Source of the DNA: a virus
DNA length: 64,000 bases
Direction: 5' to 3' (one strand)
IMG/VR virus record: IMGVR_UViG_3300021197_001789
Location: 1-64,000 of that record
The position numbers and the translations under genes were made by a program. This document shows, piece after piece, positions 1 through 64,000 of this stretch (position 1 is the stretch's first letter; every line of letters starts with the position of its first letter). The notes beneath the pieces are model-generated. The model saw only the letters and a list, made by a program, of their open reading frames with translations, had not been told where the DNA came from and did no database searches.

Positions 1-4
1 TCAT
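1..4 (-). CDS. Start of a leftward gene cut by the window edge
   Basis: An ATG on the minus strand at 4-2 follows the stop of the 16-240 gene and is preceded by the leader CCAATAACATCATG. The same leader type precedes several other small leftward genes here. Only the start codon lies in the window, so nothing can be said of the product. Confidence 0.3.
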
Positions 5-15
5 GATGTTATTGG

Positions 16-240
16 TTATTTCCATTCTAAATCTAACGCCCTCAACCTACCTTCGCAGTAGTCGATTGCCTCTTCTAGCGTAACTGTGGCTGTGTACCAA
101 CCACCATTCGTGTTATGTATATCAAACTCGTTGTCTGATTCTTTGTATAGTTCTTTCGTTGCACGTAGTATTCCGTTAGAGAATACTACATCCATGTATG
201 TGCCTACCTCCATAGAGGTTAGTTGTTCTCGTGTACTCAT
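16..240 (-). CDS. Hypothetical small phage protein (74 aa)
   Basis: Small acidic protein of 74 residues that I do not recognise. It begins MSTREQLTSMEVG and ends LRALDLEWK. Composition suggests a soluble cytoplasmic protein with a beta-rich middle (WYTATVTLEE) and no membrane segment. Its ATG overlaps the TGA of the upstream gene as ATGA, so translation is probably coupled. It is one of a run of short leftward genes behind a Bacteroidota-type promoter near 706-737, likely an early accessory gene. Confidence 0.7.
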   Translation of the reverse strand: MSTREQLTSMEVGTYMDVVFSNGILRATKELYKESDNEFDIHNTNGGWYTATVTLEEAIDYCEGRLRALDLEWK

Positions 241-431
241 TTTAGTTCGTCTTGTACGTTCTCTAATGCTATCTTGTATCCGTATTGCACAGCCATTTGC
301 ATTAGCAATAAGTCCATAGAACCATTATTTGCAGTTGCAAACGATTCTAAATACTCTCTGTCCTGAGGTGTAGCTACGATGCCTTTATCTAGCTTACGCA
401 TCTCTTCCTTGATGTAACTTTGTATATCCAT
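237..431 (-). CDS. Hypothetical small protein (64 aa)
   Basis: Unrecognised 64-residue soluble protein beginning MDIQSYIKEEMRKLDKG, apparently helical and charged. The frame stays open upstream through the tRNA-Tyr gene, but the ATG at 431 is chosen because it follows an AT-rich leader ending ACATCATG, like neighbouring genes, and lies clear of the tRNA. It overlaps the next gene by four bases (ATGA). It would be transcribed together with the tRNA genes from the promoter near 706-737. Confidence 0.65.
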   Translation of the reverse strand: MDIQSYIKEEMRKLDKGIVATPQDREYLESFATANNGSMDLLLMQMAVQYGYKIALENVQDELK

Positions 432-453
432 GATGTATATATTATATGATTTG

Positions 454-536
454 TGCAAGTGGGAGGACTCGAACCTCCACGCCCCGAAGGGAACAGATTT
501 ACAGTCTGCCGAGCCAACCAGTTGCTCAACACTTGC
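454..536 (-). tRNA. tRNA-Tyr (GTA)
   Basis: A full cloverleaf reads on the minus strand. The acceptor GCAAGTG/CACTTGC pairs over 7 bp, the D stem is GAGC/GCTC, and the anticodon stem is GCAGA/TCTGT with loop CTGTAAA (anticodon GTA at 502-500). A long variable arm has a CCC-TTCG-GGG hairpin, as expected of bacterial tRNA-Tyr. The T arm is GGAGG-TTCGAGT-CCTCC and the discriminator is A. The terminal CCA is not encoded. It lies just downstream of a second tRNA-like element and upstream of two small genes in the same transcription unit. Confidence 0.93.
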
Positions 537-542
537 ATTTGT

Positions 543-611
543 AGAAGAAAGGGGAGTCGAACCCCATACTAACGTCAATCACAGTTGCAACTGCCCCAAC
601 GCTTTCACTTC
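543..611 (-). tRNA. Degenerate tRNA or tRNA-like element
   Basis: This lies 6 bases upstream of tRNA-Tyr on the same strand. It has a clear T arm (GGGG-TTCGACT-CCCC) and an acceptor-like pairing GAAGTGA/TTTCTTC with one mismatch and one G-U. A loop CTGTGAT would give anticodon GTG (His), but its flanking stem pairs badly. The middle instead holds a perfect 12-base palindrome, CAGTTGCAACTG (582-593). It may be a decayed tRNA-His or a processing element. The anticodon assignment is not secure. Confidence 0.4.
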
Positions 612-705
612 CTAAGCATATAGACTCTTGTACTTCGAGTCATTAGCCACAAGTTCTTCCATATGTGTTGTAATGATGTAGTGATTCTGATGTTTGAATC
701 GACAG

Positions 706-737
706 CAAAGATACAACAAACTTTACGAAATTCCAAA
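706..737 (-). promoter_or_regulatory. Bacteroidota-type promoter for the tRNA unit
   Basis: On the minus strand TTTG (737-734) is followed after 20 bases by TATCTTTG (713-706), matching the Bacteroidota -33/-7 consensus TTTG...TAnnTTTG. Transcription would start near 700 and run through the tRNA-like element, tRNA-Tyr and the small genes at 431-237 and 240-16. The stretch 612-745 contains no convincing gene. Confidence 0.6.
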
Positions 738-745
738 TTTAATTG

Positions 746-1042
746 TTAAGTCGTTGATTTCCATAACTTTATAACCTCCATTCCAAGTTGCCTTGCAACG
801 TAGTTAACGTGCTTCTGCGTGGTGGTGCTATACCATTGTGATTGCATGAGCGCACCGCCTTCGAGCCCAGTAGCTACGAGCGTTTCGTAGCTGAACACGT
901 TGATGTGGTAGTCGTTGCCTAATCGCTCACGTGTTACCGTGAGGTTTGCTTTGTACTTATCGAGTTGGATTACATTAATGTTCATCCACGCCTCATCGCG
1001 CCTCTCTTCGTACATTTCATCTGCTTTGTCTAAATAGTTCAT
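746..1042 (-). CDS. Hypothetical protein (98 aa)
   Basis: I do not recognise this protein. It starts MNYLDKADEMYEERRDEA and has a beta-rich middle followed by a C-terminal helix. An in-frame ATG exists at 1087, but 1042 is preferred because this ATG overlaps the stop of an upstream micropeptide as ATGA, the coupling used throughout this block, and its leader is the A-rich AACACTAACACA. There is no signal peptide or membrane segment. Confidence 0.65.
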   Translation of the reverse strand: MNYLDKADEMYEERRDEAWMNINVIQLDKYKANLTVTRERLGNDYHINVFSYETLVATGLEGGALMQSQWYSTTTQKHVNYVARQLGMEVIKLWKSTT

Positions 1043-1101
1043 TGTGTTAGTGTTATAATTGTGCTGATTGCAAGAATACATACCCATATTAGTAGTTCCA
1101 T
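1039..1101 (-). CDS. Membrane micropeptide (20 aa)
   Basis: A 20-codon frame reads MELLIWVCILAISTIITLTQ and is almost entirely hydrophobic, enough for one membrane span. It starts after the leader ACACAATAACATG, which is shared with neighbouring genes, and its TGA overlaps the next gene's ATG as ATGA. Those two signs of gene packing are the reason to call it real. It would sit in the inner membrane. Function is unknown, and very short frames carry a false-positive risk. Confidence 0.45.
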   Translation of the reverse strand: MELLIWVCILAISTIITLTQ

Positions 1102-1102
1102 G

Positions 1103-1252
1103 TTATTGTGTTTTAGATAGTTGTTCGTTTATAATTCTTAGTCTTTCGTTTGCAGGTAGGCTCATGTGAGCATCATTTGCATCCATCCACCTAAGTATGT
1201 CTTGCTTTTCTTCAAGCAATCCTTTGTTAGACCATAGTCTTTCTTCTTTCAT
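1103..1252 (-). CDS. Hypothetical small protein (49 aa)
   Basis: Short charged protein MKEERLWSNKGLL... ending INEQLSKTQ, 49 residues, soluble and helical. Its ATG follows AATAAATAACATG, matching the leader of nearby genes. The stop lies just before the start of the downstream micropeptide, so the genes are tightly packed on one leftward transcript. I cannot assign a function. Confidence 0.55.
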   Translation of the reverse strand: MKEERLWSNKGLLEEKQDILRWMDANDAHMSLPANERLRIINEQLSKTQ

Positions 1253-1265
1253 GTTATTTATTGGT

Positions 1266-1562
1266 TTAATTTGTTAGTTTCTGTATCTTGATAATGGTGT
1301 GAAATATGTGACCTTCACCACCCTCACCATCTTCATCTATCGTTTCATCGTAGTGTGTTTGTTCGCTATCGTAGTTGTAATCTACCAACTTAATAGATAA
1401 CTCGCTAAGTTCCTTAAATTGCATACGTAGTTGCTCGTTTTCTTCACGCAAGTCCACAAGCGCACCTCCTATCTCCCACCTAAGTTGCTCGTTTTTTTCT
1501 GCAACTTTGTCGATAGTATCTTTAAGTTGCTCGTTTTCAGCTAATAATTCTTTGTTGTTCAT
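1266..1562 (-). CDS. Coiled-coil protein with NEQL repeats (98 aa)
   Basis: The N-terminal 55 residues form a probable coiled coil built on recurring ENEQL/NEQL units (LLAENEQLKD, AEKNEQLRW, REENEQLRM) with leucines in heptad spacing. An acidic glycine-rich stretch (DEDGEGGEG, about residues 75-83) and a short beta-like tail follow. It is likely to dimerise or bind a partner protein in the cytoplasm. It lies in the early-like leftward run of small genes. No enzyme motif is visible. Confidence 0.7.
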   Translation of the reverse strand: MNNKELLAENEQLKDTIDKVAEKNEQLRWEIGGALVDLREENEQLRMQFKELSELSIKLVDYNYDSEQTHYDETIDEDGEGGEGHIFHTIIKIQKLTN

Positions 1563-1579
1563 ATTGTATTGTATTTTAG

Positions 1580-1729
1580 TTAGTTAAGTGGTATTATGTC
1601 AAGCTCTGCTTTAAGGCAGAAGGCATCCGCAACTAAGCGCACCGCCTCCCATTGTTCGTTGTATGTGAACAACTCGTATGCTAGTTCCAACTCTTGGAAA
1701 CTTAGGTCTATGTATGGATTATTTTTCAT
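1580..1729 (-). CDS. Hypothetical small protein (49 aa)
   Basis: Unrecognised 49-residue soluble helical protein beginning MKNNPYIDLSFQELELAYEL. Its start overlaps the end of the 1719-2144 gene by 11 bases, the compact arrangement seen throughout this block, which supports expression. No membrane segment or metal-binding motif. Confidence 0.55.
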   Translation of the reverse strand: MKNNPYIDLSFQELELAYELFTYNEQWEAVRLVADAFCLKAELDIIPLN

Positions 1730-2144
1730 CTTTGATGTATATGCTTTTTTGTGCTAGGATGTCGAAGTAGGCTTTCTCGCCACGTTCAATGCACATGTCA
1801 ATGGCATCTTGCTCGTTATCAACGTGTTGAACAATATCGAAGAATACTCTCTCAAACTCTACCCACGTACCTATGCCTAGCGTTCTGTACTCATTACGTA
1901 CATCTAGCTTGTGTAGGTATATGTCGAACAGCTCAGTAAATCTAGCCGTTGCAACAGTAATGCAGTCAGCCTCAGTACACACACCGCCTACAACGTAGCC
2001 GCTGAGTCGAGTTTGTTCGTCTTTCCATAGCGTGTATCCGCCATCCATTAGCGTACTTCCGTATGCTAGTCGTGTTAGTTCGTGTTTATTCATAGCTTTT
2101 TTATTTCGTTTAATATGTCCGTTAATGCGTTCGTGAAAGTCCAT
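1719..2144 (-). CDS. Hypothetical protein (141 aa)
   Basis: Soluble protein with an alternating alpha/beta pattern. It has a basic N-terminus (HIKRNKKAMNKHELTR) and several aromatic residues. I do not recognise a family. The ATG at 2144 is used because it follows the upstream stop by four bases with leader AAACAATAACAACATG; an alternative start is Met18 at 2093. It overlaps the downstream gene by 11 bases. Confidence 0.65.
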   Translation of the reverse strand: MDFHERINGHIKRNKKAMNKHELTRLAYGSTLMDGGYTLWKDEQTRLSGYVVGGVCTEADCITVATARFTELFDIYLHKLDVRNEYRTLGIGTWVEFERVFFDIVQHVDNEQDAIDMCIERGEKAYFDILAQKSIYIKDEK

Positions 2145-2148
2145 GTTG

Positions 2149-2379
2149 TTATTGTTTTACTGATAGTTTTTCAATTAGTATTTTGACGTAGCTCTCCCCA
2201 TTGTCGTAATATATGTGGTCAACCCCATCGCTAAGTACCTCTATAATATTATCGTGGTGTGCGGATAGTAACGCATCAAACTCTGCTCTTGCATCTTTCT
2301 CTGACGCATATAAATCAGTTTCGCTATAATCTAAACACATATCTAATACGTGTACTGCATATACATATACTTTTTTCAT
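2149..2379 (-). CDS. Hypothetical small protein (76 aa)
   Basis: A 76-residue acidic protein beginning MKKVYVYAVHVLD, probably a small alpha/beta fold with a beta strand first, an acidic helix (SEKDARAEFDALL), then a strand-rich end. Its ATG overlaps the upstream stop as ATGA and has the leader CAATAACATCATG. Function unknown. Confidence 0.65.
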   Translation of the reverse strand: MKKVYVYAVHVLDMCLDYSETDLYASEKDARAEFDALLSAHHDNIIEVLSDGVDHIYYDNGESYVKILIEKLSVKQ

Positions 2380-2492
2380 GATGTTATTGTTTGTCTTTTA
2401 GCCTCAATCTTCTTAGCTAGTTCACGATTACCGCAATACATCGCATAGTAATACGGACTCATATTTCTTTTATACTTATATTTTGCTCTCAT
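2376..2492 (-). CDS. Small basic protein (38 aa)
   Basis: The 38-residue frame begins MRAKYKYKRNMSPYYYAMY and is rich in Lys, Arg and Tyr. Its stop overlaps the next ATG as ATGA and its start overlaps the upstream gene by 17 bases, so it fits the packed operon. It may bind nucleic acid, but that rests only on charge. Confidence 0.5.
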   Translation of the reverse strand: MRAKYKYKRNMSPYYYAMYCGNRELAKKIEAKRQTITS

Positions 2493-2679
2493 ATCTATTG
2501 GTTTTATTGAAAATTGTTTGGGGGTTATTTTCGTAGTTTACCTTAGCTATCTCATAGGCTTTGTACAGCTGTTCTTGTATGTGCATAGGTGCGTTTGAAT
2601 GGTACGCATCAGTGTACTCAAGCCAAGCCTTGAATTTAGCCTCGTGGTGCGGGTTAGGTGGGTTTTTGTCGTCGTTCAT
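2476..2679 (-). CDS. Hypothetical small protein (67 aa)
   Basis: A 67-residue soluble helical protein beginning MNDDKNPPNPHHEAKFKAWLEY. Its start overlaps the upstream gene's stop as ATGA, so translation is likely coupled. No known motif is seen. Confidence 0.6.
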   Translation of the reverse strand: MNDDKNPPNPHHEAKFKAWLEYTDAYHSNAPMHIQEQLYKAYEIAKVNYENNPQTIFNKTNRYESKI

Positions 2680-2816
2680 GTGTTCTGAAATAGCATCATA
2701 AATTCTAGCTTTGCTAACACTTCGTGTTGCTCATCACAAGTGAGGTCTTGAAACGCCTTACTGTACATTTCTGCGGATATCCGCTTTACGTATATGCTTT
2801 CGTTGAGTTCGTTCAT
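2676..2816 (-). CDS. Hypothetical small protein with CDEQ motif (46 aa)
   Basis: The 46-residue frame starts MNELNESIYVKRIS and contains FQDLTCDEQHEVLAKLE. The next gene upstream carries a similar WDALSCDEQ segment, so the two may share a short helical interaction motif. The stop overlaps the next ATG (ATGA). Probably cytoplasmic; function unknown. Confidence 0.55.
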   Translation of the reverse strand: MNELNESIYVKRISAEMYSKAFQDLTCDEQHEVLAKLEFMMLFQNT

Positions 2817-2818
2817 GA

Positions 2819-2977
2819 CTAACCGATTAAATCTTCGATTGTCATTTGCTCATCACAGCTAAGCGCATCCCACTCGCTTGTGGTTGTGGCTTGGCTGAAT
2901 GTTAAGCCGTCAAAAAGTTGCTTTGCCGCTTGGATGCGGAGGTCGTGTGCTAGTGCACTTGTGTTGATTTTGTCCAT
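2819..2977 (-). CDS. Hypothetical small protein with CDEQ motif (52 aa)
   Basis: The 52-residue frame starts MDKINTSALAHDLRIQ and contains WDALSCDEQMTIEDL near its end, resembling the downstream neighbour. The ATG follows AAAATCCAACATCATG, the leader style of this block. Immediately upstream on the transcript is a long RNA hairpin (3062-3014), so this would be the first gene after a structured RNA segment. Confidence 0.55.
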   Translation of the reverse strand: MDKINTSALAHDLRIQAAKQLFDGLTFSQATTTSEWDALSCDEQMTIEDLIG

Positions 2978-3013
2978 GATGTTGGATTTTATGGTTTTTG
3001 ATGTTACTAAGAT

Positions 3014-3062
3014 GGTTTGTATTATATATCTTCATAAATGAAGAGATATATAATACTAAACC
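3014..3062 (-). other. Long stem-loop in leftward transcript
   Basis: Arms at 3014-3035 and 3038-3062 pair over 22 bp with a one-base and a two-base bulge and a two-base loop. The stem is very A+T rich (TATTATATAT core) and closed at the base by GGTTT/AAACC. It lies between a tRNA-like element and the gene at 2977-2819. There is no trailing U tract, so it is more likely an RNA-processing or stability element than a simple terminator. Confidence 0.75.
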
Positions 3063-3078
3063 TTCTAAGCGGATTAGA

Positions 3079-3123
3079 ACATAGTGGGGAATCGAACCCC
3101 AATCGCACCCTATGTGCCTATGC
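3079..3123 (-). ncRNA. Minimal tRNA-like element (acceptor + T arm)
   Basis: The minus strand reads a canonical T arm, GGGG-TTCGATT-CCCC, closed by an acceptor-like stem. The 3' half CTATGT (3084-3079) can pair with GCATAG (3123-3118), leaving a 4-bp arm GCAC-ATAGG-GTGC between, or with ACATAG (3115-3110), giving a bare mini-helix. There is no room for normal D and anticodon arms, so it cannot be an ordinary decoding tRNA. It sits 15 bases after the stop of the 3139-3558 gene and just before the long hairpin. Confidence 0.5.
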
Positions 3124-3138
3124 TGGTGGGCTGTGTGC

Positions 3139-3558
3139 CTAGAACGGAGGCTCAAGGCTTTCTTCGAACTTAGCAACGGCAACCGCTTCCGCATCTTGCA
3201 TACGCTTGGTGCGAAGTTTAGCCATAGCAACCTCAACTGTCTCTCCTTCGGAGAGCGTGTACACCTCCCTACGTGGGGCTTTGTAGCTTTCGACAACCTC
3301 AGGCTTCAGGTACGTAGTGCATACGTTAGCCCTAGCTTGTTGCCGTTCTAACCTTTGGTTACGGCTCTTCGGCCTACCTGCAGATGCCTTACGTGCTAAG
3401 GGGTTGGACTTAGTTGGCTTAGCCTCAACCTCTTCGAGGTTAGAGATGCTATCCGTTAACTGCTTTAGCAGTTTTAACGCTTGAGCCTTACGCTCAGGAG
3501 TAGCCATGTATTTGGCTTGGTTTACTGCCTTACGGCAGTCTTTGAAATCAATATTCAT
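3139..3558 (-). CDS. Basic protein, paralogue of 3587-3877 (139 aa)
   Basis: The first ~45 residues (core DCRKAVNQAKYMATPERKA, then LKLLKQLT) are nearly identical to the N-terminus of the next upstream gene, showing a tandem duplication. The following section is basic (GRPKSRNQRLERQQARA) and the C-terminal ~60 residues are unrelated to the paralogue. The charge suggests nucleic-acid binding. No known family is recognised. The DNA of this gene holds several perfect hairpins at places matching those in the paralogue. It lies next to the divergent control region and is probably among the first leftward genes expressed. Confidence 0.7.
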   Translation of the reverse strand: MNIDFKDCRKAVNQAKYMATPERKAQALKLLKQLTDSISNLEEVEAKPTKSNPLARKASAGRPKSRNQRLERQQARANVCTTYLKPEVVESYKAPRREVYTLSEGETVEVAMAKLRTKRMQDAEAVAVAKFEESLEPPF

Positions 3559-3586
3559 CTTCGATGGTTTTTAGATGTGTAACGTA

Positions 3587-3877
3587 CTATGCTGAAAGCA
3601 TAGCTAAAAGTTCAGCCTTAGTTAACTTCGTTAAGTCAACCGCTTTAGCCTTCTTCGAAGGCTTTACCTTCGCTTCCGCTATGGCTTTCTTCGAAAGAGG
3701 CTTTGCCTTAGCCTTCGGCTTCGCTTTAGCCTTCGGCTTAACCTCTTTGAGGTTAGTAACGGCTTCGGTTAACTGCTTTAGCAGTTTGAGTGCATTTGCC
3801 TTACGCTCTGCGGTGGGCATGTACTTTGCTTGGTTCACTGCCTTACGGCAGTCTTTGAGGTTTATGTCTGTTGACAT
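3587..3877 (-). CDS. Lys/Ala-rich, histone H1-like tailed protein (96 aa)
   Basis: The N-terminus (~40 residues, LKDCRKAVNQAKYMPTAERK) matches the neighbour at 3139-3558. The rest is a lysine-alanine-proline tail (KPKAKAKPKAKAKP) ending in a short helical segment TKLTKAELLAMLSA, reminiscent of SAP/HeH-like helices. This composition is typical of histone H1-like DNA-binding proteins. As the first gene left of the control region it may coat or bend DNA or regulate early transcription. The family and function are inferences from composition only. Confidence 0.7.
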   Translation of the reverse strand: MSTDINLKDCRKAVNQAKYMPTAERKANALKLLKQLTEAVTNLKEVKPKAKAKPKAKAKPLSKKAIAEAKVKPSKKAKAVDLTKLTKAELLAMLSA

Positions 3878-3922
3878 GGGTATATGGTTTTATTCTCAGC
3901 GACATTGCTGAGTTGATGCCGA

Positions 3923-3957
3923 CAAAGGTAAGGCTAACATTTGCTTACTTCGACAAA
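3923..3957 (-). promoter_or_regulatory. Leftward promoter of the left early block, with dyad
   Basis: The minus strand has TTTG (3957-3954) and TACCTTTG (3930-3923), separated by 23 bases, a match to the TAnnTTTG consensus with slightly long spacing. Transcription would start near 3916, so the perfect dyad CTCAGC-n6-GCTGAG (3895-3912) lies in the leader before the ATG at 3877, a likely operator or RNA hairpin. Confidence 0.5.
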
Positions 3958-4765
3958 ACTGACCAACTGATTCCACGCGCCTTTTACCGAAGGTAAAACA
4001 CGCACGAAGAATCCGCGCATGTGTGTGCGCTGTGCGATCACGCACGTGCCTACGCGAGAGAGCCATGTATTTTGTATTGATAATTCAGGTTTTGTATTTG
4101 TATTGTTTTCCCAATTAATACAAACAACAACGAGGTAATTGTCAATAGTAAATGAGGTCGCATGTATGTAAGCGTATTAGAGTATTACTCTAACTCGTAG
4201 GTGGTAGGGGTGTGATTGTCACACACTTACGCAGAACTGCACTCGTACGTACGTATTCCCAACCGATGTAAAGTAAGGCTTTAAGTGACTACGGATAACT
4301 ACTTGCCTATCAGATAGTTGACGTCAAAACTTTGGGCTCACTTGCTCACGATACGCTGACGGGGGGGTGCGCCAAATCGCGTTTCCGTGCGCAGATGTAC
4401 GCGTTCACATATACATATAATCCCCCATCTAAACATTTCTCAGCAAATTTTCAACCATTTACATTTTTTCAGCCAAATTTTTCCAGTGGCGCGGATCTTT
4501 TTTACGATGGTTAGGCCACTTCTCTTACCCTAAAGCATTGAGAGGCGGTTAATTACGACTCTTTGCTTAAAGTTTTACTTTACTATTGACTTTTCAAATT
4601 TTTTGTTATAACTTTGCGATATATCTTTCAAAAACCAAGCTTCTCTATATATTTTTTGTGTGTACACTTAGAAGCATTAGAGAAGATTAAGATGTTATAT
4701 ACGGGATAGCTATGCCTGCGATGAATCGGTCCCCCCTTAGGTATATTTTAGAAGGTTAAAATAGT

Positions 4766-4773
4766 TATCTTTG
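4766..4773 (+). promoter_or_regulatory. Rightward promoter TATCTTTG
   Basis: TATCTTTG matches the Bacteroidota -7 consensus TAnnTTTG. The ATG of the first rightward gene starts four bases after the final G, so the transcript is probably leaderless or nearly so. No clear -33 TTTG is visible. Confidence 0.6.
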
Positions 4774-4777
4774 CTTT

Positions 4778-5479
4778 ATGCCAGGCCTCCTCAAAAGAAA
4801 CAAGTACCGATTACATAAATATGCCAATGGTGGTAGTGTAGGTGATCCTAAACATAAAAATCAAGTATCTAATTGGTCCTCTAAAGAACTTAAAGAATTT
4901 TTAGGTGAAGAGTACTGGGGGAAAATTCAGGAAGCCATACGTAAATATCCAATGGATGTTGATCATAATGCAGGAAATGTTGAAAGGTATGCTGACCTGA
5001 ATGATCCAGATGATGTTGATTATGATCCTGAAAGATATATAAAAATGACTACCCCGAAAATGGGGCGCAGTATAGACATTTTAAAATATATTGAAGACAA
5101 GTCTACTAATGATGTATATAGTGAGGACATAGACTCTAGGATAGCTAAAGAGTTAAAATTTGCCCCATACAATGACATAAAACTTCTTAAATCTAGAGTA
5201 ATAAAGCAAGATCCAGTTGATAAAGAACTTAAAACGAGCACTACCTCTATACCTACATCTAAACGAAAGTCAACGTATGGTTATAAGCTACAAGGAGGTA
5301 AGTATGGACAAGTCCCTACCCACAAAAACGTTTGGAACGATGAGACTAAAAAATGGATGAGAGTAGATCTAGAGCCTGAAGAGATAGAGTATTACAAGAA
5401 ACAAAACCTTCCTCAAGAAAAGCAAATAGTAAAAGCTTCTTTTAACTATGGGGGTAAAGTACGGTTATTAAAGAAGTAG
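4778..5479 (+). CDS. Virion-associated protein with GG motifs (233 aa)
   Basis: First gene of the rightward block. It is a charged, soluble 233-residue protein I cannot place in a family. Near the N-terminus it carries YANGGSVG and at the very C-terminus NYGGKVRLLKK; this aromatic-x-GG-x-hydrophobic motif recurs in many virion proteins of this genome. The start is fixed by the promoter four bases upstream. It is probably a structural or ejected protein, judged only by the shared motif and the late block it belongs to. Confidence 0.65.
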   Translation: MPGLLKRNKYRLHKYANGGSVGDPKHKNQVSNWSSKELKEFLGEEYWGKIQEAIRKYPMDVDHNAGNVERYADLNDPDDVDYDPERYIKMTTPKMGRSIDILKYIEDKSTNDVYSEDIDSRIAKELKFAPYNDIKLLKSRVIKQDPVDKELKTSTTSIPTSKRKSTYGYKLQGGKYGQVPTHKNVWNDETKKWMRVDLEPEEIEYYKKQNLPQEKQIVKASFNYGGKVRLLKK

Positions 5480-5487
5480 TATATTTG
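5480..5487 (+). promoter_or_regulatory. Promoter TATATTTG
   Basis: TATATTTG overlaps the previous stop codon and ends four bases before the ATG at 5492. The spacing is identical to that at 4766-4778, giving a leaderless-type start. Confidence 0.55.
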
Positions 5488-5491
5488 CTAC

Positions 5492-6796
5492 ATGGCATTA
5501 TTCGACTTAAACTCTAGATATACTAAATCTATGGAACACGGTGGCTCTTATGAAAGAGATGCCTCAATAGGTGGGTATAACAGGAAAGAACTCCGCGGTC
5601 TGAACAGACAGGCTAGGCGTGGAACGCTCACTCAAAGAGAAAGAGCAAGACTAAAGTATCTTACAGATGAACGTCGAGGAAGGCGTAAAAGAGGACTGCT
5701 TTCGGGGCTAGGTGGGGCAGCCGCCACACTCGGTGCTCTAGCAGCATCTGGTAAGTTGGGTGGTGGTGATGGAGAAGGCGGTTCTGGTATAATGGATATG
5801 ATTAAAGGCAGGTTAGCGAAAGGTAAAGGCAACCTACAAGATAAGTTAGAGCTTGCTAGAGATAAGAAGTGGGCAAAACAACAGGGTGTTGACCCTAGAG
5901 AATATAATGATGAGGAAAAAAAAGCAGTTGAAAAAGTGCCTGAGAGAGATGAGTTTGGAAGAACTTTTGCTGAACAGATGAGAGAAGAAGGAGAGGGATA
6001 TACATCAGAGAAAATGAGAATCGCAGATGAACTTGATCGTAATGTAGATTTTAATAGAGCAGGCAGTCAAAGAGGTAGAGATGGAAATGATCAAAGAGCA
6101 GCAGATATAGCTAACCAGGCGGACTTTCCTATGGACATAAATCCAATTTATCAAGATTTTAGTGGTGAACTAAGTGAGGAGTTAGGTGAGGGTGATCTAT
6201 ATGAACAGACTTTGGCAAGAACTCAAGCAAGAGACAGGTCAATCGCAGCGGGTGAAAGTGCTCAAAGACCCGTAAATCCATACTTGGCACCTGAGGGTAG
6301 ATCTGACGCTCCTGGTTCTCACGTTGAACAAGCCTTACTTGAAATGGCTAGGGATGAGGCTTCCAGAGTGTCTAGTGAAAATCCGCTACCAACAGGTATA
6401 ACATCGACCCCAAGAAATACTGGTTCTGAAGTAACAGGACTAAAGTCTAGAAGTGTTGATTTAGGATCAGATTTTCCAGCAGAGATACCTGCAAAACAAG
6501 CAACACGAGGGTCTAATAGACCTAACGTACGAAAGCTTTTTAATGCTTTAAATAGATCTAAGCCGTCCGAGATTGATGTAGATCCAGAAGGTATGGCAAG
6601 TGATCAATCTCCAGGCGCAGCTCAGACTTTATTAGATGCATGGAACGATAAACGCCGAGAATTAGGGCTAGAGCCTGCTATTCAGTTGACAACAGAAATG
6701 ATAGAAGAAACAGAAGGTATGGACCCAAGAAATAGAGCTACCCCACAGTTAATGACTAGACGCCCACCAAGCCAAATACTCAATAGATATAACTAA
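5492..6796 (+). CDS. Probable virion protein with hydrophobic segment (434 aa)
   Basis: The N-terminus contains MEHGGSYERD, the GG motif shared by several late proteins. A very basic stretch (residues ~30-70: RRGTLTQRERARLKY, DERRGRRKRG) precedes a small-residue hydrophobic segment (GLGGAAATLGALAASG, ~73-88) and a glycine-rich linker. The remaining ~330 residues are acidic and probably disordered. Such a layout fits a DNA-contacting or membrane-inserting internal virion protein. No family is recognised. It ends four bases before the next ATG region, overlapping it by one base (TAATG). Confidence 0.65.
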   Translation: MALFDLNSRYTKSMEHGGSYERDASIGGYNRKELRGLNRQARRGTLTQRERARLKYLTDERRGRRKRGLLSGLGGAAATLGALAASGKLGGGDGEGGSGIMDMIKGRLAKGKGNLQDKLELARDKKWAKQQGVDPREYNDEEKKAVEKVPERDEFGRTFAEQMREEGEGYTSEKMRIADELDRNVDFNRAGSQRGRDGNDQRAADIANQADFPMDINPIYQDFSGELSEELGEGDLYEQTLARTQARDRSIAAGESAQRPVNPYLAPEGRSDAPGSHVEQALLEMARDEASRVSSENPLPTGITSTPRNTGSEVTGLKSRSVDLGSDFPAEIPAKQATRGSNRPNVRKLFNALNRSKPSEIDVDPEGMASDQSPGAAQTLLDAWNDKRRELGLEPAIQLTTEMIEETEGMDPRNRATPQLMTRRPPSQILNRYN

Positions 6797-7269
6797 TGGC
6801 AACACTAACAAGTACAATAACAGAAAGTATCAGTCTAAACGGAGCTGATAGAGGTTCCACTAATACGCTTACTGTAGCTAGTGTCACACAGGTATTCCAC
6901 AGAATAGTTACATGCCCTACAGGACAAGACACTACTGTAGCTACGTTTGCAAGCGTTGCAGACGATAGCGCAGTTTCAGGGAGTCTTGACGTAGAAGACG
7001 TTAAGTACATAAGGGTTACAAACCTAGACGGAACAAACCCAGTAAACCTTTCTTTACAGATAGATGCAGGTGAAGACGATTCAGCTGCTGACGAGTCAGC
7101 TACTATATTAATAGCTGCAGGTAGAAGCTTTATTATGGGGGTACCATCTGACGGCCTTGCCGTAAGCGATGCAAACGCAACCCTTGTAGACGCACTACAC
7201 AATTTAGAATCATTATTAATAGATCCTCTTAGTAATGCAGTTACTGTAGAGGTCTTTATAGCTAGTTAA
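6796..7269 (+). CDS. Beta-rich decoration-like protein, family A (157 aa)
   Basis: This is a Ser/Thr/Val-rich all-beta protein beginning MATLTSTITESISLNGAD. Its pattern (N-terminal MATxxxTxxxSISLxxAD, a central Y-I-R-V-T-N segment, Asp-rich turns, final VEVFIAS) resembles the four tandem proteins at 19174-21157, so it looks like a displaced member of that family. They are probably head or tail decoration subunits. No catalytic motif. The overlap with the previous gene suggests coupled translation. Confidence 0.6.
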   Translation: MATLTSTITESISLNGADRGSTNTLTVASVTQVFHRIVTCPTGQDTTVATFASVADDSAVSGSLDVEDVKYIRVTNLDGTNPVNLSLQIDAGEDDSAADESATILIAAGRSFIMGVPSDGLAVSDANATLVDALHNLESLLIDPLSNAVTVEVFIAS

Positions 7270-7270
7270 G

Positions 7271-8167
7271 ATGAAAACCAAAAGAAAAGCAGCCGCAAGC
7301 TCACAGAAATACAGAGGTAAGCAGTCCTACGGTATAGGGGGTGCCGTTATGTCTGGAGTCAACAGCATAATGAATAAGCAAAAGCTTCTCCCCTCGCTTT
7401 TAAACGCAGGGAAGGCACTTATTGATCCTACCCCAATGAGTACAGTAACTCAAGGTTTAAAACTAGGCAGCACCATTGCTGGTAAGTCTAAAAACCCAGC
7501 GATACAAAATCTTAGTAAACTGAGTGGACTTGCAAGCACCGCCACTGGCTTCCTTGGTGGAGGCGGAGGCCAAAACTTTCTACAAAACATCGGGGGAGGC
7601 CAAGGGTTTCAAAATTTCCTGCAAAACATCCCTGGTAGGTCAGCAGCAAACGGTATGCGTGTAAAGAGCTATGATGAGGGTGGGGAGGTAGAGAAAGAAC
7701 CACCTTCAGTAGCTCGCCTTTTAGAAGCTCTTGGTACTGATGACAAAAGATCTTTAAATCAACTCCTTAATCAACAGTACAGAATAGACATGAAGCGCTT
7801 AGAGCAAGAAGGAAACGAAGAACTTGACGCTGATAGAGATGAACAAAGAAGGTTAGATAAGGAATACCGAATAGATATGAGAACCCCTGAGGTGGACTCC
7901 GAAGAGGGAGACTTAGAAGAGGGGTATGATTATACGGAGGGGTCTGAGGCAAAAGAAAGAATGATGAAGTTGATTAAGAGTGGGGGACTTGGGTTAGGGG
8001 CTATTAGTGTTGCAAGCCTTGCTCCTTTGATTTATAAACTTCTTAAAAAGAAGAAAGACTCAATAGACAGTAATGCGCAATACCACAACATACTTGATCC
8101 AAGGCCTGGACCACGAGATCCATTTTTCAGACAGCCTAATCAATCAGCTAGAGGAAGAAATCAGTAG
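7271..8167 (+). CDS. Probable virion protein with TM segment (298 aa)
   Basis: It begins with a basic stretch (MKTKRKAAASSQKYRGKQS), has glycine-rich repeats (GGGGGQNFLQNIGGGQGFQNFLQNI, about residues 96-120, two QNFLQNI copies), a YDEGGEVE GG motif, a long acidic helical region with repeated RRLDKEYRIDM/YRIDMKRLEQ units, and one membrane-like segment (GLGLGAISVASLAPLIYKLL) near residue 240. This resembles ejected inner-virion proteins. The function is inferred from context. Confidence 0.6.
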   Translation: MKTKRKAAASSQKYRGKQSYGIGGAVMSGVNSIMNKQKLLPSLLNAGKALIDPTPMSTVTQGLKLGSTIAGKSKNPAIQNLSKLSGLASTATGFLGGGGGQNFLQNIGGGQGFQNFLQNIPGRSAANGMRVKSYDEGGEVEKEPPSVARLLEALGTDDKRSLNQLLNQQYRIDMKRLEQEGNEELDADRDEQRRLDKEYRIDMRTPEVDSEEGDLEEGYDYTEGSEAKERMMKLIKSGGLGLGAISVASLAPLIYKLLKKKKDSIDSNAQYHNILDPRPGPRDPFFRQPNQSARGRNQ

Positions 8168-8805
8168 TGAGATATCTAAAGAGATATAATGAAGGCGGCA
8201 AGCTCCCACCAGGGAAACTTGGGGACCTTATGCATGCTTTAAAATATTACTCTAGCCCTAAAGGAGAACAGTACGATACATCTACCTTATTAGATGTGTT
8301 AAGTTTTACTAAAGGAGGGGAAAAAGTAATTGAACAAAAAGAAAAAGAAGAGGAAGATAGAAAAGCTGCGGAAAGAGCTTCGATGTTTGGAAGCGAGACT
8401 GCACCGTTATCATCTCCAGAATCTCAACCAGAGTTTTATTCTTTTAGAAAAGGAAAGAAAGGGGATACCAGGATAGCCGAATATAACGAAGAAAAAGAAG
8501 GTTATAACCCTGGCGCAGCTGCTCTAAATTTAAAAATACCATCACTAGAAAAGCTTGCTGGAAGAGCCCTTAAACCCTCTGAGCAAAATAAATTTAGAAA
8601 ACTATTAAACGACCCTACTTTACTTAGGTATTTTATGGATATGATGGGGGAGAAGGACTTAAATTTTAGAAAAGTTAAGATTCTAAAAAATCTATCTACA
8701 GGGAAAGGAAGCGCAGGATCTAGTAAAAAAGGAGGTAAAGGATGTGTTGGTGAAGGATGTGATAATATACTTTCTGGTAAAGCTCTAAGCTGGGGGGACT
8801 ATTGA
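8167..8805 (+). CDS. Probable virion protein with N-terminal GG motif (212 aa)
   Basis: The start is GTG at 8167, overlapping the previous TAG by one base. The protein opens MRYLKRYNEGGKLPPGKLG, another copy of the GG motif. It has a Lys/Glu-rich centre and a C-terminal section with two cysteines (GCVGEGCDN). Soluble; no family recognised. The end (TTGA) may couple to the small frame at 8802. Confidence 0.6.
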   Translation: MRYLKRYNEGGKLPPGKLGDLMHALKYYSSPKGEQYDTSTLLDVLSFTKGGEKVIEQKEKEEEDRKAAERASMFGSETAPLSSPESQPEFYSFRKGKKGDTRIAEYNEEKEGYNPGAAALNLKIPSLEKLAGRALKPSEQNKFRKLLNDPTLLRYFMDMMGEKDLNFRKVKILKNLSTGKGSAGSSKKGGKGCVGEGCDNILSGKALSWGDY

Positions 8806-8933
8806 ACAAATTTTACTTTAACCCAAGAAGAAAAAGAAGAGACCACGCTAAAGAAGCAGAGAAAACCCGACTAAATAAAATAAAGAATGAAGCTAGAAGT
8901 AATAAGATTCAACAAAGGGAAGGATTCGACTAA
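8802..8933 (+). CDS. Possible small basic protein (43 aa)
   Basis: A TTG start overlaps the previous TGA as TTGA and opens a 43-residue, very basic frame (NKFYFNPRRKRRDHAKEAEK). It overlaps the following gene by 47 bases. The coupling and strong charge make it plausible, but the rare start and the overlap leave doubt. Confidence 0.35.
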   Translation: MNKFYFNPRRKRRDHAKEAEKTRLNKIKNEARSNKIQQREGFD

Positions 8934-9402
8934 CGGAATACTATTCGATATAACAGATGATAAAAGAAAATTTTTATGCTATACTCTCGAAGATGAGAGC
9001 CGCACCGAAAAGGTTGCTGGAGAAACTTGCATACCTGAAGGAGAGTACCGCCTCGGTTTTAGAACTGAAGGTGGCTTCGATGCCAAGTACGCTCACAGGT
9101 TCGCTGATATACATATGGGGATGCTGGAAGTCCTTGATGTCCCTAATTTTAAATATATCCTTATTCATTGTGGTAACACAGATGAGGATACTGCGGGCTG
9201 TTTACTACTGGGTGATACGCAAGAAAACAACAACATAAAAGAAAACGGATTTATCGGGAAAAGCACCCACGCGTACTACAGGGTATACCAAGAAATCGCG
9301 GAAGCCGTAGAAAAAGAAGAAGTAACTATAGTGTATAGAGACTTCGCAAAATGTTTAATCCTCTCACAGGCGGATGTGAGTGAATTTTTTGGACAATGTT
9401 AG
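8887..9402 (+). CDS. DUF5675-like protein, candidate lysis enzyme (171 aa)
   Basis: The sequence matches what I recall of the DUF5675 family of phages and Bacteroidetes: an N-terminal beta region with CYTLEDE, then IPEGEYRL, and a conserved IHCGNTDEDTAGCLLLG around residues 97-113. The His...Thr-x-Gly-Cys arrangement resembles the active-site signature of YkuD-type L,D-transpeptidases (HG...SxGC), which suggests a peptidoglycan-acting enzyme. No other endolysin is obvious in the window, so this may be the murein enzyme, though it lies far from the holin. The enzymatic role is inference. Confidence 0.65.
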   Translation: MKLEVIRFNKGKDSTNGILFDITDDKRKFLCYTLEDESRTEKVAGETCIPEGEYRLGFRTEGGFDAKYAHRFADIHMGMLEVLDVPNFKYILIHCGNTDEDTAGCLLLGDTQENNNIKENGFIGKSTHAYYRVYQEIAEAVEKEEVTIVYRDFAKCLILSQADVSEFFGQC

Positions 9403-9932
9403 GACTAGGCACATCTTTATACACTCAATCATTTGTGGAAGGTGTACCTCAAGCGGCAATATTGGCTGCTTCCGTGGTTGATGCTGATGACGAAACGATT
9501 TTATATAACTTTATAATTAATGATTCCGCAACAGTGGCGGCTATAATAGATGGAAAAACTTTAGGAACGGGAAACTTAATGAACGGAACGGTAGAACTTA
9601 CCGTAACAAATACCACCGCTGATCCAGATAAAACTGGGGTGAGAACCTTTAATATTTTTCAGTATCAGAACGGTAACACCAATTTTTACTTTCTTTCTGG
9701 GGCAACTAGCAATATTACTATTTCGGATACTGCATTAGGAGGTGAGTATTATGCTATAGACTTAACAACTGACGGAACAGGTAGCGATGCTTTTTTAACT
9801 GCAGGAGGAGATAATGCGGATTTAGATGCTAGCGGAGACGCAGAAGCGTACAGTTTTTCTGCGGTGTTGAAAATAGACGGTTTTCAAGATTCTTCAGCCC
9901 TTGCTTTCCCCACATCAATAGATGCCGCATAA
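9396..9932 (+). CDS. Beta-rich structural protein (178 aa)
   Basis: An Asp/Thr/Ser-rich beta protein overlapping the previous gene by seven bases. It reads as repeated short strands with Gly-Asn-Asp turns and no enzymatic motif. The position between the lysis candidate and a LamG-like protein suggests a fibre or decoration component. Family not recognised. Confidence 0.6.
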   Translation: MLGLGTSLYTQSFVEGVPQAAILAASVVDADDETILYNFIINDSATVAAIIDGKTLGTGNLMNGTVELTVTNTTADPDKTGVRTFNIFQYQNGNTNFYFLSGATSNITISDTALGGEYYAIDLTTDGTGSDAFLTAGGDNADLDASGDAEAYSFSAVLKIDGFQDSSALAFPTSIDAA

Positions 9933-9954
9933 GAATTTATAAAAAACAAAAACA

Positions 9955-10671
9955 ATGCCAGCAAAAATAAGATATTCAGCTAACGATCCAGGTATAACAG
10001 CAGACTCAGCTATTTCATCGAAAGCTTCAAAAGGAACCGTAGGCAGTAGAACCTTCGATCAAAGCACTTCGGCTAAAAAACCTACACACAAGGATATGGG
10101 GTCTAACGCTAAGCTTTTTGGAGGTATAACTACTACGTCTTTTGACGGGGGGGATTATTTAGACCTAAGTACAGCGGAAGAATTTGCCGTATCCGAGGCG
10201 TGGCTTTGGGTTTTTGCTTTTGTAGATCTAGATACCACCACGGATTGTATCCTAGCCTACTCGTCCGACAACGGAGGGTATATAGGTATAGAGGCAGGAG
10301 GGAACGGTATAGTGTGGAAAAACAACTCCTCACGAGCTAGCGAAACCACAATAGCTACCAACAATACAGACAACAGCTCTATATCGTATAGCTTTGGTAC
10401 CGACGTAGAAGTTTTAATAGTAAGCACAGCCGCAGGAAATAACTTGATAAACTTTTACAATATAGACGGTGCTTTAATAGCTACCAATGGCTCCGCCTCT
10501 GGAGCTTGCACCACATGGAACCTAGATAGGATAGGGGCAAACTCTTCTACTTCAACGGAGTTTGTTGGGGAGTTAATAGACGTAAGATTATATAATGGTA
10601 GCGGGATAGCATCACTTTCCGCTTCACAGTTTCAGGCTATAGGGAATAGGTACAAGCAATACAAAAATTAA
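9955..10671 (+). CDS. LamG/concanavalin-like fibre protein (238 aa)
   Basis: The central region (FDGGDYLDL, WLWVFAFVDLDTTTDCILAY, and later YNGSGIASLSASQFQAIGNRY) follows the pattern of laminin-G/concanavalin-like domains: the FDGxDYL strand, alternating hydrophobic strands, and a final strand with a helix that sets list positions. Such domains in phages bind glycans or decorate fibres. A second LamG-like protein is encoded at 26049-27353. The gene ends overlapping a convergent minus-strand gene by four bases. Confidence 0.65.
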   Translation: MPAKIRYSANDPGITADSAISSKASKGTVGSRTFDQSTSAKKPTHKDMGSNAKLFGGITTTSFDGGDYLDLSTAEEFAVSEAWLWVFAFVDLDTTTDCILAYSSDNGGYIGIEAGGNGIVWKNNSSRASETTIATNNTDNSSISYSFGTDVEVLIVSTAAGNNLINFYNIDGALIATNGSASGACTTWNLDRIGANSSTSTEFVGELIDVRLYNGSGIASLSASQFQAIGNRYKQYKN

Positions 10672-11090
10672 CTTTCTAATTCTCGGTAAACTCTTTGCAC
10701 AAGAAGTCTTGCTTTCTGCGTTAAAGCGTATCTCACCCTATAGTTAAATTTAGTTTCGTCTCTAAAGAGATGATCTTCATATGTATTAGAGGGGGTTAGT
10801 TTATCAAAGTGTTTATATATATACCCTTTATTAGCTAAGGGATATATAAATCGGTTCTTGGTATTGTTCTTATTCATCTCCATATCGGTGGAGGCAAAAT
10901 CTATGGTAAAGAACTGAAGGTCATATCCCCACAGCAAGAACTCTACCTCACTAAAGGATAGCTCAGTAGTTTTATTTATCCTCTTCTTAACTTGTTTTAT
11001 CCGCTTAAGGTTATTTCTTAATATATATTTCTTATCTTGCAGTGCGAAGTCTCTGAAAAGACGCGTTTTTGGAACTCTACTTTTAGGCAT
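10668..11090 (-). CDS. Winged-helix-like regulator candidate (140 aa)
   Basis: This is the only minus-strand gene inside the rightward block. The basic N-terminus is followed by SFSEVEFLLWGYDLQ, then a helix ending in a basic turn (NRFIYPLANKGYIYKHFD) and a final long helix (TQKARLLVQRVYRELE). The order of helix, recognition-type helix, wing and dimer helix recalls MarR-type winged helices. Its ATG is only four bases from the ATG of the divergent 11095 gene, so its promoter must lie in that coding sequence or elsewhere. A regulatory role is an inference. Confidence 0.6.
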   Translation of the reverse strand: MPKSRVPKTRLFRDFALQDKKYILRNNLKRIKQVKKRINKTTELSFSEVEFLLWGYDLQFFTIDFASTDMEMNKNNTKNRFIYPLANKGYIYKHFDKLTPSNTYEDHLFRDETKFNYRVRYALTQKARLLVQRVYRELES

Positions 11091-11094
11091 TGAA

Positions 11095-11418
11095 ATGAAT
11101 TTATTACGTAAAGATATGGAAGAACAGGCATTTTTCTTAGAGATTCAACGTTTATCTATGGAGATGGATGAAATTATATACAAGCACGGGATGCAGGATA
11201 GGGTAGTTTCGATAATGGTAACGGGGCTTACAGATGAGGATTTTATGGGGAACTCAAGGTTACAGGCTATATATAGCTACAGCTTAGATTCGAGAGAAGA
11301 ATTAGATAGTATATTAGACTTTATAAATAACACCTGGGATGATAGTGATACAAAAAGCAACACAGGATATGACGGTATAGACGACCTACTAGACGGAACA
11401 GGAATAGAATTAGAATAA
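11095..11418 (+). CDS. Hypothetical acidic protein (107 aa)
   Basis: Acidic 107-residue protein beginning MNLLRKDMEEQAFFLEIQR with a helical first half and a strongly acidic end (DDSDTKSNTGYDGIDDLL). It starts four bases from the divergent regulator-like gene. It is the first of a run of small genes leading to the terminase. No family recognised. Confidence 0.65.
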   Translation: MNLLRKDMEEQAFFLEIQRLSMEMDEIIYKHGMQDRVVSIMVTGLTDEDFMGNSRLQAIYSYSLDSREELDSILDFINNTWDDSDTKSNTGYDGIDDLLDGTGIELE

Positions 11419-11419
11419 A

Positions 11420-11659
11420 ATGGAAGGACTTATTAGAAAAATTGTGGTCGGAAGAGACCCTAAAGACGGTATGGCTTACTATATTGGGATGAGAGCAGGG
11501 GCAGGCAAGGTAAGCACAATAGTACAGGATGATCGACATCTGTCTAAATATGGGAAGAATAGATACCTTGTATATATGCAAGACGAAGAGGGTGCCCAGA
11601 CTCTATGGAAAGCTATAGACGGGATGCCCTGTATGTTAGAATTTAATTGTAACTTTTAG
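11420..11659 (+). CDS. Hypothetical small protein (79 aa)
   Basis: A 79-residue protein one base after the previous stop. It is beta-rich with an opening IRKIVVGRDPKDGMAYYIG and a final EFNCNF. Such short proteins commonly sit in this position in Bacteroidetes phages, but I cannot name a family. It probably shares a transcript with the co-chaperonin-like and terminase genes. Confidence 0.6.
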   Translation: MEGLIRKIVVGRDPKDGMAYYIGMRAGAGKVSTIVQDDRHLSKYGKNRYLVYMQDEEGAQTLWKAIDGMPCMLEFNCNF

Positions 11660-11662
11660 ATT

Positions 11663-11839
11663 ATGAGCGAAAGCAAAGGACTAGGTGATTCCGTAGAGAA
11701 ACTAACGCGGCGCCTAAAAATTAAACAACTACTTGATGCCCGTAAAAAAAGAACAGGGAAAGACTGCGGGTGTTCTAAGCGTAGAGATAAATTAAATAAA
11801 ATGTTCCCATACAAAACATCTAAAAATGAAGACGTTTAA
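11663..11839 (+). CDS. Small conserved Cys-containing protein (58 aa)
   Basis: The 58-residue frame starts MSESKGLGDSVEKLTRRLKI and contains KDCGCSKRRDKLNKMFPYK. The GLGDSVEK...DCGC..R...LN..FPY pattern resembles a short protein I recall as widespread in Bacteroidetes phages and prophages, usually unnamed and close to head genes. CxC plus neighbouring basic residues could bind metal or nucleic acid. It overlaps the next gene by 14 bases. Confidence 0.65.
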   Translation: MSESKGLGDSVEKLTRRLKIKQLLDARKKRTGKDCGCSKRRDKLNKMFPYKTSKNEDV

Positions 11840-12422
11840 TCTATTCGTCGTTAAATTAGAAAACAGGCTTAAAGATACTATTACCTCAGAAAGTGGATTT
11901 GAGTTGTACCTAGATGCTAAGTTTGACGACTTCAATAACAGAACGACAGAAGGACCCGTAGTATGTGTGCCGTTTAAATACGACACAGGTGTAGAGGTAG
12001 GAGATACATTATACTTCCATCATCTAGTAGTCCTGGGCGGGGATAATAACGGGCAGATATTTACCGAGGAAGACAACACGTATATAGTAAACTACGATCC
12101 TGACCACGCAATTTCTAATCAGGCCATAGCATATAAGAGCCAGAAGGACGGGAAGATACGGTGCCTAACGGGATGGTGTTTATTGAAATCAGTGGAGCAG
12201 GAGGAACTGACTCTTCAGTCCGACCTCATAGAGATAGTAGATCTAACAGAGAAACTCCCAACCAAAGCAGAGGTAGTATATACATGTAAAGAAGCCGATG
12301 AGATAGGTGTTCTACCTGGAGACGTAGTGGGGTTTAAACAAAATAGAGATTATCGTATAACTATAGACGGGGAGGAATACTACCGCACCCGTGCAGAAGA
12401 TTTAATGTATGTCGAAATATAA
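11826..12422 (+). CDS. Double GroES-like co-chaperonin (198 aa)
   Basis: Two successive beta-barrel segments are visible. One is around residues 25-75 (GPVVCVPFKYDTGVEVGD, TLYFHHLVVLG), the other around residues 135-195 (VVYTCKEADEIGVLPGDVV, then DYRITIDGEEYYRTRAEDL). The GD-x-V/L-x-F strand after a turn, and the closing 'YYRTRAEDLMYVE' strand, resemble phage GroES-like co-chaperonins. At 198 residues it is about twice the size of GroES (~97), consistent with a tandem double domain. It would help the host GroEL fold capsid proteins. The gene sits just before terminase and portal. The family call is by pattern only. Confidence 0.55.
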   Translation: MKTFNLFVVKLENRLKDTITSESGFELYLDAKFDDFNNRTTEGPVVCVPFKYDTGVEVGDTLYFHHLVVLGGDNNGQIFTEEDNTYIVNYDPDHAISNQAIAYKSQKDGKIRCLTGWCLLKSVEQEELTLQSDLIEIVDLTEKLPTKAEVVYTCKEADEIGVLPGDVVGFKQNRDYRITIDGEEYYRTRAEDLMYVEI

Positions 12423-12699
12423 ATTTACTACAATAAGCGCCTCCGAAAGACTTATGCAGAGTATGGAGGTAGCTATAGATAATATGATTGAAGAGATTAA
12501 AAAACCTGTAGACCCTGAGATAAATGGGAGTGCACGTAAAGCAGAGCTTCAGTCTATAAAGCAAACCGCTACGGATTGTAAAGAACTAATTGTTGAGAGA
12601 CAAAGGTTATCTCAGATGGTTAAAGATTTAAAAGACAGTGGGGAGATAAGCGGTGCACGGGATTATTCTGGCGGGTTTGCTGAAAGATTCTCAAAATGA
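12409..12699 (+). CDS. Hypothetical helical protein before terminase (96 aa)
   Basis: A mostly helical protein (SERLMQSMEVAIDNMIEEIK ... AELQSIKQTATDCKELIVER) ending in DYSGGFAERFSK. It overlaps both neighbours. Length and position before terminase would suit a small terminase subunit, but I see no helix-turn-helix, so I leave it unnamed. Confidence 0.6.
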   Translation: MSKYKFTTISASERLMQSMEVAIDNMIEEIKKPVDPEINGSARKAELQSIKQTATDCKELIVERQRLSQMVKDLKDSGEISGARDYSGGFAERFSK

Positions 12700-13157
12700 A
12701 AAGGTGCTGCAACTGTAAGAAACTAAAAGAGGAGGATGAGTTTTATCTTCATGGCTGCGGGGTAAAAAGATGGAACGATTGTAGGGAGTGTGTGTCTACA
12801 AAGACTGCCGTAAGGAAAAAGAAGATATATGCTTGGGTAGATAACTATAAATCTGCTATGGGGTGTGAAGTATGTGGCGAAACGGATAAGAGGTGTCTAC
12901 AACTCCACCATCGAAAGTCTTCTAACAAAAAGAAAAGCGTAGCCACCCTTATAGGTAAAGGGTACATATTTAAAACGGTTAAGGCTGAAGTAGGGAAATG
13001 TGAGGTGCTGTGTGCTAATTGCCATTCTATACACCATTATGATGATCGTAGGTCTGGTAGCTGGGGTGCGGGGCAGTATGACTATGAAGCTCCAGAGCAA
13101 GAGAGCGCACCTATGGCTGAACAACTAAAACTTTTCCTTAACTTTGTGGAGGAATGA
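12696..13157 (+). CDS. HNH endonuclease (153 aa)
   Basis: The N-terminal zinc-ribbon (CCNCKKLKEEDEF ... CREC) is followed by the HNH core. CEVCGE and LQLHHRK supply the first Cys pair and the His-His, and CEVLCANCHSIHH supplies the second Cys pair and the final catalytic His. The order C-C-H-H-N/C-C-H matches phage HNH nucleases next to terminase genes, which can be homing enzymes or packaging accessory nucleases. It overlaps the previous and next genes by four bases (ATGA), so it is part of the packaging operon. No sign of truncation. Confidence 0.85.
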   Translation: MKRCCNCKKLKEEDEFYLHGCGVKRWNDCRECVSTKTAVRKKKIYAWVDNYKSAMGCEVCGETDKRCLQLHHRKSSNKKKSVATLIGKGYIFKTVKAEVGKCEVLCANCHSIHHYDDRRSGSWGAGQYDYEAPEQESAPMAEQLKLFLNFVEE

Positions 13158-13402
13158 AATTAGCAAAAAGAAATTATAAAAAAGAGTATAGCAAGTTTCA
13201 GTCTTCACGCGCACAGAAAAAAAACCGCGCACTCAGAAACAGGAACAGAAGAAGGCTCACAAGAAAAGGGCTAGTAAGGAAAGGGGATGGGATGGATATA
13301 CACCATAAAGGAAATAGGGTGAAAGTTATGAAAGCCTCTAAGAATAGAGGCATAGCAGAGAAATCAAGATTGCGCGGCTCAAAGCGTAAAAAAATTAAAT
13401 AA
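13154..13402 (+). CDS. Small basic HNH-derived phage protein (82 aa)
   Basis: Very basic protein (RNRNRRRLTRKGLVRKGDG) with MDIHHKGNRVKVMKASKNRG, the short 'DxHHxxGN...SKNR' pattern found in small phage proteins related to the HNH fold. The usual zinc cysteines are missing, so it is unlikely to be a full nuclease. It probably binds nucleic acid. The ATGA overlap with the HNH gene suggests coupled expression. Confidence 0.65.
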   Translation: MKLAKRNYKKEYSKFQSSRAQKKNRALRNRNRRRLTRKGLVRKGDGMDIHHKGNRVKVMKASKNRGIAEKSRLRGSKRKKIK

Positions 13403-13403
13403 A

Positions 13404-13589
13404 ATGTCAAAGTATATATGCAACTGCTTAGATCACGAAGAAGAGATCAGCAAGGTAACTATGTCAGTAAAAGATGGTAAAGTGGTAAGCTCCGCTCAAT
13501 GTCCGTGTGGTCAACCTATGGATCCCGCCACGCCTAAAACTGGATTTCCCTCCTTGGGGAGAATGAATAGCAATGGTAGTAGCTACTAA
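13404..13589 (+). CDS. Small zinc-finger-like protein before terminase (61 aa)
   Basis: Contains CNCLDHEEEI near the N-terminus and CPCGQPMDP in the middle, two CxC pairs that could form a zinc ribbon. It is followed by FPSLGRMNSNGSSY. Similar short proteins occur directly upstream of the large terminase in Bacteroidetes phages. Its last base overlaps the terminase ATG (TAATG). Confidence 0.65.
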   Translation: MSKYICNCLDHEEEISKVTMSVKDGKVVSSAQCPCGQPMDPATPKTGFPSLGRMNSNGSSY

Positions 13590-15703
13590 TGTCCGTACTA
13601 TTAGACGTTAAGGAATATGATACTCCCGCGATTAAAATTTGCCCCAATGGTACGGAAGGTGAAATTATTGAACTCGGTAGTCTACTCATTTGTCTTCCAA
13701 AAAGGCCGCCTAAGAAAGAAATTTTCGGATATAAAAAATCAAACGCTCTGCAAGTGTGGGAGAGGATACCTCTGCCGAAGGAACTGTCTCGTATTAGTTC
13801 TATGGATGAGTGGGAAGAAATGCCGAGAGAGTTCCGAGCGAGGTTTCGTCCGTATATCGAAGAAGAGTTTAGGCGTAGGCGTGAGGGTTTTTGGTTTTAT
13901 AACGACGGTGAACCTATATATATTACGGGGCGGCATTACATGATGCTCCAATGGACGAAGCTAGATATTGGGCACCCTTACTTTTTAAACTTTCAACGTG
14001 AGATATTTTTACATATGGTTGCTTGCGAGACTGATCCTCGTTGTATTGGTCAGCTTTATACTAAGTGCCGTCGTTCTGGTTACACCAATATATGCTCTGC
14101 TGTACTTGTGGATGAAGCTACGCAAGTTAAAGATAAACTTATGGGGATACAGTCGAAGACGGGAAAGGACGCGCAGGAAAACATATTTATGAAGAAGGTG
14201 GTTTATATGTTTAGAAACTACCCTTTCTTCTTTAAACCCATACAGGACGGTACCACCAACCCACGTATGGAGCTGGCTTTTAGAGAGCCATCAAAAAGAA
14301 TAACCAAAAAAAATAAAACCTCCCAGACTGGAGAGGCTCTGAACACGGTTATAAATTGGAAAAATACAACTAACAACGCATATGACGGGGAGAAGTTACA
14401 CCTGTTGTATCTAGACGAAGCAGGAAAATGGGAAAGACCTACAGATATAAAGGACGCATGGAGGATTCAGAGGACGTGTTTGATCGTCGGAAGAAAAATC
14501 GTGGGGAAGGCTCTGGTCGGAAGCACGGTAAATCCAATGGACAAAGGTGGGAGGCAGTACAAGGATCTATGGAAGGACTCAAACCCTTTAGAAAGAAACG
14601 CAAACGGTAGAACGGTAAGCGGATTGTATAGGTTGTTTATACCAGCCCAGGACTCCCTAGAGGGTTTTTTTGATATATATGGTAAACCTATTACAAGTGA
14701 TCCAGAGAATGTGGTTGAAGGAATAGACGGGGAGAGTATATCTATTGGGTCTAAGACTTATCTAAAGAATGAAAGAGCATCCCTAAAGCACGACCCTTCG
14801 GAGCTGAACGAGGTTACGAGGCAGTTCCCTTTTACGGAGGACGAAGCTTTTAGAGATAGTATAGAGGGTAGCTTGTTTAACATAGGTAAGATATATCAAC
14901 AGATAGAATATAACGATGAGCTTTTCCCAAACCCCGTAGTTAGAGGTAACTTTATATGGAAAGAGAAAGATAAAGAGGCTGTTTTTAGCGCCGATGTAAA
15001 CGGGAGGTTTAGGGTTAGCTGGTTACCACCAAACGAACAGCGCAACGTAATAAAAACCGATAGAGGTAAAAAGGTTGCACCGTTTGCAGACAGAGGATGT
15101 GGGGGAGTTGACTCGTATGACCTAGACGCTACACTAGATGGAAGAGGGTCTAAAGGGGCTCTTCACCTGTATAACAAATTTCATATAGATAACCCTTCAA
15201 ATATGTTTGTTGTGGAGTATGCTTCGCGCCCAGATCTGGCTAAGATATTTTACGAAGATGTCTTGATGGCATCCTTTTTTTATGGGTACCCACTCTTAGT
15301 GGAGAACAATAAGTATGGTATAGTAAGATACTTTGAATCAAGGGGTTATGACGGTTACTTAATGGACCGACCAGAACACCTTAAGGGGGCCTCTTCTACC
15401 GCAAACGTAAAGACCAAAGGTATACCTTCAAACTCTCAGGATGTGATACAAGCGCATGCGCACGCCATAGAAGCTTACGTGCATGACCATGTAGGGATTA
15501 ACTACGATTCTGGAGAGATGGGGAAGATGTATCTTAATGATACAATGGAGGATTGGATAGGATTTAAAATAGATAAAAGAACAAAATTTGACTTAACGAT
15601 TAGCTCAGGGTTAGCCCTTTTAGCAGCACAAAAAGCTAAACCTAAACCTAGAACAGACTTCACTGAACAGAAGTTCTTTAGGAGATATGATGTAATCGGA
15701 TGA
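13589..15703 (+). CDS. terL: Large terminase subunit (704 aa)
   Basis: DNA-packaging motor with ATPase and nuclease halves. The ATPase region shows YTKCRRSGYTN in the Walker A position (about residue 153, a degenerate P-loop of the type seen in other phages) and LLYLDEAGKWE as Walker B (about 274), followed by the coupling motif GSTVNP (~312). The C-terminal half carries a nuclease-type acidic motif, CGGVDSYDLDAT (~510), and later Asp residues. Length is typical for large-genome podovirus terminases. It starts directly at the end of the small zinc-finger gene and is followed at once by the portal. Confidence 0.85.
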   Translation: MSVLLDVKEYDTPAIKICPNGTEGEIIELGSLLICLPKRPPKKEIFGYKKSNALQVWERIPLPKELSRISSMDEWEEMPREFRARFRPYIEEEFRRRREGFWFYNDGEPIYITGRHYMMLQWTKLDIGHPYFLNFQREIFLHMVACETDPRCIGQLYTKCRRSGYTNICSAVLVDEATQVKDKLMGIQSKTGKDAQENIFMKKVVYMFRNYPFFFKPIQDGTTNPRMELAFREPSKRITKKNKTSQTGEALNTVINWKNTTNNAYDGEKLHLLYLDEAGKWERPTDIKDAWRIQRTCLIVGRKIVGKALVGSTVNPMDKGGRQYKDLWKDSNPLERNANGRTVSGLYRLFIPAQDSLEGFFDIYGKPITSDPENVVEGIDGESISIGSKTYLKNERASLKHDPSELNEVTRQFPFTEDEAFRDSIEGSLFNIGKIYQQIEYNDELFPNPVVRGNFIWKEKDKEAVFSADVNGRFRVSWLPPNEQRNVIKTDRGKKVAPFADRGCGGVDSYDLDATLDGRGSKGALHLYNKFHIDNPSNMFVVEYASRPDLAKIFYEDVLMASFFYGYPLLVENNKYGIVRYFESRGYDGYLMDRPEHLKGASSTANVKTKGIPSNSQDVIQAHAHAIEAYVHDHVGINYDSGEMGKMYLNDTMEDWIGFKIDKRTKFDLTISSGLALLAAQKAKPKPRTDFTEQKFFRRYDVIG

Positions 15704-15708
15704 TTCAC

Positions 15709-15716
15709 TATATTTG
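15709..15716 (+). promoter_or_regulatory. Promoter TATATTTG before the portal gene
   Basis: TATATTTG just after the terminase stop, with the portal ATG (15723) six bases after the final G. It suggests a separate late transcript that begins almost at the portal start codon. Confidence 0.55.
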
Positions 15717-15722
15717 CATAAT

Positions 15723-18131
15723 ATGTATGGACACGACGACGTAAATAAAAAAAATGGATTCCCCGATCCATTAGCAGATCAACAAACAAAAGAGTCCACT
15801 TCATATGGACTTCAATACGCTAAAGCTATTCATTCCCAGTGGGGGAAGATGAATGAGCCTTCATCGTTGTTTGGTAAAAGGAACAAGATATTTGAGAGAA
15901 ATAGGGATTATGCCAACGGCACCCAAGACACAAGTATATATAAGCAGCTGCTTAATTCCCTCTCCCCAAACAAAGGGGACGGTAGTCTTCTAAACCTAGA
16001 CTACACACCTGTACCTATCCTACCTAAGTTTGTTAAGGTGGTGGTAAATAAGATACTTTCCAGAGACCCATACCCAAATTTAGAATCTGTAGATCCTTTG
16101 TCTTCTTCTGAAAAAAACAAGAAAAAGGAGAAGATTAAAATGCAAGTAGAGGCCAGGGAACTGCTTCAGTCTTTAAAGGAAAAAACTGGGGTTGTTTTAG
16201 ATATGGACCCTGAGGAGATACCCTCTACGTTAGAGGAGGCCGAGATTTTTATGGATACAAACATAAAAACTGATGCAGAGATAGCTGCGCAGATAGGTAC
16301 AAACATGACCTTAGCCTGGAGCAATTTCTCCGACACAACATATAGAAGGGCTGTTAACGACTTAGTGGCTTTAGGTATGTCCGTGGTAAAGAGGAAGAAC
16401 GACCCAAATAAAGGTATTAAGCTTGAGTACGTAGACCCTATATCTTTCGTACATAGCCATACGGAGGATCCAAATTTTCAGGATATAGTATATGCGGGGG
16501 ACGTTAAGAGAATGCCTATACATGAATTAAAAAGATTAGCGGGGGATGAATTTACCGAAGAGGAGTTTAAGAAGATTGCCGAAAAGGTTAAGAATAAGCA
16601 AGGTAACGATACAGGGAAGCTAAGTCAAAGTCATTATGACGAAAGGTTGCAGCGTACGCAATACGGGTATGATGAATACATGGTGGATGTTTTAGACTTT
16701 CAGTTTGTGTCTGTAGATTCTATGTATTTTGAGGAGAAAGAGAGTAGACACGGAAATAGCGGTTTCTACTACAAAGGATTTGAATATAAAGAGAAATCAG
16801 GTAGCGTATACGAGCGCACCCCACATAAGATGGAAATGGCTATCGTTTATGGGGGTAGCTATGTGTTAGGTACGGACCATGTGTTTGGTTATGGGCGTCA
16901 AAAAAATGTACCTAAAAACGTACACGATATATCTGAGGCTAAACTTTCTTACTCTGTGTCGGCAACGAACATGAGGCGCATGATGCCTAAATCTATGGTT
17001 GAGAGCTGCACAGGATTTGCCGATATGCTCCAGCTAACCCACTTAAAGATTCAGCAGTCGATAGCTAAAGCTAAACCAGACGGGTTGATTATAGATATAG
17101 AAGGGTTAGAAAATGTACAACTAGGAAAGGGTGGGGAGCTACAACCTCTGGAGTTACACGATATATACGAGCAAACGGGTGTATTCTACTACAGAAGCAA
17201 GAACCCAGAAGGCGGTTTCCAAAATCCACCAGTACGTGAGATAGGTAATACCATAAGGAATATAAACGAGCTTGTTGGTTTGTACAACCATTATATGCAG
17301 CTTATTAGAGATACTACGGGGATAAACGAAGCTATGGATGCTTCGTCACCTAAAGGTGATGCACTTGTAGGGGTTCAGCAGCAAGCTATTGCCGCAGGAA
17401 ATAACGCTATATATGATATAACCAACGCATCTATGATGCTCTTTAAACGTGTATGTCAGGATGTAGTTAAGTGTTTGCAGATAATCCCTATCGAGTCGGT
17501 GCTATATAAGGTGTACACCAATGCTATTGGGGAAGAGAATATGAACGTTCTTTCTTCCTTCAAGGACCTTTCCATGTATAACTTTGGGGTTCAGGTAGTT
17601 AAGGAGATGGAGGATGAGGATAGACAATTCCTAGAGCAGAATATACAGATGGCTCTGCAGCAACAGCAGATAGATCTAGAGGACGCTATGTCCGTTAGGG
17701 CATTAAAGGACGTTAACCAGGCCGAGAGACTTCTTATTATACGTAGGAAGAAAAGGATGACCGAGCAACAGCAGATAGCACAGCAAAATTCTGAACAGCA
17801 AGCTCAACAGGCAGCCCAGGCTACCCAGCAAGCTTCTGAATCTAGGATGCAGGAGCTTCAGGTTCAGGCTCAAATAGACACACAGGAAATACAGCTTAAA
17901 GCTCAGCTAGAGATGCAGTTAACTCAGATGAAACATGAGTTTAACAAAGAGATAGAAACTATACGTGCTCAGGCCACTTTAGGATTTAAAGAAGACGATC
18001 AGGAGTTCAAAGAGAAGCTAGATGTACTTAAAGAAGACAGAAAAGATGAGCGTCAGGTAGCTCAAGGAGATCAACAGATGGCTATGAAACAAATGGACCA
18101 ACAACCTGAGGGTCAACAACAAATGATTTGA
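15723..18131 (+). CDS. Portal protein (802 aa)
   Basis: Dodecameric head-tail connector. The order (N-terminal NPLEESS-like helix region, DYTPVPILPKFVKVVVNKI, a membrane-free alpha/beta body, then LLIIRRKKRMTEQQ) matches large Bacteroidetes-phage portals. The last 130 residues are a Gln-rich coiled coil (QQQIAQQNSEQQAQQAAQA, then DTQEIQLKAQLEMQL), typical of portal C-terminal barrels or tunnel extensions. A TTG codon at 15714 lies in frame, but the ATG at 15723 is preferred because TTG overlaps the promoter box. It lies between terminase and the decoration cluster. Confidence 0.8.
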   Translation: MYGHDDVNKKNGFPDPLADQQTKESTSYGLQYAKAIHSQWGKMNEPSSLFGKRNKIFERNRDYANGTQDTSIYKQLLNSLSPNKGDGSLLNLDYTPVPILPKFVKVVVNKILSRDPYPNLESVDPLSSSEKNKKKEKIKMQVEARELLQSLKEKTGVVLDMDPEEIPSTLEEAEIFMDTNIKTDAEIAAQIGTNMTLAWSNFSDTTYRRAVNDLVALGMSVVKRKNDPNKGIKLEYVDPISFVHSHTEDPNFQDIVYAGDVKRMPIHELKRLAGDEFTEEEFKKIAEKVKNKQGNDTGKLSQSHYDERLQRTQYGYDEYMVDVLDFQFVSVDSMYFEEKESRHGNSGFYYKGFEYKEKSGSVYERTPHKMEMAIVYGGSYVLGTDHVFGYGRQKNVPKNVHDISEAKLSYSVSATNMRRMMPKSMVESCTGFADMLQLTHLKIQQSIAKAKPDGLIIDIEGLENVQLGKGGELQPLELHDIYEQTGVFYYRSKNPEGGFQNPPVREIGNTIRNINELVGLYNHYMQLIRDTTGINEAMDASSPKGDALVGVQQQAIAAGNNAIYDITNASMMLFKRVCQDVVKCLQIIPIESVLYKVYTNAIGEENMNVLSSFKDLSMYNFGVQVVKEMEDEDRQFLEQNIQMALQQQQIDLEDAMSVRALKDVNQAERLLIIRRKKRMTEQQQIAQQNSEQQAQQAAQATQQASESRMQELQVQAQIDTQEIQLKAQLEMQLTQMKHEFNKEIETIRAQATLGFKEDDQEFKEKLDVLKEDRKDERQVAQGDQQMAMKQMDQQPEGQQQMI

Positions 18132-18132
18132 T

Positions 18133-18579
18133 ATGGCAACAAAAAAAGTAAACTTAGATGAATCTCAAAGGTTAGATATTACTGTCCGTAGAGGAGATTC
18201 GTTTTCTCTTGTAATCACTTTTAAAAACTCTGCAGGTACAGCTCTCGCTTTAACAACTTTAGGTTACGAGTGGCAAATGGAGGTTCGTACCCCTCAAAAC
18301 AATCAGCTTTTATCTAGCATGGTTCTAGCAAGCTCTAATACGTTAGGTACTACGCAGATGACTTCAGCAGGAAACGTTGCTTTGCTAGAAGATTTTGTTA
18401 CAGATGATGATGGAAAATTAACAATATCTGCTGGCTATCTCGCTATGAAAGAAGTTCCTCAGGGAGTGTATGTTTATGATCTTCAGTATAAAGACCAAAG
18501 CACTTCCCCAAATACAGTTAAAACGGTACTAAGAGGTAATTTTATTGTTAACCCAGATGTAACAACCTCTCACTCGTAA
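18133..18579 (+). CDS. Beta-rich structural protein (148 aa)
   Basis: All-beta protein with DITVRRGDSFSLVITFKNSAG near the start and a closing strand TVLRGNFIVNPDVTT. The 'RGDSFxLxITFKNSAGTALxL' pattern is common at the N-terminus of small tail-fibre/baseplate-type proteins of phages. It is probably a virion surface or neck component. It directly follows the portal. Confidence 0.6.
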   Translation: MATKKVNLDESQRLDITVRRGDSFSLVITFKNSAGTALALTTLGYEWQMEVRTPQNNQLLSSMVLASSNTLGTTQMTSAGNVALLEDFVTDDDGKLTISAGYLAMKEVPQGVYVYDLQYKDQSTSPNTVKTVLRGNFIVNPDVTTSHS

Positions 18580-18791
18580 TGAGTTTAGCTGTATATAACA
18601 TAACACCAGCCAGCGTATCGGTAACGAAAGCAAAAAATTTGCAATTAACGGCAACAATAGGTTCTTCTACGGCTTCTTTAACATTAAGATCTCACTCCGC
18701 TGTTTTTACCCAAGAGGGGAGAGCTTCTATAGCTCCATCTAGGATGATTTTTACTTTTGAGGATCAAAAAAGCTTAATCTTTACATTATGA
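18579..18791 (+). CDS. Small beta protein (70 aa)
   Basis: A 70-residue Ser/Thr-rich protein beginning MSLAVYNITPASVSVTKAKN. The opening recalls an Ig-like or fibronectin-like strand (TPASVSVTKAKNLQLTATIG). Its start overlaps the previous stop (TAATG) and its stop overlaps the next ATG. Probably structural; not recognised. Confidence 0.6.
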   Translation: MSLAVYNITPASVSVTKAKNLQLTATIGSSTASLTLRSHSAVFTQEGRASIAPSRMIFTFEDQKSLIFTL

Positions 18792-18976
18792 ATACGCTAA
18801 AGAAAAACAAAGGGGGGAAGCTTACGATCTCCGATAATAAGGTAGAAGTAGCCCCTCCCAAGGGCTACCACTGGATGGAGGATCGTGGTAGGTATTTTCT
18901 TATGAAAGGAGATTATGCACCGCATCCAGGCGCAGTAGAAAAAGCAAAGTTTAAAACAGCAAACCATGGCAAGTAA
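18788..18976 (+). CDS. Small protein with GYHWM motif and GG motif (62 aa)
   Basis: Starts MNTLKKNKGGKLTISDN, another GG motif, followed by PPKGYHWMEDRGRYFLMKGDY and HPGAVEKAKFK. The PPKGYHWM...FLMKGxYxxH pattern resembles a conserved short protein of unknown function I recall from marine phage head-gene clusters. Overlaps both neighbours. Confidence 0.65.
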   Translation: MNTLKKNKGGKLTISDNKVEVAPPKGYHWMEDRGRYFLMKGDYAPHPGAVEKAKFKTANHGK

Positions 18977-19142
18977 AAAAAGAAAAGGCTTATGGGCGAA
19001 TATAATGGAAAAGAGAAAAAGAGGGGAGTCACCAGCTAAACCAGGTGAAAAAGGCTACCCTTCAAAAAAATCGTGGAAGAAGGTTACGTCTCTTGGTTAC
19101 GGGGGTAAGGTCAAGGTCGTTAAAAAAAAGAAACGTAAATAA
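18966..19142 (+). CDS. Very basic small protein (58 aa)
   Basis: The 58-residue frame begins MASKKRKGLWANIMEKRKRG and ends LGYGGKVKVVKKKKRK. It carries the GG motif in the same C-terminal position as the 4778-5479 protein. The high positive charge suggests DNA or membrane contact in the virion. It overlaps the previous gene by 11 bases and ends five bases before the next promoter. Confidence 0.6.
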   Translation: MASKKRKGLWANIMEKRKRGESPAKPGEKGYPSKKSWKKVTSLGYGGKVKVVKKKKRK

Positions 19143-19146
19143 TAAC

Positions 19147-19154
19147 TATATTTG
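19147..19154 (+). promoter_or_regulatory. Promoter TATATTTG before decoration cluster
   Basis: TATATTTG in the short gap after the basic protein, with the ATG at 19174 preceded by an A-rich leader (AAACAAAATTAAAA). It would drive the decoration cluster, scaffold and capsid genes. Confidence 0.6.
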
Positions 19155-19173
19155 CATATAAACAAAATTAAAA

Positions 19174-19587
19174 ATGGCAACGACAGCATCAATATCACTA
19201 AGTAGCGACATAACTGGCGATGCGCTTAGCATAAGCGAAACAGCAACTTTAACAAAGTCTGGATCTAATGTTACTAATCTTGATCAGTTTACTGGGGTTA
19301 ATACAGTGTACTACGCTGCTGCACAGACTGAGACTAACATAATAGCAGCTGCTGACTACCCTGATACCACTGTAGCTCATAAGGTATACATAAGAAACGC
19401 AAATACCAGCACAACTTGCACCGTTGAGGTAGATATTGATTCAACAGCAAATGAGCCTTTAGGTAAATTATACTACAACGATTGGTGCTTTTTCCCATGG
19501 ATGGGTACAAAAGACATAGACATCTCAACCAATGAAGTTGGTGTAACTGTAGAGTTTGCTGTTATATCTCAATCGGTAGCATCATAA
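19174..19587 (+). CDS. Decoration-like protein, family A (137 aa)
   Basis: The first of four tandem related proteins. It has MATTASISLSSDITGDAL, a central TVAHKVYIRNANTST strand pair, EPLGKLYYNDWCFFPWMG and a terminal VGVTVEFAVIS. The four share this order, so they arose by duplication. The fold is all-beta without catalytic residues. Location between portal and capsid genes fits capsid decoration or head-fibre subunits. Family name unknown. Confidence 0.65.
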   Translation: MATTASISLSSDITGDALSISETATLTKSGSNVTNLDQFTGVNTVYYAAAQTETNIIAAADYPDTTVAHKVYIRNANTSTTCTVEVDIDSTANEPLGKLYYNDWCFFPWMGTKDIDISTNEVGVTVEFAVISQSVAS

Positions 19588-19596
19588 TATAAGACA

Positions 19597-19992
19597 ATGG
19601 CAACAACAGCAACATTCACATTAAGCACCCCAGACTTTACAGGTGGGGGTTCGTTTTCTGTAACAACCACCTTATTAAAGGCAGGCACAAGTACTGGAAT
19701 AGATCAATTCACAGGTATTGCAAGAGTCTACAAGGACGCCGCAACAGCTGATATATCTTTAGTTGCTGCTAGTGATTATGCAGATAACAAGTCTCACAGA
19801 CTTTACGTAAAGAACACATCTACCACCGCCGCAGACACTTTCGTTCTTATGGAGGTGGGTAGCAATGAACCTATAGGTAGATTATTTCCAGGTGACTGGA
19901 TGTACATACCTGTTGACGGGACAGAAGATATTAAAGCCACAACCTCAGCCGTTGGCATGAGCTTTGAGTGGGGGTTATTTCACGAAGGATAA
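19597..19992 (+). CDS. Decoration-like protein, family A (131 aa)
   Basis: A paralogue of the preceding gene. It has MATTATFTLSTPDFTGGG, SHRLYVKNTSTTAADTF, NEPIGRLFPGDWMYIPVDG and a closing GMSFEWGLFHEG. The GDWM/IPxDG segment and final F-E-W strand align with DWCFFPWMG and VEFAV in the neighbour. Probably the same virion role with a different surface. Confidence 0.65.
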   Translation: MATTATFTLSTPDFTGGGSFSVTTTLLKAGTSTGIDQFTGIARVYKDAATADISLVAASDYADNKSHRLYVKNTSTTAADTFVLMEVGSNEPIGRLFPGDWMYIPVDGTEDIKATTSAVGMSFEWGLFHEG

Positions 19993-20003
19993 TAAACAGG
20001 TAA

Positions 20004-20744
20004 ATGGCAACAGTAACAGCATCATTAAGTTTAACTAGCGCGGACCTTACAACTAACGGCCTTGCTGTATCAACTAGCACTAATTTAGTTAAGGCTGGCA
20101 CAAAGAAAACTGGGCTGTCGCAAACTACGGGGGTAGCCACAAGAACTACATCATTTGCAAGCGCTGGTGTTATTGACAGTAGTGTTTTATATCGCGGGGA
20201 TGATTACACAGCGGATGGTGCAAACAAGGTGTACTTAAAAAATTTATCTAACGTTGCATCAGAATATTTTACGGTATATTTAACTGGAAGTGGAGGAACG
20301 GACGGTGACGGTGTAACGGAACTAGGCAGATTATATGCAGGGGATTTTGCATTTTTTCCATGGAACGCAACAGGGGGAACAAAGGAAACTTTTATAGCTA
20401 CTATAGCAAACACCTGGGCAGCTGGAGATACCTGGGAATTTGACGGTGTAGAGATTACCGCTGCTGATTCTACGGTTGCTAATATAGCTACACTGATAGA
20501 TGAAGCTCATTTTCCTAACTGGGTAACTTCAAGGTCTACCGCAGCTGTAACCTTTGTTGCTAGATATGCTCAAGACGCTGGTACAGTTGTAACAGCTACA
20601 GCTGATATAACAGTAGTTACCGCTGGGGATGGAGACTCTGTGGTGTCAAGTTCTGCATTAGGAACAAAATCTTTGTCGGACATATGGATTAAACCAAGTG
20701 TTCATACGGAGATAACACTAGAACACCTCTTAATACACGAATGA
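20004..20744 (+). CDS. Decoration-like protein, family A, with inserted domain (246 aa)
   Basis: It starts like its neighbours (MATVTASLSLTSADLTTNG, KVYLKNLSNVASEYFTVYL, GRLYAGDFAFFPWNATGG). Before the closing strand it carries about 100 extra residues (FIATIANTWAAGDTWEFDG ... TVVTAGDGDSVVSS). That insert follows a pattern of tail-sheath-like or surface beta domains (AGDTWxFDGVxITAADST). The result looks like a decoration subunit displaying an extra domain. Confidence 0.65.
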   Translation: MATVTASLSLTSADLTTNGLAVSTSTNLVKAGTKKTGLSQTTGVATRTTSFASAGVIDSSVLYRGDDYTADGANKVYLKNLSNVASEYFTVYLTGSGGTDGDGVTELGRLYAGDFAFFPWNATGGTKETFIATIANTWAAGDTWEFDGVEITAADSTVANIATLIDEAHFPNWVTSRSTAAVTFVARYAQDAGTVVTATADITVVTAGDGDSVVSSSALGTKSLSDIWIKPSVHTEITLEHLLIHE

Positions 20745-21157
20745 TGGGGAATGTAACAACAACATTAAGAATTTCATCTGCCGACGTTTTAAGCACGTCT
20801 GTGGATATAACCGTATTGGCTAACCTAAATGCCGATAGCGGTACACTAAGTAGGGCTAAAGTTGTTAAAACCGCGGTAGATGCAAATGCATTAGAAGTAT
20901 ATACAGTAAATGATAAATCAGAATCGGCATACTTATACTTAAGGAATTTGGAAACAGAAAAAGAAAATTACGTATATGTATATAATGATACAGACAGCGA
21001 CGGATTAGTAGCAAAGGTTGGTGGAGGAGAATTTTGTTTTATCCCAGTAGCAGTAGATAAGGGTTACAGAGTATACGGGACAAGAGTAGACTCCATGGTG
21101 GAGTTTGCTGTATTCGGTTTAGACAGCTCAGCTGCAGGACCATTCAATCAGAGCTAA
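20741..21157 (+). CDS. Decoration-like protein, family A (138 aa)
   Basis: Fourth tandem member, overlapping the previous stop by four bases. It has TTTLRISSADVLSTSVD, SAYLYLRNLETEKENYVYV, GGGEFCFIPVAVDKGYRVYG and a closing VEFAVFGLD. The order matches the family and the loops differ. Probably a virion surface protein. Confidence 0.65.
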   Translation: MMGNVTTTLRISSADVLSTSVDITVLANLNADSGTLSRAKVVKTAVDANALEVYTVNDKSESAYLYLRNLETEKENYVYVYNDTDSDGLVAKVGGGEFCFIPVAVDKGYRVYGTRVDSMVEFAVFGLDSSAAGPFNQS

Positions 21158-21170
21158 ATAAAATAAAGAC

Positions 21171-21785
21171 ATGGCAACATTAGCAAATCAAGGAATGGCC
21201 AGCCAAATGGCTTTTGGACAACACGGTTGTGCTTTCATAGATGATGATGATCATTTTTTAATACCGCCCGATGGGATGGTTGTGGTCGCTATTCAATGTT
21301 TAGGGGATACGGAGTTTGACACTCTTACCGCGGAAGACCCTACGCGGTTTATGAATACGGCATCTGCGGCACACGGTATCGCAAGTCAGGCGGTGCACGG
21401 GTCTGGAGGTTCTGCCAGATACTTAAATAGTCAGTATGTTTTTATGGCTGCTACGGCAACAGCTTCGCTTGGGGACTCTGTATATTCTGATGCTGGAGTG
21501 TTTCTAGCCAGGATAGCTGAGAAAGGCACGCTGGTTGCTACAGATGGAACACCACTTTCTTCGGATTTGGCCATTAAACTAGATAGAGGAGTTGTGATAG
21601 CGGATGGTGCCACTTTGTTGTTTGCAAATAAAGGTCAAGGTGGTGGAGGTCACACTCTAGCTACAGCAAACGTATTTCCAAAAGGAATGACCATATATGG
21701 GAGGTGGGCCGCTGTTAGTCTTGCTGCTGATCAGAACTCAGATGGAGCTGTATGTTACTTTGGCCCAACTTATAGCCCAGTATAA
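21171..21785 (+). CDS. Structural protein next to capsid genes (204 aa)
   Basis: Starts MATLANQGMASQMAFGQHG and contains VFPKGMTIYGRWAAVSLAA near the end. The 'GMTIYGRW' strand is one I associate with conserved head-proximal proteins of marine phages. The middle is Ala/Gly/Thr-rich beta structure. A virion role is likely from location (just before scaffold). Confidence 0.65.
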   Translation: MATLANQGMASQMAFGQHGCAFIDDDDHFLIPPDGMVVVAIQCLGDTEFDTLTAEDPTRFMNTASAAHGIASQAVHGSGGSARYLNSQYVFMAATATASLGDSVYSDAGVFLARIAEKGTLVATDGTPLSSDLAIKLDRGVVIADGATLLFANKGQGGGGHTLATANVFPKGMTIYGRWAAVSLAADQNSDGAVCYFGPTYSPV

Positions 21786-21823
21786 ACGCTTAGGCTTAAA
21801 TAGAAAACAAATAATTTAATATA

Positions 21824-22948
21824 ATGGAAGAACAATTTGAAAAAGTGGAGATTTTTGATACTCCCGAACAACTTGCTGCCTCTATGCAGGCAGACGCACA
21901 AACTACAACCACAGAGGAGGCTCCACAGCAGGAGTCTCAACCTGTTTCTGAACCAGACGTTCAGGAGCAACCGCCTCAGGAGACTCAGCCAGAGGTAGAG
22001 ACTCAGCCAGAGCAACAGCCTCAGGTTGAACAACAAGAAACTAATGCTCCGCAGGAAACTGTAGAGCAACTACAATATTCAGAAAATCAGATAGAAGAGG
22101 CGGTGTTCTCGTACATGAGCGAAAGGCTCGGAAGGAACGTTACCTCTATGGATGATTTTGTGAACACCCCGCAGGAGCAAGCACCTCTTGATGAAAGAAT
22201 CGCCGCGATAGCAAACTTTGTCGAAACGACAGGGCGCACACCGCAGGATTGGTTTAAGTATCAGTCATTAAATCCTACCGAAATGGGAGATTTAACAGCC
22301 GTAAAGGTTGACATGGCATCAAAGTACCCTAACCTATCTAATGACGAAATAAATCTTCTCATTAAGAATAACTACAAGTCGGACGTTGAAACTCACGGTG
22401 AGGAGCAAGTCCAGCTTTCGCAACTGCAACTTAAAATAGATGCTGAGACTGCACGTAAAAACATCTCTGAGATTCGACAAAAATATTCGGCCCCAGAGGT
22501 ACAGCAAGCTCAGCAAGAATCTTTTATTAATGACGATTGGATTGGACAGATGTCCAGTGAGGTAGATCAGTTAACTGGGTTGGAATTTGACCTAGGTAAC
22601 GATAAATCATTTACCTTCGGACTAGACGACAATTACAAGTCACAACTAAAAGATAAAAACACAAGGTTAGAGGAATACTTTGATGAATTTGTCCGACAGG
22701 ACGGAAGCTGGGATTTCGATGCCCTTTCTTCACACAGAGCCGTTATTGACAATATCGACCAGATCGTAAGCGCAGCTTACAAACAAGGTATGGGTGATGG
22801 TCAAAGAGGTTTAGTGGATAAAGCGGCTAACGTATCTACCGCTTCCCCAAATCAGGGAACAAACTCTAATCAATCTAATAACCCACTTGCAGAGCAAGTG
22901 AAAGACATCATGAGGAACAACTCCTCTAAGATGACATTTAACATTTAA
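21824..22948 (+). CDS. Capsid scaffolding protein (374 aa)
   Basis: An acidic, Gln/Glu-rich, mostly helical protein. The N-terminal 80 residues are low-complexity repeats (EEAPQQESQPVSEPDVQEQ, then PQVEQQETNAPQETVEQL). A helical coiled-coil core follows, and a polar tail (NVSTASPNQGTNSNQSNNP) ends in KDIMRNNSSKMTFNI. This composition and the place directly before the major capsid gene are hallmarks of phage scaffolds, which guide procapsid assembly and then leave. No protease motif is seen in it. Confidence 0.75.
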   Translation: MEEQFEKVEIFDTPEQLAASMQADAQTTTTEEAPQQESQPVSEPDVQEQPPQETQPEVETQPEQQPQVEQQETNAPQETVEQLQYSENQIEEAVFSYMSERLGRNVTSMDDFVNTPQEQAPLDERIAAIANFVETTGRTPQDWFKYQSLNPTEMGDLTAVKVDMASKYPNLSNDEINLLIKNNYKSDVETHGEEQVQLSQLQLKIDAETARKNISEIRQKYSAPEVQQAQQESFINDDWIGQMSSEVDQLTGLEFDLGNDKSFTFGLDDNYKSQLKDKNTRLEEYFDEFVRQDGSWDFDALSSHRAVIDNIDQIVSAAYKQGMGDGQRGLVDKAANVSTASPNQGTNSNQSNNPLAEQVKDIMRNNSSKMTFNI

Positions 22949-22961
22949 AAAATAAGAAAAA

Positions 22962-24374
22962 ATGGCTAGTATAGGAACAACTAGAGGGACTAATATTCCA
23001 GTTTTGGACGGCGCAGCAGGTGAATTTAGAATCACACCTGAAGCGTACACAACTGTAGATTCTCTTATAAAAACAACTAAAGATGAGGTAATGCCTAACC
23101 TCGTTGAGACTTACGGTGATCAAGGTATCACTGGATTTCTTAAACTAACAGGGGCAATTAACAGCGGCGGATCGTCTGACCAGATTGACTGGTGGGAGGC
23201 AGGTCGTCGTCACAAGACGTTAGCATACACATCTGCCGCAGCAATATCTTCTGATACTAAGTTTTTAACAATTAACGACTCTGTTGTAAGAGCTGGAGTT
23301 CAGGCCAACGACGTCCTTATGGACAAAGAAACGGGCGCTCGTTTTGTGGTTAAATCTGGTGGATACGGTACAGGAAACGAAGTAGATGTTATTTTAGCAA
23401 AACTAGACGGAAGTGTAGTTACTGAAGATACAGATATTGACACGGATTCAGATGGAGAATTTATCAGACTTGGTAACATGTACGCTCAGGGAACTAACCA
23501 GCCTACAGCATTCGACGACTTCAATGCAGTGAGAAAGTCTAACCCATTCATGATCGTTAAAGATCGTTATGAGGTTAATGGATCACAAGCTACGAATATC
23601 GGTTGGGTAAATGTAGGCGGCGGTGAGTACCGTTGGTTTATGAAGGGTGAACAAGAGGCCCGCGCTCGTTTTGAGGATCGTCGTGAAATGATGATGCTTC
23701 TAGGGCAGCAGCGTGGCAATGACTCTATTGTTGGTGCAGGATTAGATAACGAAATTGCTGGTTCTGAAGGTTACTTCGCGGCTATCGAGGATCGTGGAAT
23801 CCAAGTATCTAACGCAAACGCTAACCCGCTAGACTCTTTCTCTGAGTTTGACGATATTATCATGGAGCTTGATAAGCAAGGTGCACCATCTGAGTACGCT
23901 ATGTACGTTAACAGAAAGCAAGACCTAGCTATCGACGATATGTTAGCATCAGGTGTTGCAACAGGTGTTACTGCTGGTTTACCAGGACAGTTTGGAGCAT
24001 TCAATAACTCAGCTGATATGGCTGTTAAGCTTGGATTTAAGTCTTTCACTCGTGGAGGATACACATTCCACAAGCACGATTGGAAGCTATTGAACGACCC
24101 AACTCTTCTAGGAGCATCTAACTACGTACAGGGGGCTATGATTCCTTTGTCACAGGTTACTGACGCACGTAGCGGAATGAAGGCACCAGCCTTAGCTATG
24201 TACTACAAGGAGGCTAACGGGTACAACCGTGAGATGGAGCACTGGGTAACTGGTAGCATCTTGGGTCACACTAACAACGGAGATGTAGGTACAGATAATG
24301 CTGTATTCCACTACCGTTCTGAGATCGCTTTATGTACTCGCGCAGCGAATCAACACGTAATGATTAAGGGATAA
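22962..24374 (+). CDS. Major capsid protein (470 aa)
   Basis: The position after the scaffold and the sequence character (mixed alpha/beta, moderately acidic, no catalytic motif) indicate the HK97-fold major capsid protein. Recognisable parts are SSDQIDWWEAGRRHKTLAY, RWFMKGEQEARARFEDRREM (a long helix like the spine helix) and YVQGAMIPLSQVTDARSGMK. Length is usual for podovirus-like Bacteroidetes phages. The start follows a short A-rich leader (AAAATAAGAAAAA). Confidence 0.85.
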   Translation: MASIGTTRGTNIPVLDGAAGEFRITPEAYTTVDSLIKTTKDEVMPNLVETYGDQGITGFLKLTGAINSGGSSDQIDWWEAGRRHKTLAYTSAAAISSDTKFLTINDSVVRAGVQANDVLMDKETGARFVVKSGGYGTGNEVDVILAKLDGSVVTEDTDIDTDSDGEFIRLGNMYAQGTNQPTAFDDFNAVRKSNPFMIVKDRYEVNGSQATNIGWVNVGGGEYRWFMKGEQEARARFEDRREMMMLLGQQRGNDSIVGAGLDNEIAGSEGYFAAIEDRGIQVSNANANPLDSFSEFDDIIMELDKQGAPSEYAMYVNRKQDLAIDDMLASGVATGVTAGLPGQFGAFNNSADMAVKLGFKSFTRGGYTFHKHDWKLLNDPTLLGASNYVQGAMIPLSQVTDARSGMKAPALAMYYKEANGYNREMEHWVTGSILGHTNNGDVGTDNAVFHYRSEIALCTRAANQHVMIKG

Positions 24375-24409
24375 TCGTTTATTTACTAACTATTAAAACT
24401 TAAAACATT

Positions 24410-24724
24410 ATGGAAAGATTCTTATATTTCAAAGACGGAGCAAACGACGCTTACGCAAATAGCGTAAACAATCTTTTAGCTATTCAACAAACAGGAGACA
24501 CTACAGTTACTTTAACTTTTGTAGCTAGAAGTGGCGATGTTGCTGTTGATACCGTTGCTTTAACTATAACGGACGAAAAAGAAGTAGCAGTTTGTGAAGG
24601 TATCATCAATTCTATTAACCACTCAACAGATCCTTTTGTTGTGGTGTTTGACAATGTATCAGGTGATAAAGTTCATTCAGACATTTCTGCTTCTGCTATT
24701 ACGTTAGATTCATTAGCTGATTAA
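24410..24724 (+). CDS. Capsid-associated protein, family B (104 aa)
   Basis: The first of a second paralogous set. It begins MERFLYFKDGANDAYANSV, then has VALTITDEKEVAVCEGII and ends HSDISASAITLDS. The same order appears in genes 24747, 25732 and the N-terminus of 26049. Directly after the capsid gene, it is likely a capsid cement or head-decoration subunit. No known family. Confidence 0.65.
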   Translation: MERFLYFKDGANDAYANSVNNLLAIQQTGDTTVTLTFVARSGDVAVDTVALTITDEKEVAVCEGIINSINHSTDPFVVVFDNVSGDKVHSDISASAITLDSLAD

Positions 24725-24746
24725 TAATATTTAAAAACTAAAAAAC

Positions 24747-25070
24747 ATGAAATTTCTTAGATACAGAGATGGCGAAAACACTTTAGAGTATAGGCCAGTT
24801 AATAGACTTTTAGGTATTAGCGATACGGTAAATGATGAAATTCAACTTTACTTTAAAGCAACGACAAATGATCCAGACGATGTGGATTATGTTGATTTAA
24901 GTGTGTTGAATGAAAATGAAACGGGAGTAATTAGAGCTATTGTTGAAGCTATCAACAGTGGTGCTTCTCATATTGTAACTGTTGCTGACGATCATACTTC
25001 GGATTATATCCACCCTGATCTTGACGCTGTAGTTGCTATTGCAGCAGCATCTGATGCTAACCCATCATAA
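24747..25070 (+). CDS. Capsid-associated protein, family B (107 aa)
   Basis: Begins MKFLRYRDGENTLEYRPVN, then VDLSVLNENETGVIRAIVE and HPDLDAVVAIAAA, matching the previous gene position by position (RYRDG for YFKDG, NENE for TDEK, IHPDL for VHSDI). It is acidic and beta-rich. It is followed by a strong hairpin (25081-25106). Confidence 0.65.
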   Translation: MKFLRYRDGENTLEYRPVNRLLGISDTVNDEIQLYFKATTNDPDDVDYVDLSVLNENETGVIRAIVEAINSGASHIVTVADDHTSDYIHPDLDAVVAIAAASDANPS

Positions 25071-25080
25071 CAATTAAAAC

Positions 25081-25106
25081 GTAAATTGGGCTTCGGCCCT
25101 CTTTAC
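25081..25106 (+). terminator. Hairpin with TTCG loop after family B genes
   Basis: GTAAA-tt-GGGC-TTCG-GCCC-tc-TTTAC forms a stable stem, followed shortly by a T5 run (25114-25118). It could terminate or attenuate the capsid transcript. The U tract is weak. Confidence 0.5.
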
Positions 25107-25146
25107 ACTTAACTTTTTAAAAACAAAAAAACAAAAATTAGAAAAT

Positions 25147-25653
25147 ATGAATGAATTAATTCTTTCAAAGCTTGAAGCTGGCCAGGTTAAAGGCCCTTGT
25201 ACGGCAATGAAGGCTACTGCTGGAACGGATATTGCAGACAGCACAGCCGCGTTAGCGATGGACGCTACATATGTCAACAAGGTTACTTTTTCCGCGCTTG
25301 ACGGGGCTGCAAAAACTGTAACACTCCCCACATTTACAAATGTTGGAGACATTGTTATCATTATGCAAAAAGTCAGCCTTGTAGGTAGTGGCGTACTCAC
25401 TATTGACTGTGGCGGATCTCAAAGTTTTGACACTGGAAGTTATGCTTTTTGGGCTGATGGCTCTGACGTAGCTACAGTTGATACTGCTACTGCTGGTGAG
25501 ACTAAAGTTGTCTTAACTGGTGAAGCATCAAATACTGGTACAGGAGCTGGAACTTGCGCAAAATTCACCTATTTAGGTGACGATAAAATTTTGTGTCAAG
25601 TTCATGGTAATCGCTTAGGTACTGGCGGAGGAACTATGGCTTTTGCGGCATAG
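25147..25653 (+). CDS. Beta-rich structural protein (168 aa)
   Basis: Thr/Ala/Gly-rich protein: MNELILSKLEAGQVKGPCT, then an all-beta body (VTLPTFTNVGDIVIIMQKV) and a closing GNRLGTGGGTMAFAA. It resembles a virion surface subunit and lies between family B members. It is followed by a strong terminator. No family recognised. Confidence 0.6.
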   Translation: MNELILSKLEAGQVKGPCTAMKATAGTDIADSTAALAMDATYVNKVTFSALDGAAKTVTLPTFTNVGDIVIIMQKVSLVGSGVLTIDCGGSQSFDTGSYAFWADGSDVATVDTATAGETKVVLTGEASNTGTGAGTCAKFTYLGDDKILCQVHGNRLGTGGGTMAFAA

Positions 25654-25674
25654 CTCTTTATAATCTACTACAAG

Positions 25675-25697
25675 AAAGGCCCTTCGGGGCCTTTTTT
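25675..25697 (+). terminator. Rho-independent terminator (UUCG loop)
   Basis: AAAGGCCC-TTCG-GGGCCTTT gives an 8-bp perfect stem with a UUCG tetraloop; its 3' arm runs into a six-T tract ending at 25697. It ends the capsid/decoration transcript just before a new promoter at 25706. Confidence 0.9.
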
Positions 25698-25705
25698 ATT
25701 TGTTG

Positions 25706-25713
25706 TATATTTG
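25706..25713 (+). promoter_or_regulatory. Promoter TATATTTG after terminator
   Basis: TATATTTG follows the terminator by eight bases, a classic terminator-promoter pair. The ATG is at 25732 after an AT-rich leader. Confidence 0.65.
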
Positions 25714-25731
25714 CGTTGTAAATTTAATCCA

Positions 25732-26049
25732 ATGAAAAAATTCTTGCAGTTTATAGATGCAGCTGATGATGCAGCCACATATCCCGCCGATAACCTTATC
25801 GCTATGACCGTGGGGTCTGACGCTACGCTTATATTAAAGTTTTCCCCTGGGTCGTTAGGTTTAGGGCAGGCCGCAAGTTTAGATTTTGTTACGCTGACGA
25901 TTACCGCAGACTCAGAAAAAGTGGTTATGAAGGCTATAGGCGATGAAATAAGCCTTGGGGACACCCCAACTATAGTGGTATGCGACGACGTAAATAGTTT
26001 ATTTTTACATTCTGATATAGCCTCGTGTACAATAACCCTTGATGCTTAA
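25732..26049 (+). CDS. Capsid-associated protein, family B (105 aa)
   Basis: MKKFLQFIDAADDAATYPA, then FVTLTITADSEKVVMKAIG and a closing HSDIASCTITLDA, the third clear family B member. A longer reading from TTG at 25711 overlaps the promoter box, so the ATG is preferred. Its stop overlaps the ATG of the next gene, whose N-terminus is the fourth family copy. Confidence 0.65.
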   Translation: MKKFLQFIDAADDAATYPADNLIAMTVGSDATLILKFSPGSLGLGQAASLDFVTLTITADSEKVVMKAIGDEISLGDTPTIVVCDDVNSLFLHSDIASCTITLDA

Positions 26050-27353
26050 TGAAGTTTTTTGAATTTATACAGGGAGAGGTTAACGAATCAAGCATAAAAG
26101 CTTCCGATACGGGAGTAGGGCTATCCGTGATTGTAATCCCCGTAAACAGCCTGGCCTTTATGACGGCGACAAAGGGGGCTATTAATTTTACATTTAATAA
26201 CACCAGCATATATGAGCAATCCGCTCTATTCCCTGGGGAGGCGGTAGAAAAAACCAATATACGCGTATCATGTATAGCGGGTAAAGAGGTGTCGCTTATA
26301 GACGATATAACTAAGTTTATAACCTCTAAAACAACCACGCAGGTTATGAAGTTTGATGTAACTAATAAATCTTCTACATTTAAAAAAGCAGTTGTAGGGG
26401 GTGTTGAAAATATTGTATCTAAGGTCGTTGTAAACCCCACCAATATGACTTCTGGGGAAATTAGTAAGGGAGATCCCGCTAAGGTGTTTACGGATGTTAT
26501 AGGGGAGATATACTTTGGGGATAACAAACCTTCTTTAGATTTTAACCATGAAGGGTTAGCGAAATATAGTAACGGTGACGAGATAACCTCTTGGAATAAC
26601 GCAGGTACTCTAGGTAGTACGCACAGCATTGTTGCTAACGTAGGGGATCCTCAGGCTATTACAGAATTTACGGCTACAAGAGGTTTATCAAGAGTGAGTG
26701 CATCTATAGCTTTAGATGATTATTTTGTTGTACCAAACGCCTATAAGGTGAGCGGAGCTTACACAATATATATGTGCTTTAGACCTAACACTGACGATGA
26801 TTCCCTCGGCGTAATATATGGTGACGATAGCGGAGACACTATGGGGATGTGTTTTGGTAACGCTGTGTATGATGCTAACGGCGGTATAGAGAAAGCTGAG
26901 GGTAAGCTTAGCACGTTTAAGGTAAGGCACGATGGGAGGACAGGAGAGCCAGCTTTTGCACCTACGGGTGGTTCTGATAATGGCTCAGTGCCCTATAACT
27001 TTCCCGAAAACTATATTGACATAGATTCGGGTGAAACATGCCACGTATTTGTTATACGTAGAGATCACGACTTCAACATGTACCTACATAGCCGTACAGG
27101 GGATTTAGTTGGATTTATACCTCGATTTAGAACAGACGATACTATTGACGGTAGAATAACCTCCCTTGATGGTATGACCGACGGAGAGCTTCTTATTGAA
27201 CAGATAGGGTCTGGTGGGGGAATTGTAACTACGACTGGAAGAGGCAAAAGCTTTAAAGGCTTTATCACAAGGTTTGGCGTTATTGAGAAAGACATAGGTA
27301 CCAATGCGGCGGCTACGCTAGCAACGGACCTTTTTAATTTATATAATTTTTAA
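26049..27353 (+). CDS. Family B + LamG-like fibre protein (434 aa)
   Basis: The N-terminal ~110 residues (MKFFEFIQGEVNESSIKAS, EKTNIRVSCIAGKEVSLI) follow the family B pattern. The C-terminal half shows a laminin-G/concanavalin-like domain: LDFNHEGLAKYSNGDEITSW, YTIYMCFRPNTDDDSLGVI, and a last helix GTNAAATLATDLFNLYNF. The layout suggests a decoration base carrying a glycan-binding lectin. This is inference from two visible patterns. Confidence 0.7.
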   Translation: MKFFEFIQGEVNESSIKASDTGVGLSVIVIPVNSLAFMTATKGAINFTFNNTSIYEQSALFPGEAVEKTNIRVSCIAGKEVSLIDDITKFITSKTTTQVMKFDVTNKSSTFKKAVVGGVENIVSKVVVNPTNMTSGEISKGDPAKVFTDVIGEIYFGDNKPSLDFNHEGLAKYSNGDEITSWNNAGTLGSTHSIVANVGDPQAITEFTATRGLSRVSASIALDDYFVVPNAYKVSGAYTIYMCFRPNTDDDSLGVIYGDDSGDTMGMCFGNAVYDANGGIEKAEGKLSTFKVRHDGRTGEPAFAPTGGSDNGSVPYNFPENYIDIDSGETCHVFVIRRDHDFNMYLHSRTGDLVGFIPRFRTDDTIDGRITSLDGMTDGELLIEQIGSGGGIVTTTGRGKSFKGFITRFGVIEKDIGTNAAATLATDLFNLYNF

Positions 27354-27364
27354 TTTAATTTATT

Positions 27365-28195
27365 ATGACACAGAAAGTCAAAGCGGCCCCTGAGCGCCCA
27401 AAAGCTCAAACCAAAGTTGCCCCGCCAGTTGTGCAGGCACCGCCTACTAAAAAACGTAACCTAAAGCGTAAAGAGACTGTCCTTTACCACGCAGAGTACG
27501 AAATCCCAAAGAATGCAGGTATAGTATATATGCTACCGCAGAAGGGGATTACCGTGTATGATAGTGATCTAGACACCGTACGCGAGATGCGCTATTGTCC
27601 TAACGAGCCCTCTATATGGGCAGATGAGCAGGGAGATAACGCCCGCAAGGAAACGGTAGCGTTCAGAGAAGGTAAACTATTCGTACCTAAAGACAAACCT
27701 AATTTACGTAAGTTTATGGATCTACACCCTATGAATATAAGCAATGGGGGAAAAATCTTTAAGCAGGTAGATAAAAAGCAAGATGCGGAGAAAGAGCTTA
27801 AGAGAGAGTTTCTTCTTTCAGAGGCGGTCACTATGGTTCGGGACAAGGATGTTAATGAGCTTCTACCTATAGCTCTATACTTCGGTGTAAACATTAACAC
27901 GCCCGTAAGTGAGATACGATACAATCTACTGAATATTGCGAAGAAGCGCACGGAAGAATTTATCCAATCGTTTGACTCTCCGCAGGTTCAGGTTAGATCG
28001 AGCATACAGCAGGCTAAGGATTACCAGATACTCAACCTTAAATCTGACGGTTGTTACTGGTTTGATTCAAACAAGCTTATCGTTTCTGTACCTGTAGGTG
28101 TAGACGCTATGGACGTTATGGTAAGGTTTTGCCTTACCGAAAAGGGATCCCCTGTACTATCTACTATCGAGGATAGATTGGACAGACTGGGATAA
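27365..28195 (+). CDS. Structural protein with Pro/Lys N-terminus (276 aa)
   Basis: N-terminal low-complexity segment (KAAPERPKAQTKVAPPVVQ) then an alpha/beta body with VLYHAEYEIPKNAGIVYML and a helical middle (EAVTMVRDKDVNELLPIAL). It lies between the lectin-like gene and the neck genes and is followed by a terminator. Probably a virion or head-completion component; family not recognised. Confidence 0.6.
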   Translation: MTQKVKAAPERPKAQTKVAPPVVQAPPTKKRNLKRKETVLYHAEYEIPKNAGIVYMLPQKGITVYDSDLDTVREMRYCPNEPSIWADEQGDNARKETVAFREGKLFVPKDKPNLRKFMDLHPMNISNGGKIFKQVDKKQDAEKELKREFLLSEAVTMVRDKDVNELLPIALYFGVNINTPVSEIRYNLLNIAKKRTEEFIQSFDSPQVQVRSSIQQAKDYQILNLKSDGCYWFDSNKLIVSVPVGVDAMDVMVRFCLTEKGSPVLSTIEDRLDRLG

Positions 28196-28216
28196 ACTCA
28201 TGATACGATGAAAGGG

Positions 28217-28245
28217 AGCCGCCATATTAGGCGGCTTTTCTTTTT
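28217..28245 (+). terminator. Rho-independent terminator
   Basis: AGCCGCC-ATATTA-GGCGGCT forms a 7-bp G+C-rich stem and is followed by TTTCTTTTT. It ends the transcript of the preceding gene and is directly followed by a promoter. Confidence 0.9.
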
Positions 28246-28247
28246 CG

Positions 28248-28255
28248 TATATTTG
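28248..28255 (+). promoter_or_regulatory. Promoter TATATTTG, leaderless spacing
   Basis: TATATTTG with the ATG starting four bases after the final G, the same spacing as at 4766 and 5480. It follows the terminator at once and drives the tail genes. Confidence 0.65.
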
Positions 28256-28259
28256 CTGT

Positions 28260-29090
28260 ATGGCTAGTATAGTACTTGTATATGACACATTAAAGAACCT
28301 TGCTAATAAAGAGCAGAAGGGGTATATAACCCCTAGGGTTTTTAATTCGTTTGCTCATATTGCTCAAATGAATATATTTAATGAGCTTTTTTCTGAGCTT
28401 GTTGATGCAAAGAAACTATCTAGACAGGGTTTTGAATTGGGACGGGATAAATCGGTTAGAAAGCAAAAACTAGAGGATTTATCATATTTTGTGAAAAAAT
28501 CTATAGCAAGCTCTCAAAATAATATATTTCCTAAGCCTGTTGATATGTCTAGGGTTATATCAATAAAAATTAGAGATGTTTTGCAAAACGTTGGGGTTTC
28601 AGAAAACATAAGCGTAAACTCATGCGAAATTCTATACGACCCTGAAAAAGCAAATCATATACTTGGGAGCAACCTATCTACACCCACGCGCGATTTTCCC
28701 GTTGCTTTAGTTGCAGATGAAATAGAGGTTTTCCCTGCAAGTGTTAACGAAATAGAGATTATGTATTATAGGGTTCCAGGTAGTCTTGATTTTAATAACA
28801 ACTATTCTGGAAGCTTGTTAGGGAATACTTCAGTAGCGATGAATGCATCTATGATGCCACCATTTTATGCGGAAGTTTTTACCCCTGTTAATCCAGCAGT
28901 CGGAGGAGGAACGGGAGGGACAGGTTACGATTTGGGGTCGGGATTACCCGACTACTCTTCTTTGAGAGATTTTATGCTTCCAGACCATCTTGTACCAGAA
29001 ATAGTAATGGAGATGGCTAAATTATTAGGGGTTCGATTACGAGATCCTAATATTCAAGCCTTTGCATCACGAGAAGAAGCCGCTGAATAA
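28260..29090 (+). CDS. Neck/tail adaptor-like protein (276 aa)
   Basis: Helical N-terminus (KEQKGYITPRVFNSFAHIAQ, MNIFNELFSELVDAKKLSR) followed by a beta-rich part, with a Gly/Pro-rich loop (VGGGTGGTGYDLGSGLP) and a C-terminal helix DHLVPEIVMEMAKLLGVRL. Size and order (two ~280-residue genes in a row, then the giant tail protein) recall tail-tubular or head-completion proteins of podoviruses. Its stop overlaps the next ATG (TAATG). Confidence 0.6.
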   Translation: MASIVLVYDTLKNLANKEQKGYITPRVFNSFAHIAQMNIFNELFSELVDAKKLSRQGFELGRDKSVRKQKLEDLSYFVKKSIASSQNNIFPKPVDMSRVISIKIRDVLQNVGVSENISVNSCEILYDPEKANHILGSNLSTPTRDFPVALVADEIEVFPASVNEIEIMYYRVPGSLDFNNNYSGSLLGNTSVAMNASMMPPFYAEVFTPVNPAVGGGTGGTGYDLGSGLPDYSSLRDFMLPDHLVPEIVMEMAKLLGVRLRDPNIQAFASREEAAE

Positions 29091-29929
29091 TGAGTATGAA
29101 CAAAGTAAAACTTAGCCAGATTATACGTGATTTTATAATCACCTTAGATCATGACGACTATGTATCTAATGCATCTGATGTTGCTATAAGAAACATAGCC
29201 CTCCGAGGGATACGTGAGATAGGATTTGATATAGGTAAAAAGATACGCTCTATTAAATTAACTGTTGAATCAAATGACACGGTAACTTTACCTGACGATT
29301 ACGTAGATGTAAGTAAAATAGGGATTATTGGGGAGGATGGAATTATTAGAGCCTTAAATCACAACAGCAATCTTAACTATTCACAAAAATATGAGGTGGA
29401 TAGCGATGGTGATGCCACTAACGAAACAAACGACAGTGACGAAGGACCGCTTAATATAGAAAACAACATTGTTCTGGATAGACAAGATGATAAAACATCT
29501 ACTTCTAGTTCAGACGCTGATGATTTCAACGCGTTCATTTTTGAGAATTATATTTTTCAAGGAGGGACAGGACGTTTGTATGGGGTAGGTGGTGGTTCTG
29601 GCCCAGGTGAATATAGGATTAACTTAGATCAAAACAGAATAGAGATTGCGTCTAACAGTAATTTCACTCAGTTGGTTATGGAGTATGTAGCTGATGAAGC
29701 TAGATCTACAGACCCAGAAGTTCATGTATATGCTGAAGAGGCATTAAGATGTTATATATATTATAAACTATGTGAACGGAAAGCAAGCGTACCAGCCAAT
29801 GAAAAAGGAAGGGCGCGTTCTGAGTATTATAACGAAAGAAGAAAAGCTAACGCTAGATTAAGCACATTTACTAAGTCTGAAGCTCTTAAAACTATACGCA
29901 AGAACTTCATGCAGGCACCTAAGTTCTAA
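29090..29929 (+). CDS. Neck/tail tubular-like protein (279 aa)
   Basis: Begins with helices (SQIIRDFIITLDHDDYVSN, AIRNIALRGIREIGFDIGK) and then strand-rich VTLPDDYVDVSKIGIIGEDG. The LPDDYxxxxKI strand after an N-terminal helix bundle is usual in small tail-tubular/ring proteins. A Ser/Asp-rich loop (DDKTSTSSSDADDF) sits mid-protein and a basic helical C-terminus closes it. Stop and next ATG overlap (TAATG). Confidence 0.65.
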   Translation: MSMNKVKLSQIIRDFIITLDHDDYVSNASDVAIRNIALRGIREIGFDIGKKIRSIKLTVESNDTVTLPDDYVDVSKIGIIGEDGIIRALNHNSNLNYSQKYEVDSDGDATNETNDSDEGPLNIENNIVLDRQDDKTSTSSSDADDFNAFIFENYIFQGGTGRLYGVGGGSGPGEYRINLDQNRIEIASNSNFTQLVMEYVADEARSTDPEVHVYAEEALRCYIYYKLCERKASVPANEKGRARSEYYNERRKANARLSTFTKSEALKTIRKNFMQAPKF

Positions 29930-32900
29930 TGATAGATAAAATTACACCAAGAGCTCTGGATAAAAGTTCAGACCATAAACTTGTCCCAAAGACAAGCATG
30001 ATAGATGCTCTTAATATGTATATTTCTGAGGATTCTATAGATGAGGAGGGCAACTCAGGGATTTTAAAAAACATAAAAGGAAATAAAAACGTAGAGTATG
30101 GTATTGGTAATGATTACCCCATTAACCCAGGAGTTGGGTTTAAGGTTATAGGTAGCGTTACAGATAGCTTAACACATATATGTTATTTTTTTGTATGGAG
30201 CGAGGATGCGCGAGATCACGGGGTATGGGCATACGATAAATATGGAAAGCTTCCCCAAGGTGCTGGGACAAACCTCAATGCTACAATGGGAATAGAAAAC
30301 TCTATAAGGAAGATATTTACGTCGTCTCAATTTAATTTTCCAGAACATGGGTTTGTTAAGGGGGATATAGTTCACAAAAGCGGTAGCGAGTTCTATCGGA
30401 GGGATATACAGCTAGGGGAGTATGATTTTGAGGCTATTGCGCAGGCAATCTTTGCTATGCTTGATGCTGGTGAGTTTCCTGAGACGTTGGATGTTGAAAC
30501 CCCGCTTGGGGCGTCCTCCCCCATTTTTGCTGACGACTCTTTGAATATACGCTTTCCAAGTGAAGAAGGTAATATATACCCTAACCTTATTGAATGGTTT
30601 GACAACCCGCGTCGATCAAAACTTAAAGCAGAGTTTGAAAGGGACGCAATATTGTACTTTACGGATAACGAAAACGAGCCAAGGAAAATAAACATCTACA
30701 GGGCATTATTAAATCAATTAACCCATATAGGGGGGTATGATGCTATTAGCGTAGCAGATTTTATATGCGCGTGCCCAAAGACACCTTTAGACAGGATATC
30801 TTTTGAGTTTTCACCCGACCTGCTCAGGTCGGTAAATAACTTTTCTACATCCCCAGGTTTTCAGTTTGCTTATCAAAATATATATATAGACGGGGCGGAG
30901 AGTGCTATATCGACGTACTCACAAATAGCTTTCCCTCCTTCTGTTCTTAACAGGGGGGCAGCACAGACTTCAAACCTTCTTGGTCACAACCTCTGTACGC
31001 TAACTTTGCCTGTTTTAGGGGTAGAGATTGAAAGCATTAGAATATTAGCAAGGTATGGCAATACATCTAATTTCTTTGAAATAGACGAGGTTAAAAACAA
31101 AAGAGATAAGTTTGATGACAACAACTTGTGGAATCACAGTACAAGAAAATATAAATTCTATAACGACAGGGTTGGATTTGGAGTCTCTCCAAAAGAGGTA
31201 GACAAAACGTTTGATAATTTGCCGCGCAAGGCACAGGCACAGACAACTATAAGCAACCGCCTCGTATATGGAAACTACGTAGAGGGATATGACAATGTAG
31301 AGACGAATTGTTCCTCACAAGTTATATACAATCCGAGGCCTATAGATTTTTTAGATCTAGTAATAAAGGCTCACCCATCTATTGAGCCTACACCTTTTGG
31401 GGACAATAAAACAGTTGGTTTTCAAATAGACACAACTGAAATCCCCCCTACTGTACCAAAAGATACTGTAATTCAGGTTGCTTTAGACTACACTCCGCAT
31501 AGCAATTTCCATCTATATCAGGCCCATAATACATCAGGCACTGTTGGTTCATCGTATCACCAGTCTAGACAGGTGGGAAAATATAGTTCTAACGCCAACG
31601 GGTATAGACATTGGCCGCTTACGCATGAGCACAATTTCTTCTTTGAAGAGGGTGAAAGTGAAGATGATGTAGATGGTTTTAACTTTACACATGGAACGGA
31701 GAATTCACCTTCTCCTGCGGATTTGCAGGAGCAAGGTTTCCCTAGTGAAGACGCGGGATTTAATATTGATAGCTGGGGAACTAAAAGCGGTTCTGGAGGG
31801 GCTTATTTAACTAAGGGTGAGCCATTTTTTGGGCAAAACTATGGGGTTGGTGCTAAGGCTGATGAATCTTTGTCTGACTTGGCGACTCCAGGAAATATAA
31901 ACGATCTACCATTATGGAGGGTAACAAATTCACACACATCCGCCGCGGGTATTGTAGATCTTGAAAATGGACATAAAGCCAGGTATGGTACTAGTGCGGG
32001 GAACCCGCTGATATTAAGCCAAGCGCCTTTACGGTTTGAGGTAAAGTTTAAGGTGGTGGAGAGTATTGTAGGTAACGCAAAAAGTGTTGTTGCGGCTATT
32101 ATAACTGAGGCTTTGGCTGGGGCGGATGGTGTTCCTTTTTCTCAAGGCGGCGGCGGAGTCTTTACCTATGCTGCATTTATAGAGAATGGAGTTTGCGAAG
32201 AGGTGGTAAATACAGTACGTGTAACCAAAGACCAATACGATCTTGGTTTAGGGTACGACCCAGAAAATATATCTAACTCAAATTTTAGCTTCCCTTCTTT
32301 TGCGCAGAACGATGATTTGAGTCAACTTGTATGTGGGCTTGGAGCTTTAGATCACACCGATAACACAATAGGTGATTTAGGCACTTACTGGGGCAGAGGG
32401 GCTCAAGAGAGTATACCTTTTGGATTTTTTATCATAAACAGAGCAGAGGTAGATTTTTATCTAGAGCAGGTAGGTGGCGATCATCAGGATGGAAAGCATA
32501 TGAGGCTTTGTATATCTAAGATAGATGTCGAGCAGGAGGATATTATGACCTGCATAAGGAGATTAGATCCGAGGTCTCCATGGTGGGCCGTACATCCATC
32601 TACTATACAGGACCCAACCTTCGCAGGATCATTTTCCGCTTCAAATGGAGGCAACGGTGATTTAACTATCTGGGATACTACTGGGGTAGATGGCAGTTCA
32701 GAGGCTGAGCTATGGCAAAGCAGCTTCCCTTATAAATTTAAACTACCTGACCCTTTATTTCACGAAGGTCACCCTGCATTTGTAAACCCATATAAATGGT
32801 TTATAGCTATGTTTGATGTAAGCTCAGATCTTACTGACTTTGATTCAAGTTTGTTTGAAGGAGCAAATTTCTTTAACGAGAGGTGGGTAAACTTAGGGTT

Positions 32901-35900
32901 TTGTGGGTATTTAGATATATCTTCAGCAAATCACCCTCACATTTACAAGCCGCACAACGCAGACAACTCAGACTATATACCTAAACGAGGGGAAAGTAAA
33001 TTTAAGTTTTCGCTTATGGATGGAGAGGGTGGCCCAGGTGGGATAAGTGCTGGGGGTAACGCTGCATACGATAAATATGGTAATGCAAATTATGGCTCTA
33101 TCGCAGGGCGGGTAGATTTTGGATATGACGGGAGCAGCGTAAGTGTTTCTAGATACAATATAGGTAGTGGAGAACATTTATATCAGGCTATGGTTGGGGG
33201 GTCTGGTCTTGATTCAGATGATGAAATAGTAACAATCGGTATGACTCCAGCGGGCACAGGTAATGCGGGGGTAGGTATAGCTCTTGGTTTAGATGATAGC
33301 ACCGAGGGGGAAAATATTTTATATAGAGAAAAATACGTTGTAAGCGGTCCCTTTTTTACGGGTAGTATTGCTATGAACCCCGTTGTTGGGGAATCTACGG
33401 ACGCAGTAAACCCTAATCCATTTCCACCGATAAAAGACTACACAACAACTTTACCTCTTATATGGGTTAATAGCGGTCAGGTAACCTTAGGCACTAGCTC
33501 AACAATACCTTTAAACTGGTTAAATACATCCTACCCTTGGCCACAGGTTATAAGAAACGCTTCACTGCCTTTTATTGATAGTTCTGGATTTATAACAAAC
33601 GCAGAGATTGATGAGTACCCATTTTTTAACCCTCAGTTTTACCCATCGGATGCGGTCTGGGGGGATCCTACTAGTGTTATGGATTTAGACGTAGACGATA
33701 TTGTTGATAACCTCACCTCCCCTCCTGATCATAATCATTTTGGCTGTGTTGATTTTTCAAAATTCCACTCGCATATACATGGGCAAAGTCAGTCATCATA
33801 TGTAAGCGGGTTCGGCGAGGAAAATTTTTCATTCAAAACATCCGCAACACATGAGTTTGGTATAGTATACTACGACCAGAGGGGAAGGCACGGGTATGTA
33901 AACCACCTAGACTCGGTATATGTGGAGGGTTACTCTCCGCAAAAAAGAGGTTATAGTTTACAAGGTTCAGCACATATACAGCTAAGCCTCAAACACTCAC
34001 CCCCGTCTTGGGCTCACAACTACAAAATAGCATATTCTAAAAACACTAGCGTTTCTGACTTTGTACAATACTCCGCTGGGGGTGCATTCGTTGCCGAGGG
34101 AGAGAGTACGGCGGGCGATCCATCTAAAATCTATGTATCCTTAAATTACCTTCAGGGTCATCCTATATCTTACTCCAGTGCCTGGGGTGCTAGATCTAAA
34201 GAGGGGAGTATGGCTATATATACCCCGCAAGAAGGGGATAGACTGAGAGTTATATCTCATATGATGCCGCCTTCTTCAGAGGCTGCACCTACAAACATAT
34301 ACCCATTTAATTATGAGTTTGAGGTGTCTGGGGTTGTATCGCTTGATAATACTGAGGAAAACCCTTTATCTTATATTAACGACTCTGAAACTATTGTAGA
34401 CGAAAACAGGCAAGGCTTGTTTATTATATTAAAAAATAATAACTCGGCATCTGGATTTAGATATCAAGACGTAAGAGATGCGGTGCACAACTGGGGTAAT
34501 AATTGTATCGTTGAGATATTTTCACCCGTTAAAGAGATAGACCCTGAGGATAGATTGTATTACGAAATAGGCAAAACCTACAAAGTCTTAAGGCAAGAAA
34601 ACGCAGATGGGGAAGCTGAGTATGTGCATGAAGAAAATAATGTGCTTTTAACCGAGGGTGATGTATATTTTAGAAATACCGCGGTTAACCTAAGAGACTA
34701 TAATACGGACTTAAATGATACTGGCTTAATAGGGTACGAGGATATAATAATAAACACTGAGCCAGATGATATTGAAACAGCAGACGTAAACGAGTTTAGG
34801 ACATCGGAGTCTAACTTTAAGAGCTATTATCTAGAGTCTCCTGTGGGTACAGATTTGTTTAAATCAGATGCTATTTCTATAGGTCGCCCGAACATAATTA
34901 AGCACGATGCATCAGAAAACCGCAAGTTAGCTAGCGTTATACATTCCGATAAGGATATTATAGACTCCAGCAAAGTCTCTTACTCTTCTTTTAATCGCTC
35001 TATACCTATAGATCAGGATTTAGATATCAAGGGGGGTGAAATAAACTATCTCACCAATCACGGGGAAAACTGCTTCTTTGTTCAGAAAAATAAATGTGGG
35101 TATATACCTATAGATAGAAACATAATTTCAGATGTATCTGGTGAGTCTAGTCTTATTGCATCTAGTAAATTTTTCAACACCCCCAAATACTACGCGGGTA
35201 GAGCTGGGGCGGATGGAAATCCTGAATCGGTTGTAAGTGTAGATAGCACCGCATATTTTGCACACAAAACATTAGGGGAGGTATATAAGGTCTCTGGGGC
35301 AAATGGGGTGCAGATAATTTCAGAAATAAACATGAAGTCATATTTCAGAGATTTGTTTCAAACCGCTATGGCTAAGTCTTTTACTGGCGGCCCCGTGCGT
35401 GTGGTAGGAGGATATGACCCATTGAAAAGTGAATATCTTTTAACCGTATTAAACCCAGGTAGATTTAAAGACAGACCAGAATTACCACCTGTGGAAAGGC
35501 CTAATCAGTTTGATTCGTCTGAAATAATATACGGGTGCACTGACTCTTTATCAGATAACTACAACCCAGAGGCTACCGTAAGTGATGGCTCATGTACATA
35601 TGTGTACGGGTGTACAAATCCTCTTGCAGATAACTATAACCCAGATGCTAACGTAAATGACAGTAACTGCATAGCTAACCCTGATTTATTCTGGTTTAAC
35701 CCCTGCAATTACCCTCAGCTTTTTAATGAGGAAGGCTATGTAGATGATTTTTCAATATTAGGAGCTTGGGAGACAGCAAGGAGTTTTGCGCAGGTTGATG
35801 AAAATGGCGTATTTGGGGTTGAGGGAATAAATGATTTTTTTGTAATGACAAATCAGTATCAACAACTTTTAGATGCTGGATCTACAGCCGAAACAATTAA

Positions 35901-37344
35901 TTTAGTCTGGTCTTTACAATATCCTATCCAAGGTGAGTTTCTAGGTTTGGCTTCTTATGTAGGGATGGGAAATAATATTAACTATCTTAATAATGGCCCT
36001 CAAAATGTATACGGAGAGGGGTTTTTTACAGAGTCTTATGATTTTTATTGCGAGAATGACGTTACACAAGGTTTATCTGGGGGAGGTGAAACACAAGGAA
36101 TCCCTGGGGGAGGCGGCGGTAATTTAGACTACAACGGTAGCGGAAGCAGCACAAACGGAGGAGGGGGGTTACCACCAACTGTACCGCCACCAACTGTACC
36201 ACCACCAGGGTTGCCTTTAGCTCAGAGAAATACTAACTCAAGGGCGCAGACACAGCCTCTACCTTTTACGGGGAATCTGTGTGATTATGATATGCTTATA
36301 GATCCTCTAACTAGCGCTATAACTGCCGAAAGTATAACTCATGCCTTTAACCTTTTAAGGGATATTGTTGAATCTAATGATGGAGAAGGAATATCACCAT
36401 ATAATTCTGATGGTTACGGTGGGTTAGTAGCGTTAACTCATCTTTTCCCAAATTTTGCCAACGGGACCACAGAGTGGCCTGGGCTGGTGGGTCAGGGGAC
36501 ACTAATTCCATCAGACCCTAGTTTAGATGGTTTTTATAATACAACTTCAGGGGCGTGGGTTGAAAACTTCCCAACCATGGATTTTGAAAGCTATGGTGGA
36601 AACTGGTTTAACGGGTCAGATCTTATTAGCGCTTTAGCCACATTAAACCCTGAGTGGTATACTGTGCAAAACGGAATTGTAACAGGAGGGCCGCAGAGCA
36701 ATGATACACTTTCTTTACCCTGCGTTTCTAATCCTGAGCCAACACTGGAATACACGGGGAACCTGTGTGACTACCCTATATTAGCTGATAATAATGGCGT
36801 AATATCCTTCGAGTCCATAATGCTTGCGTACGAAGATGTGTTAGATATGATGGGGCTTAATGAAAGTGATCCAAATTATATAACTATGGCGGAGGCAACG
36901 TTTGTTTTCCCCGATATAAGCGGTGATGGACAGATCCAAACTCAAGACATTGTACAGCTTTTAACAAACGATACAACTATTTTATGTAATGGTCCTGTCC
37001 CTCCCTCACAAAACATATGCGACTATCCTTTGCTTGTAAATGACCAAGGTTTTATAACAACTCAATCTATAAGCGATGCCGTTTCCTTTGTATCTAATGG
37101 AATTTCTCAAGGAGATTTTTCTTCCGAATATGGGACGAGCTTACTGCCAGACTATAATAATGATGGACTTATAAGTACTACTGATATTTTATCTCTTCTT
37201 AATCTTCCGTTGCCTATAAACTGCGGGGAGGGGATTCCAGGTATAGTTAAACCTATTAAAGACAGGCGGATTTCAAATTTAACCTCTGCAAAAGACTCAG
37301 CAGTAAAACAAGTAAAGAACAAAAGAAAAAAAGATAATTACTAA
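29929..37344 (+). CDS. Giant tail protein with dockerin-like modules (2471 aa)
   Basis: A very large beta-rich tail component. The N-terminus (DKSSDHKLVPKTSMIDALN ... GILKNIKGNKNV) is of a type seen at the start of tail hub/spike proteins in Bacteroidetes phages. Around residues 1868-1917 are two 25-residue GCTD..DNYNP.A.V.D.(S/N)C repeats. A Gly- and Pro-rich linker (PPTVPPPTVPPPG) follows near 2085. Four modules starting [NP/NL/NI]-C-[DN]-Y (residues 1924, 2116, 2278, 2362) follow, two of them containing calcium-binding-loop-like segments DISGDGQIQTQD (2329) and DYNNDGLISTTD (2408), as in dockerins. Probably receptor binding; function inferred. Confidence 0.75.
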   Translation: MIDKITPRALDKSSDHKLVPKTSMIDALNMYISEDSIDEEGNSGILKNIKGNKNVEYGIGNDYPINPGVGFKVIGSVTDSLTHICYFFVWSEDARDHGVWAYDKYGKLPQGAGTNLNATMGIENSIRKIFTSSQFNFPEHGFVKGDIVHKSGSEFYRRDIQLGEYDFEAIAQAIFAMLDAGEFPETLDVETPLGASSPIFADDSLNIRFPSEEGNIYPNLIEWFDNPRRSKLKAEFERDAILYFTDNENEPRKINIYRALLNQLTHIGGYDAISVADFICACPKTPLDRISFEFSPDLLRSVNNFSTSPGFQFAYQNIYIDGAESAISTYSQIAFPPSVLNRGAAQTSNLLGHNLCTLTLPVLGVEIESIRILARYGNTSNFFEIDEVKNKRDKFDDNNLWNHSTRKYKFYNDRVGFGVSPKEVDKTFDNLPRKAQAQTTISNRLVYGNYVEGYDNVETNCSSQVIYNPRPIDFLDLVIKAHPSIEPTPFGDNKTVGFQIDTTEIPPTVPKDTVIQVALDYTPHSNFHLYQAHNTSGTVGSSYHQSRQVGKYSSNANGYRHWPLTHEHNFFFEEGESEDDVDGFNFTHGTENSPSPADLQEQGFPSEDAGFNIDSWGTKSGSGGAYLTKGEPFFGQNYGVGAKADESLSDLATPGNINDLPLWRVTNSHTSAAGIVDLENGHKARYGTSAGNPLILSQAPLRFEVKFKVVESIVGNAKSVVAAIITEALAGADGVPFSQGGGGVFTYAAFIENGVCEEVVNTVRVTKDQYDLGLGYDPENISNSNFSFPSFAQNDDLSQLVCGLGALDHTDNTIGDLGTYWGRGAQESIPFGFFIINRAEVDFYLEQVGGDHQDGKHMRLCISKIDVEQEDIMTCIRRLDPRSPWWAVHPSTIQDPTFAGSFSASNGGNGDLTIWDTTGVDGSSEAELWQSSFPYKFKLPDPLFHEGHPAFVNPYKWFIAMFDVSSDLTDFDSSLFEGANFFNERWVNLGFCGYLDISSANHPHIYKPHNADNSDYIPKRGESKFKFSLMDGEGGPGGISAGGNAAYDKYGNANYGSIAGRVDFGYDGSSVSVSRYNIGSGEHLYQAMVGGSGLDSDDEIVTIGMTPAGTGNAGVGIALGLDDSTEGENILYREKYVVSGPFFTGSIAMNPVVGESTDAVNPNPFPPIKDYTTTLPLIWVNSGQVTLGTSSTIPLNWLNTSYPWPQVIRNASLPFIDSSGFITNAEIDEYPFFNPQFYPSDAVWGDPTSVMDLDVDDIVDNLTSPPDHNHFGCVDFSKFHSHIHGQSQSSYVSGFGEENFSFKTSATHEFGIVYYDQRGRHGYVNHLDSVYVEGYSPQKRGYSLQGSAHIQLSLKHSPPSWAHNYKIAYSKNTSVSDFVQYSAGGAFVAEGESTAGDPSKIYVSLNYLQGHPISYSSAWGARSKEGSMAIYTPQEGDRLRVISHMMPPSSEAAPTNIYPFNYEFEVSGVVSLDNTEENPLSYINDSETIVDENRQGLFIILKNNNSASGFRYQDVRDAVHNWGNNCIVEIFSPVKEIDPEDRLYYEIGKTYKVLRQENADGEAEYVHEENNVLLTEGDVYFRNTAVNLRDYNTDLNDTGLIGYEDIIINTEPDDIETADVNEFRTSESNFKSYYLESPVGTDLFKSDAISIGRPNIIKHDASENRKLASVIHSDKDIIDSSKVSYSSFNRSIPIDQDLDIKGGEINYLTNHGENCFFVQKNKCGYIPIDRNIISDVSGESSLIASSKFFNTPKYYAGRAGADGNPESVVSVDSTAYFAHKTLGEVYKVSGANGVQIISEINMKSYFRDLFQTAMAKSFTGGPVRVVGGYDPLKSEYLLTVLNPGRFKDRPELPPVERPNQFDSSEIIYGCTDSLSDNYNPEATVSDGSCTYVYGCTNPLADNYNPDANVNDSNCIANPDLFWFNPCNYPQLFNEEGYVDDFSILGAWETARSFAQVDENGVFGVEGINDFFVMTNQYQQLLDAGSTAETINLVWSLQYPIQGEFLGLASYVGMGNNINYLNNGPQNVYGEGFFTESYDFYCENDVTQGLSGGGETQGIPGGGGGNLDYNGSGSSTNGGGGLPPTVPPPTVPPPGLPLAQRNTNSRAQTQPLPFTGNLCDYDMLIDPLTSAITAESITHAFNLLRDIVESNDGEGISPYNSDGYGGLVALTHLFPNFANGTTEWPGLVGQGTLIPSDPSLDGFYNTTSGAWVENFPTMDFESYGGNWFNGSDLISALATLNPEWYTVQNGIVTGGPQSNDTLSLPCVSNPEPTLEYTGNLCDYPILADNNGVISFESIMLAYEDVLDMMGLNESDPNYITMAEATFVFPDISGDGQIQTQDIVQLLTNDTTILCNGPVPPSQNICDYPLLVNDQGFITTQSISDAVSFVSNGISQGDFSSEYGTSLLPDYNNDGLISTTDILSLLNLPLPINCGEGIPGIVKPIKDRRISNLTSAKDSAVKQVKNKRKKDNY

Positions 37345-37346
37345 TT

Positions 37347-38816
37347 ATGCCTCACGAATCAACGCTTACAGGATCAACATCAAGTTTACCTTTATACACA
37401 GGTACTACTATTTCGTTCTCAACGAAATCAAATGTATGGAGGTCTAGGTATTCTTTTACCCCATCATGTTATATGACGGTAAATAACGAGATGTTATCTA
37501 GTAATATAGAAGTAGGTGACGTTTCAGGAATAACTGATTTGGGTTCTGATTATAATATGGGTCCAGAAAATGCAATAAGCTTTTATGGTGTTGGGGCAGT
37601 TATGTCTAGCCAGTTTCCTCTTAACGGAAACAGTAGAGTGTGGAAGCACGATGTAAACTCAGTGTATAATCACTTTTATAATGCGCCTGTTGCGCCTTCA
37701 TCTGTAGAGGTTGTATCTAATGACAATCCTTCGTCTGTCAAAATATTTAAAAGTCTTTCTCTAGAAAGCAGCACTACGGGCTGGGAGGGTGAAGTATATA
37801 CAAACGAAGACAGGGGTGAACAGGCTCAACAGCAAGGATTTTTTCTAAATTTTATTGAAAAGGAGGGGGTGCAATACGCTGAAATTCCTAAGGATTTATT
37901 AAACTCCACAGGGAATCTTTATCTTGTGGGACGGGTGCTTTTAAAGCAACAACTCTATCCTTTTGACAATGAGGGTAATTGGATAGGTAATTATATACAG
38001 GAATATAATTGGTTTGGCCCTTCCTTAGATGCTAACGGTGATCCTGTTGCCCCATATGCCGAAGAAGGAGATGTTGTCCCTGCAGAAACGTGGGATGTTC
38101 CTTTATGGGGACCGCCTCTTGCTGGATTCCCAAGCGCGGGATCTTCAGGGGTGTTTTTTGGTAAAAGCTTATTATCCGTAACGGAGGATGGGGAAATTTA
38201 TTCAGCTTTACCAGGGTTGTATCCAGCCAACCCAGACTCTTATGGGTATAAATCAGGTGGAATAAGGTTGGTATCATATACTAATCAACATCAACCCATA
38301 AGTCACCTTACAGGGGATTGGAAACCCCCCAATAGCGTTAGGCTTAAGCTAGGTAGATCCACTCTTGGGGTTCAGCAGCAAATACTTGGAGAATTTGTGG
38401 AGGAGCTAATTAAGGACGTTGAGGCATTTGATCCCTACGATACCTGTGCGGATTCAGGGCTGCCACCATGTGCTCCTGGGTGTTTTACTCCCATAGAAGA
38501 TTTTACCTTTGAGAGCACCCAGTGCCTGATCCATTATTTTGGATATGAGCCAACAGAAGAAGATTTAGCAAATGGTATATGGACTGGAACTTTACCTGGT
38601 GCTGCTGTTATTGTAGACCCAAACCTTGCATTTGATATTAATAGGAATGGCTGGGTTGGTGTTTATGTATTGATGGATCCTTTACTAAACGGAGATATGA
38701 TGAGAGGTCCATATGCAGGAATAAAACTTACCGCACCCAACCCATCTGAAGCAATAGAACTGTTCGCAATCAATGTGGATTATGAAAAGACAAAGCTTGA
38801 TGGTAGTTTGGGTTAA
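37347..38816 (+). CDS. Tail-associated protein (489 aa)
   Basis: Beta-rich protein two bases after the giant tail gene. It has a Thr/Ser-rich start (STLTGSTSSLPLYTGTTIS), many aromatic and Gly/Pro turns, a cysteine-rich patch (DTCADSGLPPCAPGCFTP, about residues 372-389) and AFDINRNGWVGVYVLMDPL near the end, where 'DINRNGW' looks like a calcium-binding loop. It is probably a fibre or receptor-binding subunit paired with the giant protein. Not recognised further. Confidence 0.65.
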   Translation: MPHESTLTGSTSSLPLYTGTTISFSTKSNVWRSRYSFTPSCYMTVNNEMLSSNIEVGDVSGITDLGSDYNMGPENAISFYGVGAVMSSQFPLNGNSRVWKHDVNSVYNHFYNAPVAPSSVEVVSNDNPSSVKIFKSLSLESSTTGWEGEVYTNEDRGEQAQQQGFFLNFIEKEGVQYAEIPKDLLNSTGNLYLVGRVLLKQQLYPFDNEGNWIGNYIQEYNWFGPSLDANGDPVAPYAEEGDVVPAETWDVPLWGPPLAGFPSAGSSGVFFGKSLLSVTEDGEIYSALPGLYPANPDSYGYKSGGIRLVSYTNQHQPISHLTGDWKPPNSVRLKLGRSTLGVQQQILGEFVEELIKDVEAFDPYDTCADSGLPPCAPGCFTPIEDFTFESTQCLIHYFGYEPTEEDLANGIWTGTLPGAAVIVDPNLAFDINRNGWVGVYVLMDPLLNGDMMRGPYAGIKLTAPNPSEAIELFAINVDYEKTKLDGSLG

Positions 38817-38822
38817 ATTCAC

Positions 38823-38830
38823 TAAATTTG
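38823..38830 (+). promoter_or_regulatory. Promoter TAAATTTG
   Basis: TAAATTTG follows the tail gene stop; the ATG at 38838 begins seven bases after the final G. Drives the internal virion genes. Confidence 0.5.
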
Positions 38831-38837
38831 TAAAACT

Positions 38838-40115
38838 ATGAGCGAAAAGAAATATAACACAGGTGGGCAGATTGATTTTATGGACCTAATCAATAGAGGT
38901 CTTCAATCTCAAGTAAACCCTGAGGTTCTCGCTAAGCAAAGACGTCAACAAGGCGTTATATCGGGGGTGGCTGGTATAGCCGACGCTATAAGTGGCGGTG
39001 TGGGGCAGAGACAGGCCGAAGGTGATATAGAAACATTTGGTGCTGAGGCCGATGCAATTAGGCAGCAGATGAGGGATATGAAGGCTCCGAGTATAATGAG
39101 CCCAGAGAATCAGGCCGCCGCAGTACGTAACGCAACTATACTTGGTGCAGGAAGACCCCAGGAGGACTCATCAGAGCTCGCTGCAGCGAAGATGGCTATG
39201 GATGCAGGGGCAGACCCAGCTAACATACAAAGAGCGCTTACAGAGGCTGAGGCGCAGAAAGACGCAACAGCAAGAGCAGAGCAACAAGGAGCGTTTAGAG
39301 AAGGTCTTGGGTATGCACATCAAGATGCTATGAGCGATTACCAGAGGCAGATGCAAAATCTCGGTATGGATTACGACGAAAACCAGAGAGCATTAGAGAT
39401 GGCGCAGAACCAGAGTTTAGCGGCTCAGCAGCAGAAGCAGGGTGGTTTTAGTAATCTGGCTCGTGGTACTACTCAGTTTCTTTCTTCTGGTGGCGTAGAT
39501 GCTATAGGAAATTTGTTTGGAAATAAAAACAAAACAACAACAGGTACAGGAGGTGAAGGTATGTTTGGGGCTAAAGACACACCTTTTGGAACGGGAGGTT
39601 TAGAAGGAACTTCTTTTTTGGATAAATCTATTCAAGGGCAAGGTTTAAGTCAAGTTCAAAAGTTAAACATGCTAAGAAGCGGCAGATCTCCCGACACGGG
39701 GCCTCAGGGGATTTTTCCTACGGGCATAAATGATTTGATTGGGAACCTTAATACATTGTCTGGCCCTTACAGTGTTGGTTTAGGTCAGCAAACCGCAAAT
39801 CCACCTATTCCATATAATAATGCATATGCTCAAGGAGGTGCTGTACAAGCAACCCCAGGGGCGTTTAATCACGACAACGGGGATGGAGAGTTTCAAACTG
39901 GTGAAAATGAGATACTTGGGTTTGCTCAAACAGCAAACGGTTTAGAAGACACTGGCATCCGTATGACGGGTGGTGAGTTTGTTATCAACCCTGATCAGGC
40001 GGAAGGTATGGAGAAGGCATACGACAGAATAAAAAGAAAAAAAGATCCAAGCAGAGCAGACTTAATGGCTCTATATGAGGCGGTTCGCTTTCTTGACGAA
40101 CCTCAATTTGATTAA
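38838..40115 (+). CDS. Internal virion protein with GG motifs (425 aa)
   Basis: Starts MSEKKYNTGGQIDFMDLIN and later has YAQGGAVQATPGAFNHD and TGGEFVINPDQAEGM. The 'TPGxFxHDNxDGE...TGGEFVINPDQ' end resembles a conserved segment of marine-phage internal virion proteins. The middle is a long Ala/Gln-rich helix (MAMDAGADPANIQRALTEAE), and a glycine-rich linker precedes the C-terminal part. It is likely ejected with the two downstream proteins. Confidence 0.65.
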   Translation: MSEKKYNTGGQIDFMDLINRGLQSQVNPEVLAKQRRQQGVISGVAGIADAISGGVGQRQAEGDIETFGAEADAIRQQMRDMKAPSIMSPENQAAAVRNATILGAGRPQEDSSELAAAKMAMDAGADPANIQRALTEAEAQKDATARAEQQGAFREGLGYAHQDAMSDYQRQMQNLGMDYDENQRALEMAQNQSLAAQQQKQGGFSNLARGTTQFLSSGGVDAIGNLFGNKNKTTTGTGGEGMFGAKDTPFGTGGLEGTSFLDKSIQGQGLSQVQKLNMLRSGRSPDTGPQGIFPTGINDLIGNLNTLSGPYSVGLGQQTANPPIPYNNAYAQGGAVQATPGAFNHDNGDGEFQTGENEILGFAQTANGLEDTGIRMTGGEFVINPDQAEGMEKAYDRIKRKKDPSRADLMALYEAVRFLDEPQFD

Positions 40116-40117
40116 AA

Positions 40118-41962
40118 ATGGAAAATAAATATTACGATCACTTAAAACCTAAGCTACCGAGGCAGAGTTTTTCTGACGTTGTTAATGAGCAATTAAATAT
40201 TGTTCAGCAGCAACAGCAGTCTAGGTTTGCACAGGAACTACGTGCACAGAAAGACCAACGCAAAGTATTGGACGCACAACAAAAGCAACTGCTTGGTTTT
40301 GACGTATCTAAGTTTTCGGATATTGACAAAGAGGTATTTGCCGCTAAAAGAGATTGGTTGGCCGATAGAATAAATAATTACTATTACACGGGGAGTAAGC
40401 GCGGGGAGTTTATTAACGATGTTAACGATCTCTCAAACAGATTTGAGGAGCTAGAGTACCATCAGAACAATACCGCCACGGAGAAAGAAGCATTAGAGTC
40501 GTATGTAAGTGGGACAAAGAAGTGGACAGATAAGACCTTAAGACTTGGGGATGACGTTAACTCATTGAATTACAAGAACTCACAGTGGAATAACTCAGGT
40601 ATAGACCCTAACTCACTGGAGATAGATCCAGCTACGGGCGATGCATTTGGGTATTACGTTGATATAAATGGAACTAGATTAAAGGATGAAAGCGGTGCAG
40701 ATCAATTTGGACCAGTACAGCTCTCCCCAACACGCGGATCTAAAGAGTATTTCTCGCCCACGGTAACCCCGTATGACAACTTGCTTCCTGGTGAGTTCTC
40801 TAAAAAACACGCTTCAGGTGCTACAAGATTAAAAAGGAATACCACAGACTACGCTTCTCTTGATGAAAAAAGAGCAGAATTAAGAGGCTGGGTTACTGCA
40901 GACGTTTTAAACGATCCTTCCGCTGTATCTACGGCACGCAAACAGTTTAACGAAAACTACGGGGAGGATGTATCCGAATCTATACTTCAGACCGATCAGG
41001 TTAAAAACGAAGGACAGGAAGGGTATATACCTATGGACTTGCGTGAGTATATAGATGAAACGATGCGGTTCCTTGAGGGTAATCTTCTTGATACATCAAG
41101 TAAAGGCTCCAAAGACGACGGACCTAAGGTATTCCCATCTTCCGTAGAGTTCCAATTAGACAGCTTTACAAGACCTAACTCAGGGTTTACTGGTCCAATG
41201 TTACCAGGAAGTGAGCTCCAGGGGGGTGAGAAGTTTGGTAGTGGTATAAGCACTCTGATGGTGCCTAAGTCGGGTGTAGGTAAATCCGCTATGATGATAG
41301 AGAGTACATATGTACCACAGGACGATCAGGATCCTCGCTTACATGAAGTTAGCGATCAGTATAGAGTGCTAGGTGTGGCTATAGATGAAAGCGACGTACC
41401 AAACCTATTTGTGCGCGCGGAGATGTACATGGAGGAGGATGTAACTGAGGTAAACCCATATTTAGCTGGGCTCGAAGGCGTAAAACCTCCAGAAGGAAAA
41501 ACAAAAAACGTTAAAACAGTAAAAAATATAGTTGTTACCACACATAATGAAAAGGGTGAAAGAAATGAAGAGTATGTAACTATATTAGCTCAGCTAGGAT
41601 ATGCCGCAGGCGTAACGGAAGGGGAAAGAGATGATGCCATAAAGAAAGGGATGGAAGTTTTGAGAAGGTATAATGATAGTGAAGCACAGATATTTGCATC
41701 TATGCCTAATTCTAATGATGAATCCACTCAACAGGCTCCTAATGCTGGACAGCAGATGATGGGGGATATGCAATTTGCAAGCGCAATCGAACCAATACTC
41801 ATAGAAAGTCAAGGGAAACAAGAGGCGGATATGACTTTAGCTAGCTTGCTAGAATACATTAAAGAAAACCCAGACGATAAAGAAGAAATACTACAAAACA
41901 CCCAAAGCGGGAACATCCCATACTTCGGGAGCGATGGGCAATTATACTACGAAGGGCAGTAG
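40118..41962 (+). CDS. Internal virion protein (614 aa)
   Basis: The N-terminal ~100 residues are a Gln-rich helix (QQQQQSRFAQELRAQKDQRK) with coiled-coil spacing. A mixed body with several polar loops and an acidic, helical C-terminus ending in SLLEYIKENPDDKEEILQN follows. It lies between two other large virion proteins, three bases after the first. No enzymatic motif is found. Probably part of the ejectosome-like internal complex. Confidence 0.65.
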   Translation: MENKYYDHLKPKLPRQSFSDVVNEQLNIVQQQQQSRFAQELRAQKDQRKVLDAQQKQLLGFDVSKFSDIDKEVFAAKRDWLADRINNYYYTGSKRGEFINDVNDLSNRFEELEYHQNNTATEKEALESYVSGTKKWTDKTLRLGDDVNSLNYKNSQWNNSGIDPNSLEIDPATGDAFGYYVDINGTRLKDESGADQFGPVQLSPTRGSKEYFSPTVTPYDNLLPGEFSKKHASGATRLKRNTTDYASLDEKRAELRGWVTADVLNDPSAVSTARKQFNENYGEDVSESILQTDQVKNEGQEGYIPMDLREYIDETMRFLEGNLLDTSSKGSKDDGPKVFPSSVEFQLDSFTRPNSGFTGPMLPGSELQGGEKFGSGISTLMVPKSGVGKSAMMIESTYVPQDDQDPRLHEVSDQYRVLGVAIDESDVPNLFVRAEMYMEEDVTEVNPYLAGLEGVKPPEGKTKNVKTVKNIVVTTHNEKGERNEEYVTILAQLGYAAGVTEGERDDAIKKGMEVLRRYNDSEAQIFASMPNSNDESTQQAPNAGQQMMGDMQFASAIEPILIESQGKQEADMTLASLLEYIKENPDDKEEILQNTQSGNIPYFGSDGQLYYEGQ

Positions 41963-41977
41963 TGGCATTTAATTCAT

Positions 41978-41985
41978 TATATTTG
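41978..41985 (+). promoter_or_regulatory. Promoter TATATTTG before the giant ejection gene
   Basis: TATATTTG with an in-frame ATG 15 bases downstream (42001) rather than at the long frame's own first ATG (42104). This suggests translation begins at 42001. Confidence 0.6.
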
Positions 41986-42000
41986 TAATAAATAACGCAT

Positions 42001-42103
42001 ATGTCGACAAGGAAACTTTCACAAAAAGATGACCAGTTCATCAACGATCTGATAAGCGATAAGCAGGCTTTTTTTTTTAAAGGAAAAGCCAAAAAAGGTT
42101 TCG
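42001..42103 (+). other. Probable 5' part of the giant gene, out of frame at a T10 tract
   Basis: From the promoter-proximal ATG at 42001 a frame reads MSTRKLSQKDDQFINDLI... through a ten-T run (42069-42078). The downstream 2909-codon frame is open from 42056 and lies one base ahead. A +1 shift at the T tract, or a one-base error in the assembly, would fuse the two to give a longer N-terminus. Alone, the frame runs only to 42231 and its second half overlaps the large gene, so it is not a credible separate gene. Confidence 0.5.
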
Positions 42104-45100
42104 ATGGAAAACGGAGGGGTAGTGTCTCCAGACCTAGTTACGCCATCGGTATCGGGTTTGCTAGACACTTTATCGGAATATGGATTACCCTCGGAGGCAG
42201 AGAGCACCGCTTCGGATACACAAGAGGTTAGTTTACTTCCTGAGGGATATAAAGATCAGCTTGAAGGTGTGGATGCTCAGCTTACTCCCCGCTCATTAGA
42301 CGGGATACCTGAAGATCTTCAAGAAATATACGGTTTTAAAGAGGCTGAGTTTAACCCACCTGTTTTTAACACCCCTGTACCTAAAGCACCTACACCTATG
42401 TATGTGCCCTCACTTTCTACGCCAGGAGAGAGCTATTTAAGACAGCCAGATCAAGGGGAGATTGACAACTATAATGCAGATGTAGACGCGTATAATAGCG
42501 ACAGGGAGTCTTATATAGAAGAATACGATAGTACGCTTACAAACTTTAAATTAAAGCAGTCAGAGAGGACTAAAAACTTTACCCCATTTTTTAGAGAGAT
42601 AGATTTTAACACTGTAGGTACATTATTCAATAACGAATATGATTTCTCAAAGGTTAAGTTAAGTAAAAAGAGGCTGCCTGTCAATTTGAGTTATGGTGAA
42701 TCTGAAAGAGGCAGTGTCGAATGGGGTGATTTGTTTGGAGCAGAGGATACTGTGGAATCCTTCACGGGTAAACTGCGTGAGGAGATACTTGCAGAAGCAA
42801 ACTCTAAACCTCTTGTAGAAAAATATAAAGCACTGGCTGATGCCGAGGCTGCAAAAGGGTTTGGAGAGGATGGAACAGGAAACCGATTAGAATATAAACG
42901 CTTAACCTCTCTTTACGACGGGAATGAGTTAACAGAGGAAGCAATCAAACTTCAAATGAAAATGTTTGGAGGAGCTGCCATAGATAACCTTATAATGCAA
43001 AAAGTTGCATTATCTCCAGAGGCTTGGGCCGCTTCTACTTCAACAAAAAAAGGTGAAACATATAAAAACTATCTTGAGAGGTTAGAGGACAGAATATTTA
43101 ATGATTCTGTGAAAGACCCTAAACTTATGGCTTTGTCTGCAGAAATCTTTGGTGAGCAGCAGCAGGAAGGTGTTATAGCTATTAGGCCATACTTAGAAGG
43201 TCCAATTTCAATCGGTGAATGGACGAAGAGGGATGAATACTGGAGTCAGTTTGGAATCAATATGGAAATCGGGTGGTATGATGCCTTGAGGGGCATGTCA
43301 ATGTTCGGGGATGCATTAAAAGAATTTGAATACAGGTTTTCTGGTATGGGGGACGAAGATTTTGTAACGTCTGGAGAGCAAAAATTTGATAGAAAATTAG
43401 AAAGAGAAAAAGCTGTAGAATACCAAGTAGCTCTGGAAAAGACAAAGGCTTCTTTGAGTAAAGAGGTAACGCAGATTGCGCTTAGTGAGGATATACTTAA
43501 AGAGTTTGATGAAACTGCATTTTACAACAGAGACCATATAATAGAACGTGAAGAGGGAGCACTGGCAGATGCGATAAGCTTGGCATACAGAACTGAGATA
43601 GCTATGCCTGCTTACAGGTCAGCACCTCTATCGCTATTAACACAGGCTATGTCTATACCAGCTTATGCTACTGGAGGTTTATATGCAGGTTTTGCCTTCC
43701 AATCAACGTTAATGGGTGGGGTAGCTGGATCAACATACTATAACGATGTGCTAAGTAATGACCGCTTATATGGTCATCTTTCGGAGAATCAAAAACTGTG
43801 GTATGCTTTTTCACACGGATTGGCAGAGGGTGCAGGTGAGTTAGCTGGTAACATATTGATAGGTAAGGCTTTGGGTATTGGTAAGCTTGGTGGAAGGTTT
43901 AGCTTGTACAATAGATTTAAAGGTGCAAACTTTGCTGGAAAAACCTTAATCCCTATAAAAAGGTCCATGGGGCAGCAGTTTGGAAATACCGCTAAAAATA
44001 TCATGGTAGGAACCGCTTACGCTGCTGCTGTTGGATATACTGAAGAAAGACTTGAAGAAACTATTACAGGGTATTGGCAGAAGGCAAGTGATAGATCTGC
44101 TCAAGGGTTAGATTTCGATCATTGGATTAACTGGGATGAAGCTAATCATGCAGGAAGAATAGGAGGTCATATGGGAATTGGCTTTGGTGTAGGCATAAGG
44201 TCGGCGCAGAACACCGCAGCTCTATACCAAAGAGCTTTTGAAGGAGCTTCTTTTGATAGAAACTCTAGAAACTCTCTCCTAAACCAAATAGATAATGATT
44301 ACGGTCAAGGGCTAACTAAAGCTCATTGGAAGGAAATCCAGAGACTAAATAAGGAGATGGGTATTACTCCAGGAATGTCACCTCTTTCTATTACGGGTAT
44401 TTTAGGAAAACTAGAGAACAAAGAGAAGGTTGAGAGGATAAACGAGTTGATGGAGGAGTATGAGAACAAAAACAGAGATATGAAAGAGCTTCTAGATGAA
44501 GCTTCTGGCCCTCATACTAGAGAGCATAGCGCTCTTTTAGCCGCTTTGGTTATCGAGAGTAACCTGTCTAAAATGAATGCAGCTTTAGGTATTGAGGTGA
44601 GTAGAAACAGCGCGGGAAGGCTCGTTGACCAGTATGGAAGTTTTCTGCCTAATGAATGGGAGAGCAGCTATTTTGGTAAAGAAGGAGCTAAGTTAACTCC
44701 AGAAGAGCGTAAAGCAAAAGGAAAGCAAAAAAGAATACATGACGGAAGGCTGAAGATGTTTCAGTTTATGTTAAAAAACAACCTTATATCACAGGGCTTT
44801 AGAACAAGCGGTCTATCTACACAAGAAGAGATAGTTGATAGAACAAAAAACCCACTTGATTTAAAGGACGCTACCCTTCTTAGCGGAGCTCTAAGTGAAG
44901 AGACAAGAGCTTCTCTTAAAGAGGCGGGTATGTCCGAGGACGTTATTAATCAATTTGATGATATACTTAAAGAAAATCCCGATGTAGAAATCATTGCTCA
45001 TACAACAATGGACTCTATGGATAGGGTGTCTTCAGGTGCTGAAGGACTCTATATTGAGACAGAAGAAGATGTAGAGACGATATCTGGATTTGGGTACGGT

Positions 45101-48100
45101 AATCAATATATGAAGACGCCATCACTTCGACCTAAAGAAAATAAAAAAGAGCTGCACGTATATGTAGGTGAAGGAGCTGATATAAGCAGAGTTCTTACAC
45201 ATGAGTATGGTCATTTAGCTTTTGAAAGGTTTATAAACGGAGAAGCTGTTTTGTCTGAAGAGTCTTGGAACGAGTTAGAAAATAAAGATGAGGAGACGTA
45301 TGCAGAGCATGTACAGAAACAAAAAGATCAAGCGGAGAAGTTCGTCAATGCGATGGCTCAGCAGATAATAGAAATGAAAGACCCAAAAATCCAGGAGATT
45401 GTGGAGTTTACGCTTCGTGCTGAAGGCAAGAACCTTTCAGAGGAGGCTAAAAGGGTTTTAAACAAAGAGCTTGTAAATAACTTTATGGAGGCTATAGCCC
45501 GCGGGGAGTTTATCAGGAGAAATCTTGAGGGAGGATTGGAGTATAACGTACAGGGCGTGTCGCTAAAAGACTCGGAGATGGGGTTCAAAAACTGGGGGAA
45601 GAAACTCCTTATGGACTTTGGGGTGATGAAAGATTTTGACTTTAGCAGAGAAGAGGATGTAATTATGATGGCTATAAAGTTTTCTGAAAGAGCAAGAAAA
45701 TTAAATTTGCAAAAAGGAAAAACCGCCACGGAAGCTAAAGCGTCTCCAGAAGCAGATAAAATTTTAGAGCGACTCGGATTAAGTAGCCGCCGTATAGATC
45801 CTAACGAAGGTATAGACTTTAGCCAGGGACCGATTACTATAAAATACACTCAAAACGTAGTGGGTTTACAGAGAGGAACGTATACAAATGTTTCCATAGA
45901 GAAAGACAGGAGAGGAAACGATATGAAGGATGTGGAGTGGACTATACAGGATAGGAACCATCTTGAGTACTGGTACTCTAGCAAAACTGGTAACAGTGTG
46001 GCTAAGCCTGCTATTACAAACCTGCAGTACCTAAAGGATGGTGAATGGGTAGACATTAACCCACCTAATCCTATAACAAGAAATGGGAAGATGGTTTCTA
46101 AACCGCTCCCTACTATGATATCAGACCTAGTAATAAAAAAGCGGGTAAAAACAATAAAGAATAGAGAAGCTTTAGTTGCAGAGGTTGATCAGGCCAAGCA
46201 GCAGCTGAAAGACCTTTGGTTTGATTCAGATAAAAAATTAAACTACCACACCAACGCTGAGGATTTTCTCCCTGTAAATAATGATATGATTAACATCCCT
46301 GTTGGGGCGGGAACAACGGCGGAAATAGAAACTGAAATTGAAAACTATAAAATAGGGGTAGCAAATATTCAGGCTTTGATAGACTCTTCTATAGAGAAGG
46401 AAGATTTAGCAGAGATTGCGGGTGGTGCTCAAAAATACATCGACCCTGCAAAAAACCCAGAGATATTTAATATGAGTGGGCTGCGTATGACTGAATCGTT
46501 TGAGCAGAAAGCGGTGCGGGTTAACGAAGAGATACAAGACTTCGGAGCCCCATGGCAACTGCTTCCTAAGGATTCGCCATCATACAAGAATCGTATTCCT
46601 GACCTACGTATAGCTTCTCAAGAGGAGTTAGACTATGCGTCTGACAGAATGGATAGACTTAAAGCTGGTGAGGCATTAGAAGGGGATTTACTTGATTTCA
46701 ACCTAACCGATGATATAGGTCTTGCCTCTAGCGTGCTTGACCTTAACAAAGAAAACCCTTTATTTTCTAACGAAGCCACAGAGGAAAATTTCCAAGAATT
46801 TTTAAGCGGTCAAATTAAATCTGGGAGGGTTAAAAACTTTGACGAATTAAAAAGACTTCTAAAATTTGCTGGTTTCTCTGAAGCTAATTACAGTCTTCAT
46901 AATGTAGATCAAACTCGCATAGGTAAAGGTTTTATATCTTACAGAATAGGTAAAAAGCGTTTTAAATCTAGCTTTGTTTTAGCAGGCGGTCCATTGGGTA
47001 GTGCTCAAGCTTCTCTCGATGGAGGAAATATTGTTCACAGTAACACCGATATGGAGACGGCATCAAGCGTTCAGAAGAATGCAAAAACTGTTCACGAAGC
47101 TAATAACAACAATCCATACCTGTTGGGGCTGGCTTTACTCTCCAGGGAGAACAGCTTAAAGAACCCACAGGTATTTACAATAGCAAATACGCTTCTTCTA
47201 AATTATTTAAGCAATGCACCAGAGCACTCTGAAAAAGCAATAAAAATGCTTAATAATTTTTTCAAAAATTCATATGCTCCAGCTACTGTATCATCAACTT
47301 TTAATCAGGTTGACGATACCACAAGCTCGTTTGCAATGGCGGCGACAACTAATGGTCAGAGGTTTGCTGGGTTTTCTCAACTAAGTTCGATGGAGGGTAT
47401 CGACACAAGTGGTTATGGGTTAAAAATAGAAAACGAAATAGGCTTAACGAATTTTTTAAGTTTCTTTTCTAAGATTGATATGAAAACGTTGACGGGCAAT
47501 ACTAGTTTTAAACTTAGAGGGGAGTTTGTTTCGAACATATTTGGAGCTCGAACAGGCATGTCTAAAATAAATGGTTTCCCTTCTCAAGAGCATTTTTTAG
47601 ATTCGGTAAATCAACCTGAATATAAAAATCTAGAGGTTGGATCTGTTGTAAATATGACCATGGTTGATACGGCAAACGCGGGGCTAACTGACAGCATATC
47701 ATCAACTATGAACGAGCAAACTGAAAAGGGCTCTATTTCAAGAAAGCTCTTAAAAAACATCGCATATGAGTTTGGGGTAACAGGACATGTAACTACTTGG
47801 AATTTTGAAAACGCTCTCCCAAATGGAGAACTCTTTAAAATGGAAACAAGACAAGGAACTTCTGGATTTCAAAAGGTTGGGTTATTATCCCGTAGAATAC
47901 CAGGAAGAATATATTCCCAGGGTAACAGTGCATGGGAACAGTCTACAGCTACTCCTTATGGAGAAAAACTTCAGTGGGCCGCTAGAGTCTTCCAAGACAA
48001 GTTCAGCGACATTATGATCCTACAACAAGACATCGAAGTCTTCCGTGGAAAGAAAGTTCCTCAGTCTCAAGACTTTGAGATGTCTATGGATATCATGTAT

Positions 48101-50833
48101 GGTATGATAAGGACCGACCTTGAAAAACTAGAGTTAGAACTTGACAAAATAAACGAAGCAGTAAAGGACGCGGGATATACGGCGGAGATGGTGTCTGATT
48201 ACCTGTATGCTAAACACGCCCCAGAGCGTAACGCTTTTATCCAAGATAAGCGACCAGAGATGGAGAGCGGATCGGGTATGACGACACAGGAGGCGGAGGA
48301 GATTATAAACGACCTAGAAACGCCAGAGATGGTGGCTATATCTAAATTGGTATACGATGTGATTTCTAATACTCGTCAGACGATGCGTGAGGGAGGACTA
48401 GAAAAAGCCTCAACTATAGAAACGTGGGAAGGTTTGTATGAACATTACATACCTCTTAGTGGTCGTGCAGTAGACGAAATAGATGACGATAACAACTCAT
48501 ATCCAACAGGCGGTGCTGGTATGGCTATCTACGGCACAACAACCAAAGCCGCTAAAGGTAGACCAAGCAAGACGGGGGTAAACCTTATAGCAAACGCAAT
48601 CATGCAAAATGCTATGGTTAAACAACGCGCTCGCAAGGATCAGGCTATGATGTCTATGTATAGCCTTGTTAAAAACAACCCTAACAAAAAGGTCTGGGGA
48701 GTATTCTCTGGGAAGAATCCCAAGATGAAGCTAAACGAAACAGGAGAGATGGTGGCTATGAATACATTTGAGATGAAGGCGTCACGTAATATGGTGCCTA
48801 TACGGATCAATGGGGAGCAGCACTTTATATACTTTAAAAAATCTGAACATGCCGATGCTCTTAACGGTCAAACTGGTGAAAAACTATCTAGCGTTGCTAA
48901 AACAATAGCACCACTTATGGGCTTTATGCGTAATTCATTTACGCAATATAACCCAGCTTTCTTTTTAACCAACTACTTCAGGGATTTACACGGCTCTGTA
49001 TACAATGCCTTGGCCGAGGTTGAGCGAGAGGGTGGCATCATGCAGGGATATGGTATAAACTCTAAGAAGTTTACAAAAGATATAATTACAGGATCTACGG
49101 TTACCCTAAAGGCACTGCTTAATAAGAGCTCTCTTGGTAAGGAGATGACACCAGAGATGCAGGAATATCTTGAAGAGTGGGAAGCCGCTGGGGGTAGAAC
49201 AGGTTTCTCATACTCCGAGAGTATAAACAACGTCATGGAGTCTATGAGAACAAAGGCTGAAACAAAGAGTGGAGTAAGGGAGGCAGCGGAATACACCTTT
49301 AAAAAACCCAAACAATTTTTTGAATACGTATCCGCACAAAATGAGTCTTTTGAAAACAGCATAAGACTATCGGCGTATATAGAAGCAAGAAAAGTGGGGG
49401 TAACTAAACAGAGGGCAGCACAGCTTTCTAAAAACATAACGATAAACTTTAACAAATCTGGTGAGCTAGGCCCAACATTAAACAGTATATTCTTGTTTTT
49501 CAACGCTTCTGTTCAGGGTTTGTCTAGGTTTAGCAGAACATTCAAACAGGGTGAGGCTTTTAAAGAGTTTGAGGAAATTAAAGACGATATTCCAAATAAC
49601 CCAGATGAATTAAACTCATGGAAAACTAGAATCAGTAGTGCTCAGAAGTTAGCTGCTGGATCGGTGCTTTTCTCTGCTATGCAGACTATTGTAAATATGG
49701 CAATGTCTGACAAGGACGACGATGATGAATTGGTATACAATAAATACCCAGACTACAAAAAAGAAAGAGGTTTTCAAATAATGTATGATGGTAAAAATTC
49801 AATATCTATTCCATTAGGATACGGTTACAATGTGTTTAATATTGCTGGGGTTATGCTTGCCGAGGTTGCTGCAGGTCAAAGATCCGTGGAGGACGCCGCA
49901 ACGTTTATGGCTATCGCTGGGCATGGTTCATTTTCTCCAATAGCGTTTGGTCACTCAGAAACAGTAGGCGGTTCCATGGTTAAAGGAGTTACACCTACCG
50001 TACTTAAATCTCCTCTTGATGCTTTTGGGTTTAACGAAACATACTTCGGGACACCAGTATACAAAGAGCAATACCCATGGGGGGCTGAAGCCCCTGAGTC
50101 TCAATTATCCTTTAGAGCGCCAGAGCTAGTGCAACAGGCGGCTACCGCCCTTCACGAAATGTCTAACCCTATTACAGGTCAACCAGGAGGAACAGATCAT
50201 ATCTCAGGGCCTTTTGAAATCAACCCAGATCCGTGGTACTATATCATGCAATCCTATTGGGGTGGCGCTGGAGACTTCGTTGAAGAATCAGCAGGTATGG
50301 GTAAGGCAGGATTTGTAACGGCTAGAAGAAAATACAATAAGCTTGCAGCATCTATGAATACCGATGAGTTTGTAAACAATCTACTAAGCACACCTAAAGA
50401 GGATACCCCTATAATTAAGTTTTCTGATGTACCTGTACTGAAGTCGATGTACGGGGGACCGTCTCGTTTCTACGACTTTGATCTCTTGGAAAAAAACAGA
50501 GGGGATATAGAACAACATGTCAAGGAATTAAGCAAAAACGTAGGTCAGGATATTTCACACATAAACTTTACGGGGGTGCAGGAATTAAAGGATGAGCTTA
50601 AGAAAACTGATGATGCTTTAAAACAGGTATGGGCGGCACGAAGAGCAGCAAAAGATATAGAAGATTACATAGACAGAAGTAACACAGGTTACATGCTTCA
50701 GGAGGCTGAGCGTAAGATTGTTATGAGATTCAACGCAATCTACTACCAACTAAGAGGTCAATATGTAGATCCAAAACCACAGGGAATAATCCCATTAAAC
50801 GATATAAGAAAAGCAATAGGAACAGATGAGTGA
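42104..50833 (+). CDS. Giant polyvalent ejection protein with Zn-peptidase motif (2909 aa)
   Basis: Likely delivered into the host with the DNA. Visible parts: GG motif at the start (MENGGVVSP); hydrophobic region about 507-545 (SLLTQAMSIPAYATGGLYAG) and another near 620-690 that could span the membrane; coiled coil about 774-800; HEYGH at residues 1033-1037 inside LTHEYGHLAFERF, a zincin-type HExxH peptidase motif; and, near 2275-2470, MRNSFTQYNPAFFLTNYFRD with ELGPTLNSIFLFFNASVQG, which I associate with LPD38-type polyvalent-protein domains. Such domain strings are known in large polyvalent phage proteins. No RNA polymerase motif was found. Confidence 0.75.
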   Translation: MENGGVVSPDLVTPSVSGLLDTLSEYGLPSEAESTASDTQEVSLLPEGYKDQLEGVDAQLTPRSLDGIPEDLQEIYGFKEAEFNPPVFNTPVPKAPTPMYVPSLSTPGESYLRQPDQGEIDNYNADVDAYNSDRESYIEEYDSTLTNFKLKQSERTKNFTPFFREIDFNTVGTLFNNEYDFSKVKLSKKRLPVNLSYGESERGSVEWGDLFGAEDTVESFTGKLREEILAEANSKPLVEKYKALADAEAAKGFGEDGTGNRLEYKRLTSLYDGNELTEEAIKLQMKMFGGAAIDNLIMQKVALSPEAWAASTSTKKGETYKNYLERLEDRIFNDSVKDPKLMALSAEIFGEQQQEGVIAIRPYLEGPISIGEWTKRDEYWSQFGINMEIGWYDALRGMSMFGDALKEFEYRFSGMGDEDFVTSGEQKFDRKLEREKAVEYQVALEKTKASLSKEVTQIALSEDILKEFDETAFYNRDHIIEREEGALADAISLAYRTEIAMPAYRSAPLSLLTQAMSIPAYATGGLYAGFAFQSTLMGGVAGSTYYNDVLSNDRLYGHLSENQKLWYAFSHGLAEGAGELAGNILIGKALGIGKLGGRFSLYNRFKGANFAGKTLIPIKRSMGQQFGNTAKNIMVGTAYAAAVGYTEERLEETITGYWQKASDRSAQGLDFDHWINWDEANHAGRIGGHMGIGFGVGIRSAQNTAALYQRAFEGASFDRNSRNSLLNQIDNDYGQGLTKAHWKEIQRLNKEMGITPGMSPLSITGILGKLENKEKVERINELMEEYENKNRDMKELLDEASGPHTREHSALLAALVIESNLSKMNAALGIEVSRNSAGRLVDQYGSFLPNEWESSYFGKEGAKLTPEERKAKGKQKRIHDGRLKMFQFMLKNNLISQGFRTSGLSTQEEIVDRTKNPLDLKDATLLSGALSEETRASLKEAGMSEDVINQFDDILKENPDVEIIAHTTMDSMDRVSSGAEGLYIETEEDVETISGFGYGNQYMKTPSLRPKENKKELHVYVGEGADISRVLTHEYGHLAFERFINGEAVLSEESWNELENKDEETYAEHVQKQKDQAEKFVNAMAQQIIEMKDPKIQEIVEFTLRAEGKNLSEEAKRVLNKELVNNFMEAIARGEFIRRNLEGGLEYNVQGVSLKDSEMGFKNWGKKLLMDFGVMKDFDFSREEDVIMMAIKFSERARKLNLQKGKTATEAKASPEADKILERLGLSSRRIDPNEGIDFSQGPITIKYTQNVVGLQRGTYTNVSIEKDRRGNDMKDVEWTIQDRNHLEYWYSSKTGNSVAKPAITNLQYLKDGEWVDINPPNPITRNGKMVSKPLPTMISDLVIKKRVKTIKNREALVAEVDQAKQQLKDLWFDSDKKLNYHTNAEDFLPVNNDMINIPVGAGTTAEIETEIENYKIGVANIQALIDSSIEKEDLAEIAGGAQKYIDPAKNPEIFNMSGLRMTESFEQKAVRVNEEIQDFGAPWQLLPKDSPSYKNRIPDLRIASQEELDYASDRMDRLKAGEALEGDLLDFNLTDDIGLASSVLDLNKENPLFSNEATEENFQEFLSGQIKSGRVKNFDELKRLLKFAGFSEANYSLHNVDQTRIGKGFISYRIGKKRFKSSFVLAGGPLGSAQASLDGGNIVHSNTDMETASSVQKNAKTVHEANNNNPYLLGLALLSRENSLKNPQVFTIANTLLLNYLSNAPEHSEKAIKMLNNFFKNSYAPATVSSTFNQVDDTTSSFAMAATTNGQRFAGFSQLSSMEGIDTSGYGLKIENEIGLTNFLSFFSKIDMKTLTGNTSFKLRGEFVSNIFGARTGMSKINGFPSQEHFLDSVNQPEYKNLEVGSVVNMTMVDTANAGLTDSISSTMNEQTEKGSISRKLLKNIAYEFGVTGHVTTWNFENALPNGELFKMETRQGTSGFQKVGLLSRRIPGRIYSQGNSAWEQSTATPYGEKLQWAARVFQDKFSDIMILQQDIEVFRGKKVPQSQDFEMSMDIMYGMIRTDLEKLELELDKINEAVKDAGYTAEMVSDYLYAKHAPERNAFIQDKRPEMESGSGMTTQEAEEIINDLETPEMVAISKLVYDVISNTRQTMREGGLEKASTIETWEGLYEHYIPLSGRAVDEIDDDNNSYPTGGAGMAIYGTTTKAAKGRPSKTGVNLIANAIMQNAMVKQRARKDQAMMSMYSLVKNNPNKKVWGVFSGKNPKMKLNETGEMVAMNTFEMKASRNMVPIRINGEQHFIYFKKSEHADALNGQTGEKLSSVAKTIAPLMGFMRNSFTQYNPAFFLTNYFRDLHGSVYNALAEVEREGGIMQGYGINSKKFTKDIITGSTVTLKALLNKSSLGKEMTPEMQEYLEEWEAAGGRTGFSYSESINNVMESMRTKAETKSGVREAAEYTFKKPKQFFEYVSAQNESFENSIRLSAYIEARKVGVTKQRAAQLSKNITINFNKSGELGPTLNSIFLFFNASVQGLSRFSRTFKQGEAFKEFEEIKDDIPNNPDELNSWKTRISSAQKLAAGSVLFSAMQTIVNMAMSDKDDDDELVYNKYPDYKKERGFQIMYDGKNSISIPLGYGYNVFNIAGVMLAEVAAGQRSVEDAATFMAIAGHGSFSPIAFGHSETVGGSMVKGVTPTVLKSPLDAFGFNETYFGTPVYKEQYPWGAEAPESQLSFRAPELVQQAATALHEMSNPITGQPGGTDHISGPFEINPDPWYYIMQSYWGGAGDFVEESAGMGKAGFVTARRKYNKLAASMNTDEFVNNLLSTPKEDTPIIKFSDVPVLKSMYGGPSRFYDFDLLEKNRGDIEQHVKELSKNVGQDISHINFTGVQELKDELKKTDDALKQVWAARRAAKDIEDYIDRSNTGYMLQEAERKIVMRFNAIYYQLRGQYVDPKPQGIIPLNDIRKAIGTDE

Positions 50834-51263
50834 TAAAAAGAAGATTAAAGACACAAAGCTAGGAGCTTGGTTAGCAAGCAAAGCACCAAATGTATTAGGT
50901 GTAGTGGGGGATCTACTACCAGATAGCGGTGCGCTAGGCGTGGTAAAGAACCTGATAGACAAGGATGATAGTGTTGACTCTGAGGAGGCTCAGCGCGTAA
51001 TAGATGCAGAGGTGCGCTTCCAGGAGAACGTAACAGAACGTTGGAAAGCAGACATGGGCAGTGACGTAAAGCTTGCAAAGCTGATACGACCACTGACACT
51101 TATCGCCCTAATGTCTATGTTTATGCTTACAATGGTAGCTGACTCTATAGACTCTCTACCCTTCACCGTTAAGGATTCATACGTAGATTTGCTACAGATA
51201 TTAATGATGACCGCCTTCGGTGCATACTTCGCGGGTAGAACTATAGAAAAAGCAAAGAAATGA
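50826..51263 (+). CDS. Holin, GTA_holin_3TM-like (145 aa)
   Basis: Membrane pore for lysis. A soluble charged N-terminal half (~75 residues) is followed by LAKLIRPLTLIALMSMFMLT and a second span LLQILMMTAFGAYFAGRTIE, ending EKAKK. The 'IRPLT...FGxYFxGRTIEK' pattern fits the three-TM/GTA-type holin family, usually with two or three spans. It overlaps the giant gene's stop (ATGAGTGA) and the next ATG (ATGA), and leads a lysis/surface cassette. Confidence 0.75.
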   Translation: MSDKKKIKDTKLGAWLASKAPNVLGVVGDLLPDSGALGVVKNLIDKDDSVDSEEAQRVIDAEVRFQENVTERWKADMGSDVKLAKLIRPLTLIALMSMFMLTMVADSIDSLPFTVKDSYVDLLQILMMTAFGAYFAGRTIEKAKK

Positions 51264-52357
51264 TACGTAAGTTATTACTAACCAGTATATTAACACTACT
51301 TACTTTAAGTAATGCTTTAGGGCAAACAGCTGCAAAAAAGTTTTTAAAGTATAGCACATTCTATACTTCTTTTAGTCAGTCTAATTCTATGGTTCAAGAA
51401 AGCATGTACGCCGTGCGTGATGGGGTTCTTACTACATTACCTATGGAAAACTTACCTAACTATACATTCTCTGTTGGTTTGAGGAAGTTGGCTCGGTTTG
51501 GATACGAGAACAAGGCTAGAGCTTTTTACGATGGGTCGGAGGTATCAATGACAGAAGAAGCTAACGTAGGGAATGTCAGTGGATTTGAGTATGTGTTTGA
51601 ATATTCTGACGCAAGACTTACAAATCGGGAGGCAAAAAGTCAAAGGTATTTTATTAGACACCTGTCAAAGTTTTTTGTGTCAGAGATAGATTTTATGCAA
51701 GACGAACTATCGGACATAAAGTATTTAGAGACCGCCTTTAAGCTTAGACTTAAGGTTGGTAAGAAATTAAACTTTACAGCAGGGGTTGCAGGACGCAGAC
51801 ACCCTGCGTATGGCGTAGATCCTATCACGGACTGGATGTCAACTAACGATGGGGCATGGTGGTTACTTGCTTATGATTACGGGTATACGGATCAGTGGAT
51901 GTACATGGATTCTAATGGGAACAATGAATATGACAATGGGGAGTGGAGTGATTGGGAGTGGTATGGTCCAGAGGGAAACTTAGTTGCGGAAACAGACTCC
52001 GAGTTTAGGCGCTACAGATACGGAGAAATAGTCAACCAATATAACAGAGATGTTAAAAGATCTTTACCGCAACAATATCAGATCTCAGCCGCATTCGGTT
52101 TAGACTTTTATCACTACTCAAAAGACTTTTGGTTGCACGCATGGGGGAACGTTATGCCGTACCATAAAGAGTTCGGAGATTGGAAATACTCATACGGTAG
52201 GCTGCATGGCGAGGATTGGGTCGACTATAATTTGGGTGTTGTCTTCGGTGCTAAGATTGGAAAACATTTTGGTATCTTTACAGAAGGAAAGTACAGCGAG
52301 TATTGGGGTAGACCTTTCGGCAGTGCAACAATGGGAATAAATTATGTAATACTATAA
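51260..52357 (+). CDS. Secreted outer-membrane beta-barrel candidate (365 aa)
   Basis: A clear signal peptide (MIRKLLLTSILTLLTLSNALG, cleavage about residue 22) is followed by repeated amphipathic strands with aromatic girdle residues: YTFSVGLRKLARFGY, KLNFTAGVAGRRHPAYG, YQISAAFGLDFYHYSKDFW, and a closing FGSATMGINYVIL. Alternation and aromatic ends are typical of outer-membrane barrels. It sits in the lysis cassette. It might modify the host surface (superinfection exclusion) or aid lysis. No family is recognised and the roles are speculative. Confidence 0.6.
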   Translation: MIRKLLLTSILTLLTLSNALGQTAAKKFLKYSTFYTSFSQSNSMVQESMYAVRDGVLTTLPMENLPNYTFSVGLRKLARFGYENKARAFYDGSEVSMTEEANVGNVSGFEYVFEYSDARLTNREAKSQRYFIRHLSKFFVSEIDFMQDELSDIKYLETAFKLRLKVGKKLNFTAGVAGRRHPAYGVDPITDWMSTNDGAWWLLAYDYGYTDQWMYMDSNGNNEYDNGEWSDWEWYGPEGNLVAETDSEFRRYRYGEIVNQYNRDVKRSLPQQYQISAAFGLDFYHYSKDFWLHAWGNVMPYHKEFGDWKYSYGRLHGEDWVDYNLGVVFGAKIGKHFGIFTEGKYSEYWGRPFGSATMGINYVIL

Positions 52358-52360
52358 AAA

Positions 52361-52645
52361 ATGGCGCAACAGATTGGAGAGGATACAAAAGTAACATTAG
52401 ACCTAAAAACAATAGGGATGGGTGCAGCTGGGTTAGGGTCGTTAATAGCGATGTGGTTTGCGTTACAAGCAGATATAGCTGAGGCAAAAGAGCTACCTAT
52501 TCCTCCTGATCCAGAGATTACACGTATGGAGTTTGATATGAAGGATCAGCTTGTGCGTCAAACAATTATGACCACACAAGAAGATGTTATCGAAATAAAA
52601 GAAGATTTAAAAAATATAGAACGAAAAATAGACGAATTAAAATGA
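52361..52645 (+). CDS. Single-TM coiled-coil protein, spanin-like candidate (94 aa)
   Basis: N-terminal polar stretch, one span (LKTIGMGAAGLGSLIAMWFA, residues ~15-34), then a periplasmic-type acidic/helical tail with coiled-coil end (VIEIKEDLKNIERKIDELK). This topology (N-in, single TM, periplasmic coiled coil) matches inner-membrane spanins or antiholins. Similar short proteins occur in marine phage lysis regions. The exact role is uncertain. Confidence 0.6.
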   Translation: MAQQIGEDTKVTLDLKTIGMGAAGLGSLIAMWFALQADIAEAKELPIPPDPEITRMEFDMKDQLVRQTIMTTQEDVIEIKEDLKNIERKIDELK

Positions 52646-52651
52646 TGAAAG

Positions 52652-53017
52652 ATGAAAACAATATTTGCAGCTGTTGCTTCCTTTGCGCTATTCTCGGCGG
52701 TTGTATTGGTGGATACTCCAATAATTGCTGACGTACCAGACTCAGGAATATGTGTAGTTGAGTTTAATGCTAGCTTTAACGCGTCTAATAGTGTCGATTG
52801 GCTCGACGATCTTAGCGACTGTAAAGGTAAGAGGGTTGATATTGTTGCTGCCCCAGATATGCAAAAAGAACATAAGATAGTTGTTGTCCCAACCATTATT
52901 ATATTTAACGACAAAGAGGAAGTAAAGCGATTTCAAGCCAACATCATGATGCAGCTAGATGCTAGCAAAAATGATGTACAAGAGGCGGTTGATGAAATCA
53001 TAATGAGCGCATTCTAA
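52652..53017 (+). CDS. Secreted thioredoxin-like protein lacking CxxC (121 aa)
   Basis: The N-terminus is signal-like (MKTIFAAVASFALFSAVVLV). The body follows a thioredoxin pattern: CVVEFNASFNASNSVDW where the active site CxxC would be, and IVVVPTIIIFNDKEEVKRF with the cis-proline strand. The redox cysteines are absent (ASFNAS replaces xCxxC), so it is probably a non-redox binding domain acting in the periplasm. Neighbours suggest a lysis or surface role. Overlaps the next gene at one base (TAATG). Confidence 0.6.
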   Translation: MKTIFAAVASFALFSAVVLVDTPIIADVPDSGICVVEFNASFNASNSVDWLDDLSDCKGKRVDIVAAPDMQKEHKIVVVPTIIIFNDKEEVKRFQANIMMQLDASKNDVQEAVDEIIMSAF

Positions 53018-53316
53018 TGAAAGTTTGTAAAAAGGGGTGCAAAGTAATGAAAAAAGGGGGTAAGACCCCTGCATGGACACGTAAGGAGGGTAAGGATCCT
53101 AAAGGCGGGTTGAACCGAAAAGGCGTAGCATCTTACCGCAGGGCTAACCCAGGCAGCAAACTTAAGATGGCGGTTACTGGTAAAGTAAAGCGCGGATCTA
53201 AATCCGCCAAAAGGCGTAAATCATTTTGCGCACGCATGAGTGGCGTTAAAGGCCCAATGAAAAGAAAAGGTAAACCAACACGTAAAGCACTAGCACTTAG
53301 AAAGTGGAAGTGTTAA
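53017..53316 (+). CDS. DUF6321-like basic phage protein (99 aa)
   Basis: Very basic, with a conserved organisation: PAWTRKEGKDPKGGLNRKG, AVTGKVKRGSK, RRKSFCARMSGVKGPMKRK, and the closing RKALALRKWKC. This order matches a small conserved phage protein of unknown function (DUF6321 as I recall). The fixed cysteines near the middle and end could form a metal or disulfide site. It probably binds nucleic acid. It lies at the end of the lysis cassette before the Hsp20 gene. Confidence 0.75.
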   Translation: MKVCKKGCKVMKKGGKTPAWTRKEGKDPKGGLNRKGVASYRRANPGSKLKMAVTGKVKRGSKSAKRRKSFCARMSGVKGPMKRKGKPTRKALALRKWKC

Positions 53317-53326
53317 ATTAGGCATA

Positions 53327-53383
53327 ATATTTGCATGTCTGTAGGTGACTTTAGGGCACCAACCTTACTTTTAACCGTCACCT
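53327..53383 (+). promoter_or_regulatory. Promoter-like box and hairpin leader of the Hsp20 gene
   Basis: AATATTTG near 53327-53334 is one mismatch from the TAnnTTTG box. The leader before the ATG at 53406 contains inverted arms AGGTGAC (53343-53349) and GTCACCT (53377-53383) with a 27-base loop, and near-repeated TTAGGG/TTAGGGG. A leader hairpin before a heat-shock gene could be a thermosensor or translational control, but that is speculative. Confidence 0.4.
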
Positions 53384-53405
53384 TAGGGGACACAAACATA
53401 ATAAT

Positions 53406-53831
53406 ATGACACACTTACTATTTAAGGACATGCAGCGCAGTCCATTTGACATTCTTGTAAAGAATTTTTTTGACAATGAGTCAACTTTTGACAAACCTAC
53501 ACGACAGGTTGTCACACATCCAATAGACGTTTACGAAACTAAAGAAGGGCTAACCTTTGAGGTAGCTTGTACAGGTCTGGATAAAAACGATGTAGATATA
53601 AATGTAGAGGGAGATACCTTAAGGGTATCACACGAAACTGAAACTAAAGAATCAGACGGGCTACACCACACATATCATTCAGGCATAAGGCGTAGCAGCT
53701 TTAATCTAGGCTGGAGGATATCACGGAGATTTGATCTCACCAATATAAAGGCGGAAATGAAGAACGGACTGCTTACGCTGTCCGTTCCGTACTCCGAAGA
53801 ATCTAAACCCAAATCAATTAAGATAAAATAA
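53406..53831 (+). CDS. Small heat shock protein Hsp20 (141 aa)
   Basis: Holdase chaperone that keeps proteins from aggregating. The alpha-crystallin domain is plain: HPIDVYETKEGLTFEVACT (residues ~37-55), GLDKNDVDINVEGDTLRVS, a loop, RRFDLTNIKAEMKNGLLTL and the conserved NGLLTLSVP. The C-terminal tail ends KSIKIK, the IxI motif that docks to neighbouring subunits. Length is normal. Cyanophages also carry hsp20 genes, probably to protect virion proteins. Its end overlaps a convergent gene by 14 bases. Confidence 0.88.
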   Translation: MTHLLFKDMQRSPFDILVKNFFDNESTFDKPTRQVVTHPIDVYETKEGLTFEVACTGLDKNDVDINVEGDTLRVSHETETKESDGLHHTYHSGIRRSSFNLGWRISRRFDLTNIKAEMKNGLLTLSVPYSEESKPKSIKIK

Positions 53832-54225
53832 GCTCTGGGTTGGTGCTCTCTAAGTCTTTCTTTTCTTTTCTCAAATACTTAAGTCTTTTTTCTAAACTCT
53901 CTATCTCCTTAGCAGCTGTCTTTATGCCTACATGTCTTATCTCGTGATAAGTCTTTGAATCCGCTATGCTCTCAGCTGTTTTATATGCTTTGATATAGCC
54001 TCCCCAGTGTTTAAGGTTATCTTCATGCTTAGATCTATAGTAACTTATTGTACTCCTGTCTACACCTAAAGCAGAGGCGATAGGTAATTGTGAGAAGTAT
54101 TTGTTTAAAGCCATAGCTGTTGCTGCCCTTGCTTGAGCATATATGGTTTCTCTTGATTTTTTACGTGATAGATCTAGAGCGCTATACGTCTCAGATATTA
54201 TCTCTTCAACTAAATATTCTTTCAT
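53818..54225 (-). CDS. DnaA-domain-IV-like HTH protein (135 aa)
   Basis: Residues ~25-75 (KSRETIYAQARAATAMALNK, then LPIASALGVDRSTISYYRSK) form a helix-turn-helix with the arrangement of the DnaA C-terminal DNA-binding domain: an arginine-alanine-rich helix, then 'xIAxALGxxRSTISY'. No ATPase region is present. The last ~50 residues are a coiled coil (AAKEIESLEKRLKYLRKEK). It could bind a phage origin or operator as a dimer. It is the last gene of the leftward block and converges with Hsp20. Confidence 0.6.
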   Translation of the reverse strand: MKEYLVEEIISETYSALDLSRKKSRETIYAQARAATAMALNKYFSQLPIASALGVDRSTISYYRSKHEDNLKHWGGYIKAYKTAESIADSKTYHEIRHVGIKTAAKEIESLEKRLKYLRKEKKDLESTNPELILS

Positions 54226-54277
54226 TTTATTTTATTTATGTAATATAATTTCATTATCCAACACTGGTCCAGCCTTT

Positions 54278-56170
54278 TCATCGTACAGGGCAGGCACCAG
54301 AATCACAGTCAGCAATCTCCACATCCTCCATCTTTATGTCCTGCAGGGATGTAATAGGTGTGCACCGCTTCTTCATACTCTTGTAAGTTTTCTTATCTAT
54401 TTCCTCTAGTGGGGCTTGATCAAATCCATGATCGTTATGCAACAAGAATGATACGGACTTAACATTTTCGTAATTCTCTTTTAGCCACGCCTTAATTGAA
54501 TCCAATTCATCCTTCTTATAGTAAACCGTCACCGACACGGAGTTATCGCTCCATTCCTTCTGTAAACGCTTTATAACCTCTAATTGATCCACTGCTGACA
54601 TGTCGCCCGCAAACATAGTTCCTTTAGGGAAGCTGCATGGGAAGCTTACAACTACAGTTGAATGATCCTCAGTACCATCAAAGTTTCTTACATACTCTAT
54701 GTCAAACCCACTGTTTCTGCACACGTTGACCAGTTCGCTATCTGCAGACATTCTAATTCTCCTAATGTAATATTCGGAGTATCCAGGGTGTGCTCCAGGT
54801 GTAACGCCAGCAAGTAGACTGAGCGTTCCAGAGGGTTTGACTGTAGTAAGTTTAATAGATGTGGGTAATCCTGTAGATCTGGAGTATTCTTTGTCATATT
54901 CACGAAGGTAAATATAGCAATTTTCTAGCCAACTTCTTTGCTCCTCTGTTGCCTGCAAATACCCAGTTACTCCGATCCCCATCCTCATGTTCTTATGAAC
55001 AATCTCCTCTGTTTCCTTGACCGAACACTTAATAGCAAGACTATGCTTGTTAATACGGTACAGATATTTAGCAACCTTTTTTAGTTCAACCTCTGATTCA
55101 ATGTTAGGTAGGTAAATCTCTGCTAGACAGCATGTTTCGTATGGCGCTAACGATTGTTCAGCACATGGATTATAACCCATCACATCTGGATCAGGGTATT
55201 CTGTTTCGCCCGTTCTTCCCATACGTCTAGAGGACTCAAGGTTAATCAAACCGTACGGCTCACCGTTTCCTTTGTACCCCTCCCAAAACTCATCAGGAAG
55301 ATCTGCCACATCGTCACACACAACAGAGTTATTTGACATAGCTCTCCAGTTAGGTATACCGCCTAAGTCCCAACGCTTAGCACGTAGGTACTCAAGGTCA
55401 TCGTGATCCCCTAGTGCTATCTGTGCGGATCTGCGTACATTACCAGCCACTACAATCTTACCAATGATGTTCATAACATCCAGACAATCAACGGGTTTCA
55501 GCCTTTTATTAAAGCGTTTGTTTAAGATAGAGTTGATTTCTTGCATACCCCATATTAGATCTTGACTACCTGAGGCGGTTCCTCCAAATCCTTTTATAGG
55601 TGAGCCTGCTGGCCTTATAAGGTGTGTAGCGTATGTAAACCCCTCACCTGTAACAAAGCTTGCTTCAAGCACACGGCGTAAGAGCTCTGTCCACCCTTCA
55701 CGCGAGTCAGGTACAATAAAGTCAGCACCGTTATCGTTAACATTTTCTATGTCAACACGACTCTTTATCTTAGGTAGCTGATATACATGCTCTCTCTGTA
55801 TGTTGTATCCGACACCACTTCCAAGCATAAGCATCTCAAATGCCCATGTAAACGGACGGATAGGATCGTCTACTACGGTAAACGCACAATTCTGTAAAGA
55901 AGGGAGACCTAGTTTATCTACCGTCTTTGTTCCTAACTGCCATAAAAACCTACCAGCCACCGTACCCTTCAGGTTCATCATGAAGTTTTTGATCTCCTTT
56001 TGATTGGATGTATTGAAGTTACAACCTAGCTGATCGTTGCACGCATTTATTACGCGGTCCACTGTATCTTCCCACTCTTCCGTTCCCCCTTCTATTGGGC
56101 GTGAGTATGTTCTTTTATAGGTTGCGTATCCCACCTCACCCCAAGGGGTGTTAGTTGTTTTGTCGTTCAT
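54278..56170 (-). CDS. nrdJ: Adenosylcobalamin-dependent ribonucleotide reductase (class II) (630 aa)
   Basis: Makes deoxyribonucleotides for phage DNA synthesis and needs B12 instead of iron or oxygen. Recognisable are LPSLQNCAFTVVDDPIRPFTW (N-terminal half), SGVGYNIQREH, the active-site stretch GYNPCAEQSLAPYETCCLAE (around residues 330-350, Cys and Glu of the NPCAE motif), and TVKPSGTLSLLAGVTPGAHP (substrate/cobalamin loop). The C-terminal ADCDSGACPVR carries a redox cysteine pair. It fits the monomeric RTPR-type NrdJ. Met26 is chosen as the start because the longer frame would overlap the neighbour. Confidence 0.85.
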   Translation of the reverse strand: MNDKTTNTPWGEVGYATYKRTYSRPIEGGTEEWEDTVDRVINACNDQLGCNFNTSNQKEIKNFMMNLKGTVAGRFLWQLGTKTVDKLGLPSLQNCAFTVVDDPIRPFTWAFEMLMLGSGVGYNIQREHVYQLPKIKSRVDIENVNDNGADFIVPDSREGWTELLRRVLEASFVTGEGFTYATHLIRPAGSPIKGFGGTASGSQDLIWGMQEINSILNKRFNKRLKPVDCLDVMNIIGKIVVAGNVRRSAQIALGDHDDLEYLRAKRWDLGGIPNWRAMSNNSVVCDDVADLPDEFWEGYKGNGEPYGLINLESSRRMGRTGETEYPDPDVMGYNPCAEQSLAPYETCCLAEIYLPNIESEVELKKVAKYLYRINKHSLAIKCSVKETEEIVHKNMRMGIGVTGYLQATEEQRSWLENCYIYLREYDKEYSRSTGLPTSIKLTTVKPSGTLSLLAGVTPGAHPGYSEYYIRRIRMSADSELVNVCRNSGFDIEYVRNFDGTEDHSTVVVSFPCSFPKGTMFAGDMSAVDQLEVIKRLQKEWSDNSVSVTVYYKKDELDSIKAWLKENYENVKSVSFLLHNDHGFDQAPLEEIDKKTYKSMKKRCTPITSLQDIKMEDVEIADCDSGACPVR

Positions 56171-56201
56171 TTTTGTTAAAATTTTTGTTAGAAAAGGGCT
56201 A

Positions 56202-56717
56202 CTAAGATAGCTCAATTTTCTTCCGTGTAAGATCCTGTGGATCAATATAAGTACCTAAATATTCTATCACTTTATAGCTCTTTAACTCCTGTAAATCATG
56301 TAGAGCCAACATGGTTATTTTATCTTTTCTATTTCTTCTCTGATATATCCTTCGGTAAGCATCTTGTTTATTTGAAACGTAGTTTTCAAACTCTACATTC
56401 TTTAAACACCACTGAAGCAGTTCCTTACGTTCAACACGTATATAACCGCCTACCTCTGGCATCTCAAAAGCTATCCACTTTGCAGCACCTAATATCCATC
56501 CAGGCTTACCGTGCACGTTACGCAGTTCCACCCATATCTCATCGGGGAGGTTGTTACCTTTTACATCCACCCCATCGGCACCATGCCAAAAGTCTACGTG
56601 AAGGTGTATGTCCTCATCTCTTGATGACTTCCTAGCATCTAAACAAGCTCTGTCATATCTGGTCGCGGAAACACCGCCATCCTTCCAGGATTGCTTACGT
56701 CTTTCTTTATTCACCAT
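56202..56717 (-). CDS. PD-(D/E)XK-like nuclease candidate (171 aa)
   Basis: Contains DFWHGADGVDVKGN, then EIWVELRNVHGKPGWILGA and a helical C-terminus. The D...VDVKG and E-I-W-V-E-L strands resemble the core of PD-(D/E)XK nucleases (acidic residue, then (D/E)xK). A basic N-terminus (NKERRKQSWKDGG) and tail (DAYRRIYQRRNRKDK) could bind DNA. It lies between the RNR and endonuclease I genes, so DNA processing is plausible. Catalytic spacing is not certain. Confidence 0.5.
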   Translation of the reverse strand: MVNKERRKQSWKDGGVSATRYDRACLDARKSSRDEDIHLHVDFWHGADGVDVKGNNLPDEIWVELRNVHGKPGWILGAAKWIAFEMPEVGGYIRVERKELLQWCLKNVEFENYVSNKQDAYRRIYQRRNRKDKITMLALHDLQELKSYKVIEYLGTYIDPQDLTRKKIELS

Positions 56718-56720
56718 AAC

Positions 56721-56939
56721 CTAAAGTTGTTCGTTGTACTCCTTAGCAACCTCTCTGATAAGATCTAACTCAATATTCATGGACTGCCTCAGTACAAATA
56801 TTGCTTTGTTTATCTCATCGAGATTGTTAATCGGTCCTCCTTCTTCGGTATGCATGAACTCATCATAATAAGCGGCCACATACTCGTGCATGCGTGCACA
56901 AGCACTATAATACGTCTCGCTTAGTCCAGTCTGATTCAT
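56721..56939 (-). CDS. Hypothetical helical protein (72 aa)
   Basis: A 72-residue protein with two helices (ETYYSACARMHEYVAAYYDE; NLDEINKAIFVLRQSMNIE). It overlaps the endonuclease gene by 35 bases and lies three bases before the nuclease-like gene, so it belongs to the same operon. I do not recognise it. Confidence 0.55.
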   Translation of the reverse strand: MNQTGLSETYYSACARMHEYVAAYYDEFMHTEEGGPINNLDEINKAIFVLRQSMNIELDLIREVAKEYNEQL

Positions 56940-57399
56940 CGTTGATAGATTTTAATATTTCGGCAACCGCTTGGTCAACCTGTTGTTTGTTTTTTGCTAG
57001 GTATACATCATACCCAAGATTATTGTCTATTATGTGTTTTAAAAATAATTTCCACCTCATAGGAAAATCATGATGAGACGGTAAATAACCTTTAGTTTCT
57101 ATAATCCATTTATGGTCGTTACCCACAAAATCCTTATTAGTCTTCCCCACAAAGTCTGGAGTGTATCGAATCGGTTGCTGAACCGAATTGCTACGATCAG
57201 ACATATGTTTCTTCTTTGAGGTCATCTTAAAATATTTATGCTTAAATCTAAAAGACTCCATAAGAGTAAACTGTGTTTCTTCATAGGTAAATTTTATGCC
57301 TGCTTCACGAAGCTTGTCTGAACAATACTTCTCTATAGAGGACTTAAACTTCCCTAATGATTTTTTTTTGGGTGCTTGTTTACGTTTATTCCTTTTCAT
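56905..57399 (-). CDS. Endonuclease I-like Holliday junction resolvase (164 aa)
   Basis: Resolves branched phage DNA. A basic N-terminus (MKRNKRKQAPKKKSLGKFK) precedes IEKYCSDKLREAGIKFTYEE, then RYTPDFVGKTNKDFVG and WIIETKGYLPSHHDFPMRW. The Asp of the PDF motif and the ExK in IIETKG are the metal-binding residues of T7 endonuclease I, where 'Y..PDF.....IExKG' is also found. Length 164 is close to the family's ~150. It is next to the helicase gene. Confidence 0.8.
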   Translation of the reverse strand: MKRNKRKQAPKKKSLGKFKSSIEKYCSDKLREAGIKFTYEETQFTLMESFRFKHKYFKMTSKKKHMSDRSNSVQQPIRYTPDFVGKTNKDFVGNDHKWIIETKGYLPSHHDFPMRWKLFLKHIIDNNLGYDVYLAKNKQQVDQAVAEILKSINDESDWTKRDVL

Positions 57400-57443
57400 T
57401 GTGAGGGCAAGTTACACTCAATATTGCTTCCCTTCCAAACTAA

Positions 57444-59243
57444 TTATAATAATATTTCAGAGAAATTTATTGCCTCTTGCTTATCGCCTTGGAAATGAAT
57501 AGGTTGGAATAATGACTCCCTCGTGTCCCAGGAATTAAATCCTGTGTGTGATAGGTTCATATGTAGTTTATATGGCTGGTCTAAAGGCGTTGGTTGACCG
57601 CCTGTCTCTACTTCTCTGACTTTCCTAACGTGGAACTCACTGAGTTTACGTATGTTATGGTCAGGTGCTTGAACCTTTCGGTGAATAGTGATGAAGCAAT
57701 CCGCTCTGTTTACGAACTTTCCGCCACCCTCTGTATCCTCAGCATATGGAGCAACGGGTAAACCATCATCACCTTTACGTCTTTGAGCCTCTGTAACGGC
57801 ATGCATATTTAACCATACTGCTACGTTGTTTGCCGTAGAGAACGTTAAGAACTCACTGGCTGCCTCGTAGTGGTAGTCATGTACCCCTATATTACTGCCC
57901 TTCATATCTAGCTTCAGGCTGTTGTATGGGTCTACGAAAATAGCATCTACATGTTGCTGCCTCATGACCTTCTCCATAAAGACTATGATGTCGCTGTAAC
58001 TATAAACCTGATTATTATTGATGATAGTGAAGTGTTCTTGTACCCACTTATAGGCCTGTCTGCGTTGTGCATACGTCATGTCGGCAACCTTACGATCAGA
58101 CGCAAATTGCATGAGCTGCATCTTTACCGAGGCAGTCCTATTCTCTGATGAGTATATAACCCACTTCCACTTGTGCCGTATAACTGAGTTAGCTATTAGG
58201 TACAATGCTGTTGTAGTTTTACCTACGTTACTGTGTCCGTTCATGATGACAAACTCCTTCTTGTATCTGAAATACTCGTCTAACTGCGTGTCACCTGTAT
58301 CCAATCCTATCTCAATCTTACCTTGAGAGAAGTCGTCTATCCATCTAAAGTCCTCATCGTCAGAGGATATGAATGACATATCACCATCGTTAATAAGCAT
58401 CTCACGCTTAGCTTGTTTCTCCTCATCTATAATCTCTCGTATAGGTGCGTCCTTACCTACCTGGATCATATCAACGATAGTAGCCTTAGCTTGTTCGTCA
58501 GAATCTATATCTCTCTTAGATATCTCACGGAACAATATGCGAACCGCCTCCTCTTCCTCCATTCTTCCTGCGGATATATACCCACCACATAAACGTGCAG
58601 CTTTTACTAAAGCTCTGTGCTTGTCCCCATCCTCAGCTGACCTTATAATACGTGCAGCTAAGTTTAGCTTCATATAGTCCGTGTAGTCGTATGCTTCGTT
58701 AGTCGGTGTCTGCGCCTCAGCGTGTTCGCTAGAGAATGCCCCAAACTTCTTCCACTCATCCTTGATTATTATGTCAGGATCGTGTGACTCAAAGCATGCT
58801 CGTGATTCGTTTACACCCGACTCATCCACCTCTAGGGTGTACTGTTTGTCAAAGTATGTTATTAGCGCACGAAAATGATCTCTGTGCCTCTCAGGGTTGG
58901 TTATCTGAACAAGCGCCTTAATACCATCCCCACTCGGTGAGACCCAGCAAGAATGTACATAGTCATCCGTAGCCAGAGCCGTCTTCGTTGCCTCAACATC
59001 AACGTGATCGAAGTCCAGAACAATAAATCCTGAATGTTCAAATAGAGCGTCATCAGCCCTTGACGAAAATTCACCACTGAAGCATACCACAGGTAGCCTC
59101 CTCTTCTTGTCCTTGTCTCCCTCACGTACTTGCGCTATGAGAGAACCAGACTTCCCCGACTGTATCCTCGTCAAGGCTGTCTCTATCTGTATGTGATGCG
59201 GTGCCTCCTTCTCGAATACGTTTTTGAATATCGTTACTTTCAT
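57444..59243 (-). CDS. Primase-helicase with BT4734/VirE-type N-terminus (599 aa)
   Basis: Replication enzyme. The N-terminus (VTIFKNVFEKEAPHHIQIET, then RLPVVCFSGEFSSRADD and SGFIVLDFDHVDVEATK) matches the BT4734-like VirE_N domain of Bacteroidetes replication proteins. A long middle linker follows, then a RecA-like helicase with Walker A GHSNVGKTT (~residue 335), a sensor-like YSSENRTASVKM, Walker B DAIFVDPYNSL, and the C-terminal VNRADCFITIHRK. The start ATG at 59243 overlaps the previous gene by 122 bases; the ATG at 59255 is also possible. Confidence 0.8.
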   Translation of the reverse strand: MKVTIFKNVFEKEAPHHIQIETALTRIQSGKSGSLIAQVREGDKDKKRRLPVVCFSGEFSSRADDALFEHSGFIVLDFDHVDVEATKTALATDDYVHSCWVSPSGDGIKALVQITNPERHRDHFRALITYFDKQYTLEVDESGVNESRACFESHDPDIIIKDEWKKFGAFSSEHAEAQTPTNEAYDYTDYMKLNLAARIIRSAEDGDKHRALVKAARLCGGYISAGRMEEEEAVRILFREISKRDIDSDEQAKATIVDMIQVGKDAPIREIIDEEKQAKREMLINDGDMSFISSDDEDFRWIDDFSQGKIEIGLDTGDTQLDEYFRYKKEFVIMNGHSNVGKTTTALYLIANSVIRHKWKWVIYSSENRTASVKMQLMQFASDRKVADMTYAQRRQAYKWVQEHFTIINNNQVYSYSDIIVFMEKVMRQQHVDAIFVDPYNSLKLDMKGSNIGVHDYHYEAASEFLTFSTANNVAVWLNMHAVTEAQRRKGDDGLPVAPYAEDTEGGGKFVNRADCFITIHRKVQAPDHNIRKLSEFHVRKVREVETGGQPTPLDQPYKLHMNLSHTGFNSWDTRESLFQPIHFQGDKQEAINFSEILL

Positions 59244-59496
59244 TTTCTTTTGCAATGATTAGCAGGATTATATACCCTGCGATGTCTATTAATGTGTCTT
59301 CTGTGTCTTCAACTAAACCTGCGTTAGCTATTCTTTTTAGCTTATCGTCAAGTCTAATCTTTATGCCTGACGATGCATTAGCGGAAGAAAAAACGCCCAG
59401 AGGACTCAAAGCTGAGTCCCCATAGGCGTCGTTCTTTCTAACTAACAGATCTTCAAGCTGACGACATTTTAATTTTATGTTGTCTTTTGTGTTCAT
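59122..59496 (-). CDS. DUF1599/Nmad1-like nucleotide protein (124 aa)
   Basis: The first ~85 residues (CRQLEDLLVRKNDAYGDSA ... GIKIRLDDKLKRIANAGLV ... EDTLIDIAGYIILLIIAKE) match a helical NTP-pyrophosphohydrolase-like pattern known as DUF1599/Nmad1: R-K-N-x-x-Y-G-D-S, R-x-x-D-K-L-x-R and ED-T-x-x-D-x-A-x-Y. The acidic residues bind metal in MazG-type enzymes. The last ~40 residues are an extension read over the primase-helicase start, an unusually long overlap. A role in the nucleotide pool or modified bases is inferred. Confidence 0.65.
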   Translation of the reverse strand: MNTKDNIKLKCRQLEDLLVRKNDAYGDSALSPLGVFSSANASSGIKIRLDDKLKRIANAGLVEDTEDTLIDIAGYIILLIIAKENESNDIQKRIREGGTASHTDRDSLDEDTVGEVWFSHSAST

Positions 59497-59716
59497 TTAT
59501 TGTTAGGTTTGAATGTGTTAACTCCTTAACCTCTAATATCTCACGTAGTATAAGCTCTTTATTTTTAGCCTTCTTTCCGAAGATTTTATTTTGCATGTTT
59601 TCTATAGCTTTTTTACTGTAGCGCATGATATCAGCGGGGGTGTCAAACACTGTAACTATCCACATATCGCGCTCGTGTACACGTTTAGATTTTTTAAACG
59701 CGACACGAACACGCAT
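59453..59716 (-). CDS. Hypothetical basic protein (87 aa)
   Basis: Starts MRVRVAFKKSKRVHERDMW (the internal ATG at 59716 avoids the overlap with the SSB-like gene) and has a helical middle (YSKKAIENMQNKIFGKKAK) and a basic tail. Its end overlaps the next gene by 44 bases. Nucleic-acid binding is possible from charge. No family recognised. Confidence 0.55.
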   Translation of the reverse strand: MRVRVAFKKSKRVHERDMWIVTVFDTPADIMRYSKKAIENMQNKIFGKKAKNKELILREILEVKELTHSNLTINEHKRQHKIKMSSA

Positions 59717-59735
59717 GTATTTAATTAAGGGTTTA

Positions 59736-60038
59736 TTAGAATGGCATGTCATCTGCTACAGCTTCTGCCTTAGCAGCTTTCTCAGCACGTTTAGTTTTAG
59801 CAGCCTCACTATTCGGGTCGAAAACCGAGCAGCATGGCTTACCATTCTTAGACATAAATAACTTCACATAAACGTTACCACCCTGCCCTTCGGCATTGCG
59901 CGTTGTTGCAAATTTATCAATCATCTCCTTTAGTTCGCTGTCTTTAAATTTAACAGACCAACTAGAAAGGTTTTCCTCGTAGTAACGAGGCTCTTCGCAG
60001 TACCCAACGAGTACTGAATCATAACTTTGTTCACTCAT
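59736..60038 (-). CDS. SSB-like protein with acidic DDMPF tail (100 aa)
   Basis: Probably coats single-stranded DNA. The body is small and beta-rich (SYDSVLVGYCEEPRYYEEN, NVYVKLFMSKNGKPCCSVF) and the C-terminus ends AVADDMPF. The final DDMPF closely resembles the DDIPF tip of bacterial SSB, which recruits helicase, RecO and other partners. It is much smaller than SSB and lies beside annealing and exonuclease genes, so a phage-specific ssDNA protein is likely. The promoter TACTTTTG sits four bases before its ATG. Confidence 0.6.
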   Translation of the reverse strand: MSEQSYDSVLVGYCEEPRYYEENLSSWSVKFKDSELKEMIDKFATTRNAEGQGGNVYVKLFMSKNGKPCCSVFDPNSEAAKTKRAEKAAKAEAVADDMPF

Positions 60039-60042
60039 GATA

Positions 60043-60050
60043 CAAAAGTA
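60043..60050 (-). promoter_or_regulatory. Leftward promoter TACTTTTG, leaderless spacing
   Basis: The minus strand reads TACTTTTG (TAnnTTTG) with the ATG of the SSB-like gene four bases after the final G. Confidence 0.5.
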
Positions 60051-60110
60051 TTAATTATTAAAAAATGTAGTGCGTAGATTATTAGTAGGTTCCACGCAAC
60101 CTTCAATATT

Positions 60111-60893
60111 TTATACAGTAAATTCCGCATAGCTTGTTTGTGTAGGACTACCCTCCTTCAACCATCTCTCTATATTCTCAACAGCTTGATGGAACTTCAT
60201 CTCCCCTCTGAAAAGCGTTTCGTCTGAACACTTAACCAGAGCGGGGTAGTAGGGGAAGGTCTTCTCTTGAACTACCCAATAGTAGTCTTTGATGTCAAAC
60301 ACCTTAGTATATATGTATGCTTGTATGTCATAGCTCCAGCTGTTTACATCGTAGCGAAATTTCTCTACACTACGTGCGCTCTTGCTATCCGTTATAAAGC
60401 CATCGCCTAAGCAATCAAGGAAACCTTTGACAGGCACACCATCAATATCTTCATTAAACTCAACCTGATATTTACCCTTAAGGTAACTATTGGTAAGTCC
60501 ACAAGCGTCTAATCGCTCGATCATATCGTTAGCTTTTTTCCAGTCTTCGCTAGATACTAGCGTTTGCCCTTTAGCTTCATGCTCTGACTCCATCTGAGCC
60601 TTGATATCCTTGTAATCTTTTGTCAACTTAGGGTTTTTAGCCTCTAGGGTTTTACTCTGACAACGCTCTAGTATATTACCCTCGTTAATTACGATGTAAT
60701 CGTTCATCGCTTTCTCACGCTCAAACAATAGCATGTCGTACATGGTACCAAACACTAAAGCATCAGAGGTGTATTTAATCTCACCCCTCATCTTCATCTC
60801 CCAGAGGCGCATGTCTCCGAGAGCGTATTTGATAGAGGAGTAGGACAGATGCCCCTTACCTACCTTTTCGGTTAGTTGCTCTCTTAGACTCAT
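60111..60893 (-). CDS. Exonuclease, PD-(D/E)XK (exodeoxyribonuclease VIII-like) (260 aa)
   Basis: Probable 5'-3' exonuclease that makes single strands for annealing. It opens with SYSSIKYALGDMRLWEMKM and ALVFGTMYDMLLFEREKAM, the helix with Gly that precedes the catalytic core in RecE-like/DUF3799 nucleases. The core DGVPVKGFLDCLGDGFITDSK supplies the D...D-x-K residues, followed by YDIQAYIYTKVFDIKDYYW. Length is typical. The ATG overlaps the annealing-protein gene's stop by four bases, the classic exonuclease/annealase pair. Confidence 0.8.
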   Translation of the reverse strand: MSLREQLTEKVGKGHLSYSSIKYALGDMRLWEMKMRGEIKYTSDALVFGTMYDMLLFEREKAMNDYIVINEGNILERCQSKTLEAKNPKLTKDYKDIKAQMESEHEAKGQTLVSSEDWKKANDMIERLDACGLTNSYLKGKYQVEFNEDIDGVPVKGFLDCLGDGFITDSKSARSVEKFRYDVNSWSYDIQAYIYTKVFDIKDYYWVVQEKTFPYYPALVKCSDETLFRGEMKFHQAVENIERWLKEGSPTQTSYAEFTV

Positions 60894-61504
60894 CGTACAA
60901 ACTTCTTGATACCTTCGATTTGCTTCTCGGTAAGTTGGTCACCCTTCTTTTCCATGAAGAACGCAAAGGCTTTTGCTTTGTCTGTCTGTGATTTAATGTA
61001 GTCGATAGCCTTACTCATAAGGTCTGGGTCTTTAGCAGCTGCCTTAGTGCTTCGGGTAGACTTGGCAGCTCCTTTACTGGGAGTGGCCTTAGCAGGTTTT
61101 GATGATAGTGTACTGTTTGTCTCAGATGTTAACCTTATGCCACCACCTTGCTTAGCAATAGCTTCGTTGACCTCGTTAGCGGAGGCAATAGACGTGTCTA
61201 TCCCTATACCCATCATAGCTAAGGCTCTACCTATAGCTGATGTCTCGCAGTTCTCAACATAGCTTGTCTTGTTAATGTTGCTACTACCTTGCGTTTCATG
61301 TGCATGTCCACTCGCTATGATACGTTGTGATGGATCAGCAACGATAGCCTTACAGACACACATGTTTGAATCTAATGCCGTAAACTCTGTCGATAGAGTC
61401 CAGTTTTTGTACTCCTCTTCCTGACGGAAGAACTTGATACGCTCGTTTACCTCAACGTACTGTTTGCCACGTATGTTCGTGGTCTTGAATTTGTAATTAC
61501 TCAT
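60890..61504 (-). CDS. Single-strand annealing protein (Erf/Sak3-type) (204 aa)
   Basis: Recombinase that anneals complementary strands. The N-terminus (RGKQYVEVNERIKFFRQEE) and the conserved NKTSYVENCETSAIGRALA, MMGIGIDTSIASANEVNEA match what I know of Erf/Sak3-type annealases. A basic, flexible C-terminus (SSKPAKATPSKGAAKSTRS) follows with a small terminal helix, often partner-binding. It lies directly upstream of the exonuclease (ATGA overlap) and behind a TATATTTG promoter. Confidence 0.75.
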   Translation of the reverse strand: MSNYKFKTTNIRGKQYVEVNERIKFFRQEEEYKNWTLSTEFTALDSNMCVCKAIVADPSQRIIASGHAHETQGSSNINKTSYVENCETSAIGRALAMMGIGIDTSIASANEVNEAIAKQGGGIRLTSETNSTLSSKPAKATPSKGAAKSTRSTKAAAKDPDLMSKAIDYIKSQTDKAKAFAFFMEKKGDQLTEKQIEGIKKFVR

Positions 61505-61526
61505 AATGTATTAAATTTAATTATTG

Positions 61527-61534
61527 CAAATATA
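61527..61534 (-). promoter_or_regulatory. Leftward promoter TATATTTG before the annealing gene
   Basis: The minus strand reads TATATTTG at 61534-61527; the annealing-protein ATG lies 22 bases downstream after an AT-rich leader. It probably drives the recombination operon. Confidence 0.6.
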
Positions 61535-61559
61535 CTGTTTATTAATGATTTATCCTAAT

Positions 61560-61958
61560 TTATTCTACTAAATAGTAGTGTCCTTTCACCTCTTCATGTA
61601 TTTCTATGTACTTGATGAGTGCGTTGAATAGATCTACCGATCCTTCCTTCATGCCTGATAAGGCACGTTTATAATCTATACGCTCGGTCTGATTAGAGCC
61701 TAGTAGTTCGTCTATTATATCCTCACCCGCAGCCTTCCCCATGATGTCATTCATAAGGTCGCTGAGCGTATCGTCTGCCACGTTGCGGAACAGGTGTATT
61801 ATCTCAAAAGCAGACCACTCCACCCAATCATCCACACCGAATGATGCTAGATCTATCATGCACATATGCAGTGCAACGTCTACTACCTTGTCATCCCTAT
61901 CCTCAAGGTAGTCTATTATTATTTGAACCGCTTCTTCACTCGTCATCTGTAAATCCAT
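61560..61958 (-). CDS. Hypothetical acidic helical protein (132 aa)
   Basis: Mostly helical acidic protein (SEEAVQIIIDYLEDRDDKV, VEWSAFEIIHLFRNVADDT) with no membrane segment. I do not recognise it. It overlaps the upstream gene by 23 bases. It is followed by the promoter of the annealing gene. Confidence 0.6.
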   Translation of the reverse strand: MDLQMTSEEAVQIIIDYLEDRDDKVVDVALHMCMIDLASFGVDDWVEWSAFEIIHLFRNVADDTLSDLMNDIMGKAAGEDIIDELLGSNQTERIDYKRALSGMKEGSVDLFNALIKYIEIHEEVKGHYYLVE

Positions 61959-62166
61959 AAAGGTTACACTCTTTGCGGAACGTATCCATAGAGTTTATAA
62001 AATTGAAATTCTTTATAGTGTTTGTCTTGTCGTACCTGTGCTTATCGTAAGCGTTGACAAACAACTTGATTAAATGCATGGCATCTAAACATCTGTTCTG
62101 GGTGTATGCTCGAACCTCAGGATCGTCACTCATGGGGTTGAACTTTACTTTACTCTCATTATGCAT
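61936..62166 (-). CDS. Hypothetical protein (76 aa)
   Basis: 76-residue soluble protein, with DDPEVRAYTQNRCLDAMHL and a Asn/Phe-rich region (KTNTIKNFNFINSMDTF). Not recognised. It overlaps the upstream membrane peptide gene and the downstream acidic gene. Confidence 0.6.
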   Translation of the reverse strand: MHNESKVKFNPMSDDPEVRAYTQNRCLDAMHLIKLFVNAYDKHRYDKTNTIKNFNFINSMDTFRKECNLYGFTDDE

Positions 62167-62263
62167 TTGTTTTGAGGTTTATATAGGTTAATATTATTAT
62201 ACTGAATAGCCATATCATGGCGGTTATTATTTTTGCCCTTCGGCTGCTTGGGTTAGTTATCAT
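62159..62263 (-). CDS. Single-TM micropeptide (34 aa)
   Basis: The 34-codon frame begins MITNPSSRRAKIITAMIWLF and has one span (IITAMIWLFSIIILTYI). A basic N-terminus before the span predicts N-in topology. It overlaps the upstream 26-residue peptide's end by 11 bases and the downstream gene's start. Tight overlap supports reality. Function unknown; holin-like or regulatory membrane peptides are possible. Confidence 0.45.
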   Translation of the reverse strand: MITNPSSRRAKIITAMIWLFSIIILTYINLKTNA

Positions 62264-62333
62264 GCTTCATCCTTTGGTGTTCTAAATAGCACCCAAGAAT
62301 TGTAGCTACTATAACTATAATTATTATTGACAT
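62253..62333 (-). CDS. Single-TM micropeptide (26 aa)
   Basis: The 26-codon frame reads MSIIIIVIVATILGCYLEHQ and then RMKHDN: one hydrophobic span at the very N-terminus and a basic C-terminal tail, so N-out topology is likely. Its start overlaps the upstream gene's end by 10 bases. Function unknown; a frame this short may be fortuitous. Confidence 0.45.
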   Translation of the reverse strand: MSIIIIVIVATILGCYLEHQRMKHDN

Positions 62334-62794
62334 TGTATTTTATATATTGTTTCGTTTTTATTTGCTACGCTGTGCTTCTCACCTATGTAGTAGTTCCAAT
62401 AGGCTTTGACACTACATGCATCTTTGTACCTATCTGGCATACATTGTGGAGGGTTTGTAAAAAACCCATCAGGCATACCATGAGGAGGTAGAAGCAGTGC
62501 TTCTTTGCATTTAGTTATTGTCAAATGTACCTTACCATATCGCCTTGTGTACTCTTCACCTAAAGCAATCATATGGTTATACAGCCAATAGTATTGAGGC
62601 TTATTAGCCCTAGCCCACACAGTAGACGGATGGTTGTAGTGAGCCTTCTTGTATGGCACATTATCTCCGTTATCATAGTGGTGGTGCGCTGTGCATAGCA
62701 TCTGTGCTGACTCAAGGATCATCTTGACCACGTGCTTATCATACTGATATTCAGCAGCTTTCTGTGGGTTTTTGTGTAAGTAAAATATATTCAT
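62324..62794 (-). CDS. Conserved phage protein with KHVVKM motif (156 aa)
   Basis: Begins MNIFYLHKNPQKAAEYQYD then KHVVKMILESAQMLCTAHH, and later HYNHPSTVWARANKPQYYW and PPQCMPDRYKDACSVKAYW. The pattern (K-H-V-V-K-M, then H-P-S-x-V-W-x-R, then P-P-x-x-M-P-D) is one I recall from many unrelated phages. Such proteins are sometimes labelled as DNA-glycosylase-like, but I cannot confirm this. Several His and Asp residues could be catalytic. Location in the DNA-metabolism block fits a DNA role. Confidence 0.6.
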   Translation of the reverse strand: MNIFYLHKNPQKAAEYQYDKHVVKMILESAQMLCTAHHHYDNGDNVPYKKAHYNHPSTVWARANKPQYYWLYNHMIALGEEYTRRYGKVHLTITKCKEALLLPPHGMPDGFFTNPPQCMPDRYKDACSVKAYWNYYIGEKHSVANKNETIYKIQCQ

Positions 62795-62810
62795 GTGTTA
62801 AATTAATTAG

Positions 62811-62926
62811 TGTGAGTGGGGGGAATCGAACCCCCCTGTTAAACCATATAAAACAGTCGGCCATATGGTACACACCCATGTAAAGGACATCACCCCTCTA
62901 CGGAAAGACCGAATCCAGACACTCAC
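62811..62926 (-). ncRNA. Expanded tRNA-like element
   Basis: The minus strand has a perfect 7-bp acceptor (GTGAGTG/CACTCAC), discriminator A and a 5-bp T arm (GGGGG-TTCGATT-CCCCC), just like a tRNA. The inner part is about 84 bases, far longer than normal, and holds ACCATAT/ATATGGT inverted repeats and a CTGTT/AACAG stem instead of clear D and anticodon arms. No CCA is encoded. It lies between two leftward genes and may be a processing signal or a tRNA with an insert. A loop TCCTTTA would read as CTT but lacks U33, so the identity is not assigned. Confidence 0.55.
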
Positions 62927-62932
62927 AGAGGG

Positions 62933-63121
62933 TTAGTGTTCCAATCCCTCTAAAATCTCCTTTGCTTTGTATGTAGCATAAGAGCGTTGTTGTATTGATG
63001 TACCGCATCTCTGCGGTGTAGGTAAGGACAACGAGGCATTGTCGTACGTGTATGTAGTTGCCCCTCGTTGGATAGCATCAGCTATCAGTTCCGTCTGTTG
63101 TATCTTCTGTTGTAGTGTCAT
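62933..63121 (-). CDS. Hypothetical small protein (62 aa)
   Basis: 62-residue protein with a helical start (QQKIQQTELIADAIQRGAT), a Thr/Tyr-rich middle and a helical end. It overlaps the next upstream gene by 44 bases and is followed directly by the tRNA-like element. No family recognised. Confidence 0.5.
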   Translation of the reverse strand: MTLQQKIQQTELIADAIQRGATTYTYDNASLSLPTPQRCGTSIQQRSYATYKAKEILEGLEH

Positions 63122-63314
63122 CGTTAGGGTTGTTTACGTTGTTCATTAATTGATCGTAGTAGTGTCTGCACTCCTCAGTTCTCATGCGCCATTGCATCGC
63201 AATAACAAGCAGTTCCTTTTTGCTGTGTTTTTTGAGGGCTGACTTGATCTGATCTTTTGACCAATCAAGCAATGGGTTTTCCATTATTGCTTTGTTTCTT
63301 TCTTCGTTTGTCAT
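63078..63314 (-). CDS. Hypothetical small protein with acidic tail (78 aa)
   Basis: 78 residues. A helical basic core (DQIKSALKKHSKKELLVIA, MQWRMRTEECRHYYDQLMN) is followed by an acidic Thr/Asp tail (NPNDDTTTEDTTDGTDS). A leucine-rich helical core with an acidic tail suggests a binding protein. Not recognised. Confidence 0.55.
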   Translation of the reverse strand: MTNEERNKAIMENPLLDWSKDQIKSALKKHSKKELLVIAMQWRMRTEECRHYYDQLMNNVNNPNDDTTTEDTTDGTDS

Positions 63315-63332
63315 TTTATATAATGTTTATAT

Positions 63333-63512
63333 TTAATCTCTTTTCCTACCCCATAACATATCACGCGGCATCTCATCGAATACCACCATGCTATCTTTCT
63401 CGCTAGGTGCGTTTTGTACTAAGGTCATTGCCTCTTCTCTTGTTAGGTCTGTGAATAGAATTTCCTTGTCGAAGTTATCTCTATGCACTCGGTATACTGC
63501 GTAATCTTTCAT
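63333..63512 (-). CDS. Hypothetical small protein (59 aa)
   Basis: The start MKDYAVYRVHRDNFDKEIL (63512) is chosen because its ATG overlaps the upstream stop as ATGA; a start 27 bases further up is possible. It is 59 residues, soluble, alpha/beta with DLTREEAMTLVQNAPSEKD. No known function. Confidence 0.55.
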   Translation of the reverse strand: MKDYAVYRVHRDNFDKEILFTDLTREEAMTLVQNAPSEKDSMVVFDEMPRDMLWGRKRD

Positions 63513-63679
63513 TTTATTTTGTTTTGTATTTCTCTCCATGCTTCTGGGTACTCATCGATCAGTATGCGCTTGAGTTGTTGTAACTCACTCCACATCTCTT
63601 TGATTACCTTAGCTTGGTTCTTAATTGTTTTAGCTCTGTCTATTCTTTCTCTGTTTTTAGCTCGTTCTTGTATTCCCAT
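63509..63679 (-). CDS. Small charged helical protein (56 aa)
   Basis: 56-codon frame, MGIQERAKNRERIDRAKTIK then EMWSELQQLKRILIDEYPE, helical and strongly charged. The stop overlaps the next ATG as ATGA. It is the first gene of the leftward block, just left of the non-coding region with repeats, so it is probably very early. Confidence 0.55.
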   Translation of the reverse strand: MGIQERAKNRERIDRAKTIKNQAKVIKEMWSELQQLKRILIDEYPEAWREIQNKIK

Positions 63680-63736
63680 TTGGTTATGCTATTAGGTGAG
63701 TTGATTCACTTATCTATTCGGCTCATGTTCATTTAT

Positions 63737-63915
63737 AATGAGCGCAATTTATGATAATCGTTCATCTTACTTCTGTTTTAGTTATATTTAATTGCATATA
63801 ATTCTAAGAGTTGTGCGTCTTTTATATGTGATAGCATATATACGTGGTTAATAATACCCCTATTTTAGGGGTGTTTCTTACCTTGATTTAGTTTAATGAG
63901 CGCATTTTATGATAA
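63737..63915. repeat. Direct repeat AATGAGCGCA..TTTATGATAA
   Basis: The 21-base copies at 63737-63757 and 63895-63915 differ at one position (A/T at base 11), 158 bases apart. Both lie in the upstream region of the leftward block. They could be regulator- or initiator-binding sites or parts of phage promoters. Function is unknown. Confidence 0.7.
63856..63872. repeat. Perfect hairpin with three-base loop
   Basis: ACCCCTA-TTT-TAGGGGT, a 7-bp stem and a 3-base loop, the same size class as those near 3241-4224. No T tract follows on either strand that would make a good terminator. Confidence 0.6.
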
Positions 63916-63926
63916 ACGGGCGCAAA

Positions 63927-63981
63927 TGTCCATTTATTTACCCTTGTTGGACAGACGTGGGTAATGTGTCCATCTTATTAC
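63927..63981. repeat. TGTCCAT direct repeats with inverted TGGACA
   Basis: TGTCCATTTATTTAC (63927-63941) and TGTCCATCTTATTAC (63967-63981) are near copies 40 bases apart, with TGGACA (63948-63953) inverted between them. Such sets are typical of operator or iteron sites. Confidence 0.55.
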
Positions 63982-64000
63982 TCTCGTTATATTGTTTAAT

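Follow-up and report, generated by a model that had tools for sequence, protein, structure and literature searches.

A one-sided array of short hairpins, probably selected as DNA, beside a single-copy element in a phage family

Introduction

Around the divergent control region of an uncultivated phage genome, and across the two short genes that lie next to it, small perfect inverted repeats with loops of three or four bases crowd together. Are these hairpins a by-product of coding, do they act as RNA or as DNA, and what would read them? An initial annotation of the sequence described a dense cluster at 3241-4224 and proposed three interpretations: promoters for a virion RNA polymerase (RNAP) as in phage N4, origin structures, or RNA control elements. 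Taken together, these interpretations are partly supported. Origin structures are the best candidate of the three, as the array extends to one side from a single-copy conserved element. Here, we describe the array, its homologues and its distribution, and we argue that it is probably a DNA-level hairpin array under selection.

Genomic setting

The record IMGVR_UViG_3300021197_001789 is a 65.7-kb IMG/VR virus, and the window (the whole stretch analysed, 64,000 nucleotides) covers most of that length. Its terminase is closest to that of Manatee Spring podovirus (48% identity), with the Flavobacterium elemo phages at ~40% and Cellulophaga phages more distant. Judged by these relatives, the host is likely one of the Flavobacteriia. 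Structural genes run rightward from 4778, and genes A and B are the first leftward genes past the divergent control region (Table 1). Neither gene has a match in Pfam, PHROG or NCBIfam, neither was found in INPHARED or by a pattern scan of GTDB genomes, and the predicted structure of the gene A product (pTM 0.29) is too poor for a structure search. Motifs equivalent to the promoter-like TACCTTTG, of the form TTGAC-N-TAnnTTTG, are present in five relatives (G001, G028, G029, G037 and L035); the spacing of the window's own copy fails this strict pattern.

Elsewhere in the window, a primase-helicase fusion (57444-59255, minus strand) joins a BT4734-like/PrimPol-like N-terminus, matched by the Pfam model BT4734-like_N and, below cut-off, by a CRISPR-associated PrimPol model, to a DnaB C-terminus. 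The set 62324-62794 (-), 54278-56245 (-) and 53406-53831 (+) includes Pfam matches to a pyrimidine-dimer glycosylase and a B12-dependent ribonucleotide reductase, together with a small heat-shock-like protein recognised by eye only. Within 8887-12422 (+), a weak NCBIfam match at 11826-12422 marks a GroES-like protein, which fits the presence of GroES/GroEL genes in the related elemo and Cellulophaga phages.

Downstream of gene A, a tRNA-like mini-element (3078-3124, minus strand) consists of an acceptor-like stem, a short GCAC-ATAGG-GTGC hairpin and a canonical T-arm GGGGTTCGATTCCCC. It has no anticodon or D arm and was missed by ARAGORN. Relatives carry it as well (L001 about 5755-5800, L029 about 5528-5612, L035 5365-5415), with a stem that differs while its pairing is kept, and it is possibly an RNase P-type processing site. 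The long AT-rich hairpin that closes the zone resembles a terminator or an RNase III site; its position is kept and its stem is different in L033, L035 and L037.

Table 1. Coordinates of the conserved element, genes, promoter-like motif and hairpins in the window (hairpins as arm-loop-arm)
Feature	Position	Strand	Remarks
Conserved single-copy element AGAAATGTTTAGATGGGGGATTATAT	4415-4440	-	hairpin zone begins here; candidate origin/control site
GTGTGA-TTG-TCACAC	4210-4224		upstream zone
TTAGAGT-ATT-ACTCTAA	4177-4193		covarying stems at matching place in relatives: CTAGACT/AGTCTAG, CTAAAGT/ACTTTAG
TTTTACC-GAA-GGTAAAA	3982-3998		upstream zone; identical stem in L001, L003, L029, L035
Promoter-like motif TACCTTTG	3923-3930	-	Bacteroidota-type TAnnTTTG, ~50 nt upstream of gene B; putative, from its sequence
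CTCAGC-GACATT-GCTGAG	3895-3912	-	6-nt loop; presumed 5' leader of gene B
Gene B	3587-3877	-	96 aa; Lys/Ala/Pro-rich; duplicated N-terminal helical domain; bears hairpins
ACTGCC-TTAC-GGCAGT	3837-3852		gene B; pairs in 21/21 distinct sequences; both-side C-G to T-A switch in 4
AACTGC-TTTA-GCAGTT	3771-3786		gene B; relatives compensate: AACTCC/GGAGTT, AGTTGC/GCAACT
TAACCTC-TTT-GAGGTTA	3739-3755		gene B
CTTTC-TTC-GAAAG	3685-3697		gene B
AGCCTTC-TTC-GAAGGCT	3647-3663		gene B
TTAAC-TTC-GTTAA	3622-3634		gene B
CTATGCT-GAA-AGCATAG	3587-3603		gene B end
Gene A	3139-3558	-	139 aa; N-terminal domain paralogous to gene B, separate C-terminal part; bears hairpins
ACTGCC-TTAC-GGCAGT	3524-3539		gene A
AACTGC-TTTA-GCAGTT	3458-3473		gene A
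AACCTC-TTC-GAGGTT	3427-3441		gene A
TAACC-TTT-GGTTA	3349-3361		gene A; CAACC/GGTTG in L003, L029
CTCTCC-TTC-GGAGAG	3241-3255		gene A, codons of LSEGE; retained in most relatives
Long AT-rich hairpin, ~20 bp	3011-3062		closes zone downstream of gene A; at matching place in all A/B relatives

Hairpin excess in the window

The cluster is real, and bigger than had been described. Within 3241-4224, eight dyads have a stem of at least 6 bp and a 3-nt loop, the number given in the initial annotation, where 0.25 are expected and where the maximum across 2000 Markov shuffles was 4; the chance rate quoted there, about one per 4 kb for a 6-bp stem with a 3-base loop, is right. Four further dyads have a 4-nt loop (0.28 expected), giving 12 against 0.52 for loops of 3-4 nt combined, and stems of at least 7 bp with a 3-nt loop number five against 0.07. 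The nine 5-7 bp stems with 3-base loops of the original count become 11 upon recounting at stems of at least 5 bp (1.01 expected), so that the excess stands with a different total. Similarly, 3241-4224 holds as the dense part and falls short as limits, for the feature runs from the element at 4440-4415 to ~3.0 kb. Hairpins common to both paralogues (AACCTC/GAGGTT, AACTGC/GCAGTT and ACTGCC/GGCAGT) sit where they had been placed (Table 1).

A scan of the remaining genome, which had been suggested as a check, returned only 26 dyads with a stem of at least 6 bp and a 3-nt loop in the ~62.5 kb outside 2900-4420, which is chance level; with loops of 3-4 nt, the background outside this interval is 0.75/kb. 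When synonymous codons were permuted in every ORF of the window, the A/B pair stood out, its count of stems of at least 6 bp being reached in 0 of 200 shuffles, and nearly all remaining genes had the expected number of hairpins. Gene B permuted in its own frame carries four hairpins against 0.78 expected (p 0.004).

Pairing is kept in homologues, irrespective of gene and strand

Homologues of genes A and B were collected from IMG/VR, ten loci first and more later. Across 22 such genes, 88 hairpins with stems of at least 6 bp and loops of 3-4 nt were counted, against 12 expected from codon permutation. Stems at matching sites differ on both sides at once, as in the series AACTGC/GCAGTT, AACTCC/GGAGTT and AGTTGC/GCAACT, in ACTGCC/GGCAGT and ATTGCC/GGCAAT, and in CGACTC/GAGTCG and AGACTC/GAGTCT. 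When 21 distinct sequences are aligned over 120 ungapped columns, 97.5% of cells are paired; 19 cells are changed on both sides, against 4.4 in shuffles and a value never reached in 500 of them, and shifting the partner by 1-3 columns lowers pairing to 22-44%. Between homologous hairpins, 142 pairs have changed on both sides and are still Watson-Crick. Silent sites are conserved at 0.86 inside the arms and 0.53 outside. The earlier suggestion that the coding sequence is bent to keep the hairpins is thus borne out by the codon-permutation excess, the conserved silent arm sites and the compensatory changes. Two results had been named as refuting the observed cluster: an equal dyad density in other regions, and homologues that keep the protein and lose the pairing. 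Neither applies, as density in the remaining window is that of chance and compensatory changes preserve the pairing.

The hairpins are not bound to these two genes. In G033 and G035 the zone is occupied by an unrelated protein family, and codon permutation again reveals an excess (10 against 0.46 and 8 against 0.33), with hairpins that mostly differ between the two homologous zone genes. In G034 the zone gene lies on the opposite strand, runs toward the element and is not Lys-rich, and it holds eight hairpins against 0.69. A dependence of the array on the Lys-rich A/B protein is broken by these three genomes: the array follows the DNA site, not the gene. Zone genes in hairpin-poor phages have 0 or 1 hairpins.

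A conserved element and a one-sided zone

The zone begins at an element that lies where both transcription arms diverge and in which a run of GGGG leads into an AT-rich stretch. Its form across the family is AGAAATGTTTAGGGTGGGGATTATATATATA, then about 20 bp, then CCGAAACG; comparison of the upstream regions gives a shared AGAAATGT..(T)GGGGATTATATATA, about 50 bp, then CCGAAACG. It occurs once in the window, where 0 copies are expected, and once in each of 42 relatives.

A pattern scan for the element matched 19 contigs. Where a contig extends far enough downstream, 4-19 hairpins/kb follow the element in most cases, against 0.5-1/kb elsewhere; in L042, L047 and L054 the element is present with almost no hairpins after it. 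A looser scan gave 72 stretches, or 56 distinct ones when pooled with the earlier loci. In 19 hairpin-rich loci, whose choice by downstream density exaggerates the contrast, the density is 0-1.8/kb upstream of the element and, downstream, 8.7/kb at 0-200, 20/kb at its peak between +600 and +800, and at baseline near 2 kb. This choice accounts neither for how abruptly the hairpins set in at the element nor for the existence of an empty class; the first 19 pattern matches were unselected and already divided into dense and empty loci. Each zone holds ~13 to 26 hairpins. The zone also takes in ~500 bp ahead of the TTGAC-N-TAnnTTTG motif, which several relatives have in front of the first gene.

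Three observations stand beside this profile. Roughly 19 of 42 element-bearing contigs (G000-G050), some rich and some poor in hairpins, stop less than ~2 kb past the element on its downstream side, which may reflect an assembly break, a variable region or a physical end. In a hairpin-poor group (L061, L078 and relatives), an antisense gene in the region from +0 to +2000 is surrounded by long noncoding stretches in which purines and pyrimidines alternate (ACGCACACACGCG). Finally, a 10.75-bp period of hairpin centres, considered as helical phasing, was found mainly in zones with A/B genes; it is absent from the independent zones G033, G034, G035 and G004, and is therefore treated as shared ancestry.

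Hairpin grammar: DNA rather than RNA

When 24 zones are pooled, perfect stems of 6 bp number 293 where 13.9 are expected, and those of 7 bp number 154 where 3.5 are expected. For 3-nt loops, exact stem lengths of 5, 6, 7, 8 and 9 bp occur 58, 81, 88, 17 and 3 times (19.5, 4.8, 0.9, 0.2 and 0.1 expected). A 7-bp stem continues to 8 bp with a frequency of 0.23, about the chance rate, and the functional stem is therefore taken to be 6-7 bp. Loops of 3-4 nt are enriched, those of 5 nt weakly, and those of 6 nt or more not at all. In a non-redundant set of 164 triloop hairpins, C-G closes the stem in 108 (66%), T-A in 48, A-T in 6 and G-C in 2, and the loop is GNA in 44 and TNC in 43 (together 53%, against 12% in the background), a preference that is symmetric between strands. 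Apart from the closing pair, stem composition is nearly free; stems within one genome are unrelated, except for the A/B-paralogue duplicates, and inspection revealed no flanking sequence common to the hairpins. A GC-dependent thermodynamic tuning of stem length was rejected, as there is no trend across 5 to 7 bp.

An RNA helix is expected to tolerate G.U pairs. Among near-perfect stems in the 24 zones, a single internal G.U is seen 23 times (20 expected) and a single A.C 28 times (29 expected). In the A/B genes both one-off mismatches are below chance (G.U 4 against 9.8, A.C 5 against 12.4), and changes on one side between homologous hairpins gave 69 G.U and 77 A.C. Because G.U is no better tolerated than A.C, and because the loop rule is strand-symmetric, the array points to DNA hairpins or cruciforms; RNAs of both strands rank as less likely.

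Distribution and evolution

All 27 genomes tested share at least 64% terminase identity with the window, and so represent one phage family. Of the 27 relatives scored, nine have the element and no array, so the function of the element, whatever it may be, does not require the hairpins. Phages with the element and few or no hairpins are scattered through the terminase tree, on which the hairpin-rich state needs seven changes, at least five of them forced by well-supported branches. Sister phages differ: G016 is poor while G028 and G037 are rich, and G034 is rich while G021 and G022 are poor. The zone may move by recombination. The primase-helicase is found in hairpin-rich and hairpin-poor phages and thus cannot explain the difference between them. 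Among the cultured relatives scanned, there is no array in elemoF (first 50 kb), Manatee Spring podovirus, Maribacter Panino, Cellulophaga phi19:3 and phi38:1, or Tenacibaculum Gundel_1.

Interpretation and alternative explanations

We tentatively read the array as a one-sided field of fixed-size hairpins that starts from a candidate origin or early-control element and is read by a factor recognising DNA shape. Along ~1.5-2 kb on one side of this single-copy element, selection would favour perfect inverted repeats with a 6-7 bp stem, a 3-4 nt loop, a C-G or T-A closing pair and preferably a GNA-type loop, leaving the sequence otherwise free. Upon negative supercoiling or melting, the dyads may extrude from both strands, forming hairpins or cruciforms. 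The extruded hairpins could subsequently serve as structure marks for the shape-recognising factor, most plausibly in replication initiation; candidate readers are the phage's primase-helicase of the PrimPol-DnaB type or a nucleoprotein built beside the origin. The phage DNA may then carry a kind of structural code, in which sequence-unrelated hairpins evolve by compensation through genes of either strand and are read by a shape-reading machine, a notion that we hold just as tentatively.

An alternative without function, which we consider unlikely, is that template switching during replication repeatedly perfects short quasi-palindromes, for instance near an origin with exposed single strands. 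Such a mutational footprint would account for strict Watson-Crick pairing free of G.U intermediates, for changes on both sides of one arm pair, for confinement to one side of one element and for independence of the gene. However, stems end sharply at 7 bp where hairpin copying should leave a broad tail, and copying alone would not give the C-G closing pair with the GNA/TNC loop rule. Moreover, ACTGCC/GGCAGT is intact in every distinct sequence aligned, and sister phages with the same element have no array.

Control at the RNA level is distinctly unlikely. Hairpins would then function in early transcripts, through translation, stability, antitermination or binding by the Lys-rich protein; the first early genes are hairpin-dense, most gene-B homologues have a start-codon hairpin ATGTC-nnnn-GACAT, and the long hairpin and the tRNA-like element come next downstream. 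The RNA control elements of the initial annotation are nevertheless disfavoured by the intolerance of G.U, by GNA and TNC loops being equally common, by a zone that does not follow the coding strand (the gene in G034 lies on the other one) and by the many hairpins in the ~500 bp upstream of the early promoter motif. Rfam at gathering thresholds matched only a tRNA-Tyr in the window and no other RNA family.

There is a small chance that the array is a counter-defence or recombination device, in which labile cruciforms bait or block a host sensor of DNA structure, or mark a recombination site. The repeated presence/absence switches in the terminase tree speak for such a device, as do the many contigs that stop soon after the element, like a variable region, although contig ends may be assembly artefacts. 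We regard N4-type hairpin promoters serving a virion-packaged RNAP as very improbable: the hairpin geometry, the closing-pair and loop rule and the position in the early region recall N4, but no virion RNAP (vRNAP) was matched in the large virion proteins, and dozens of hairpins with unrelated stems replace a conserved sequence. That the hairpins merely follow from Lys/Ala/Pro-rich low-complexity coding (AAG CCG AAG GCT yielding AGCC-GAA-GGCT) can be dismissed: some short dyads in KPKA repeats do arise so, but the codon shuffles of A/B and unrelated zone genes refute it, and hairpins also occupy noncoding DNA and genes without a Lys-rich product, as in G034.

Should our preferred reading of a selected DNA array hold, DNA secondary structure would itself be under selection over more than 1 kb, regardless of sequence, gene or coding strand, and this selection would be strong enough to shape the choice of codons. 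Silent-site conservation in phage early genes should then be interpreted with caution, as it may stem from DNA structure and not from RNA or codon usage. The hairpin-rich and hairpin-free sister phages would provide many natural replicates.

Comparison with known systems

In the N4 vRNAP promoters, as in the array, the stem is short with a 3-base loop, there is a preference for a C-G closing pair and for a 5' G and a 3' A in the loop, and the identity of the stem is partly free as long as it pairs. In N4, the closing pair and these loop bases are needed for supercoil-driven extrusion, and the early promoters share a conserved sequence from -17 to +1 (PMC4496689). The array agrees with the N4 geometry of 5-7 bp stems and 3-base loops, as its stems peak at 6-7 bp with loops of 3 (and 4) nt, and the N4 closing pair and loop are strongly favoured in it, not universal. 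It lacks the shared -17 to +1 sequence, its stems being unrelated. N4 has three promoters with a common sequence and a giant vRNAP, whereas each zone of the array holds many sequence-unrelated hairpins, which flank both sides of the promoter motif and cover genes of either strand. Searched against Pfam and PHROGs, the virion proteins of 2909 and 2471 aa did not match a vRNAP; PDB sequences gave no RNAP match for the 2909-aa protein, and the large virion ORFs, scanned with a simple regular expression, showed no RNAP-type motif. A very distant polymerase could escape such searches.

At oriV of plasmid RSF1010, the ssiA and ssiB hairpins are read by the RepB' primase (PMC4434180). These DNA hairpins lie beside an origin and their reader is an archaeo-eukaryotic-type primase; the phage, with hairpins next to a candidate origin, encodes a PrimPol/BT4734-like primase-helicase, and by analogy with RepB', a role of the hairpins for the phage enzyme is plausible. 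In RSF1010 each strand carries a single ssi that bears a specific 5' single-stranded tail; the array departs from this arrangement, with ~13 to 26 hairpins per zone and no common flank.

REP/BIME and other dispersed palindromic repeats likewise place many small palindromes in a genome, but they are copies of one sequence family, whereas the array consists of unrelated stems that run over coding sequence. Structured coding RNAs and ribosome-slowing mRNA hairpins share with the array hairpins within genes that are kept through silent-site selection. The array differs from them in that it is strictly Watson-Crick, reaches DNA upstream of the early promoter motif and is independent of the coding strand.

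We know of no described system with this architecture, and a search of the open-access literature found no description of such a hairpin array, which is not proof of absence. In its working the array resembles N4 or ssi hairpins many times over, yet the features that define N4 promoters (shared sequence, vRNAP) and ssi sites (one per strand) were not found in it. With it, the formation and use of short cruciforms and single-stranded DNA hairpins in cells would become testable beyond a few N4 promoters and plasmid priming sites.
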